Below are positions 1 through 36,825 of a stretch of 36,825 nucleotides of DNA, piece by piece. The notes below the pieces were generated by a model. That model saw only the letters and a program-made list of their open reading frames with translations. It was not told where the DNA came from and did not search any database. The stretch spans positions 1-36,825 of the forward strand of contig WGNA01000004.1 in NCBI GenBank assembly GCA_016124755.1, read 5' to 3'. Source of the stretch: Bacteroidota bacterium. GTDB taxonomy: Bacteria > Bacteroidota > Bacteroidia > NS11-12g > UBA9320. How positions within the stretch are numbered: the stretch's first letter is position 1; each line of letters starts with the position of its first letter. A program made the translations under genes and the position numbers.

Positions 1-556
1 CGCTCTGTGCCCTGGATCCCCGCTCTCACGCTCTTCGCTCTCTTGCTCTTTAACCCATGACCGAAACTGTTACCGTTACAGTTACCGTTACCACTACTGT
101 TCCCGTTCGGGTTGTTTCGCTTCGCTCAACATGACGTGCTCTTTTGGGGTTGGTATCAGAGATTCTTCGCAAGCTCAGAATTTTCTGGAGATCAATCGCT
201 CTTGCCCACTTCGCTCTGTGCCCTGGCTCCCCGCTCTCACGCTCTTCGCTCTCTTGCTCTTTAACCCATGACCGAAACTGTTACCGTTACAGTTACCGTT
301 ACCACTACTGTTCCCGTTCGGGTTGTTTCGCTTCGCTCAACATGACGAGCTCTTTTAGGGTTGGTATCAGAGATTCTTCGCAAGCTCAGAATTTTCTGGA
401 GATCAATGGCTCTTGGCCACTTCGCTCTGTGCCCTGACTCCCCGCTTTCACGCTCTTCGCTCTCTTGCTCTTTAACCCATGACCGAAACTGTTACCGTTA
501 CCGTTACCGTTACCGTTACCGCTTCCGCTACCGTTACCACTACCGTTCCCGTTTCC
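1..556. repeat. 211-bp tandem direct repeat, two full copies and a partial third
   Basis: Copies run 1-211, 212-422 and 423-556. Copies 1 and 2 differ at only a handful of positions. Each unit holds a GTTACC-like hexamer tract, a short CCCG/CGGG inverted repeat, and on the minus strand the phrases TGTTGAGCGAAGCGAAACA and TTCTGAGCTTGCGAAGAATC. From memory, such phrases belong to dispersed intergenic repeats common in Bacteroidota; this was not searched. The open frames crossing the array are low-complexity and change character between copies, so I read the region as non-coding. The array may continue to the left of the window. It ends about 27 bases before the proline dehydrogenase start. Confidence 0.9.
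491..556. repeat. GTTACC hexanucleotide tract (expanded copy)
   Basis: Eleven consecutive hexamers: five perfect GTTACC units at 491-520, then degenerate ones (GCTTCC, GCTACC, GTTACC, ACTACC, GTTCCC, GTTTCC). The matching tract in repeat copies 1 and 2 has about seven units (69-110 and 280-321), so this third copy appears expanded. It lies directly upstream of the likely proline dehydrogenase promoter. Confidence 0.85.
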
Positions 557-559
557 CAT

Positions 560-567
560 TATCTTTG
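560..567 (+). promoter_or_regulatory. Putative -7 element (TATCTTTG) of proline dehydrogenase
   Basis: Exact match to the Bacteroidota TAnnTTTG consensus, 15 bases before the ATG at 583. No clear -33 TTG is seen; the upstream sequence is the hexamer tract. The implied leader is very short. Confidence 0.5.
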
Positions 568-582
568 CCACACGATTTTTTC

Positions 583-1758
583 ATGTCAAAGATTTCATTC
601 GACAACACCGAAATTGCTTTCAGGCATAAAAGCAACCGGGATCTCAGAAACGCAAAATTTTTATTTGCCATGTTCAACTGGAAGTGGCTTATTAAAATCG
701 GGCCGCCGCTTTCGGTTTTTGCCCTTAAGATCGGTTTGCCGGTGAAAGGTTTAATTAAAGGAACCATCTTTAAACAATTCTGTGGCGGGGAGAATATTGC
801 CGAATGTATCCGAACTGCGGAAGGTTTTAAAGAAACCGGAATGGGTTTTATTCTCGATTATTCGGTTGAAGGTGCCGATAATGAAGAAGGCTATGATGCC
901 AATGTTGCGGAAATAAAAAAGACAATTGATGCATCAAAAGGCAGAACTGAGTTTCCGTTTGCTGTTTTTAAAACCACCGGAATTGCCCGATTCGAACTTT
1001 TGGAAAAGGTTCACGCCGGAGGCAAACTCACCGAAACAGAAACGAATGAATGGAATCGTGTAAAGGCTCGATTTACAACCTTATGTGATTATGCGGTTAT
1101 AAATGATGTGCGATTATTTGTGGATGCCGAAGATTCCTGGATTCAGGATCCGATCGATAATCTCACAGTTGAAATGATGCAAAAACACAATCGCGGTGAG
1201 GTGAGAATCTACAATACACTTCAGATGTACCGCAAAGACCGTTTGAGCTATCTTAAAAATCAAATCCGATTGGCAGAGGAAGGCAATTACATGCTCGGAT
1301 TTAAATTGGTTAGGGGAGCGTATATGGAAAAGGAACGGGCACGTGCTCAGGAAAAAAATTACGACGATCCGATTCAGAAAGTTAAAGAGGATACACACCG
1401 CGATTATGATGAAGCGTTGCGCGTTTGTTTTCAGAATAAAGACCGGGTTTGGATATGTGCGGCAACACACAATGAAACCAGTTCCGCCTTATTAGTTGAA
1501 CTAATGGAACAAAACGAAATCGATCCGAAAGACGAACGGTTTTATTTCGCGCAGTTGTTCGGTATGAGTGATAATATTTCCTTTAATCTTTCACAGGGTG
1601 GATATCAGGTTGCTAAATATTTACCATACGGACCCGTAATCGCAGTGATGCCGTATCTCGGCAGACGCGCAACAGAAAATAGTTCTGTCGACAAACAAGC
1701 CGGGCGGGAAATAACTTTAGTAAAAAAAGAAATAGAAAGAAGAGCGTCTTTAAATTGA
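583..1758 (+). CDS. Proline dehydrogenase (stand-alone PRODH)
   Basis: Oxidises L-proline to pyrroline-5-carboxylate with FAD, passing electrons to the quinone pool; first step of proline catabolism. The product is 391 residues. Family motifs seen: LVRGAYM at 242-248, ATHN at 294-297, QLFGMSD at 324-330, YLPYG at 346-350, and the substrate-binding YLGRRATEN at 358-366. This is a monofunctional enzyme without a P5C dehydrogenase domain. The frame stays open upstream to 361, but that part is the tandem repeat, so ATG 583 was chosen; a TAnnTTTG promoter sits just before it. The stop overlaps the 3' end of the convergent folC by 9 bases. No P5C dehydrogenase gene is in the window. Confidence 0.93.
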   Translation: MSKISFDNTEIAFRHKSNRDLRNAKFLFAMFNWKWLIKIGPPLSVFALKIGLPVKGLIKGTIFKQFCGGENIAECIRTAEGFKETGMGFILDYSVEGADNEEGYDANVAEIKKTIDASKGRTEFPFAVFKTTGIARFELLEKVHAGGKLTETETNEWNRVKARFTTLCDYAVINDVRLFVDAEDSWIQDPIDNLTVEMMQKHNRGEVRIYNTLQMYRKDRLSYLKNQIRLAEEGNYMLGFKLVRGAYMEKERARAQEKNYDDPIQKVKEDTHRDYDEALRVCFQNKDRVWICAATHNETSSALLVELMEQNEIDPKDERFYFAQLFGMSDNISFNLSQGGYQVAKYLPYGPVIAVMPYLGRRATENSSVDKQAGREITLVKKEIERRASLN

Positions 1759-2991
1759 TTGGGTTTGACGCCAGGCGAGAAGATCTGCCACCACAAACGT
1801 ACTACCGCCAACAAAAATGAGATCGTCTTTTCCGGCGTTTTCCAATGCTTTTGTATACGCGGAAATAACGTCGTTGAATACTTCTCCTACAAGATTTTCG
1901 TGTCGGGCGGAAATTTCAAGTTCGGCTGCCGGTAAAGCTCGCGGAACAGAGGATGTACAGAAATAATACTGAGCATCAACCGGTAAAAGTTTTAAGACAC
2001 GTTGTGGATCTTTACCGGTAACCTGGCCGAATACCATGTGCAGCTTTTCAAATTTTTCAAGCCGCAGTGCACGAACGATTTGTTCAATTCCCTCTGCATT
2101 ATGACCAGTATCGCAAATCACTTTCGGATCATTTTGAAGCCTTTCCCAGCGACCGTGCAAACCGGTGTTCTTCGTCACATTCAGCAAACCGTTTTTAATA
2201 TCCGATTCCTGAATTTCCACACCTGATTCTTTTAACTGGTTGATAGCCGCAGCAACGGTTTGAATATTTTTCTTTTGATAAATTCCCTTTAAATCGGAAT
2301 CGTATGAAGGGTAATATTCACTGTCGGCTAAAATGATTTCTGCTCTTTTTTCATCGGCAACTTTGTCGAAGACCGGCAATACTTCCGGCTGCTTTTCACC
2401 GATCACTACCGGAGTGTTGTACTTAATAATACCGGCTTTTTCAAAAGCAATTTTCTGAAGAGTGTCGCCGAGCATATCGCTGTGATCCATGCCAATGTTC
2501 GTGATAACACACAAATCGGGATGCAGAATATTGGTGCTGTCTAAACGACCACCGAGTCCGGTTTCAATTACTGCCCAATCCACCTGTTCGTTCCGGAAAT
2601 AATCGAAGGCCATAGCTACCGTAATTTCAAAAAACGAAGGTTTGATTTCCTGAATCGCATCAGACATGGCTGCGACAAACCGGATCACATTTTCCTCGGG
2701 AATCATTTCACCGTTGATGCGAATGCGTTCCCGGAAATCAATCAGATGCGGAGAAGTGTATAAACCAACCTTGTAGCCTGCCGTCTGGAGGATAGAAGCA
2801 ATCATGTGCGACGTGCTTCCTTTTCCGTTTGTGCCGGCAATGTGAACCGAGCGAAATCCTTCTTCGGGATGTTGAAGTCGTTCGCTGAGTGCTAACGTGT
2901 TGGTGAGGTCTTTTTTATAAGCTGCAGCTCCGATGCGTTGATACATCGGCAATTGAGCAAAAAGGAAATCGAGTGTTTCCCGGTAATTCAA
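1750..2991 (-). CDS. folC: Bifunctional folylpolyglutamate synthase / dihydrofolate synthase
   Basis: Adds glutamate to dihydropteroate or to folates in the cytoplasm using ATP. Mur ligase fold, 413 residues, a normal length. The P-loop GTNGKGS lies at 53-59. Also seen: the ETGLGGRLDSTN segment, ITNIGMDH, FEKAGIIK, and the C-terminal DTGHNAEG. The start is a TTG at 2991 (N-terminus MNYRETLDFL, which fits the family); there is no in-frame ATG near it. It begins 5 bases after the tonB stop, so it is probably the last gene of the exbB-exbD-tonB-folC operon. Its end overlaps proline dehydrogenase tail-to-tail. Confidence 0.95.
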   Translation of the reverse strand: MNYRETLDFLFAQLPMYQRIGAAAYKKDLTNTLALSERLQHPEEGFRSVHIAGTNGKGSTSHMIASILQTAGYKVGLYTSPHLIDFRERIRINGEMIPEENVIRFVAAMSDAIQEIKPSFFEITVAMAFDYFRNEQVDWAVIETGLGGRLDSTNILHPDLCVITNIGMDHSDMLGDTLQKIAFEKAGIIKYNTPVVIGEKQPEVLPVFDKVADEKRAEIILADSEYYPSYDSDLKGIYQKKNIQTVAAAINQLKESGVEIQESDIKNGLLNVTKNTGLHGRWERLQNDPKVICDTGHNAEGIEQIVRALRLEKFEKLHMVFGQVTGKDPQRVLKLLPVDAQYYFCTSSVPRALPAAELEISARHENLVGEVFNDVISAYTKALENAGKDDLIFVGGSTFVVADLLAWRQTQSI

Positions 2992-2996
2992 GTTGA

Positions 2997-3791
2997 TTAT
3001 TGTGCTGCGTAATTGAAGGTGAAGATCCCAACATTCAAATCTTTTTCGGTACCGTTCGGGATGAATTTAAAACTCATCACTGATCGTTTGGAAAGTTCAA
3101 TCAGATGCTCACTTGCGGATGTTCCTCCGTAGTATTCTACCTTTTCAACTCTTCCGCTTGAATTAACATAAACCTTGAGCTGTATGCTACCGAAATCCTG
3201 TTGATCATTTTGGATTGCGTCACCCCGAACCCCAAATCCTTTCAGTGTATGGTTATAACCGATACCGCCTTTTCCTTGTCCGCCCGGACCTGAGTTATCG
3301 GCATTCGGGTCGCCTCCCGGTTTATTGTTGCCTCCCGGCCCGGCATTTTGATCGGTTTCGCCGGTCTTTTTACCCTGACCGATTTTCTTCAAAGCATCAA
3401 CCAATTGCTGATTTACTTTTGGCTGTTCGGTGGGTTGGGGAGTGGTCGTATTCTTCTTGGTCGCATTTACCGTGGTTTCCGATGCGTCGTTTGTAACCGT
3501 AGGAGTAGCATCCGTCGGAGTAGGATCGGGTTGTGTTTCGGAATGTGTTGGTTCGGTAATATCCTGCGGAGTTTCCTGTTCCTGAGAGTTGGCATCGCTC
3601 GAACTTTCGGAAATGGCATCGGTTCCTCCGGAAAGCGGATCACCAAAACTAATTTGTACAGAACCATCCGATTCGTCGAGCATCTGCTTGGCATCACCCA
3701 TCGTCCAGATGAGCAGCAGAAGGATAATGATAATGTGAATAAAGACGGTTCCTACCAGTCCTTTTCGATCGTTTTCCTTCCTCAGATTCAT
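2997..3791 (-). CDS. tonB: TonB-family energy transducer
   Basis: Periplasm-spanning protein that passes proton-motive energy from ExbB/ExbD to outer-membrane receptors. The product is 264 residues: a short basic N-terminus, one membrane segment at about 12-30, a long Thr/Pro/Asp/Gly-rich linker (about 40-180), and a C-terminal TonB-like domain containing VYVNSSGRVEKVEYYGG and a final FTFNYAAQ strand. The linker is richer in Thr, Gly and Asn than the Pro-Lys linker of enterobacterial TonB. It sits 6 bases downstream of exbD, in order exbB-exbD-tonB-folC, an arrangement I recall as common in Flavobacteriia. Confidence 0.88.
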   Translation of the reverse strand: MNLRKENDRKGLVGTVFIHIIIILLLLIWTMGDAKQMLDESDGSVQISFGDPLSGGTDAISESSSDANSQEQETPQDITEPTHSETQPDPTPTDATPTVTNDASETTVNATKKNTTTPQPTEQPKVNQQLVDALKKIGQGKKTGETDQNAGPGGNNKPGGDPNADNSGPGGQGKGGIGYNHTLKGFGVRGDAIQNDQQDFGSIQLKVYVNSSGRVEKVEYYGGTSASEHLIELSKRSVMSFKFIPNGTEKDLNVGIFTFNYAAQ

Positions 3792-3797
3792 AGTTGT

Positions 3798-4193
3798 TTA
3801 TTTAACAGGTTGAAGTGCCAGAACCGGTTTTCCACCCAATTCATTCACCATAAAAACCAGATCCATAACCTTCTCGTAGTTCACGTCTTTATCTCCGTAA
3901 ATAGAAACGGTGGCTCCCGGTTGTTGCGTCAATACTTCGTTCATTCGATAGGGTAAACGTTCAAAAGAAATTCTTTGATCGTCGATGGAATAATTGAGGT
4001 TTTTATCGACTCCAACTTTAACAATCTGTTGAATAGTTTGCGTTTTAGAACCTTTAGGAAGAATGATTTTTAATATGGGTTCTGGTGTAATCTTCGAGGT
4101 AATCACGAAGAAAATCAAAAGTAGAAAGATGATGTCGGTCATCGACGACATATTAAACTCGGGGTTTATCTTGTTTCTTCTCTTGAGTTGCAT
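3798..4193 (-). CDS. exbD: ExbD/TolR-family biopolymer transport protein
   Basis: Inner-membrane partner of ExbB in the proton-driven motor. 131 residues with one N-terminal membrane helix carrying the conserved Asp in MTDIIFLLLIFFVIT (about 18-32), followed by a periplasmic domain ending in VYGDKDVNYE-like and NELGGKPV segments. Located 26 bases after exbB and 6 bases before tonB, so co-transcribed. TolR is the alternative name; the adjacent TonB favours ExbD. Confidence 0.92.
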   Translation of the reverse strand: MQLKRRNKINPEFNMSSMTDIIFLLLIFFVITSKITPEPILKIILPKGSKTQTIQQIVKVGVDKNLNYSIDDQRISFERLPYRMNEVLTQQPGATVSIYGDKDVNYEKVMDLVFMVNELGGKPVLALQPVK

Positions 4194-4219
4194 AGCCTTG
4201 ATTTTTTAGTGCAACGGGA

Positions 4220-4912
4220 TTATCGTGTCGGTTCGTGCAAAATGTCGAGGAATTCCATAGCAGTGGATTCCATTCTGTAAATCACTTTGTCGATCATTGA
4301 AGTAAGCGTATTATAACTGATGTACGCAAAAATCCCGACGATGAGTCCGCCAACGGTTGTTACCATCGCTTCGTAAATACCACCGCTGAAAGAACCTACA
4401 TCGATACCTTCCGCATTTTGAGATAAAGTATAAAAAGTCTTGATCATACCGGTAACGGTTCCGAGGAAGCCGAGCATCGGGGCAGCTCCGGAAATGGTGG
4501 CTAATGTCGGCATCCCTTTTTCGAGTTTAGAAACTTCCAGATTACCGACGTTGTGCACAGCAACACTGATGTCGTCGAGAGGCTTTCCGATTCGGGACAA
4601 ACCTTTTTCAAGCATTCGGGCAATTGGTGTATTGGTAGTTTCACAAAGGGTTTGAGCACCTTTAATATTACCATCCAGAACCATGTCTTTTATGCGTGAC
4701 ATAAAAACGGGATCGTACTGACGGGCTTTTTTAATGGTGAGATATCTTTCAATCAGAAGGTACACCGCAATCACACTGAGCAGAACAATCGGGAGCAACA
4801 TCCAACCACCTTTGAATGCAACGTCAATTACATTCATCGGTTCGGTTTCAATAGTAACCATGGTGTCTTGTGGTGTGGCATTCGCCGCCATCTGGAGCAA
4901 CAGAGATTTCAT
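4220..4912 (-). CDS. exbB: MotA/TolQ/ExbB proton channel family protein
   Basis: Forms the pentameric proton channel that drives TonB. 230 residues with three expected membrane helices: about 36-53 (LLPIVLLSVIAVYLLIE), about 133-155 and about 178-200. The signature is TISGAAPMLGFLGTVTGMI. The N-terminus (about 30 residues before the first helix) is polar and likely periplasmic. Starts with ATG at 4912, 34 bases after the SPOR gene stop, so part of the same operon. Confidence 0.93.
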   Translation of the reverse strand: MKSLLLQMAANATPQDTMVTIETEPMNVIDVAFKGGWMLLPIVLLSVIAVYLLIERYLTIKKARQYDPVFMSRIKDMVLDGNIKGAQTLCETTNTPIARMLEKGLSRIGKPLDDISVAVHNVGNLEVSKLEKGMPTLATISGAAPMLGFLGTVTGMIKTFYTLSQNAEGIDVGSFSGGIYEAMVTTVGGLIVGIFAYISYNTLTSMIDKVIYRMESTAMEFLDILHEPTR

Positions 4913-4946
4913 TTGATATAAGTATTGAGTTGATTGTTTCTGTTAA

Positions 4947-6146
4947 TTATTCTTCTTTAGTCAAAATGTAAGCATGCGGGAAATCGTAGCGACGAACGAG
5001 TCCGAGATAGGTTTTAGCATTTGCCGAACCTATAAATCTTGCAACAGCAACATGTTCGTCTCCGTCGTCATCCAAAATTACAAAGTGACTGTACTGCAAT
5101 GAGGAGAGACGGTTTATTACTTCCGTGCGTTTTTCAGGTTTGGTTTCCCGGCTAACAGCGATGTAATAAACGGTTTCTTTCGCTGTAGCTTTTTTGTACA
5201 ACTCTTCTGAATTGGAGTGTGCTAAAGTTTTGGACGGTTTATCAACGCCATCTGATTTTCGAGTTTCCTTTATGGTATTTGCCGGTTCGTTTCGTCCATT
5301 GGGTGTCACAACTTCCGTTACGGTTCCCGTTCCCGTTACAGTTCCTGTTTCAGTTCCCGTTTCCCCTCCCGTTCCTTTCAATTCACCACGCTTAATTAAT
5401 TCGTCGGTTACGTCAGTCATTTCCGGTTGCGCCTGAACAACCGTATTTTCATCTTTCAGGTTTGGCAGGAGGGAAGCAGACTGGTCGGGACTGTCGGTGG
5501 AAATGGTTTTCTCCGGAGATTTCGGGTGGCTTACATGTCGCTGACTTGTTCGGGAAAGCTGCCATAACACGGCTCCGAAAAGCATTAGTACGGCAACAGA
5601 TGCGGCGATTTGCGGTAGGTGAAATCTGCGTTTCTTTTCGGAAGGAGCCAGCGGAACGATCTTCACTTCTTTTCTCGCAACTGGTTCCGTTTTGTGAAGA
5701 ATACTTTCCGGTTGTGGTTTTGTGTCTGCCTTTATTTTTCGGACTTTAACATCCTGCAGTCCGTAACTTTTCTTAAAGAAATTAAGTCCTTCATACGCGA
5801 CAAAAACTAATAGGTTTTCTTTATTGAGATAAAAGGAACCGATGTTTTTGAATTCGTAGTTCCGGTATTTTTCCAGTCGGTCACTCAGAAAGCGAACGAA
5901 TATGGCAACCTCTTTTTCTGATTGCTCGTAACTGATCGCTTTGCGCTTCATCAGTGCGTTGATCAGCAACCCGTCGTTTTCCTGAAGGCTTTGGTTAAAG
6001 GCAACTTTTTTTCTTGCCGGACTCAAAAGCATCCGGCTTTCGTTGAATTCTGTGGCTTTAAAATTTCCGACAAACCCGCCAAAACCGGGTATGATTACAC
6101 AGTTGTGTTTGTAAAGTAGATCAGAAACCAGATCAATTAATTCCAC
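4947..6146 (-). CDS. HU-CCDC81 and SPOR domain-containing membrane protein
   Basis: Bacteroidota-type protein of 399 residues. The N-terminal 130 residues match the tandem CCDC81-like prokaryotic HU domains: IIPGFGGFVGN at 18-28, SPARKKVAFN at 42-51, FKNIGSFYLN at 99-108. A membrane segment follows at about 181-197. The periplasmic linker contains a Thr-Gly/Thr-Glu/Thr-Val dipeptide run at about 257-281, encoded by degenerate GTTACC-type hexamers. A C-terminal SPOR domain (about 325-399, beginning VYYIAVSRE) should bind denuded septal peptidoglycan. The start is GTG at 6146, because TAA lies just upstream in frame. Role inferred: linking cytoplasmic or nucleoid components to the cell wall or division site. 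No function is proven for the family as far as I know. Confidence 0.85.
   Translation of the reverse strand: MELIDLVSDLLYKHNCVIIPGFGGFVGNFKATEFNESRMLLSPARKKVAFNQSLQENDGLLINALMKRKAISYEQSEKEVAIFVRFLSDRLEKYRNYEFKNIGSFYLNKENLLVFVAYEGLNFFKKSYGLQDVKVRKIKADTKPQPESILHKTEPVARKEVKIVPLAPSEKKRRFHLPQIAASVAVLMLFGAVLWQLSRTSQRHVSHPKSPEKTISTDSPDQSASLLPNLKDENTVVQAQPEMTDVTDELIKRGELKGTGGETGTETGTVTGTGTVTEVVTPNGRNEPANTIKETRKSDGVDKPSKTLAHSNSEELYKKATAKETVYYIAVSRETKPEKRTEVINRLSSLQYSHFVILDDDGDEHVAVARFIGSANAKTYLGLVRRYDFPHAYILTKEE
5317..5376. repeat. In-frame degenerate GTTnCn hexamer tract inside the SPOR gene
   Basis: Ten consecutive hexamers on the + strand: GTTACG, GTTCCC, GTTCCC, GTTACA, GTTCCT, GTTTCA, GTTCCC, GTTTCC, CCTCCC, GTTCCT. 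Read on the minus strand they encode alternating Thr with Gly, Glu or Val in the periplasmic linker. The strand and unit resemble the intergenic tracts at 69-110, 491-556 and 6191-6220. Confidence 0.75.
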
Positions 6147-6190
6147 TCTTTATTTCTCTCTTAAATTTTTTAACTTCAATTTAATTCCCC

Positions 6191-6220
6191 GTTACCGTTA
6201 CCGATACAGTTACCGTTACA
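6191..6220. repeat. Short GTTACC hexamer tract between barrel and SPOR genes
   Basis: Five hexamers: GTTACC, GTTACC, GATACA, GTTACC, GTTACA. The last overlaps the stop codon of the barrel gene (6216-6218). It occupies much of the 69-base gap to the SPOR gene. Confidence 0.8.
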
Positions 6221-7850
6221 ACGAAAACGTAACCCCAGCCAAGACATTCAGACCGTAAACCGGATAGTTATACCATTTCTGATATCTTGCATTGGATATA
6301 TTATTCACGTTCAGGAAAAAGGAAATATTCTTTTTGTAGCGATAATCTGCCATGAAGTTGATATCTGCAAACGGATTTAATTTTAAAGCCTGGGTTATGT
6401 TTTCCGGGTCGAGTTGATATCGTTGTCCGAAAGCATAAACCTGCAATCGCATCTGAAGCTTTTTAGCCAATAAATACTGGAGATTAAAATCAACATCAAA
6501 ACCGGGAAGCTGCCATGCCTGCGCTTCTTTGTCGGTTGAATAGCTATAGAAAGTACCGGCAACCTGTACCTTAAATTTCTCATCAATGCGAACTCCGAGC
6601 CCGGTATGGAAACCGGTTACCAGAACGTTGTCGTAAACCACATTAAAGGGACGAGTTGCGGAAGAATCGGTGAGAAACAACGGCATATTATTGTTCACGC
6701 TGAAATCCAATCGCAGTAAATAATCTAATCGGCTGGCAGCTACTCCGCGCAAACCTACTTTAGCCTTAAAGGCCGTAACTGTGTTCAGCAATTGCATTTC
6801 GGTTCGAACAAACGGGTTGAGATAACTCAACTGACGAACGGTATTTTTGATAACATCTCCACCAATTCCCGCGAATGCCTGAACCTTGTCTTTGACTACG
6901 AAATGGGAGGCTTCAACTACCGGGAAGATATACGGTTTAATCTTGCTACTGTCTTTAAAAACAACTGCATTCACCCCAAAAGTGAGGTCGATCTTTTTCA
7001 CCTGAAGCGTGTATGTGGGTTTGATCCCGATATACATACGGTTGTATTGGATGGTATCGCGGCTGTAGGTGGTGAAATCGAGGTAACCATTGAAGTCGAT
7101 GTACTGCTTGTTTCGCAAATCGTGCTGTGCATCCACCTTGAACCGGTAATCGTTTTCACGACCAACCATGTTACTGAATGTATAAAAATCGAGCAGTGAT
7201 TTAAAAGCCGTTTTTTTACGGATTGTACCGTTGTCGTATCCTACACTTCCGCTGAAATTATTGTAAATCTGGTTGATGTCTTTCTTCGCAAATTCGAAGC
7301 TGTCGGTGTTATATCCGTATCGATGAATTACATGACGATCGAAATTTAACTTGCCGGTGAGGTCACCTTTTTTGGTGATTTTGGAACCGAAAATCCCCAA
7401 CTCGTTATCACTGAAATCTGCGTTTTTCGGATTGCCGGCGTTTGAAGAAAGATGTTTCCCGTAAGCCCCGTACGAGTATTTTTTATCGCTAATGCTATGT
7501 AATTGAAATTCTGCGTATGGTGTGAGATAATTACCTCCACCCAGTTTAAAATAATTGCCGGATAGCAACTCGTTTTCGTCAACTTTCAGATCTACTGCTT
7601 TTGCCGGCTGGTAAGTAGGAAGCACTTTATAACCAAAACCCGGGAGTTCGTACGTAAACTCCGGTTGTGTATTATCCGCTGACTCCAACACCGGACTGAT
7701 CATTTTTTTTCTGGCAGAAGTAAGAACCGGATTGAATTTAGTTAAGATGGTGAGGTCGTAATTTGAAGTTGATGTGTCGACCTGGGCTAAAGTCCGTTCT
7801 GATCGGAGCATCCCAACAGACAATATTATTATCAACCAAAAGTGTTTCAA
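6216..7850 (-). CDS. Outer-membrane beta-barrel protein (TonB-receptor-like barrel without visible plug)
   Basis: 544 residues. A signal peptide is predicted at about 1-22 (basic start, LIIILSVG core, cleavage near TLAQ). The body is rich in alternating polar and hydrophobic strands with many Tyr and Phe, and the chain ends in YGLNVLAGVTFSL, typical of a last barrel strand. The C-terminal part (NVNNISNARYQKW) resembles TonB-dependent receptor barrels, but I see no plug domain or obvious TonB box in the first 130 residues. The start is TTG at 7850: the frame closes upstream at 7875-7877 with no ATG, and a TAnnTTTG element lies 19 bases upstream. First gene of the operon leading to SPOR, exbB, exbD, tonB and folC. 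Substrate unknown. Confidence 0.75.
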   Translation of the reverse strand: MKHFWLIIILSVGMLRSERTLAQVDTSTSNYDLTILTKFNPVLTSARKKMISPVLESADNTQPEFTYELPGFGYKVLPTYQPAKAVDLKVDENELLSGNYFKLGGGNYLTPYAEFQLHSISDKKYSYGAYGKHLSSNAGNPKNADFSDNELGIFGSKITKKGDLTGKLNFDRHVIHRYGYNTDSFEFAKKDINQIYNNFSGSVGYDNGTIRKKTAFKSLLDFYTFSNMVGRENDYRFKVDAQHDLRNKQYIDFNGYLDFTTYSRDTIQYNRMYIGIKPTYTLQVKKIDLTFGVNAVVFKDSSKIKPYIFPVVEASHFVVKDKVQAFAGIGGDVIKNTVRQLSYLNPFVRTEMQLLNTVTAFKAKVGLRGVAASRLDYLLRLDFSVNNNMPLFLTDSSATRPFNVVYDNVLVTGFHTGLGVRIDEKFKVQVAGTFYSYSTDKEAQAWQLPGFDVDFNLQYLLAKKLQMRLQVYAFGQRYQLDPENITQALKLNPFADINFMADYRYKKNISFFLNVNNISNARYQKWYNYPVYGLNVLAGVTFSL

Positions 7851-7869
7851 GTTACTGTGATTAATCTGC

Positions 7870-7877
7870 CAAAATTA
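7870..7877 (-). promoter_or_regulatory. Putative -7 element (TAATTTTG) for the barrel/exbBD/tonB operon
   Basis: Reads CAAAATTA on the plus strand, an exact TAnnTTTG match on the minus strand, 19 bases before the TTG start at 7850. Confidence 0.5.
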
Positions 7878-8015
7878 GCGGAATCAGGACTACGCCTTGA
7901 TAGAACATTTCCACAATGAACGGCTTATTTAACGGACAACGTACATGCCGGCAACTTAAGCGTTTAAATTATCAACAATAGACCCCAATACAGACTCCAC
8001 GCTGTTCCACGAAAC

Positions 8016-8023
8016 TATATTTG
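8016..8023 (+). promoter_or_regulatory. Putative -7 element (TATATTTG) of recA
   Basis: Exact TAnnTTTG match 18 bases before ATG 8042. It overlaps an in-frame TTG at 8021, which argues against that TTG as the start. Confidence 0.55.
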
Positions 8024-8041
8024 AACTCTAAATTTTTAACG

Positions 8042-9079
8042 ATGGCCAACGATAACGCAGAAAAACTAAAAGCGCTGAAACTTACAATCGACAAATTAGA
8101 GAAGTCGTACGGGAAAGGAATTGTGATGAAGATGAGTGAGGATTCGGTGCTGAATCTTCCGGCTATCTCAACCGGTTCCCTCGGTCTCGACATGGCTCTT
8201 GGAGTCGGTGGATTCCCGAAAGGAAGGGTGATAGAAATTTATGGTCCTGAATCTTCCGGTAAAACAACACTCGCCATGCATTGCATCGCCGAAGCTCAGA
8301 AAAAAGGTGGGATGGCGGCATTTATCGATGCGGAACATGCTTTCGATCGGTTCTATGCAGAAAAGATCGGAATTAATACAGAAGAACTTCTCATCTCTCA
8401 GCCAGACGATGGTGAGCAGGCACTTGAAATTGCAGACAACCTCATTCGCTCCGGTGCAATCGACGTAATCGTAATTGACTCAGTTGCGGCTTTGGTTCCC
8501 AGAGCAGAACTCGAAGGTGACATGGGCGATTCGAAAATGGGTTTGCAGGCAAGACTTATGTCTCAGGCGCTGCGTAAGCTTACCGGAACCATTAACAAAA
8601 CCGGATGTATCTGTATTTTCATTAACCAGCTTCGTGAAAAAATCGGTGTGATGTTCGGCAATCCGGAAACGACAACCGGTGGTAATGCTTTAAAATTTTA
8701 TGCTTCTATCCGGTTGGATATTCGCCGTATCGGTCAGATTAAAGACAGCGTCGATATTGTCGGAAACCGGGTAAAGGTGAAGGTCGCGAAGAACAAAGTT
8801 GCTCCTCCGTTCCGTGTGGTGGAATTTGATATCATGTACGGAGAAGGAATTTCCAAATCCGGTGAAGTTTTAGACCTCGGAGTAGATTTCGAAATCGTTC
8901 AAAAGAGCGGAAGCTGGTTCAGTTATAACGGTACGAAACTCGGACAGGGAAGAGATGCTGTTAAGCAATTGCTGATCGACAATCCCGAATTGATGGAAGA
9001 GATCGAGAACAAGATCAAAGAAAAAGCATTGGGATCTCCGGAACCGGTTAAAGGAAAAGCCGCGACCGAAGCGGAGTAA
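8042..9079 (+). CDS. recA: RecA recombinase
   Basis: ATP-dependent strand exchange protein of homologous recombination and SOS control. 345 residues, normal length. Walker [10 protein letters not shown] at 68-76; Walker B region [12 protein letters not shown]; loop L1 and L2 regions including [19 protein letters not shown] and [19 protein letters not shown]-binding C-terminal part rich in Lys and Glu. ATG 8042 was preferred over an upstream in-frame TTG because the latter falls in the promoter and [12 protein letters not shown] is a normal RecA N-terminus. Divergent from the barrel gene and convergent with the dioxygenase gene, 15 bases apart. Confidence 0.98.
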
Positions 9080-9094
9080 TCTTTTTCGGTTAAA

Positions 9095-9964
9095 CTAAAC
9101 CATTACCGATTTTGAATCGGCGATCAGAAAACTTCTTTCACTAAAAGCCGGCAGTGATGTCGGGGCTTCGAAGAAATATTTTATTTCATCAGAAGTATCT
9201 GAAAGGCCCAGAGAATATAAAACTGGAACATAATGATCCGGTGTTGGAGCGGCTAATTTCCCGAGAGGGTGGCTGTCTTCATACCGGATGATGTTTTGGA
9301 AGTTTCGCTGATCGATTTGCTGTTTGATCCATTGGTCGTATTCTTCTTCCCAACCATAAGGGGAGAAATCGTTTCGCATCATTTTTTGAGAAGCGAGCCG
9401 CAGATTGTGAATCAGCGAACCACTTCCGATAATGAGCACACCTTTATCCCGAAGTGACTTTAATAATTCCCCGAGTTTAAAGTGATAATCCGGAGCGGCG
9501 TAATAATCTATGCTGAGTTGAAAAACGGGTACATCGCCTTTGGGAAACAGATGCATCAGCATGGGCCAAGCACCGTGATCGAGTCCCCAGTCGGATGTTT
9601 CCACGATATCCGGAACCATTTCATGAATTTGACGGGCAACTACCGGTGAGCCGTTGGCTTCGTATGTCACCTTATAATATTCATCCGGAAATCCGTAATA
9701 ATCATAAATCTGCTTTTGATTGAGTTCGGTATTTACGAATGTGCCGCGTGTACACCAGTGAGCAGAAACCACAACCGCTGCTTTCACTTCGTAATTTTCC
9801 TGAAGTTGTTTTCCCAGTTCATAAAGTGCTTTCCAAAATGGCCGTTGGTCTCTGGAAAGCGGAATATCCATTGGGTTTCCGTGGGATGTAAACAGCACCG
9901 GCATCCGTCGGTTCTGGATTTTGAGATTGTCTGAAAGTCGCTCGAGTTCTGAAAGATCGCTCAT
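9095..9964 (-). CDS. Class III extradiol dioxygenase, 4,5-DOPA dioxygenase (LigB/YgiD) family
   Basis: 289 residues. Metal-dependent extradiol ring-cleavage fold; YgiD homologues act on catechols such as DOPA, though the physiological substrate here is unknown. Motifs with candidate metal or acid/base His: LFTSHGNPMD near the N-terminus, VVSAHWCTRG, GLDHGAW, GSGSLIHNLR, and the C-terminal TPDHYVPVLYSLG. The frame allows an ATG at 10048 (28 more residues), but MSDLSELERLSDN at 9964 fits the family better. Monocistronic. The region upstream carries the composite repeat array. Confidence 0.88.
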   Translation of the reverse strand: MSDLSELERLSDNLKIQNRRMPVLFTSHGNPMDIPLSRDQRPFWKALYELGKQLQENYEVKAAVVVSAHWCTRGTFVNTELNQKQIYDYYGFPDEYYKVTYEANGSPVVARQIHEMVPDIVETSDWGLDHGAWPMLMHLFPKGDVPVFQLSIDYYAAPDYHFKLGELLKSLRDKGVLIIGSGSLIHNLRLASQKMMRNDFSPYGWEEEYDQWIKQQIDQRNFQNIIRYEDSHPLGKLAAPTPDHYVPVLYSLGLSDTSDEIKYFFEAPTSLPAFSERSFLIADSKSVMV

Positions 9965-10067
9965 GACATTATGGGATAGAATTGAATCAACAAATGAATA
10001 TTGAATAAGTTGTTCTAAGACGAAGTCTCGGCAAATTCGGAGTCGCATTTTTTTTTCATAATCAATT

Positions 10068-10512
10068 TGTCCGTAGCGAGGACGCTACGGACAGATACCG
10101 GTATTCCGGCTGCGACTGCGTTTTCGATTTTTCGTTTTTCGCTTTTAACCGCAAAGTCACGCAAAGTTTGTCGCAGAGGAACGCAGTATTTTCATCCACG
10201 GAATATTCAACGAAGAGGGATTATTTTTAAAATCCATTTGTCCGTAGCGAGGACGCTACGGACAGTTTCCACATTTAGGTTTTCGCCAGCGTTTTCGATT
10301 TTCATCCGCCGAAAGGCGGATTCGTTTTTCGCTTTCAACCGCAAAGTCACGCAAAGTTTGTCGCAGAGGAACGCAGTTTTTGTCATCCACGGAATATTCG
10401 GTATAGACGGATTGTTTTTCAAATTAATTTATCCGTAGCGAGGGCGCTACGGACAGATCCCACATTAAAGCTTCGACAGCGTTTTGGATTTTCAATTCAT
10501 CGCTTTTCGCTT
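10068..10512. repeat. Composite intergenic repeat, left array (units A, B, truncated C)
   Basis: Each unit is ordered: a perfect or near-perfect hairpin GTCCGTAGCG-AGGA-CGCTACGGAC, a 60-80 base spacer ending in GTTTTCGATTTTC and CGTTTTTCGCTTT, a 41-base core (AACCGCAAAGTCACGCAAAG then TTTGTCGCAGAGGAACGCAGT), then a GGAATATTC tail. Unit A hairpin is at 10068-10093 with core 10147-10187. Unit B hairpin is at 10239-10264 with core 10337-10377. Unit C has the hairpin at 10432-10453 but no core. Unit B also has the ATCCGCC-GAAA-GGCGGAT hairpin. Non-coding; the remaining sequence to 10712 shows no gene I can support. Confidence 0.85.
10304..10321. repeat. Inner hairpin with GAAA loop (unit B)
   Basis: ATCCGCC-GAAA-GGCGGAT, seven perfect pairs. 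The same hairpin recurs at 11802-11819 and, with the loop reading TTTC, at 11596-11613. Unit A lacks it. Confidence 0.8.
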
Positions 10513-10712
10513 TTTGTATTATAGTTTTGAAAAGCCACTACCTCAGAACTTCACTTCATTACGTGACGTATCCGGAAAATAGCAGGCTTGTCTCAATTGG
10601 CAATATCCGAAGCAAATGGCATTATTGCTTTGGTGGGATCATTCAGTATGTATCTTTTGATGTGCCTCCGGTTTTGCTGAAATTTATAATTAATCATCAT
10701 ACATTAAAATTT

Positions 10713-11384
10713 ATGAAAACCAGAAAAATCATTATTTCATTAATTTCCATTTTCTTTTTAAATCAGGCTTTAGCCCAATATGAAGTTGATGAATTACCGC
10801 CTATAAGTATTCATCGAATTAGTTTTGATCTCGCTCTGAATGGGGGCAAATTTTTTCTGGATGGAAATCCAAATGGAAATGAGTTGCTTTTGGGAAGTAC
10901 ATCGAGAACAACAAACAGCACAAAATCAAATTCAATTGGTGTTGGTTTTTCACTCAACTACCACCTGATGCCGTACCTCGATTTTAAATGGGACTGGAAT
11001 TATGAATACTGCGACGAACCGTTGGTTGAGACGTACGCGCTGGTATCGAAGAACTATGGTTTAAAATATCAACTATACGATTGGAAAAACTTGCTTCCTT
11101 TCGTAAAACTGAGTTACACTACTTATACGGTTGGCGAGATTCAGGTATATGATGCATCAATCACAAAACACTCCGTTACAAACCTTCGGGAATATTTATT
11201 TACCGGTAAAGGAATAACACCGGGTTTCGGATTCGATCTTAATATCGGCGAGAGACTTACGTATGCTCTTGGATACGATCGTTTAATAACCACCGGCAAA
11301 CTTCAAAAAACACAAGGCGGAGTTGAGTTTGTAAACAAGCCAAAACACGGTCGTTTCTATTTTGCGTTTCGGGTGCGCGTTTAA
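10713..11384 (+). CDS. Small outer-membrane beta-barrel protein, function unknown
   Basis: 223 residues. Signal peptide at about 1-21 (MKTRKIIISLISIFFLNQALA, cleaved before QYEV). The rest has alternating aromatic and polar strands and ends in FYFAFRVRV, consistent with a small outer-membrane barrel. I do not recognise a specific family. The frame is open from 10527, but the signal peptide fixes the start at ATG 10713. The coding sequence looks more AT-rich by eye than neighbouring genes. It stands alone between two arrays of the composite repeat, with truncated units on both sides. Confidence 0.7.
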   Translation: MKTRKIIISLISIFFLNQALAQYEVDELPPISIHRISFDLALNGGKFFLDGNPNGNELLLGSTSRTTNSTKSNSIGVGFSLNYHLMPYLDFKWDWNYEYCDEPLVETYALVSKNYGLKYQLYDWKNLLPFVKLSYTTYTVGEIQVYDASITKHSVTNLREYLFTGKGITPGFGFDLNIGERLTYALGYDRLITTGKLQKTQGGVEFVNKPKHGRFYFAFRVRV

Positions 11385-11419
11385 AAGAATCCCGTTTTAT
11401 TAATGGTCTAACGTTTTCA

Positions 11420-11878
11420 CTCTTCTTGGTTTTTTTTCAACCGCAAAGTCACGCAAAGATTATCGCAGAGGAACGCAGTTTTTGTCATCCGCAGAATATT
11501 CAGTGAAGAGGAATTATTTTTTGGAATAAATTGTCCGTAGCGAGGGCGCTACGGACAGTTACCACATTAAAGCATCGACAGCGTTTTCGATTTTCATCCG
11601 CCTTTCGGCGGATTCGTTTTTCGCTTTCAACCGCAAAGTCACGCAAAGTTCGTCGCAGAGGAACGCAGTTTTTGTCACCCATGGAATATACGGTGAAGCG
11701 GGATTATTTTTAGGAATAATTTGTCCGTAACGAGGACGCTGCGGACAGATACCGGTATTAAAGATTTCGGTTTTCAGGTTTCGACAGCGTTTTCGATTTT
11801 CATCCGCCGAAAGGCGGATTCATTTTTCGCTTTTGACCGCAAAGACACGCAAAGTTTGTCGCAGAGGAACGCAGTTAA
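11420..11878. repeat. Composite intergenic repeat, right array (partial D, units E, F)
   Basis: Unit D lacks the outer hairpin and keeps the core at 11439-11479. Unit E has outer hairpin 11532-11557, inner hairpin 11596-11613 and core 11629-11669. Unit F has an imperfect outer hairpin at 11722-11747 (one wobble, one mismatch), inner hairpin 11802-11819 and core 11836-11876. The array lies between convergent genes. From 11880 to 12023 only a weak GATCTA/TAGATC inverted repeat (11892-11910) was seen. Confidence 0.85.
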
Positions 11879-12023
11879 TCGGGCGATCTTTGATCTACGA
11901 TTTTTAGATCGGGAAATTCAGAGGGATTTTTGGGCATCGATGATGGTTTTGATTTTTCGCTTTTCAAAAGTTCTTTGCTCAACAAACCGAATGGATTATT
12001 AGAACCGTAAATGATAACTGGAA

Positions 12024-12398
12024 TTACACCAATTCTTTTTTGAATTTGCGATAAGGTGCGGCGATGTACACCATCAGCAAACGGGAAAGTCGAAGGTGAA
12101 GCGGTGTGAGGATAAGTGAAATACCAATTACTATAATGCTGGTGCTCATCAACGGAGGTTCTTCTTGAATCGAATAAATAATCACCGATACAATTATCAC
12201 AGTTGCAACCACCAGTGCGTAACTGAAATACATGGCTCCCCAAAAAAAGCCGGGTTCTGATTCAAACTTCACATGACAGTGAGGACAATTGGTGTGAACC
12301 GCTCTAAATTTTTTGCTGAAAAGGGAACCGACAAACAAATTACCGGTGCGGCATTGCGGGCATTTGCCTTTGAGGAAAGCCTGAAATCCGGATATCAT
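12024..12398 (-). CDS. DUF983 family membrane protein
   Basis: 124 residues from ATG 12398. An N-terminal CPQC pair (GKCPQCRTG) and a second CPHC pair suggest a small zinc ribbon; two to three membrane helices follow (about 50-70 and 75-95). It matches the DUF983 layout, often found near cytochrome oxidase genes. The open frame extends upstream to 12506 across the preceding gene, but the start at 12398 lies 1 base beyond the stop of the CPMC gene and gives the expected length. Function unknown; a role in oxidase biogenesis is only suggested by context. Confidence 0.8.
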   Translation of the reverse strand: MISGFQAFLKGKCPQCRTGNLFVGSLFSKKFRAVHTNCPHCHVKFESEPGFFWGAMYFSYALVVATVIIVSVIIYSIQEEPPLMSTSIIVIGISLILTPLHLRLSRLLMVYIAAPYRKFKKELV

Positions 12399-12399
12399 A

Positions 12400-12642
12400 T
12401 TACCGGTTTCTTCGGTGATTCCGATACCAGATTCCTCCAACAACCGCAACCACCAAATACGGTGTTGCCAACAGGTAGAGTATTCCTTTGTTGAGTCCGA
12501 CTCCAACGGTATTGCCTTCTTGTTGCATGGCTGATTCTACAGCGCTTCTGCACATCGGGCATTGAGCCATCACAGTTTGTCCTGCCACCATTAGAACAGC
12601 CAGAATCAATAAAACGATGAGTTGTTTGTACCTCGGTTTCAT
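12400..12642 (-). CDS. Small CPMC membrane protein of the oxidase cluster
   Basis: 80 residues. An N-terminal hydrophobic helix (about 7-25), then a CPMC motif at about 28-31 right after it, a short polar stretch (SAVESAMQQEGNTVG), a second helix (about 53-73) and a basic tail (WYRNHRRNR). I recall similar small proteins near Bacteroidota oxidase genes. The CxxC placed on the periplasmic face suggests thiol or copper chemistry, but this is inference. Its ATG overlaps the FkbM stop by 4 bases (ATGA), and its own stop is 1 base from the DUF983 start. Confidence 0.75.
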   Translation of the reverse strand: MKPRYKQLIVLLILAVLMVAGQTVMAQCPMCRSAVESAMQQEGNTVGVGLNKGILYLLATPYLVVAVVGGIWYRNHRRNR

Positions 12643-13388
12643 GCGCTCAAATTTACCCCTTTTGGAATAAAGAAGAAGTTTTGTGTGCCGTGTTTATCGG
12701 GATCAAAGGTAACCAGAGTATCTCCGCTTTTCACTTTGATTTCGTAATCGAGTTCCTGCATAAAACTAAAACAGTTGCGGCGGTTTTCATTGTCCCACAA
12801 TTCGCAGTACACAACCGGACGACAACGCTTTAACGTTTGACGCGCACCTTCCAGAACATGAAATTCAAAATTCTCAACATCCATTTTTATCGCACGGATG
12901 TCGTGTTCTCTCAACTGACGAAGACTGTCGAGTTTGTGAATGGGAGTTTCGAATCGATCCCCGACATTAAATTCGGTTAACTCTTCACTCACGACATGGC
13001 TCAATCCCTGTTTCTTCACGTTGTCGACAACCGGCATCACCATTTGAATACTTCCGTCGCTGTTGCCGAGCGCCATATCCAGAACGTGAACATTCGAAAG
13101 ATCGAAATAATTTTTGATGCGACGCAGAGTGCGGAGGTTTACCGGAATGGGTTCGAAGGCGTAAACCGAACCACGTCGGGCCTGCTTTGCCATATAGTAA
13201 CTCATGATTCCGATGTTTGCTCCGATGTCGAGAACGATGTCTTCTTTGTTGATGAACCGGAGAAATTCGAAAAAGTCGTTTTCGTTTTTGTCGCGGGAAA
13301 GTGTTTTGATTTTAAACCAGGAGAACAGAAACAGATAGTTCTCAAGTCCGAAAATCAATTGCAACAAATACTGAATTTTACTTTTCAA
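12639..13388 (-). CDS. FkbM family methyltransferase
   Basis: 249 residues. SAM-binding motif VLDIGANIGI (52-61), acidic motif FEP at 78-80, and the FkbM hallmark KMDVENFEFHVLEG later in the chain. Members O-methylate sugars or secondary metabolites; the substrate is unknown. Starts at TTG 13388 with no in-frame ATG nearby, 5 bases after the DUF420 stop, and overlaps the next gene by 4 bases, so it is translated as part of the oxidase operon. It has no obvious link to respiration. Confidence 0.85.
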   Translation of the reverse strand: MKSKIQYLLQLIFGLENYLFLFSWFKIKTLSRDKNENDFFEFLRFINKEDIVLDIGANIGIMSYYMAKQARRGSVYAFEPIPVNLRTLRRIKNYFDLSNVHVLDMALGNSDGSIQMVMPVVDNVKKQGLSHVVSEELTEFNVGDRFETPIHKLDSLRQLREHDIRAIKMDVENFEFHVLEGARQTLKRCRPVVYCELWDNENRRNCFSFMQELDYEIKVKSGDTLVTFDPDKHGTQNFFFIPKGVNLSA

Positions 13389-13393
13389 GTGGC

Positions 13394-13924
13394 TTAAAAT
13401 GTATAGTGCGGACTAATGAGCAGATAAACGACAACTCCGGTAACCGTTACATAAAGCCAAACCGGATAGGTGTAACGAACAATTTTTTTATGTCGGGAGA
13501 TATTTCCTTTTAAGGCATGATAAAATGCCATTAGTATGAGCGGTAAAACTATGGCGGCTAAAATGATATGTGATGTGAGAATGATGAGATATCCGGTTCT
13601 GAACGGTGCATCTTTAGGATAATGCTGATCACCGATAAAGAAGTGAAAAACTACATACGAAATGAGAAATATAGCTGAAAGGATAAAGGTGGTAATATTT
13701 ATCTTTTTGTGCAGACTCACTTTTTTGTTTCGGATAGCCATCAGACTAAAAATCAGCAAGACACTGCAAACCGAGTTGATAATTGCATTTAAGGTAGGCA
13801 GAAAGGTTACAAACGAAGGATAAACTTCGGGAGCCGGAATGATTCGTCGGTTGAGAATTACAACTACGGCAAAAACGGCAATGGAAACGCCAAGGGCAAG
13901 GCGGAAAAACCCTTTATCACTCAT
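13394..13924 (-). CDS. DUF420 family membrane protein (oxidase-cluster)
   Basis: 176 residues with about five membrane helices. Conserved His residues appear in SYVVFHFFIGD, ILTSHIILAA, FYHALKGNISRHKKIVRYTYPVWLYV-type segments. DUF420 (YozB-like) proteins sit next to SCO and caa3 oxidase genes and are thought to help oxidase assembly, without a known mechanism. Overlaps the SCO gene by 8 bases. Confidence 0.85.
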   Translation of the reverse strand: MSDKGFFRLALGVSIAVFAVVVILNRRIIPAPEVYPSFVTFLPTLNAIINSVCSVLLIFSLMAIRNKKVSLHKKINITTFILSAIFLISYVVFHFFIGDQHYPKDAPFRTGYLIILTSHIILAAIVLPLILMAFYHALKGNISRHKKIVRYTYPVWLYVTVTGVVVYLLISPHYTF

Positions 13925-14582
13925 TTGTTTTCAGATTGATTTTATGTGAATCTTCGGCTAACAAAGCTTTAATCGCGTCGCGAAGTTCACTGTAAAAAGT
14001 GGGATTATTGTTCGATTCGAAAATTCCCCGAACACGGTGTTGTTTATCAAGCAATACAATTTGGGTACTGTGAATAAAATCGTATTCACCATCGGGTGAG
14101 GGTGCGACCACGTGATACGAATTTTCTGCGAGGTCGTAGATTTCCGCTTTTCTGCCGGTTACAAAGTGCCACTTACTTGTTGGATAAGCATATCGGGCAG
14201 AATACTTTTTTAAAACCGGAACCGAATCGTGATCCGGATTTACGGAGTGCGAAATGAAAATTACATCATCTAATTTCCGAAACTTCTCAACCACGAGATG
14301 AAGATTATTATTCATTCGCGGACAGATAGAGGGGCAGGTGGCGTAAAAGAAATTGGCAACCACTATTTTATCGTTAAAATCTGCAAGACTCAGAACATTA
14401 CTATCCTGATCTGTAACGGTAAAATCTCTTACAACCCAGGGAGTATGAGTTTCATCCATTTCCGTATCTCCCAAAACCGGTAATGGTGTGAGGCGTTCGT
14501 CGGCTCCTTTCCAGATAAAATAGATTACAACGGGAGCGAGAAACAAGATGGCCAGGTAGATTTGGCTCCTGGACAGTTTCAT
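13917..14582 (-). CDS. SCO1/SenC family copper chaperone
   Basis: 221 residues; an N-terminal membrane anchor (about 7-24) and a periplasmic thioredoxin-like domain. Copper ligands are visible: CPSIC with Cys83 and Cys87, and His171 in FIHSTQIVLLD. SCO proteins deliver or maintain copper at the CuA site of oxidase subunit II. Located 7 bases after the subunit IV gene in the oxidase operon, which supports this role. Confidence 0.92.
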   Translation of the reverse strand: MKLSRSQIYLAILFLAPVVIYFIWKGADERLTPLPVLGDTEMDETHTPWVVRDFTVTDQDSNVLSLADFNDKIVVANFFYATCPSICPRMNNNLHLVVEKFRKLDDVIFISHSVNPDHDSVPVLKKYSARYAYPTSKWHFVTGRKAEIYDLAENSYHVVAPSPDGEYDFIHSTQIVLLDKQHRVRGIFESNNNPTFYSELRDAIKALLAEDSHKINLKTNE

Positions 14583-14589
14583 TCGGATC

Positions 14590-14946
14590 TTACCAGTTGA
14601 GGCTATTCCAGAAAGAAGCTTCTTTCAGCAAATAGGCAATCAGATACAGCACAAAAATCATGGGCAGAATGATCGTCAACTTAAGCGTTTTCTGCTCATA
14701 ACTCATGTGCATGAAGATGAATACAATGAAACCTGCTTTAACAAGACCGAGCAGGATAAAGGTAATGTTACGACCCATACCCGGAGTCATCTGGAAGTAC
14801 AGAATAATGTCGAGAATGGTAACAAAGAAAAGCAACCAGAATGTCTTCCACAGAGCTTTAGTGCCATGGCTGTGTGCTTTGGGAACCCAAACCGTTGGGT
14901 CGTAGTTTTCTTCGTCGTGAATGTCGATGTGTTTATTGTGATCCAT
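14590..14946 (-). CDS. Cytochrome c oxidase subunit IV family protein
   Basis: 118 residues; a short His/Asp-rich cytoplasmic N-terminus and three membrane helices (about 33-52, 60-85, 91-110), with the typical LVKAGFIVFIFMHM stretch in the second. Prokaryotic subunit IV stabilises the catalytic core. Follows the subunit III gene after 35 bases. Confidence 0.88.
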   Translation of the reverse strand: MDHNKHIDIHDEENYDPTVWVPKAHSHGTKALWKTFWLLFFVTILDIILYFQMTPGMGRNITFILLGLVKAGFIVFIFMHMSYEQKTLKLTIILPMIFVLYLIAYLLKEASFWNSLNW

Positions 14947-14981
14947 TGTGTTGTAATCTATCGTTGATGCTTTTTAAAATT

Positions 14982-15737
14982 CTAAATGAGGTAGAAGAAG
15001 GTGAATACGAATACCCAAACCAAATCTACAAAATGCCAGTACAAACCGGTTTTTTCCACCATTTCGTAATGGCCTCTTTTTTCGTAAGTGCCTTTTAACA
15101 CATTAGTAAAAATCACCGCATTTAAAACCACCCCGCTGAAAACGTGGAATCCGTGGAATCCGGTAACGATGAAGAACAGCGCCGCGAATGGAACAGGTCC
15201 CCAGGGATTGCTGTTAAGCGTTGCTCCTTCGGTGATAAACTGGGTCCATTCCCAGGCCTGACAACCGAGGAAGGCCAATCCTCCCAGAATAGTATAAAAC
15301 ATGTAAAGCGCAACTTTTTTCTGCTGCATCCTTTGCCCGGCTTCAACCGCAAGCACCATGGTTACACTACTAAAGATGAGGATGAAAGTCATCAAACTCA
15401 CAAAGAGTAACGGAAGGTGAAGTCCGTGCAGAAACGGAAAATGGTTGAAAACCAAATCCGGAGAAGGCCAGTGCGATTCGCTGAATACACCTTTAGCCTG
15501 AAGCATTTCCACGAAACCGTCGTGATACTTTTCATGCAAGTTGGTTCCGAATGAAATCTCTTCTAATACCGGTTCAGGAAATGAAAATCGAACGGCACCA
15601 TAGCCAACCAGCAATGATGAAAAGGTGAAGGCATCGGAGAGGAGGAAAATCCACATCATGAATTTTCCGTAGCTCACTCGGAATGGTGACCGACCGCCGG
15701 CCCAGGTTGGCAATGTGTTTACAGCGTTACTCGACAT
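14982..15737 (-). CDS. Cytochrome c oxidase subunit III
   Basis: 251 residues with about six to seven membrane helices. Family signatures: GFHGFHVFSG near position 200 and the C-terminal YWHFVDLVWVFVF with the conserved His and Asp. Subunit III binds lipid and protects proton uptake by subunit I. It starts with ATG at 15737, 6 bases after the first subunit III-type gene. Confidence 0.93.
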   Translation of the reverse strand: MSSNAVNTLPTWAGGRSPFRVSYGKFMMWIFLLSDAFTFSSLLVGYGAVRFSFPEPVLEEISFGTNLHEKYHDGFVEMLQAKGVFSESHWPSPDLVFNHFPFLHGLHLPLLFVSLMTFILIFSSVTMVLAVEAGQRMQQKKVALYMFYTILGGLAFLGCQAWEWTQFITEGATLNSNPWGPVPFAALFFIVTGFHGFHVFSGVVLNAVIFTNVLKGTYEKRGHYEMVEKTGLYWHFVDLVWVFVFTFFYLI

Positions 15738-15743
15738 AGTGAT

Positions 15744-16349
15744 TTACAATTGCGTTGCAAAATATAAAAAGGTGTATAAATAGATCCAGAGGAAACCCAC
15801 GAAATGCCAATAGGTATTACACAGGTTTATGGACAATAAATTCTTTTTGTGTACCTGATGCGCGAGACCTTTAATCCATACCACCAAAAGGAAGATTAAA
15901 CCTCCTAAAAGATGGAGCAGGTGAAGACCTACAAGCATGATGATGAAGGAACCGGAAATCATTCCGTTGGCAGCTCCTTCAGCCGGAACCATGAAGATTC
16001 CGCGATTCGCCAGACTCATCCAACCCTGATACTGAAAGAGCACAAATGAGCAGCCCAGGATGAAGGTAACCAGCAACAAAATTTTCATTTGAAACAGGTC
16101 GTCCTTTTTGGCAAACCGGTAAGAAAGCCACATGGTTAAACTACTGATTAACACAGAAAAAGTAGAATAGATGAACTGTGTGGGGAGCTCAAAATTGAAC
16201 CAGTTCCCTTCTGCCCGACGAACAATAAGTGCACTGGTAAGTCCGGCGAACAACATCAGCATCCCAACCATCAAAAGGATGAGTGTGAATTTCTTCGGGT
16301 GCATTCTGCCTTCTTTTTGTGCGGCGTTCATTGGTAATACAGCTTCCAT
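15744..16349 (-). CDS. Heme-copper oxidase subunit III family protein (second, shorter)
   Basis: 201 residues with five predicted membrane helices. Related to subunit III: GLHLLHLLGG and a C-terminal YWHFVGFLWIYLY, where the Asp of the usual WHFVD motif is Gly. Shorter than the neighbouring 251-residue subunit III. Two adjacent subunit III-type genes are normal in Bacteroidota caa3 clusters in my recollection. Starts 7 bases after ctaB. Confidence 0.88.
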   Translation of the reverse strand: MEAVLPMNAAQKEGRMHPKKFTLILLMVGMLMLFAGLTSALIVRRAEGNWFNFELPTQFIYSTFSVLISSLTMWLSYRFAKKDDLFQMKILLLVTFILGCSFVLFQYQGWMSLANRGIFMVPAEGAANGMISGSFIIMLVGLHLLHLLGGLIFLLVVWIKGLAHQVHKKNLLSINLCNTYWHFVGFLWIYLYTFLYFATQL

Positions 16350-16356
16350 TTTCTTT

Positions 16357-17247
16357 CTAAATTTTATCCAACAGATACGTAAGTAAAATCAAAGGGTTGT
16401 ATATGATGGAATAAAACATCAGTTTCTTGGCGTCTTTGGTATCACAGCTCCGGTAAAATTTAATTCCCTGCCAGAGGAAAACCGATCCGGCTAGCACGGC
16501 AACTATCACCGATATCCAGGAAGTAATTCCGAGAAAATAGGGAATTACACTCACAGGAATCAAAATGAAAATATACCAGATAGTGAGAACCGCAGATTTA
16601 CGATCCTTACCACTTTTACTCGGAAGTAATCGGTATCCGGCTCTTTTATAATCGTCGTCTAAAATCCAGGCAATTGACCAGAAATGCGGGAATTGCCAAA
16701 TGAATTGAAGTGCGAAAAGTGTCCAGGCGCCGGCAGTGATGTTTCCGGTGGCAGCTGTCCAACCCAATAAAGGAGGAATGGCTCCCGGGAACGCCCCAAC
16801 AAAAACAGCGATCGGACTTATTCTTTTTAAAGGTGTGTAGAGAAATGCATAACTCAGGAGGGAAAAAAGCCCCAACCAACCACTGAGTTGATTCAGGAAA
16901 TGCCCGAGAATATACACTCCGAGAACACCGGTAATTATACAAAATACAGCTGCTTCCGTAACTGTCATTCGCTGGGTTGCAACCGGTCTGTTGTTGGTTC
17001 GCACCATGAGCTTATCATAGTCGCGTTCGATGATCTGATTGAGTCCGTTGGAAGAAGCAACAACCAGAAATCCACCAATTGCCAAAGCCCAGATATGATT
17101 CATGTTGGTTTCGGCACCGGCCGCAATCAGGAATCCGAAGATGGCAGAAAGCACAACCGTAATAGTTAACCTTGTTTTGGCTAACTGATGGTAGTCGTGC
17201 AATTTTGCTCTAATACCAACTCTGGATATGACTATGCTCTTCTCCAT
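16357..17247 (-). CDS. ctaB: Protoheme IX farnesyltransferase (heme O synthase)
   Basis: Transfers farnesyl from FPP to heme B, forming heme O, in the inner membrane. 296 residues with multiple helices (UbiA fold). Asp-rich motifs: NQIIERDYD in the first, WILDDDYKRAGYRLLP in the second. Its ATG overlaps the stop of the heme A synthase gene by one base, suggesting coupled translation. Confidence 0.95.
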   Translation of the reverse strand: MEKSIVISRVGIRAKLHDYHQLAKTRLTITVVLSAIFGFLIAAGAETNMNHIWALAIGGFLVVASSNGLNQIIERDYDKLMVRTNNRPVATQRMTVTEAAVFCIITGVLGVYILGHFLNQLSGWLGLFSLLSYAFLYTPLKRISPIAVFVGAFPGAIPPLLGWTAATGNITAGAWTLFALQFIWQFPHFWSIAWILDDDYKRAGYRLLPSKSGKDRKSAVLTIWYIFILIPVSVIPYFLGITSWISVIVAVLAGSVFLWQGIKFYRSCDTKDAKKLMFYSIIYNPLILLTYLLDKI

Positions 17248-18272
17248 TAATTTTCTTTCACTTTAAATTCCTGAATAGCGATGTAAATCAGACCGGTTAA
17301 GGTGAGACTTCCGGTAACGATATGAATCAACTGACTCCAGGAAGGAAGTGACCATCTTATGTTCAGAGTTCCGGTGATAATTTGTATAGCTACAAAGGCC
17401 AGAACTGCCAGATAATATTTTTGAATAGACGTACGGTTTCTTCTGTTTCGGTCACGATACCAGATTACTAACAGAACCATAGCGAGAACCGGTGCAAGAA
17501 TTCGGTGTAAAGCGAATTTGGATCCCAGTAACGACATGGTTGACTCACTTAAGGTATAATCCATTCGGTTCATCAGATCAACACTTTCCCTCACCAAGGT
17601 TCCACTAATGAGTTGAAAAAAAGCGAGAAGGAGAGCAGCAATTATCAAAGCTTTTCTACCCTTGGCACCTGTTGATGCAATACTTTCTCTGCGACGGGTG
17701 TAGGCCAGCATAAAAAAGAAAAGTGCCAGAAATGCCAAAACGAAATGAATGGTTACCATTCCTCCGAAAAGATTGGTATCAACGACCAGAGAACCCAACC
17801 AGCCATTATATCCGGTAAAAAAGAAACCCAGAAAAGCGTAACCAAATTTCCAGAAATCCTGGCGTATAAGCCCGGCCCCAAATACTACAGTTCCAATTGC
17901 GAATAAGCCGGTGATGGCACCCCAAAGTCTGTTGATATATTCGGTATAAGCTTTAGACGCAGAGAATGCATGAGGCTCAAACAACCACGTGGTGTTGCTG
18001 ATATCTTCTGCTCTCTTGTGCATGCCTATACGTTCAAGAAACTGAATCAATTTTTCGACTTTGCTTTTTCTCTTTTCTAAATAAATCTCTTTATAGTTCT
18101 CGGGAAGATCTGCTTCTGAGCTTGGCGGAACCAATTTGCCGAAGCATTTTGGCCAATCCGGGCATCCCATTCCGGAGCCGGTAACCCTTACCAAACCTCC
18201 CAGAAAGAAAAGTACTATTATCCCCAAAATGGATAATCCACAAAACCGGTGAAATAGCTTTTCTCTCTTCAA
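17247..18272 (-). CDS. ctaA: Heme A synthase (COX15/CtaA)
   Basis: Oxidises the methyl group of heme O to a formyl, giving heme A for the oxidase. 341 residues with eight expected helices. The signature VRVTGSGMGCPDWPKCFG follows the first helix; the first periplasmic loop is long and charged (about 50-110). The start is TTG at 18272; TGA occurs two codons upstream, and no ATG is usable. It lies 7 bases after ctaD and overlaps ctaB by one base. Confidence 0.94.
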   Translation of the reverse strand: MKREKLFHRFCGLSILGIIVLFFLGGLVRVTGSGMGCPDWPKCFGKLVPPSSEADLPENYKEIYLEKRKSKVEKLIQFLERIGMHKRAEDISNTTWLFEPHAFSASKAYTEYINRLWGAITGLFAIGTVVFGAGLIRQDFWKFGYAFLGFFFTGYNGWLGSLVVDTNLFGGMVTIHFVLAFLALFFFMLAYTRRRESIASTGAKGRKALIIAALLLAFFQLISGTLVRESVDLMNRMDYTLSESTMSLLGSKFALHRILAPVLAMVLLVIWYRDRNRRNRTSIQKYYLAVLAFVAIQIITGTLNIRWSLPSWSQLIHIVTGSLTLTGLIYIAIQEFKVKEN

Positions 18273-18279
18273 GACTCAT

Positions 18280-20148
18280 TTATGCGTTTTTGAATCCGAA
18301 CCAGTTTTTCAACAGGCCGAGGAACATCACTCTTTCGGGAACATCTTCATGTTCGGGTGCGGAGGGAGTTTGCGGTGCATAATGAACTTCTTCAACGGCC
18401 CCTTCGTCCGGAACATTCTGAGGTATAAAGTCTGAGTCTGAATCGGGTCTGCTGTAGTCGTATGGCCATCTGTAAACGGTTGGGATTTCACCAGGCCAGT
18501 TTCCGTGAATGTGTTCAACCGGAGCCGTCCATTCCAGTGTGTTGGCTCCCCATGGATTCTGAACCGATTTCTCACCGAAGAATATGGATGAGAAGAAATT
18601 ATAAAGGAATACCAACTGTGCGATACCTCCAAGTATAGCCGCGAGTGTAATGAATACGTTCACATCGAGCCACGGTGCAAATTCGGGAAGTATGTCGAAG
18701 GTGTAGTATCTTCTGGGTACACCGGCAAGTCCCTGAAAATGCATCGGGAAGAAAACCATATATGCAGCGAGGAATGTCAACCAGAAATGAACATAACCGA
18801 GTGTTTTGTTCATCATTCTTCCGAACATTCTCGGATACCAGTGATAAATACCGGCCATCATTCCAAAGATTGCAGACGATCCCATTACAAGGTGGAAGTG
18901 AGCCACAACGAAGTAGGTATCGTGAAGTGAAATATCCAATGCTGCGTTACCGAGGAAGATACCTGTTAATCCACCGGTAATAAATAAGGAAACCAGTCCG
19001 ATGGCGAACATCATCCCGTTTGTAAACCGGATACTTCCCCGCCACAGAGTAGCCAGATAATTAAAGGTCTTAACGGCTGAAGGAACGGCAATAATGAGCG
19101 TCATAATAAGGAAGAGTGTTCCCAACAAAGGACTCATACCGGTAATAAACATGTGGTGTCCCCACACGAGGAACGACAGAACGGAAATACCGATCAGTGA
19201 GATAATCATCGCTGTATATCCGAAAATTGGTTTTCTGGAATTTACAGCAATTACTTCTGAAGTAATACCCAGTGCCGGCATAATAATGATGTAAACTTCC
19301 GGGTGACCGAGGAACCAGAAAAGGTGCTGGTATAAAATCGGACTTCCGCCGGATTGCTCTAATGCACCGATTCCACTTAAATAAATATCAGACAAATAGA
19401 AGCTGGTTCCTGCAAGACGATCGAACATCAACAACAATCCTCCACCGAGTAGAACCGGGAAGGAAAGAAGTCCGAGAATCGCTGTTAACAGGAAAGCCCA
19501 AATGGTAAGAGGGAGGCGGTTCATCGACATTCCCTTGGTTCTCATATTTAAAACGGTCGCTATATAATTTATACCACCTAGAAGTGCAGAAACAATGAAC
19601 AGAATAATGGCAATCAACCACAATGTCATACCAGTACCGGATCCGGGCATCGCCTTGGCAAGTGCGGAAAGAGGTGGGTAAACTGTCCATCCACCGGAAG
19701 CTGGTCCGGTTTCTACGAACATGGAAGACATCAGAACAACACTTGAAAGGAAGAAAAACCAATACGAAAGCATGTTCATAAACGGAGAAGCCATATCTCG
19801 CGCTCCAACCTGTAATGGAATAAGCAGGTTGGAAAACGTTCCGCTCAATCCGGCTGTTAAAACATAGAATACCATGATGGTTCCGTGAATCGTAACCAGT
19901 CCCATGTAGAAACCGGAATCGAGTCGTCCGTCTGGTGCCCATTTATCACCGAACAACCAGTTGAGAATCGGGAAACTGGTGTCTGGCCAGGCGAGTTGAA
20001 GCCTGAACAATATAGACATAGCCACACCGATAACGCCCATAACAATACCTGTAATCAGGAATTGCTTGGAAATCATCTTGTGATCCATGCTGAAAACATA
20101 CTTCGAGATGAAGCTTTGTTTGTGGTGATGTCCGTGATCGTTACTCAT
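18280..20148 (-). CDS. ctaD: Cytochrome c oxidase subunit I
   Basis: Catalytic subunit holding heme a and the heme a3-CuB centre. 622 residues, about twelve helices. Visible features: VTIHGTIMVFY (heme a ligand), FWFLGHPEVYII (CuB His and the cross-linked Tyr, A1-type GHPEVY), WGHHMFITGM (two CuB His), and HDTYFVVAHFHLVMG (heme ligands). The N-terminus is His-rich (MSNDHGHHH). The gene is 31 bases downstream of subunit II. Confidence 0.97.
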   Translation of the reverse strand: MSNDHGHHHKQSFISKYVFSMDHKMISKQFLITGIVMGVIGVAMSILFRLQLAWPDTSFPILNWLFGDKWAPDGRLDSGFYMGLVTIHGTIMVFYVLTAGLSGTFSNLLIPLQVGARDMASPFMNMLSYWFFFLSSVVLMSSMFVETGPASGGWTVYPPLSALAKAMPGSGTGMTLWLIAIILFIVSALLGGINYIATVLNMRTKGMSMNRLPLTIWAFLLTAILGLLSFPVLLGGGLLLMFDRLAGTSFYLSDIYLSGIGALEQSGGSPILYQHLFWFLGHPEVYIIIMPALGITSEVIAVNSRKPIFGYTAMIISLIGISVLSFLVWGHHMFITGMSPLLGTLFLIMTLIIAVPSAVKTFNYLATLWRGSIRFTNGMMFAIGLVSLFITGGLTGIFLGNAALDISLHDTYFVVAHFHLVMGSSAIFGMMAGIYHWYPRMFGRMMNKTLGYVHFWLTFLAAYMVFFPMHFQGLAGVPRRYYTFDILPEFAPWLDVNVFITLAAILGGIAQLVFLYNFFSSIFFGEKSVQNPWGANTLEWTAPVEHIHGNWPGEIPTVYRWPYDYSRPDSDSDFIPQNVPDEGAVEEVHYAPQTPSAPEHEDVPERVMFLGLLKNWFGFKNA

Positions 20149-20179
20149 TTCTCTGTATCTTGACTTCTTTGTTTAGCTT

Positions 20180-21943
20180 TTATTTTGTTACAATGGTTGG
20201 AGTGATTTCGGTGATTTCATCAGATCCTCCGGTTGATTCGGTTTCTGCCGGAGCAGGAGCTTCTTCCTGAACCAGGAAGGTTGGCTTTTGATCCCGCATC
20301 CACTTGTCGTATGAATCCTGATCTTCAACTACGATTTTAATTTTCATGTTGAAGTGAGATGCTCCGCAGATTTTATTACAGATAATGTGGTAGTCGAAAT
20401 TCGGATCGTTTAGTTCAGCCCGTCTTTGAGCGGTAGTTTTAATAGGCTTGAATGTGAACTGTGTCGGAATGCCCGGAACAACGTTCATCTGCGCTCTGAA
20501 TTCTTTCATCAGCGCAGAGTGAATAACGTCTCTTGATCTGAATTTGAAGGTGATCGGTTTGTTAACGACAATGTGAATTTCTTCTCCAACAATGTCATCA
20601 AGCGCATCCTTTGTAAAGATCGCCTTTGCTTCAAGAGCAGTTTTAATTCGTTTGATCTGTGTGTGTCTTCTTCTAATCTGTAGTCGAAGTTCAGCTTCCG
20701 CATCCCCGGATTCGATGAAGGCAATCTGTTTAATATGAGCAGCTTTTTCTTTACCGACCAATCCGCCGAGTGTTCCTTTTAATCTGCCGAGATCACGTGG
20801 TAAATTATCAATTGCCTGCTGGAACTTAACCAAATCTGTTTCGAGTTCTTTCAGTATTTCTTCTGCTTTAAAATCGATGGCAACTCCAAGAGGATTGCTG
20901 GTTTCGGATATCAGGTTATAATTGGCATTACCAAGTTTTCCATCTGCACCCGGATAGCGAACTTTCCAAGCAAATTGATGAGCAAAGACTTCAATCTGCG
21001 CAGTGCCGGCTTCAGGTGCTTTGTTAATTCCTCTCCAGGCATTCAAACCTCCTAAAACTAAAACGGTAAGCACGATAGCCGGAATAATGGTCCAGAGCAA
21101 TTCGAGTTTATCGTTTTCAGGATAGTAAAGGGCTTTCACACCTTTCTTCTGACGATATCGGAACGCAAAATAGAAAAGTGCAATCTGCGTAACGAAGAAC
21201 ACGATGCCAGTGAAGATGAAAGTAATTTTCATCATTCGGTCTATGCTCGCTCCATGCTCTGAACTTGCATTCGAAAGCAAGGTGTATTTTCCGTGAATCG
21301 ACAGTTCATATAGTCCGGCACTCATTCCTATAATCAGGAAGAAGAGCATCAGAGTTGCGTTTACATTATTCCAGGGTATAACTTCTCTTCCTGTGAGTTT
21401 GCCTACCAAATCGAGGGTTTTAACGATGATAACCACAACGATGAATACGATGAGCGATAGAAGCAAAAGCAACCAGTTGGTTTTGTTTAAAAGTCCTTCA
21501 TCAACTGGAGCCGGAGCAGGCCCACCTTCTGTCTTAACTTCTCCAAGCGGACCATTTTCCGTGTACATCAGAATCGATTTGATCTGCTCTTCTGTGAGAT
21601 CCGGAAAAAGGTTCATTGAAACCCCGTTATACTCATTGAAGATAGCAACCGCGTCGGCATCACCACTCTGGCGTAAATCAGCGTTGTTGTTGATCCATTT
21701 AATCAGCCAGTCGACTTCGCGTCTTTCAGTTACGCCTTTCAGTGCCGGACCGGTTACCCGGCGATCGAGAGCATGACAGGCTGAACATTTGGCTTTGAAA
21801 AGTGTTTCTCCTGCTTTGATTGTTTCTTCGGAAACCGGCATTCCCGTAGCACTCGTTTTGATCGAGGGCTCAGCGAATGAAACGGTGAATAAACAAGCGA
21901 AAAGAAGCGTAATGATGCTCGGTTTTACGAAACGGATTTGCAT
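20180..21943 (-). CDS. ctaC: Cytochrome c oxidase subunit II with N-terminal cytochrome c domain
   Basis: 587 residues from the ATG at 21943; another ATG at 21976 would add 11 residues before the signal peptide. Order: signal peptide 1-24; class I cytochrome c domain with heme motif CSACH at 53-57 and likely Met ligand 110; helices at about 156-176, 196-213, 240-261 and 282-302; CuA domain with HQFAWKVRYPG, His475, and CNKICGASHFNM carrying Cys522, Cys526, His530 and Met533. An unusual charged, probably helical insert of about 95 residues (355-451) interrupts the CuA domain. It ends in an acidic, Pro/Thr-rich tail. The cytochrome c domain probably feeds electrons to CuA. First gene of the oxidase operon. 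Confidence 0.93.
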   Translation of the reverse strand: MQIRFVKPSIITLLFACLFTVSFAEPSIKTSATGMPVSEETIKAGETLFKAKCSACHALDRRVTGPALKGVTERREVDWLIKWINNNADLRQSGDADAVAIFNEYNGVSMNLFPDLTEEQIKSILMYTENGPLGEVKTEGGPAPAPVDEGLLNKTNWLLLLLSLIVFIVVVIIVKTLDLVGKLTGREVIPWNNVNATLMLFFLIIGMSAGLYELSIHGKYTLLSNASSEHGASIDRMMKITFIFTGIVFFVTQIALFYFAFRYRQKKGVKALYYPENDKLELLWTIIPAIVLTVLVLGGLNAWRGINKAPEAGTAQIEVFAHQFAWKVRYPGADGKLGNANYNLISETSNPLGVAIDFKAEEILKELETDLVKFQQAIDNLPRDLGRLKGTLGGLVGKEKAAHIKQIAFIESGDAEAELRLQIRRRHTQIKRIKTALEAKAIFTKDALDDIVGEEIHIVVNKPITFKFRSRDVIHSALMKEFRAQMNVVPGIPTQFTFKPIKTTAQRRAELNDPNFDYHIICNKICGASHFNMKIKIVVEDQDSYDKWMRDQKPTFLVQEEAPAPAETESTGGSDEITEITPTIVTK

Positions 21944-22035
21944 TCTTTTAGGTAGAAATGTTATTGAGTTAACCATTAGTTTTCAGTGAGTTGCAAGTGC
22001 AAAATGCACACTTTTCACCCCTGCTGAAATTTGAG

Positions 22036-22043
22036 CAAAAATA
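22036..22043 (-). promoter_or_regulatory. Putative -7 element (TATTTTTG) of the oxidase operon
   Basis: CAAAAATA on the plus strand. It is an exact TAnnTTTG match on minus, between the upstream terminator and ctaC. It is 59 bases before ATG 21976 and 92 before ATG 21943, a longer leader than at the other genes. Confidence 0.4.
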
Positions 22044-22125
22044 CTCCCTTTTTGAAACTAATCTGAGACTGTGGATTCTTTAAAAGACAGGCCAATTTAT
22101 TTAGAACGAATACAAATTGAAATGC

Positions 22126-22160
22126 CTGTAAAAACAGAAAGGGAGTCCGAAGACCCCCTT
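22126..22160 (-). terminator. Rho-independent terminator with UUCG loop
   Basis: On the minus strand: AAGGGGGTC-TTCG-GACTCCCTT (22160 down to 22139), nine pairs including one G-U wobble, closed by a C(UUCG)G tetraloop and followed by TCTGTTTTT. It should end the transcript that runs from the transketolase genes through the barrel gene, isolating it from the oxidase operon. Confidence 0.65.
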
Positions 22161-22321
22161 CCTGCAACCAAAAACTAAAACTGAAATTTAATTTACCACT
22201 ATTAAACTTGCTTTGGCCGGCTGTCGAAACAACCGTCAATGAGAGAACGCATTGAACCTTCAAAAGGTTGCAGCATACAAGTCAGTGAAATGTCTTATTT
22301 GATTTGTCCGGGCAATATCCC

Positions 22322-23002
22322 TTAAAAACGGGCACTGAGGCCTGCTTGAAGTACACTGGGTACCCCGAATCCCAATTGGAAATTTGCCATGAGAGGCCCG
22401 CAGATTTTTGTTCGAACTCCGATAAGCGTCATCCCAAAGGAAAGTCCTGGTTTTCGTGAACTCCAATTGGTCGGCAATGCACTGAATTCGTGTTCTACCG
22501 TAGCCTTACGCCTTACCATACTCACACCTAAACGGATCGAGGAATACAGTTCCAGATTCTCTTTTTTAATATAATGAAAGGTTGGAACCAACGAAAAATT
22601 TGAACGCCTGTTCAGGTAGGTAAGGGGATGATCGAAACTGTCGGAAGTGAGTGTTGCCTTTACTTCCTCTCTTGAAAACAGCCCACCGAGTTCAAATCGT
22701 TCGTTGAATTTTCTCCCGTAATAAAAATTAAGAAAAGGGCCGCTTGTTACTTTTCTCTTAACATTTAAATTGGTTGTGTAGTTCAGGATAACACTTGTTG
22801 TGAGTGCGATTGCATAAACCTTTACCGGATAAGTACTCATTGCACCGTCAATCTCTAATCGGTTAGGATTGGAAATACCCGAACCATTGATATTTGATCC
22901 GGAAACCGCGAACAACTGATTAGATAAACCAACCAGAATCATCACGAAACATACCTTGGAAATCACATTTGAAATTGCGTTAAGAAACAATTGAGATTTC
23001 AT
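22322..23002 (-). CDS. Outer-membrane beta-barrel-like protein, function unknown
   Basis: 226 residues from ATG 23002. A signal peptide is likely (hydrophobic core VCFVMILVGLSNQLFA, ending near residue 29). The mature part has alternating strands (FYYGRKFNERFELGGLF, LELYSSIRLGVSMV) and ends in LQAGLSARF, with a terminal Phe typical of outer-membrane barrels. No family recognised. Its start overlaps the cvfB-like gene by 23 bases, so it is the last gene of that operon. The terminator lies about 160 bases downstream. Confidence 0.65.
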   Translation of the reverse strand: MKSQLFLNAISNVISKVCFVMILVGLSNQLFAVSGSNINGSGISNPNRLEIDGAMSTYPVKVYAIALTTSVILNYTTNLNVKRKVTSGPFLNFYYGRKFNERFELGGLFSREEVKATLTSDSFDHPLTYLNRRSNFSLVPTFHYIKKENLELYSSIRLGVSMVRRKATVEHEFSALPTNWSSRKPGLSFGMTLIGVRTKICGPLMANFQLGFGVPSVLQAGLSARF

Positions 23003-23810
23003 GATCGGCAATTTTAATTTTTCCGGCTTTATACAGGTTGCCCGCGGCTTGTTTGAAATTTCGCTTACTCATTCCGAAATGAGCCTGAATTAGCTCAGGT
23101 GCAGATTTGTCACCAATTGAAATTTTGCCTCCTGAGGATTTAAGTTTCTGATAAACAATTTCAGCATTCTCATCCATTACTTCTGTTCCCCACTGCTGAA
23201 GTCTAATGTCGAGCTTTCCATCTTCCCGAACATTTGATATCCATCCAGAAACACGATCGCCGGATTTAACCGGTTTATAAATCTCGTTGAAGTAAATCAT
23301 TCCTTCGAACCGATTTTCGACAATGCAGCTAAAACCCAGATCGGTTCTTCGGGTCACTAAAATCTGAACCTCATCTCCAATGTTTAACCCTTCAACTTCC
23401 CGCGAAAAGAATTTGTTGAGACGCATGCTGGCAACCAGACGGTGTGTCAGATTATCGATGTAAACATAAACCAGCACATTGTCGCCCTGTTTTAGATTTC
23501 GGTTCTGCTCACGATAGGGTAGAAGAAGATCTTTTTCCATTCCCCAATAGAGAAAAGCACCCTGACTTGCAATATCATTCACCCGCAAATAGCCAAATTG
23601 ATCCCGCATCAGAATCGGTTTTGTGGTAACCGCAACAGGCCGGTCTTCTGAATCTTTGTAAACGAATACATCGATCTGATCACCGGGACGAATGTCTTCC
23701 ACATATTTCATCGGGAGCAAAACTTCATCGCCGGTAGCGTCGGCTAGAAACATCCCGACCGAAGTGGCTCTCTGAACCTGAAGCGTATTAATTTTTCCGA
23801 GATCAAGCAT
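22980..23810 (-). CDS. CvfB-like S1 RNA-binding protein
   Basis: 276 residues with successive S1-like beta-barrel domains (about 1-60, 65-135, 140-210; for example GDRVSGWISNVREDGKLDIRLQ) and a C-terminal winged-helix segment (HFGMSKRNFKQAAGNLYKAGKI). This is the CvfB/YitL layout. CvfB regulates virulence genes in Staphylococcus; here the role is unknown but presumably RNA binding. Shares a TGATG junction (one-base overlap) with the glycosyltransferase gene. Confidence 0.88.
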   Translation of the reverse strand: MLDLGKINTLQVQRATSVGMFLADATGDEVLLPMKYVEDIRPGDQIDVFVYKDSEDRPVAVTTKPILMRDQFGYLRVNDIASQGAFLYWGMEKDLLLPYREQNRNLKQGDNVLVYVYIDNLTHRLVASMRLNKFFSREVEGLNIGDEVQILVTRRTDLGFSCIVENRFEGMIYFNEIYKPVKSGDRVSGWISNVREDGKLDIRLQQWGTEVMDENAEIVYQKLKSSGGKISIGDKSAPELIQAHFGMSKRNFKQAAGNLYKAGKIKIADHEISIVS

Positions 23811-24904
23811 CAGCCTGCAATTTCGCGATACAAATTCATATGTTGCTCAGCAATTAATTCTGAGCGGAAATTTGGCAACTGATTCTGTTGAATTTCCAAA
23901 GATGTATTTCTGTGGTCTTCATTGAAAGCATTTTGCAAATTTTCGGCAATGCTTTCAGGACTTTTCGGGTCAAAAAGAAAGTCTCCATCACCGGTTATTT
24001 CCGACATACTTGAATCCTTCGAAGTAAGAACCAATCTGCCTGCGGCCATACATTCCAAAACAGGAATTCCGAATCCTTCATACATACTCGGGAACACACA
24101 AAAAGTGGATGCCTGAATGAGGAAGTTAAGATTTTCGACAGGGAGATTAGTCATCAATCTCACTTTATCCGTAAGATTATTTTCACGAATAAAATTTTCG
24201 ATCTCCCGCATGAAGTCACCGGGTCTGCCGGCTAAAACCAGATCTGGTTTTTCCCCTTTTAGTAAAGCATAAGCCTTTAACAGATTAATCTGATTTTTTC
24301 TCTTTTCAAATGAACTCAGACATAGTATAAATTCTGCCGGCAGATTTTGTTGTTGCCTGAAGTCGTCGAGAACATCCACATTAAACTTAGTATAAAACTG
24401 TTGATCGCATGCCTGATATAATACCCGTAATTTATTCTTAAATCTCGGGAATATCTCAATAAGATCGTGTTTTGTGACTTCGCTTGTGCATACAATCACA
24501 TCTGCCTGTTCCATCGCGTTTCGCAGTTTGTATGTGTAGATGAAGCGATCGGCGGTTCGGTAGTTTTTGGGTAATTTTAGAAATATCAGATCGTGAACAG
24601 TTACGACCAAGGCACAATTTCGGGGTCGACTCAGAGGTAATTCGGCACTGAGTCCGTGAAAGACATTAAGTTTTAATCTTTCAATCTCACCACTAATTCC
24701 AATCTGTCTCCAAAGCAAAGTTTTTCGGGAAGGTGTAATTAACTGAAGATTTAAATCCGAAGGCATTTCCCCGCCTTTAGAATCCAACAAGAACCAATTT
24801 TCTTCAGTATGGTTTTGTGCTAAAGATTGAACCAGATTCCGGGAAAAATTTCCTAAACCGGTGCGGTTGTGAAAGTAACGTTTTGCGTCGAACCCGATTC
24901 GCAT
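23810..24904 (-). CDS. Glycosyltransferase, GT4-like (GT-B fold)
   Basis: 364 residues. N-terminal acceptor domain beginning MRIGFDAKRYFHNRTGLGNFSR; C-terminal nucleotide-sugar domain with SSFEKRKN, LVLAGRPGD, and the E-x7-E motif in MYEGFGIPVLECMAAG. Transfers an unknown sugar, probably to cell-surface glycan or lipid. No other polysaccharide genes are near. It lies 4 bases after dapD's stop, so co-transcribed. Confidence 0.9.
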   Translation of the reverse strand: MRIGFDAKRYFHNRTGLGNFSRNLVQSLAQNHTEENWFLLDSKGGEMPSDLNLQLITPSRKTLLWRQIGISGEIERLKLNVFHGLSAELPLSRPRNCALVVTVHDLIFLKLPKNYRTADRFIYTYKLRNAMEQADVIVCTSEVTKHDLIEIFPRFKNKLRVLYQACDQQFYTKFNVDVLDDFRQQQNLPAEFILCLSSFEKRKNQINLLKAYALLKGEKPDLVLAGRPGDFMREIENFIRENNLTDKVRLMTNLPVENLNFLIQASTFCVFPSMYEGFGIPVLECMAAGRLVLTSKDSSMSEITGDGDFLFDPKSPESIAENLQNAFNEDHRNTSLEIQQNQLPNFRSELIAEQHMNLYREIAG

Positions 24905-24908
24905 GGGT

Positions 24909-25724
24909 TTAAACCGAAACGTTGAAATCGCGCAAAGCCGAATTCAAACTTGTCTTCTTGTCGGTGCTTTCTTTTCGCTGGCCAATTATTAGTGCGCATT
25001 GAACACCATACTCACCTGCCGGGAATTTTTTGGTAATGGAACCCGGAATAACAACCGATCTCTCCGGAATTTCTCCACGGTATTCAATGGGTTCACTGCC
25101 GCTTACATCAATAATTTTTGTTGACATCGTAAGCGTTACTCCGGCACCGATTACGGCTTCTGATTTTACGTGAACACCTTCAACAATGATCGATCGGGAG
25201 CCAACAAAACAGTTGTCTTCGATGATTACCGGGGCAGCCTGAACCGGTTCTAATACACCTCCGATTCCAACACCCCCGCTGAGGTGAACATTTTTACCTA
25301 TTTGAGCACAGCTTCCAACGGTTGCCCATGTATCCACCATGGTTCCACTGTCGACAAAAGCACCGATGTTAACATAACTCGGCATTAGAACCACACCTGG
25401 TGCGATGTACGAACCATAACGTGCAACTGCGTGCGGCACCACGCGTATTCCGAGTTTCTCGTAATTGGTTTTCAAAGCCATTTTATCGTGAAACTCCATT
25501 GGGCCGGCATGCAATACTTCCATCTTTCGGATCGGGAAGTAAAGGATTACCGCTTTTTTAACCCAGTCGTTAACCTGCCAGTTGCCGTTTGCCGGAGATG
25601 CAACTCTTAACGAACCTGCATCAAGATCAGCAATTACGCTTTCTATCGTTTGTCGAGTCTCTGTAGAATCCAGCATGCTTCTGTCTTCCCATGCCGACTC
25701 AATAATAATCTTTCTGTTATCCAT
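24909..25724 (-). CDS. dapD: Tetrahydrodipicolinate N-succinyltransferase
   Basis: Succinylates tetrahydrodipicolinate in the lysine and meso-diaminopimelate pathway, using succinyl-CoA. 271 residues: a helical N-terminal domain, then a left-handed beta-helix of hexapeptide repeats (for example VDSGTMVDTWATVGSCAQIG, SGGVGIGG), and a C-terminal GEYGVQCALIIGQR segment. ATG 25724 was preferred to one at 25736 as it gives the usual N-terminus. It overlaps the transketolase C-half gene by 8 bases. Confidence 0.95.
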   Translation of the reverse strand: MDNRKIIIESAWEDRSMLDSTETRQTIESVIADLDAGSLRVASPANGNWQVNDWVKKAVILYFPIRKMEVLHAGPMEFHDKMALKTNYEKLGIRVVPHAVARYGSYIAPGVVLMPSYVNIGAFVDSGTMVDTWATVGSCAQIGKNVHLSGGVGIGGVLEPVQAAPVIIEDNCFVGSRSIIVEGVHVKSEAVIGAGVTLTMSTKIIDVSGSEPIEYRGEIPERSVVIPGSITKKFPAGEYGVQCALIIGQRKESTDKKTSLNSALRDFNVSV

Positions 25725-26676
25725 TTTTTCTGGCAATCACCTTGTGAACTGCATCCACAATGTTCTGAGTTCCGAGTCCGTATTTGTCGAGAAGTTCTTC
25801 CGGAGTTCCGCTTTCCCCGAAGGAATCGTTAACTGCAACAAATTCAACAGGAGCGGGTTTATTTCTGGAAAGAAGACCACAAATCGACTCACCTAATCCT
25901 CCGTTTCTTTGATGTTCTTCTGCTGTAACTACACATCCGGTTTTAGCAACGGATCGCAAAACGGCTTCTTCATCGAGCGGTTTGATAGTGTGAATATTTA
26001 TCAGTTCAACCGAAATCCCGGCTGCAGCAAGTGCATGAGCCGCTTCAATACTTTTCCATACTAAATGTCCGGTCGCTATAATCGTTACATCGGTACCTTC
26101 CTGAATTGTCCAGGCTTTTCCGATTTCAAATTTTTGATTCGGATCCGTGAATACGGGCCATTTCGGGCGACCGAATCTGAGGTAAACCGGACCATGGTGC
26201 GCGGCTATGGCGATGGTGGCTGCTTTAGTCTGATTGTAATCGCATGGATTAATAACCACCATGTTCGGCAACATTTTCATCATTCCGAGATCTTCCAGAA
26301 TCTGATGAGTTGCACCGTCTTCACCCAAGGTTAAACCCGCGTGTGAAGCACAGATTTTTACATTCTTTTCTGAGTACGCAACCGATTGCCGTATTTGATC
26401 GTAAACCCTGCCGGTTGAGAAGTTGGCAAAGGTTCCAGTGAATGGTATTTTACCACCGGTGGCCAGACCTGCCGCCATTCCGATCATGTTTGCCTCAGCA
26501 ATACCCGCCTGAAAAAATCTTTCCGGGAATTCCTTTTTAAAGGCATCCATTTTCAATGATCCGGTCAGGTCTGCACAGAGTGCGACCACTTCCGAGTTGT
26601 TTCTACCAAGTTCGAGCAGACCGGCTCCGAATCCGGAACGTGTGTCTTTTTTTTCAGTGATGTCTAAGGTTACCAT
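25717..26676 (-). CDS. Transketolase, C-terminal subunit (split transketolase)
   Basis: 319 residues containing the pyrimidine-binding domain (ADLTGSLKMDAFKKEFPERF, then GIAEANMIGMAAGLA with the catalytic Glu) and the C-terminal domain (VAVNDSFGESGTPEELLDKYG). Together with the N-terminal half it would form an active thiamine-diphosphate enzyme of the pentose phosphate pathway. The two halves are usually adjacent; here a VWA gene lies between. Located 18 bases after that gene and overlapping dapD. Confidence 0.92.
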   Translation of the reverse strand: MVTLDITEKKDTRSGFGAGLLELGRNNSEVVALCADLTGSLKMDAFKKEFPERFFQAGIAEANMIGMAAGLATGGKIPFTGTFANFSTGRVYDQIRQSVAYSEKNVKICASHAGLTLGEDGATHQILEDLGMMKMLPNMVVINPCDYNQTKAATIAIAAHHGPVYLRFGRPKWPVFTDPNQKFEIGKAWTIQEGTDVTIIATGHLVWKSIEAAHALAAAGISVELINIHTIKPLDEEAVLRSVAKTGCVVTAEEHQRNGGLGESICGLLSRNKPAPVEFVAVNDSFGESGTPEELLDKYGLGTQNIVDAVHKVIARKNG

Positions 26677-26694
26677 GGGGTCGATCCAATCAGG

Positions 26695-28062
26695 TTACAA
26701 AGTTATATTGGTTGTCTTACCGGAGATTACTTCTACGGTTTGTTCTCGTGAATTAATCATATTTACTTCTTTGGTCTTTCGCGCAACAACAGCATATTCA
26801 CCGGGTTGCAGCGTAAAAACCGTATTCTCTTTTATATCCACATTACACACCCATTCGTAATCGCCGCCTTTAATCCGGTAAATATCTCCGACAAAAGGTA
26901 CACGGGTGATCATGTTCAGTTTCCCGGGCTGGTGAACTTTGAGGGTGGTGATTTTGCTTTGCTCGATTTTAATTCCTTCGTACCGGATTCTGGGCAAGGT
27001 CAATATTTCCAAATCATAGGTTCCGATAATATAAGGCTCGATGGTATTGAATTGCTGCATGTGCAGGATTTCACAACTTCCCTGTTTGGTGATAATGGCG
27101 TTCAATCGATTGTAACCGGTAATTCCATCCACATCCAGATGTAAGCTTCCCTGAGGTGCCGGTATGTCAACAACTGTGTGTTTTCCCGGAAGAATCTCCA
27201 CATTGTTTTTTCTCACCGGAGGAATGGTGTGAACCAGAATGTCGTAGTTGTGTGCAGGGTCGAGATAAATGGTATCCGGAACTCCTTTATCGTTCATCGT
27301 ATGCACTACGTTCGTGAGAAATTCTTTGGTCGTCGCGTCGTAAAACGAAATGTTCACATCAGTCTCTGTAGGTTTCCCGAATTTATCCAGCAAATTCACC
27401 TGACAGGTTGTGTTGTTCAGTGCCTGGGCAACCACAACATCCAGAACTTTTTCAAATGCCTCCTCTGTATTGGCTTCGAAATATTTGCCGATGCATTCAA
27501 ACTGTTTTTTAAAATCGCCTTCCATTCCGATCCCGATGATGAAGGGTTTCAGAATTACTCCTTGTTTTTGTAAAGCCTGTGAAACCGCGCAGGGATCACC
27601 ATCGCATTCTTCAAGTCCGTCGGTAATCAGAATAATGATATTCCGGCAATTCACATTAGAAGGGAAATCATACGCAGCTTCCTGAAGTGAATAGGCGATA
27701 AGCGTTGTTCCTTTAGGCCGGATATCCTTTATCCGTTCTTTGATTTCCTCGTGATTATCTTTCGCAAAACCAACTTCCAGTTTGGTATCGGTACACACCT
27801 GCCTTTGTTTATCGTACTGATGACCATAAACCCGCAGGGCAATTTCAACATCGGTTAAACTGGAAAGAGAATCAGACATTCGGCTGAGCAGTCTTTTGGC
27901 AACGTTAATCCGGGTGTCGTCTCCCATGCGGGCATACATACTTCCGGAGGCGTCGAGCAGAAAGAGAATTCGCGTTGTCTGATTTTTAGGGGAAGAAGGA
28001 GATTGGGAAAAAGAGGTGGCGGATAGCAGCAAGGCTAAACATAGCGTAATTGTATGTTTCAT
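26695..28062 (-). CDS. Secreted VWA domain protein
   Basis: 455 residues from ATG 28062. Signal peptide at about 1-20 (core LCLALLLSATSFSQ). VWA domain at about 30-205 with an intact MIDAS start DASGS at 37-41, a distal GTT, and ILITDGLEEC. The C-terminal half (about 210-455) has beta-rich repeats, possibly carboxypeptidase-regulatory or Ig-like domains, with no enzymatic motif. Two Cys pairs in the VWA part (CDGDPC and nearby) suggest an extracytoplasmic fold. It lies between the transketolase halves, 29 bases after the N half. Ligand and role unknown. Confidence 0.85.
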   Translation of the reverse strand: MKHTITLCLALLLSATSFSQSPSSPKNQTTRILFLLDASGSMYARMGDDTRINVAKRLLSRMSDSLSSLTDVEIALRVYGHQYDKQRQVCTDTKLEVGFAKDNHEEIKERIKDIRPKGTTLIAYSLQEAAYDFPSNVNCRNIIILITDGLEECDGDPCAVSQALQKQGVILKPFIIGIGMEGDFKKQFECIGKYFEANTEEAFEKVLDVVVAQALNNTTCQVNLLDKFGKPTETDVNISFYDATTKEFLTNVVHTMNDKGVPDTIYLDPAHNYDILVHTIPPVRKNNVEILPGKHTVVDIPAPQGSLHLDVDGITGYNRLNAIITKQGSCEILHMQQFNTIEPYIIGTYDLEILTLPRIRYEGIKIEQSKITTLKVHQPGKLNMITRVPFVGDIYRIKGGDYEWVCNVDIKENTVFTLQPGEYAVVARKTKEVNMINSREQTVEVISGKTTNITL

Positions 28063-28109
28063 GCATTGCTTATAACCCATCCGTATTCTAAATATTGTTA
28101 AAACTAAAA

Positions 28110-28955
28110 TCAGTAGTCGCCGAGTGTCTCCGGGTTCTGAGCAAGTGCGCTGGCGAGTTGTTCATCGTTTGGAGCAATGCCGTGCCATTCGTGTGAACCC
28201 ATCATGAAGTCAACTCCGTGACCCATTTCAGTCTTCATCAGAATAACTACCGGACGACCTTGTCGGCTCTCATCCATAGCGGAAACCAGACCATGGTAAA
28301 CGGCATCAATGTCATTGCCTTTCATATCCAGAACATACCAGCCGAATGCTTCAAACTTGCTCCGAAGTTCGGTGAGTCCCATGATTTCTTCCGTTGAACC
28401 GTCAATCTGCTGACCGTTGAAGTCAACCGTAGCAATAAGATTATCAACTTTGTTGTGAGCGGCAAACATGATGGCTTCCCAGTTCTGACCTTCTTCCAAT
28501 TCTCCATCTCCCATCAGAACAAATACGGATTTCGGGTCGTTGTTCAGCTTTTTGGAAAGCGCAATCCCAACTGCAACAGACAATCCCTGCCCTAATGATC
28601 CGGTCGCGACACGAATTCCGGGTAAACCTTCTTCTGTTGCCGGATGTCCCTGAAGTCTTGAATCGATTTTACGAAACGTGTTGAGTTCTTCTTTGTCAAA
28701 GAAACCTGCGTGTGCCAGAGTTGAATAAAAAACAGGTGAAATGTGGCCGTTGCTCAAAATAAATACATCCTCGTTTTTGCCTTCCATGCTGAAAGGTTTC
28801 GGAGTGTATTCCATTATTCTGTGATACAAGACCGTAAAAAATTCGGCGCAACCCAAAGATCCTCCCGGATGACCGGATTGTACATTGTGCACCATGCGGA
28901 CGATGTCGCGTCTAACCTGCGTGACAAGATCCTGTAACTCCTGTGTGTTTTTCAC
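28110..28955 (-). CDS. Transketolase, N-terminal subunit (split transketolase)
   Basis: 281 residues; thiamine-diphosphate-binding half. Motifs: VQSGHPGGSLG at 25-35 with catalytic His, ATGSLGQGLSVAVG at 117-130, and the ThDP motif GDGELEEGQNWEA at 149-161 ending near VDFN. The start is GTG at 28955, because TGA lies immediately upstream in frame; the N-terminus KNTQELQDLVTQVRRDIVRMVH fits the family. Probably first gene of an operon running to 22322, with a near-consensus -7 element 17 bases upstream. Confidence 0.93.
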   Translation of the reverse strand: MKNTQELQDLVTQVRRDIVRMVHNVQSGHPGGSLGCAEFFTVLYHRIMEYTPKPFSMEGKNEDVFILSNGHISPVFYSTLAHAGFFDKEELNTFRKIDSRLQGHPATEEGLPGIRVATGSLGQGLSVAVGIALSKKLNNDPKSVFVLMGDGELEEGQNWEAIMFAAHNKVDNLIATVDFNGQQIDGSTEEIMGLTELRSKFEAFGWYVLDMKGNDIDAVYHGLVSAMDESRQGRPVVILMKTEMGHGVDFMMGSHEWHGIAPNDEQLASALAQNPETLGDY

Positions 28956-29199
28956 TCAATCTGATTATGCGGCAAAGGTGTCGATAAATGGAATATTCTC
29001 CAACCTGCGATTTGAACTCCGTACTCTAATTTCAAAACAAGCCTGGTTCTGATCAAGGTTACGGAATCAGTCACGACTGAGATTTGTATGGTTAAATGTT
29101 CTGCAAAACAGATCAATAAGCTGAATAGCCATTTATTTTGCCGGATGAAATTACCCGGTTTTAACGGAAACGGGTTGTGGATACTTACTGGAAAAATCG
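28956..29199. other. Divergent intergenic region, 244 bases
   Basis: No gene supported. It separates the transketolase operon (minus) from the FAD oxidoreductase gene (plus). It holds the weak minus-strand -7 element at 28973-28980. I found no clear promoter for the plus-strand gene. Confidence 0.5.
28973..28980 (-). promoter_or_regulatory. Possible -7 element (CACCTTTG) of the transketolase operon
   Basis: One mismatch to TAnnTTTG (C for the first T). It lies 17 bases before the GTG start, the same spacing as the exact matches elsewhere. Confidence 0.3.
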
Positions 29200-30762
29200 T
29201 TGACTTCTCAAACCTTAGAAATAAAGCTGTCTCCACAAGAGGCATCCGATGAGCAAATAATTGCATCCCGATTAAAGAAGGAAAGCCGGTGGCCTTCTGG
29301 TGCAGATTTCTTCTACCGGATTCTGCGTAAATCAATCGATGCACGTCGCGTTCCTGTGATGTTTATTCTGAGATGTGAAATCGATTCGAAACCTTTTTTA
29401 ATTGAACCTGTAACCCGGTATCCGGAGCCGGTGAATCGTGGAGAAGCCGTTATTGTTGGTTTTGGTCCGGCAGGCATGTTTGCCGCACTTGAGCTCCTGA
29501 AACAAGGCATTAAACCCATTGTGCTCGAGCGGGGTAAACCGGTTCGGGAACGGCGACGAGATCTGGCCAACCTGATGAAAGACCGTTCTGTAAATCCGGA
29601 AAGCAATTACTGTTTCGGAGAAGGAGGTGCCGGGACTTTTTCCGACGGGAAACTTTACACACGTAGCAAAAAAAGGGGAGATATTCAATCGGTGTTGCAA
29701 ACGTTGGTTGAACACGGTGCAGATCCTTCCATACTTTATGAAGCACATCCACACATCGGAACGAACCGGCTTCCGGCGATTGTAGAAGCCATTCGCGAAA
29801 CCATAATTCGTTTGGGCGGGGAGATTCGCTTTGAATGCAAACTCACGGATATACATGTTGAATCGGGACGAATTGTGTCTGTTGAAACAACTCACGGGTT
29901 AATAAAAACTGACCGGCTTATTCTCGCCACGGGGCATTCTGCACACGATATTTTTAACCTTTTAGCACAAAATAAAATAGGCATAGAAGCGAAACCTTTT
30001 GCTTTGGGTGTGCGCATCGAACACGACCAGAAATGGGTTGATTCGATTCAATATAAATGTGAATCACGTGGTGAATTTCTTCCTCCGGCTTCTTATTCAT
30101 TAGTTCATCAAAGCAATGGGAGAGGAGTTTTTTCTTTTTGTATGTGTCCGGGTGGAATCATTGCTCCTTCCATGACAAACGTGGGAGAAGTGGTTGTGAA
30201 CGGATGGTCGCCAAGTAAGAGAAACGGGCAATTTGCCAATAGCGGATTTGTGGTTCAGGTTCTTCCGGATGATTGGAAATCAATAGAAGGCGATCCTGCG
30301 TTAGGTGCTCTCCGGTATCAGCAGAGAATTGAACGAAAGGCTTTTATCGCCGGTGGAAGTAATTTATCGGCTCCTGCGCAGAGGGCAAGCGATTTTGTTC
30401 AGCGAAGATGGAGCAGGGATCTTCCGGAATCATCTTACATCCCGGGAATGGTTTCTTCTGATTTGCACGATGTTCTCCCAATGGAAATATCTGTAGGAAT
30501 CGCCGAAGCACTGCGATTTTTTAACAAGCGTATGCGGGGATTTGCGGATCATCGTGCGATTTTAGTCGGGGTAGAATCCCGTACTTCTTCCCCGGTTAAA
30601 ATTCCAAGAGACAGAGAATCATTGTCGCATCCCGAAGTAGAAGGATTGTATCCGTGTGGAGAAGGAGCAGGTTATGCAGGTGGAATTATGTCTGCCGCTC
30701 TTGATGGAATTTCATGCGCAAGAGCCATTGCATTAAAAATAAATGTGAATCAGCTCAAGTAA
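29200..30762 (+). CDS. FAD-dependent oxidoreductase of the COG2509 type
   Basis: 520 residues. An N-terminal adaptor domain (about 1-75, with KKESRWPSGADFFYRILRKSIDAR-like sequence) precedes a Rossmann FAD site VGFGPAGMFAAL at 86-97. Further FAD features: FGEGGAGTFSDGKL and a C-terminal PCGEGAGYAGGIMSAALDGI. Substrate unknown. The start is a TTG at 29200: the in-frame region back to TGA 29146 has no ATG. The 3' end overlaps the convergent phosphoribosyltransferase gene by 13 bases. The product of this family has no established role that I can name. Confidence 0.88.
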   Translation: MTSQTLEIKLSPQEASDEQIIASRLKKESRWPSGADFFYRILRKSIDARRVPVMFILRCEIDSKPFLIEPVTRYPEPVNRGEAVIVGFGPAGMFAALELLKQGIKPIVLERGKPVRERRRDLANLMKDRSVNPESNYCFGEGGAGTFSDGKLYTRSKKRGDIQSVLQTLVEHGADPSILYEAHPHIGTNRLPAIVEAIRETIIRLGGEIRFECKLTDIHVESGRIVSVETTHGLIKTDRLILATGHSAHDIFNLLAQNKIGIEAKPFALGVRIEHDQKWVDSIQYKCESRGEFLPPASYSLVHQSNGRGVFSFCMCPGGIIAPSMTNVGEVVVNGWSPSKRNGQFANSGFVVQVLPDDWKSIEGDPALGALRYQQRIERKAFIAGGSNLSAPAQRASDFVQRRWSRDLPESSYIPGMVSSDLHDVLPMEISVGIAEALRFFNKRMRGFADHRAILVGVESRTSSPVKIPRDRESLSHPEVEGLYPCGEGAGYAGGIMSAALDGISCARAIALKINVNQLK

Positions 30763-31262
30763 ACCGACATCCTCCCATCCGCATCCATGTCGAAGGTGAT
30801 GTGTTCCTGCAAGGTGGTTGCTAATGAAATACCAACGATATCGGCTTTAATAGGGAATGTGGTGTGATCGCGGTTTGCCAGAACTACCGTGTGCATACTC
30901 GCCGGTCCTTCTTTTAATAATGGTATCGCAGCGTACATCAAGGTTTTTCCGCTGTTCAGAACGTCGTCTACCAACAGGATGTGAGAATCTTTCGCGTTTT
31001 CGATTCCTTCAACCACCACTTCACCGTTCGGATTGTCTTTGTCAAGCGTGATGCTGCCGATGGTTACAGGAAACGACCGGATCTTCCGGAGAACTTCCGC
31101 CAGTTGCCGGGCAACGATCATCCCTTTGCGTTCGATGCCGAAAAGAACGACACCATTATTCGTGTGACCGTGCTTGTGTTCCAATATCTGCCACACCATC
31201 CGCTCTAATTTGAGTTGAATGTCTTCGTGACCGAGAATGTGGGTTTGGCGTGGAGTTGTCAT
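30750..31262 (-). CDS. PRPP-binding phosphoribosyltransferase (PyrR-like)
   Basis: 170 residues; type I phosphoribosyltransferase with the PRPP loop ILLVDDVLNSGKTL at 95-108. The overall layout resembles PyrR, which regulates pyrimidine genes and has uracil phosphoribosyltransferase activity, but no pyr genes or attenuator are near, so the substrate is uncertain. Its ATG overlaps the coaE stop by 4 bases, indicating coupled translation. Confidence 0.85.
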   Translation of the reverse strand: MTTPRQTHILGHEDIQLKLERMVWQILEHKHGHTNNGVVLFGIERKGMIVARQLAEVLRKIRSFPVTIGSITLDKDNPNGEVVVEGIENAKDSHILLVDDVLNSGKTLMYAAIPLLKEGPASMHTVVLANRDHTTFPIKADIVGISLATTLQEHITFDMDADGRMSVYLS

Positions 31263-31888
31263 TCGGAAGCGGGAACCGTAATTTGTGAAACGATTTGTTT
31301 GTGCAGTTCTAAAACCTGTTCGATAAGCGAATGGCCGGATGCATTGCGAACTACATAATCTGCATGCTGAAGTCGATCTTTATCACTCAACTGATTCTCG
31401 ATTCGTTTCAGCACTTCTTCTCTCCGGATGTGATCTCTTTTAGTAATGCGATCAAGCCGGACATCGATCGGGCTGGTTACCACAATTAACCGGTCGAGCT
31501 TTTTGTAACTACCCGATTCTACCAACAGTGCAGCCTCTTTTATGGAATAAAGGTGGCCGAGCTTTGCCTGTTGTTTCGACCATTTTTCGTAGTCTTCAAA
31601 TACAGCAGGGTGTACAATCGAATTCAGAATTTTGAGTTGAACCGGATTGTTAAAAACAATTTTGGCGAGATACGAACGATCCAGTTCTCCGTCTTTGGTG
31701 TAAACATCCCAACCAAATGCCTGACGAAGTTTTTTGCGCAATTCTTCGCTTTCGGCCATCAGTTGTTTCGCCCGGTTATCGGCATAATAAACTGGAACCC
31801 CGAGATGACTAAAAATGGAACAGACAGTTGATTTACCGGAACCGATTCCGCCCGTAACTCCGATTTTTAAATGACTGTGCTCTTCCAA
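31259..31888 (-). CDS. coaE: Dephospho-CoA kinase
   Basis: Last step of coenzyme A synthesis: phosphorylates the 3' hydroxyl of dephospho-CoA using ATP. 209 residues; P-loop GGIGSGKS at 13-20, with YYADNRAKQLM and HPAVF following. The start appears to be TTG at 31888; no in-frame ATG precedes the P-loop, and the N-terminus is 5-6 residues longer than usual. Lies 24 bases after yajC. Confidence 0.94.
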   Translation of the reverse strand: MEEHSHLKIGVTGGIGSGKSTVCSIFSHLGVPVYYADNRAKQLMAESEELRKKLRQAFGWDVYTKDGELDRSYLAKIVFNNPVQLKILNSIVHPAVFEDYEKWSKQQAKLGHLYSIKEAALLVESGSYKKLDRLIVVTSPIDVRLDRITKRDHIRREEVLKRIENQLSDKDRLQHADYVVRNASGHSLIEQVLELHKQIVSQITVPASE

Positions 31889-31912
31889 ATGCAGATCAGA
31901 TGTAATTAATTT

Positions 31913-32239
31913 TTAGCTTTTGTCTCCGGTTTTTAGTGCCGCAGAAGCTTCCATGGATATTCCGGATTTTTCGATTCGCAACTTTCCGCCGCCTTCGGTT
32001 TCAATTACAAAAGTGGTATCGCGAACTTCTGTAATTTTTCCGTGGATTCCACCGGTTGTAATCACTTTGTCGCCTTTTCCAAGTTGTTCCCGGAATTCCT
32101 GCTGCTGTTTGTTTTTCTTTACCTGAGGCCTAATCATGAAGAAATACATCACGATCAGCATTAACGCGATCATGATAAAGAAACTGTTACCGGCACCTTG
32201 CTGTGGTTGTCCGGAAGATGCTAAAAGTATAAAGTCCAT
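31913..32239 (-). CDS. yajC: Preprotein translocase accessory subunit YajC
   Basis: 108 residues. A single N-terminal membrane helix (about 20-38, FIMIALMLIVMYFFMIRP) followed by a cytoplasmic domain with KGDKVITTGGIHGKITEV, the YajC signature. Works with SecDF at the Sec translocon. It follows the DUF1573 gene by 16 bases. Confidence 0.95.
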   Translation of the reverse strand: MDFILLASSGQPQQGAGNSFFIMIALMLIVMYFFMIRPQVKKNKQQQEFREQLGKGDKVITTGGIHGKITEVRDTTFVIETEGGGKLRIEKSGISMEASAALKTGDKS

Positions 32240-32255
32240 TAATGTTTTATTCTAA

Positions 32256-32729
32256 TTAATCTTCAGAAGGAATAACAAATCCTCTGATTTTGAATTCGGT
32301 TTCCGGAGGAAGCGTATTGGCAGTTACGGTAATGGTTTTGGTTACATTTTCCTTCTTGCCTTTACTGTCGAATTTTATTTCAATATCGGTTTCTTCTCCC
32401 GGTGCGATCGGTTCTTTTTTGCACTTGGTAGTTGTGCAACCGCAACTCGCCACACAATTGGTAATTCTGAGTGCGTGGTTGCCGGTGTTTTTAATATGGA
32501 ACGAGTGGATCACAACTTCACCTTCGTTGATCTTACCAAAATTCCACTCCGGATTTTCGCAGGTAATGGCGGCGACTTCATTAGGGGCATCGGGGTTGTC
32601 GGCTGTTTTGTTGTTCTCTACAACCGAGGAATCCATGTCACCTTCTCCTTTATTTGAAGTACCACATGAAGTAAGTGTGATCGCAGAAAGTGCGATGAGT
32701 AATCCGTAAAAAATATTCTTTCTCTTCAT
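32256..32729 (-). CDS. DUF1573 lipoprotein
   Basis: 157 residues. Lipobox LTSC with Cys22 as the lipidation site after a short signal peptide. A DUF1573 Ig-like domain follows (about 55-140) with FGKINEGEVVIHSFHIKNTG and the conserved ASCGCT pair of cysteines. The family is typical of Bacteroidota envelopes; function unknown. First gene of a likely DUF1573-yajC-coaE-phosphoribosyltransferase operon, an order I recall as conserved in Flavobacteriia. Confidence 0.9.
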   Translation of the reverse strand: MKRKNIFYGLLIALSAITLTSCGTSNKGEGDMDSSVVENNKTADNPDAPNEVAAITCENPEWNFGKINEGEVVIHSFHIKNTGNHALRITNCVASCGCTTTKCKKEPIAPGEETDIEIKFDSKGKKENVTKTITVTANTLPPETEFKIRGFVIPSED

Positions 32730-32751
32730 AGTGAAATCAGTTTTGTGCGGG

Positions 32752-32759
32752 CAAAATTA
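32752..32759 (-). promoter_or_regulatory. Putative -7 element (TAATTTTG) of the DUF1573-yajC-coaE operon
   Basis: Exact TAnnTTTG match, 22 bases before ATG 32729. A TTG on the minus strand (32780-32778), 18 bases further upstream, could be the -33 element. Confidence 0.55.
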
Positions 32760-32832
32760 CATACCCAACAGAAAATGCAATAGAAAATCTGCATCAGCCG
32801 ATAATCCATCTTTTGAGATCAGGAAGTTTCGT

Positions 32833-33774
32833 TTATTTCTCAATCATCCCCCGGCCTTTTTTCTCCAGACGGTTTTCAGATTTTAATTGTTTAACAAGTT
32901 TATCGAGTACTCCGTTTACAAACTTGCTGCTCTGAGGAGTGCTGTAATTCTTGGCTAATTCAAGGTATTCGTTTAGCGTCACTTTCACAGGTATATAAGG
33001 GAAATTCAGCAACTCAGTAAGAGCGAGAGTCATAATGATCATATCGGTTTTCGCAATACGATCTTTATCCCAGCCCGGAGAGTTCGCATCAATTAGTGCT
33101 GTATAATCATTGTAGTGCCGGGCAGCAAGTTTTAGCAAATCACTGGAAAAGCTGCGGCTGTCGTCTTCTTTATCGTGTGGCGACGGAAGGTGTAGTTCTT
33201 CCTCTTCTTTAATTGAAGAAACAGTTGTTCGAATGAATTTAAAAACCGGAACCTTTTCGTCTTCCCAAAGCATTTCGATTTCTTCCATGGCGTGATCAAA
33301 CACCTCACTGTCTTTCAGAAATTCGAAAATTTTGTTCAGGAATTTGATCTGAACCGAGACCGTGGGTTGATCCACCTCTGCCAGTTTTTGGGTTATAGGA
33401 AGTTCTCTTAACTGGCGATAAATGGTGTTGAGCAGATCCGGATCTTTTTGCCAGTTATGCGCCGGACGTTCCATGGCAGAACGAATATCATCCTGACGAA
33501 CCAGAAATTCATAAGCGCCTTCCATACAAAGTGCCTTATAAATTCTGGCATCTTTTTCTTCAACGATGTATTTGAAGTCTGCCGGATTTTGCTTGGTGCG
33601 GATGTAATGGATGAGTTCTAACGGAAAAATAAAAACAGTTTTAAAGTTCTGATAAATTCCATCAACTGAATCCGCCAGATAAGACTGGGCTTTGTTGAGA
33701 CTTTGATCGTCGTCTTGCAGATATGAATACAAGGCCTGAAAAACCTTGACACGAATTAACCTTCTGTTGAGCAT
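32833..33774 (-). CDS. nusB: Transcription antitermination factor NusB, extended
   Basis: 313 residues, about twice the length of E. coli NusB, as is usual in Bacteroidota. The N-terminal start RRLIRVKVFQALYSY and the C-terminal helical NusB domain (RIAKTDMIIMTLALTELL to SKFVNGVLDKLVKQL) are recognisable; the middle part (about 60-215) is the lineage-specific extension. ATG 33774 was preferred over 33792, which overlaps the likely promoter. Promotes antitermination in rRNA transcription with NusE. Confidence 0.92.
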   Translation of the reverse strand: MLNRRLIRVKVFQALYSYLQDDDQSLNKAQSYLADSVDGIYQNFKTVFIFPLELIHYIRTKQNPADFKYIVEEKDARIYKALCMEGAYEFLVRQDDIRSAMERPAHNWQKDPDLLNTIYRQLRELPITQKLAEVDQPTVSVQIKFLNKIFEFLKDSEVFDHAMEEIEMLWEDEKVPVFKFIRTTVSSIKEEEELHLPSPHDKEDDSRSFSSDLLKLAARHYNDYTALIDANSPGWDKDRIAKTDMIIMTLALTELLNFPYIPVKVTLNEYLELAKNYSTPQSSKFVNGVLDKLVKQLKSENRLEKKGRGMIEK

Positions 33775-33789
33775 TTGGTAAAGCGGCCG

Positions 33790-33797
33790 CAAAAATA
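33790..33797 (-). promoter_or_regulatory. Putative -7 element (TATTTTTG) of nusB
   Basis: Exact TAnnTTTG match in the 38-base gap after alanine dehydrogenase, 15 bases before ATG 33774. It supports the shorter nusB start and separate transcription. Confidence 0.5.
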
Positions 33798-33812
33798 CAC
33801 GAAGGCCTATGA

Positions 33813-35039
33813 TTATGGTTTTCCGGCAAGAAGAAAATCAATCTCCTTGGAAGCAATACCGAATCGGGAACCCAACTGAAAGTTTGTGAGATGGCCTTTA
33901 TATAGATAAACTCCGTGTCGCAAACCGTTTCGTTGCCATAGATAATTATGTAAACCGCCTTCCTCGGCAATCTCGAGCAGAAGTGGTGAAAAGATGTTGC
34001 TCAGGGCATAACTCGCAGTTCTCGAAACTCTTGAAGCGATGTTCGGGACACAATAATGTATCACATCGAATTTGGTGAAAACCGGGTTTTCGTGATTGGT
34101 AACTTCACTCGTTTCGAAGCAGCCACCCTGATCAATACTCACATCTATTATGAGAGACTTAGGTTTCATTCCTGAGACCATCGCTTCTGTAACCACGCAT
34201 GGACTCCGGCCTTCCTGACTTCTCAGTGCGCCGATTGCAACATCACATCGTTTCAGTGATTCTGCAAGCACGTGCGGTAAAACAGTAGATGAATAAATTC
34301 GTCTGCCCACATTGGTTTCGAGACGTCGTAACTTGTGAATGGAATTGTCGAACACCGTAACATTAGCACCCAAACCCAAAGCTGCACGAACGGCGTATTC
34401 CCCCACCGCACCGGCACCAATTATTACAATGTCTGTCGGTTGAACGCCCGGAATTCCGCCCATTAATTCGCCCTTTCCCTTTTGTGCATTATTGAGTAAT
34501 TCGGCAGCGATAAGAACCGAAGCTCTTCCGGCAATTTCGCTCATGGCACGAATAATCGGGAGTGTTCCTTCTTCATCGCGAAGAAATTCGTAGGCAATCG
34601 CGGTAATTTTTTTTCTGATCAGCAATTGCAGATAATCCTTTTTCATATCGGCTAATTGCAACGCAGAAATAAGAACCTGCCCCGGTTGAAGCCATTCGAT
34701 TTCTTCCCGGGTTGGCGGATCAACTTTTAGAATAATGTCGGATTCAAATGCGGTTTTATGATCGTAAATAATCTGAGCTCCTGCATTGCTGTATTCGATA
34801 TCACTGAAGTTGGCCAGTTTGCCTGCTCCGGTTTCAATTCGAATCGTATGTCCGTTGTTTACCAGCAAACCAACCGAGAGAGGAGACAGCGGCACACGCT
34901 TTTCCTGATAGGTTATTTCCGCCGGGATAGAAATAGTGAGAGAGTGCGGATGCTGCTTTTTCATTTGCAGCATTTCCTGCGTTTGCAGAGTTGCCTGTCT
35001 GGCTAAATCGGATAGGGTTTTCTTTGAAATTTCTGCCAT
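33813..35039 (-). CDS. ald: Alanine dehydrogenase
   Basis: NAD-dependent reversible conversion of L-alanine to pyruvate and ammonia. 408 residues. N-terminal PAEITYQEKRVPLSP, ILKVDPPTREE, then the Rossmann dinucleotide site VIIGAGAVGEYAVRAALGLGA and DVSIDQGGCFETS. An N-terminal stretch of about 30 residues before the family core is longer than in Bacillus Ald but usual in Bacteroidota as I recall. The saccharopine dehydrogenase family is the alternative. Confidence 0.93.
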   Translation of the reverse strand: MAEISKKTLSDLARQATLQTQEMLQMKKQHPHSLTISIPAEITYQEKRVPLSPLSVGLLVNNGHTIRIETGAGKLANFSDIEYSNAGAQIIYDHKTAFESDIILKVDPPTREEIEWLQPGQVLISALQLADMKKDYLQLLIRKKITAIAYEFLRDEEGTLPIIRAMSEIAGRASVLIAAELLNNAQKGKGELMGGIPGVQPTDIVIIGAGAVGEYAVRAALGLGANVTVFDNSIHKLRRLETNVGRRIYSSTVLPHVLAESLKRCDVAIGALRSQEGRSPCVVTEAMVSGMKPKSLIIDVSIDQGGCFETSEVTNHENPVFTKFDVIHYCVPNIASRVSRTASYALSNIFSPLLLEIAEEGGLHNYLWQRNGLRHGVYLYKGHLTNFQLGSRFGIASKEIDFLLAGKP

Positions 35040-35204
35040 TGACTTTGTGCGACAGTGAGGCTGTTTCGAAAATCAAAGATAAGTTTTTGATGTTTGCGCT
35101 CGGAAACAGTGTTGCGGATTTGTACAAAATTGTAATCCCGGTTGCATAAAAAGATTTTGCTGCCGTTTAGCTTTCAGTTCATTTATAGTTTAATTTGGAA
35201 AATC
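35040..35204. other. Divergent region between ald and the transglycosylase gene
   Basis: 165 bases; holds the ald promoter candidate. An in-frame TTG at 35142 could extend the transglycosylase gene, but the signal peptide favours ATG 35205. Confidence 0.45.
35074..35081 (-). promoter_or_regulatory. Putative -7 element (TATCTTTG) of ald
   Basis: CAAAGATA on the plus strand, exact TAnnTTTG on minus, 34 bases before ATG 35039. Confidence 0.45.
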
Positions 35205-36392
35205 ATGAACATGGCAAAGTTGTATTGGTTGGGAGCTTTCCTGCTGTTTTCTCAGTGGGCAGTTGCTGAAGGTGATGAGTCGGTTGCAGAAATGAAAACC
35301 GATTCGGTTCTGATCGTATCGGAAGAAACAGATAAAGATCGTTGCTGGGGTTTGATGTTTTGTCCGGATATCACCGAATTTGAAAACGATGAAATACCGG
35401 TCGACAGCGCCTTATTTTTCTCGCATGTTCAATCTTTGGAATTTCAGATTCCCCTCGATTTTAATTCGGAAGTAAAGCGTTTTATCGACTATTTCGGAAC
35501 CAGTTGGCAACCGAAGTTGAAGGAGATGATTACTCTTTCACAATACTATTTCCCGATTTACGAATCCATTTTAGATAAAAATAATCTTCCCCTCGAACTC
35601 AAATATGTTTCTGTAATTGAAAGTGCTTTAAACCCGTATGCGGTTTCAAGATCAGGTGCTGTCGGGCTTTGGCAGTTTATGCCGTATACCGGAAAATTAT
35701 ACCATTTGCAAATCGACCGATATCAGGATGAGCGACGCGACGTATATAAAAGTACGGAAGCTGCCTGCGGATATTTTTCGGATATGTCGAAGATTTTCGA
35801 TGACTGGCTCGTGGTGATTGCAAGCTACAACTGTGGTCCCGGAAATATCCGGAAAGCCATTAACCGCGCGGGAGGCAAAACCGGCTTTTGGGATATTTAT
35901 CCGTACTTGCCCAGTCAGACCCAACATTACATTCCATCTTTTATCGCGGTTGCCTATTTGATGAACTTCTATGAACACTACGGTATTTTTCCAACCGAAG
36001 TGAGCGTTCCCCGAACCGATATTCTGGAGGTGAATTGTTCAAAAGATTTTAGTCTGAAAGCCATCGCACAGGTTCTTGAAATTTCGGAGGCAGATATCAA
36101 AAAATTAAATCCTTCCCTTAAAGGTGATGTGATTCCCCAGAATGTTGAAGATCTTAAACTAAAACTTCCCGAAGACCTCGCTTATAAATTTATTGAGAAT
36201 CAGGAAGAAATTCTGCGACTCAGCAACGAGTATAAAGCGGAAGTGAAAGAGGTTATCTATGTTGTGAAAAGAGGGGATTCTCTTCCAGCGATAGCCAATC
36301 ATCACGGTTGTTCGGTTACCGAAATTAAAGACTGGAATAACCTTTCGTCAAATCTCATTCACCCCGGCAAACGACTGAAATTATATTTGTGA
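35205..36392 (+). CDS. MltD-like lytic transglycosylase with LysM
   Basis: Cleaves peptidoglycan glycan strands, forming 1,6-anhydro ends, in the periplasm. 395 residues. Signal peptide at about 1-21. The SLT domain (about 105-255) has the catalytic Glu139 in VIESALNPYAVSRSGAVGLWQFM and a later ASYNCGPGNIRKA. A degenerate LysM-like region is at about 275-330, and a clear C-terminal LysM (about 350-394, VVKRGDSLPAIANHHGCSV) binds the cell wall. Followed after 13 bases by the DUF4837 gene. Confidence 0.9.
   Translation: MNMAKLYWLGAFLLFSQWAVAEGDESVAEMKTDSVLIVSEETDKDRCWGLMFCPDITEFENDEIPVDSALFFSHVQSLEFQIPLDFNSEVKRFIDYFGTSWQPKLKEMITLSQYYFPIYESILDKNNLPLELKYVSVIESALNPYAVSRSGAVGLWQFMPYTGKLYHLQIDRYQDERRDVYKSTEAACGYFSDMSKIFDDWLVVIASYNCGPGNIRKAINRAGGKTGFWDIYPYLPSQTQHYIPSFIAVAYLMNFYEHYGIFPTEVSVPRTDILEVNCSKDFSLKAIAQVLEISEADIKKLNPSLKGDVIPQNVEDLKLKLPEDLAYKFIENQEEILRLSNEYKAEVKEVIYVVKRGDSLPAIANHHGCSVTEIKDWNNLSSNLIHPGKRLKLYL
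36382..36389 (+). promoter_or_regulatory. Putative -7 element (TATATTTG) of the DUF4837 gene
   Basis: Exact TAnnTTTG match that lies in the last codons of the transglycosylase gene, 16 bases before ATG 36406. It could also be chance coding sequence. Confidence 0.35.
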
Positions 36393-36405
36393 TCAAAACA
36401 GAAAG

Positions 36406-36825
36406 ATGATCACAAAGCGAGTTACCCTGCTGATTTCCGGTTTTATTTTTATGATTTCCGCCTGCAACTTGGAAAAAGAACAGGAGGTGAAAGACGATGC
36501 AATGGGAGAGGCCGGAGATATCGTAATTTTAACCGATCAGATTAGTTGGAATCAACACGGAAAATTATTCGATTCAATCTTTAGTGCACCTGTTCCCGGA
36601 CTTGCCGACTACGAACCCCGAATGGTAATTCGCCATGCAGACGAAGATAAGTTCGATGGTTATTTTAAAAAGAATTATTCGGTTTTTGTTTTTCTGCAAC
36701 GCGATCGCTGGAACATGATCCGCAAACTTTTTTCACAAGATCTTCAGGACAAAATTGAACAAAAATTCACCCCGCACGGAGTTGTTGTTTTTACGGCTAA
36801 AGATCTCTGGGCAACACCGCAGAAT
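36406..36825 (+). CDS. DUF4837-like lipoprotein (partial, cut by window end)
   Basis: The first 140 codons of a gene with no stop before the window end. The start MITKRVTLLISGFIFMISACN is a lipoprotein signal with Cys20 in a lipobox (ISAC). The mature part (GDIVILTDQISW, FDSIFSAPVPGLADYEP, FDGYFKKNYSVFVFLQ) matches the Bacteroidota DUF4837 pattern as I remember it. Function unknown. It follows the transglycosylase by 13 bases, so an envelope role is plausible. Confidence 0.75.
   Translation, partial: MITKRVTLLISGFIFMISACNLEKEQEVKDDAMGEAGDIVILTDQISWNQHGKLFDSIFSAPVPGLADYEPRMVIRHADEDKFDGYFKKNYSVFVFLQRDRWNMIRKLFSQDLQDKIEQKFTPHGVVVFTAKDLWATPQN

Follow-up and report, generated by a model that had tools for sequence, protein, structure and literature searches.

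A probable REP-like hairpin family with a one-sided AG tag in BIME-like intergenic mosaics of a Bacteroidota genome

Results

Two repeat arrays flank a single gene

The DNA analysed here, called the window throughout, is a stretch of 36,825 nucleotides from a Bacteroidota bacterium. Between positions 10068 and 11878 it contains five outer hairpins (HP), five cores, three inner hairpins and four tails, which sit in two arrays, one on each side of a single gene. The parts, most of them with the method by which they were located, are as follows.

10069..10094, + strand: HP1, outer hairpin with AG tag (pattern, folding)
10147..10186, + strand: core 1 (pattern)
10197..10209, + strand: tail 1, CACGGAATATTCA (pattern)
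10240..10265, + strand: HP2, outer hairpin with AG tag (pattern, folding)
10304..10321, unstranded: inner hairpin of unit 2, GAAA loop
10337..10376, + strand: core 2 (pattern)
10388..10400, + strand: tail 2 (pattern)
10431..10456, + strand: HP3, outer hairpin
10713..11384, + strand: gene between the arrays, 223 aa
11439..11478, + strand: core 3; the right array starts at about 11423
11490..11502, + strand: tail 3 (pattern)
11533..11558, + strand: HP4, outer hairpin with AG tag (pattern, folding)
11596..11613, unstranded: inner hairpin of unit 4, loop inverted to TTTC (pattern, folding)
11629..11668, + strand: core 4 (pattern)
11680..11692, + strand: tail 4, degenerate, GGAATATAC (read from the sequence)
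11723..11748, + strand: HP5, outer hairpin with imperfect stem (pattern, folding)
11802..11819, unstranded: inner hairpin of unit 5, GAAA loop (pattern)
11835..11874, + strand: core 5, end of the array (pattern)

The original prediction, made from the letters of the window, had described a repeat in two arrays around one gene, with a period of about 190–207 bases and an optional inner hairpin. All three statements hold: the parts can be placed across the whole interval, the core-to-core distances inside the arrays are 190, 190 and 206 bp, and a hairpin with a GAAA or TTTC loop is carried by three of the five units. The inner hairpin is cleanly missing from unit 1 and has its loop inverted in unit 4, suggesting that it changes on its own. 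A GGAATATTC-type tail follows four of the five cores, and the fifth unit stops at its own core. On the left side, the spacer after HP3 ends at about 10514–10521, immediately ahead of the position where a core would be expected. The order of the parts, predicted to be constant, is so inside the window array, because a single local unit is repeated there in tandem; at other places in the genome the parts are usually found separately. A separate 211-bp tandem array at the start of the window (positions 1–514, 2.4 copies, GTTACC-type hexamers) is distinct from the repeat studied here.

The gene enclosed by the arrays had been described as a small barrel protein. This could not be confirmed, as its product matches no Pfam family at E ≤ 0.001; none of 43 relatives contains a match to the gene. 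No empty site was seen in the nearest relative, whose locus is not syntenic and where a single protein matches.

The outer hairpin is a discrete element with a covarying stem

The outer hairpin, GTCSGTAGCG-RGGR-CGCTACSGAC-AG, spans 26 bp and forms a discrete element. Folded as single-stranded DNA, the copies in the window reach −7.3 to −14 kcal/mol (z of −3.5 to −8.4 versus shuffles), and four of the five stems contain no mismatch, HP5 (11724) having one internal mismatch. To describe conservation we took one representative from each of the 29 clusters into which 66 copies in the examined loci fall. The information content is 1.3–2.0 bits at most positions of the element and less than 0.6 bits on either flank, so that the conserved block has sharp borders, running from the G that precedes the stem to the AG that follows it. 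The unpaired AG is present in all 29 representatives and the mirror positions are unconserved, which makes it a one-sided tag. Both the AG and the flanks lie outside the search pattern, and conservation there is therefore unaffected by ascertainment; that of the other stem positions is partly ascertained, as these are part of the pattern, with up to two mismatches allowed. Since all 29 clusters come from one genome, they are not fully independent events.

The third pair of the stem (TCS...SGA) is C-G in 14 representatives, G-C in 11 and unpaired in 4; among all 66 copies, the two paired states number 32 and 30. The search pattern charged two mismatches for a swap of both bases and so favoured single over double changes, a bias that works against the observed swap. 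The covariation score of the hairpin is 0.101, compared to 0.056 in shuffles, and none of 500 shuffles reached it. Pairing holds in 90.5% of cells over 19 distinct sequences, with two-sided changes in only two pairs. The near-perfect pairing noted in the window is thus retained across copies whose flanks are unrelated, and it does not decay as the flanks do: the stem is conserved and covaries where the surrounding sequence is not conserved.

Hairpin and core are dispersed between genes

The genome that contains the window comprises 4.05 Mb in 39 contigs. Searched with one unit from the window, it returns 71 matches at E ≤ 0.001, most of which are an outer hairpin alone or a core alone. The hairpin pattern, with up to two mismatches, matches 61 times in the genome (0 for the reversed control) and has no match in 19 relatives; a looser pattern gives the 66 copies described above. 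A 19-mer of the core matches 48 times, 23 on one strand and 25 on the other, and 44 cores lie in the examined loci. Further copies of both parts, whose absence would have counted against the original prediction, are found across the genome, about 61–66 hairpins and 44–48 cores.

Their placement is extragenic. By a rough ORF call, none of the 66 hairpins and two of the 44 cores lie inside ORFs of at least 130 aa. In the 35 host intergenic regions the median length is 718 bp, compared to 235 bp for 158 gaps in an unbiased sample, a difference due in part to the length of the arrays themselves. By the measure of local direct repeats the genome is not unusually repeat-rich: these make up 2.3% of a 400-kb sample here and 1.9% in two relatives, for which 250 kb were sampled.

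Outside this genome, the hairpin is best represented in a Lentimicrobiaceae MAG, the clearest such case, which carries 11 copies with at most one mismatch; at all seven sites read there, CAG directly follows the hairpin. In all, the exact hairpin pattern occurs in 16 stretches of a genome-contig collection that may omit the window's own genome; several of the stretches look like chance single matches, and the AG is not always kept. The exact long core pattern has no match in that collection, and viral contigs contain no copy of the hairpin. Among 107 further genomes of the order, two show a single weak match each to the core 19-mer.

The core is a dispersed, non-palindromic motif of about 40 bp. 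It does not fold (z of 0.84), yet it is the best conserved part outside the hairpins. A broad form of its pattern, AACCRCRRAKNNACRCRRAK, matches 22 times in its own genome; of 197 further genomes in the phylum, 12 contain it, with 24 sites between them, compared to one site for the reversed pattern. A stricter form is present in 12 of 295 genomes besides its own. Judged by these pattern matches, the core is part of a looser and wider family across the phylum. No name for the broad motif was found in the literature searched by its letters, and the motif could be studied in many genomes. Four close inverted pairs of cores were seen, three with their starts facing outward, and some cores may therefore be arms of larger palindromes. 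At one locus, two inverted cores 19 bp apart form a palindrome of about 97 bp (L049 10896-10992; G000:C21:53895-53991).

Hairpin copies lack target duplications and a flanked transposase gene

The original prediction offered non-autonomous mobile elements as one reading of the units and named flanking target duplications as a check. None were seen around the 29 hairpin representatives, whose mean flank repeat is 1.41, compared to 1.63 ± 0.21 in shuffled controls. The genome encodes three Y1_Tnp genes, none of which is flanked by the outer hairpin; near two of them, hairpins of other sequence can be read from the DNA. One Y1 transposase gene has adjoining inverted repeats of the CCGTCGTC type (L072 2072-2270; G000:C29:167 kb). 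In two other genomes, the outer hairpin lies 0.5–0.9 kb from a Y1 gene. We considered a link between the two and rejected it: these Y1 genes have their own, different hairpins beside them and are not counted as support. Mobility of the units is thus unsupported by either target duplications or a hairpin-flanked transposase gene in the genome.

According to a published account, TnpA-REP is guided by GTAG and cleaves at a CT dinucleotide adjacent to the hairpin (PMC8266576). The invariant AG of the outer hairpin reads CT on the other strand. As a lead, this fits the cut site of TnpA-REP and not its guide.

Discussion

Alternative readings of the arrays

The units were predicted to act as one composite element, and one could suppose that core, tail and outer hairpin, with or without the inner hairpin, form a non-autonomous element that moves as a whole, the arrays having arisen by its repeated insertion or tandem copying. 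Ten cores, spread over four loci (C12, C4 and two on C29), have an outer hairpin 46–56 bp downstream, in the same orientation in all ten cases; in one more neighbouring pair the distance is 133 bp. At C4:16333-16500 the core, the outer hairpin, the inner hairpin and the surrounding bases are all shared with the window. The arrangement of core, tail and hairpin with fixed spacing and orientation does recur, then, at three to four loci, and to that extent the prediction stands. However, only 10 of the 44 cores and 10 of the 66 hairpins in the examined loci take part in it; the other 34 cores and 56 hairpins lie outside. The sequence between core and hairpin is related at C4 and at one C29 locus, but different at the other C29 locus (38–40 kb), and neither common outer ends nor target duplications, the latter tested on the hairpin representatives, were seen. 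We regard a composite element that moves whole as unlikely. Because hairpin and core are scattered separately between genes, we favour a new relative of REP and BIME over one dedicated mobile element.

Two further explanations concern function. The arrays could be recombination substrates that hold and exchange accessory genes like cassettes, with the direct repeats permitting gene insertion and loss. Measured against a unit of about 190 bp, the left array stops just short of a core and the right array starts within about 20 bp of the same point of the unit. This phase agreement would suit such a pocket, although at a single locus it could be chance. The enclosed gene is also missing from the 43 relatives. 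Repeats of at least 50 bp bracket exactly one ORF in seven of 37 examined regions, the window included; these regions were chosen for hairpin, core or Y1 genes, or for adjoining the window. At the other loci, however, the overlap between the bracketing repeats varies from about 55 to 270 bp, which does not correspond to a clean empty site, and at one of the seven (L051) the repeats contain neither hairpin nor core by the patterns used. In an unbiased sample of the same genome, other repeats enclose a lone ORF in at least two cases, and the same is seen in relatives; bracketing is therefore not special to the hairpin and core. Neither a recombinase nor an empty allele was found, and we think exchange of this kind improbable, slightly more so than a composite element. 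Alternatively, selection could have maintained the units for a function as transcribed structured RNAs or as transcription terminators. The hairpins are perfect and GC-rich, terminator-like sites number eight where 2.3 are expected (a count that includes the hairpins themselves), and convergent gaps are commoner among the host intergenic regions (11 of 35) than in the unbiased sample (18 of 158). On the other hand, the window contains no Rfam match at gathering scores, the core is conserved without a fold, and termination does not require many consecutive copies. The hairpin is possibly transcribed, but selection of the units as RNAs or terminators is very unlikely, and the structured-RNA reading of the original prediction finds no backing in the Rfam search or in the folding of the core. 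At a further locus, a 527-aa ORF has on both sides repeats some 200 bp long that contain CCCCGAAGGGG palindromes (L100 3193-5602; G000:C1:303-306 kb).

A probable REP-like family amplified in place

Based on these observations, we consider it probable that the outer hairpin represents a REP-like, newly tagged family that, together with a second dispersed motif, the core, forms BIME-like intergenic mosaics amplified in place. No insertion event was caught for the hairpin, and its history can be sketched as follows. Copies of the hairpin may once have spread by the action of an HUH/Y1-type single-strand transposase, which would have recognised the folded hairpin and cut at the tag. In the window, tandem copying of one local unit of hairpin, spacer, inner hairpin, core and tail probably produced about five units, the arrays presumably growing by slippage or unequal recombination; these tandem units now stand on both sides of an accessory gene. 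The arrays probably have no dedicated function beyond local effects of the hairpins, for example on transcript ends or as recombination substrates. A broader proposal, which we offer as speculation and would not expect to hold, although we rate it a little above the composite element, is that AG/CT marks a third class of REP-like tag, common to distant bacteria and set in mosaics with a widespread non-palindromic partner, and that its tandem arrays serve as recombination pockets in which single accessory genes are gained and lost.

Comparison with known systems

DDE-type MITEs are accompanied by target-site duplications, of which the 29 hairpin representatives show none. Integron cassette arrays, whose attC sites have paired core sites and recombine through IntI, resemble the window in that repeats bracket single genes, but the attC-like repeats found elsewhere in the genome differ in sequence from the array units. 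Among these, three of about 100 nt, spaced 1.2–1.9 kb apart with genes between them, lie at L111 1982-5220 (G000:C21). In another genome, single genes are separated by a set of eight related repeats, each some 150 nt long and ending in TAAC/GTTA-type borders (L125 8100-13240; G009:C9), which presumably resemble attC cassettes. An integron origin was considered and rejected, as the integrase_gron model has no match above its cut-off in 39 genomes. A tyrosine recombinase at G000:C18:140754-141563 gives two partial matches to the model, of 110 and 89 bits (cut-off 265), and by this similarity is possibly a divergent integron integrase.

As in REPIN/RAYT systems, spread of the hairpin by a single-strand transposase, as a non-autonomous element, is possible. 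There is, however, no RAYT partner, and the array has no defined unit made of two inverted REPs. In RAYT-mobilised REPs (REPtrons) the elements flank the transposase gene, which is the case for none of the three Y1_Tnp genes here; likewise, unlike GTAG- and CGTC-tagged REPs, the hairpin has no flanked RAYT gene that we could find. The tags differ as well. In the GTAG superfamily an unpaired GTAG stands immediately 5' of the palindrome; in the outer hairpin GTAG is paired within the stem and the flanking tag is AG/CT. Its unpaired tag is not the CGTC of the other superfamily either. In our reading the hairpin behaves like REP and BIME and lies outside both superfamilies. A REP-like family with a tag other than GTAG or CGTC, and without a visible transposase, would be an addition to those known and so bears on how such hairpins spread.

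Published REPs are described as short palindromes that carry a brief conserved tag, occur in clusters and are tandemly reiterated along with flanking DNA (PMC3733652), and as usually present in more than 100 copies per genome (PMC2817692). The outer hairpin is likewise a short, dispersed, extragenic palindrome with a conserved unpaired tag at a single end, although its copy number is below the usual, not strict, figure. Classical BIMEs alternate the orientation of their palindromes, whereas the five hairpins of the window all point the same way; genome-wide, orientation is mixed in five of 16 multi-copy clusters. The second motif of the array, the core, also differs from a BIME component in being non-palindromic. 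In its overall composition, the window is like a BIME: hairpins combined with other short motifs, joined by variable linkers, in consecutive tandem copies.
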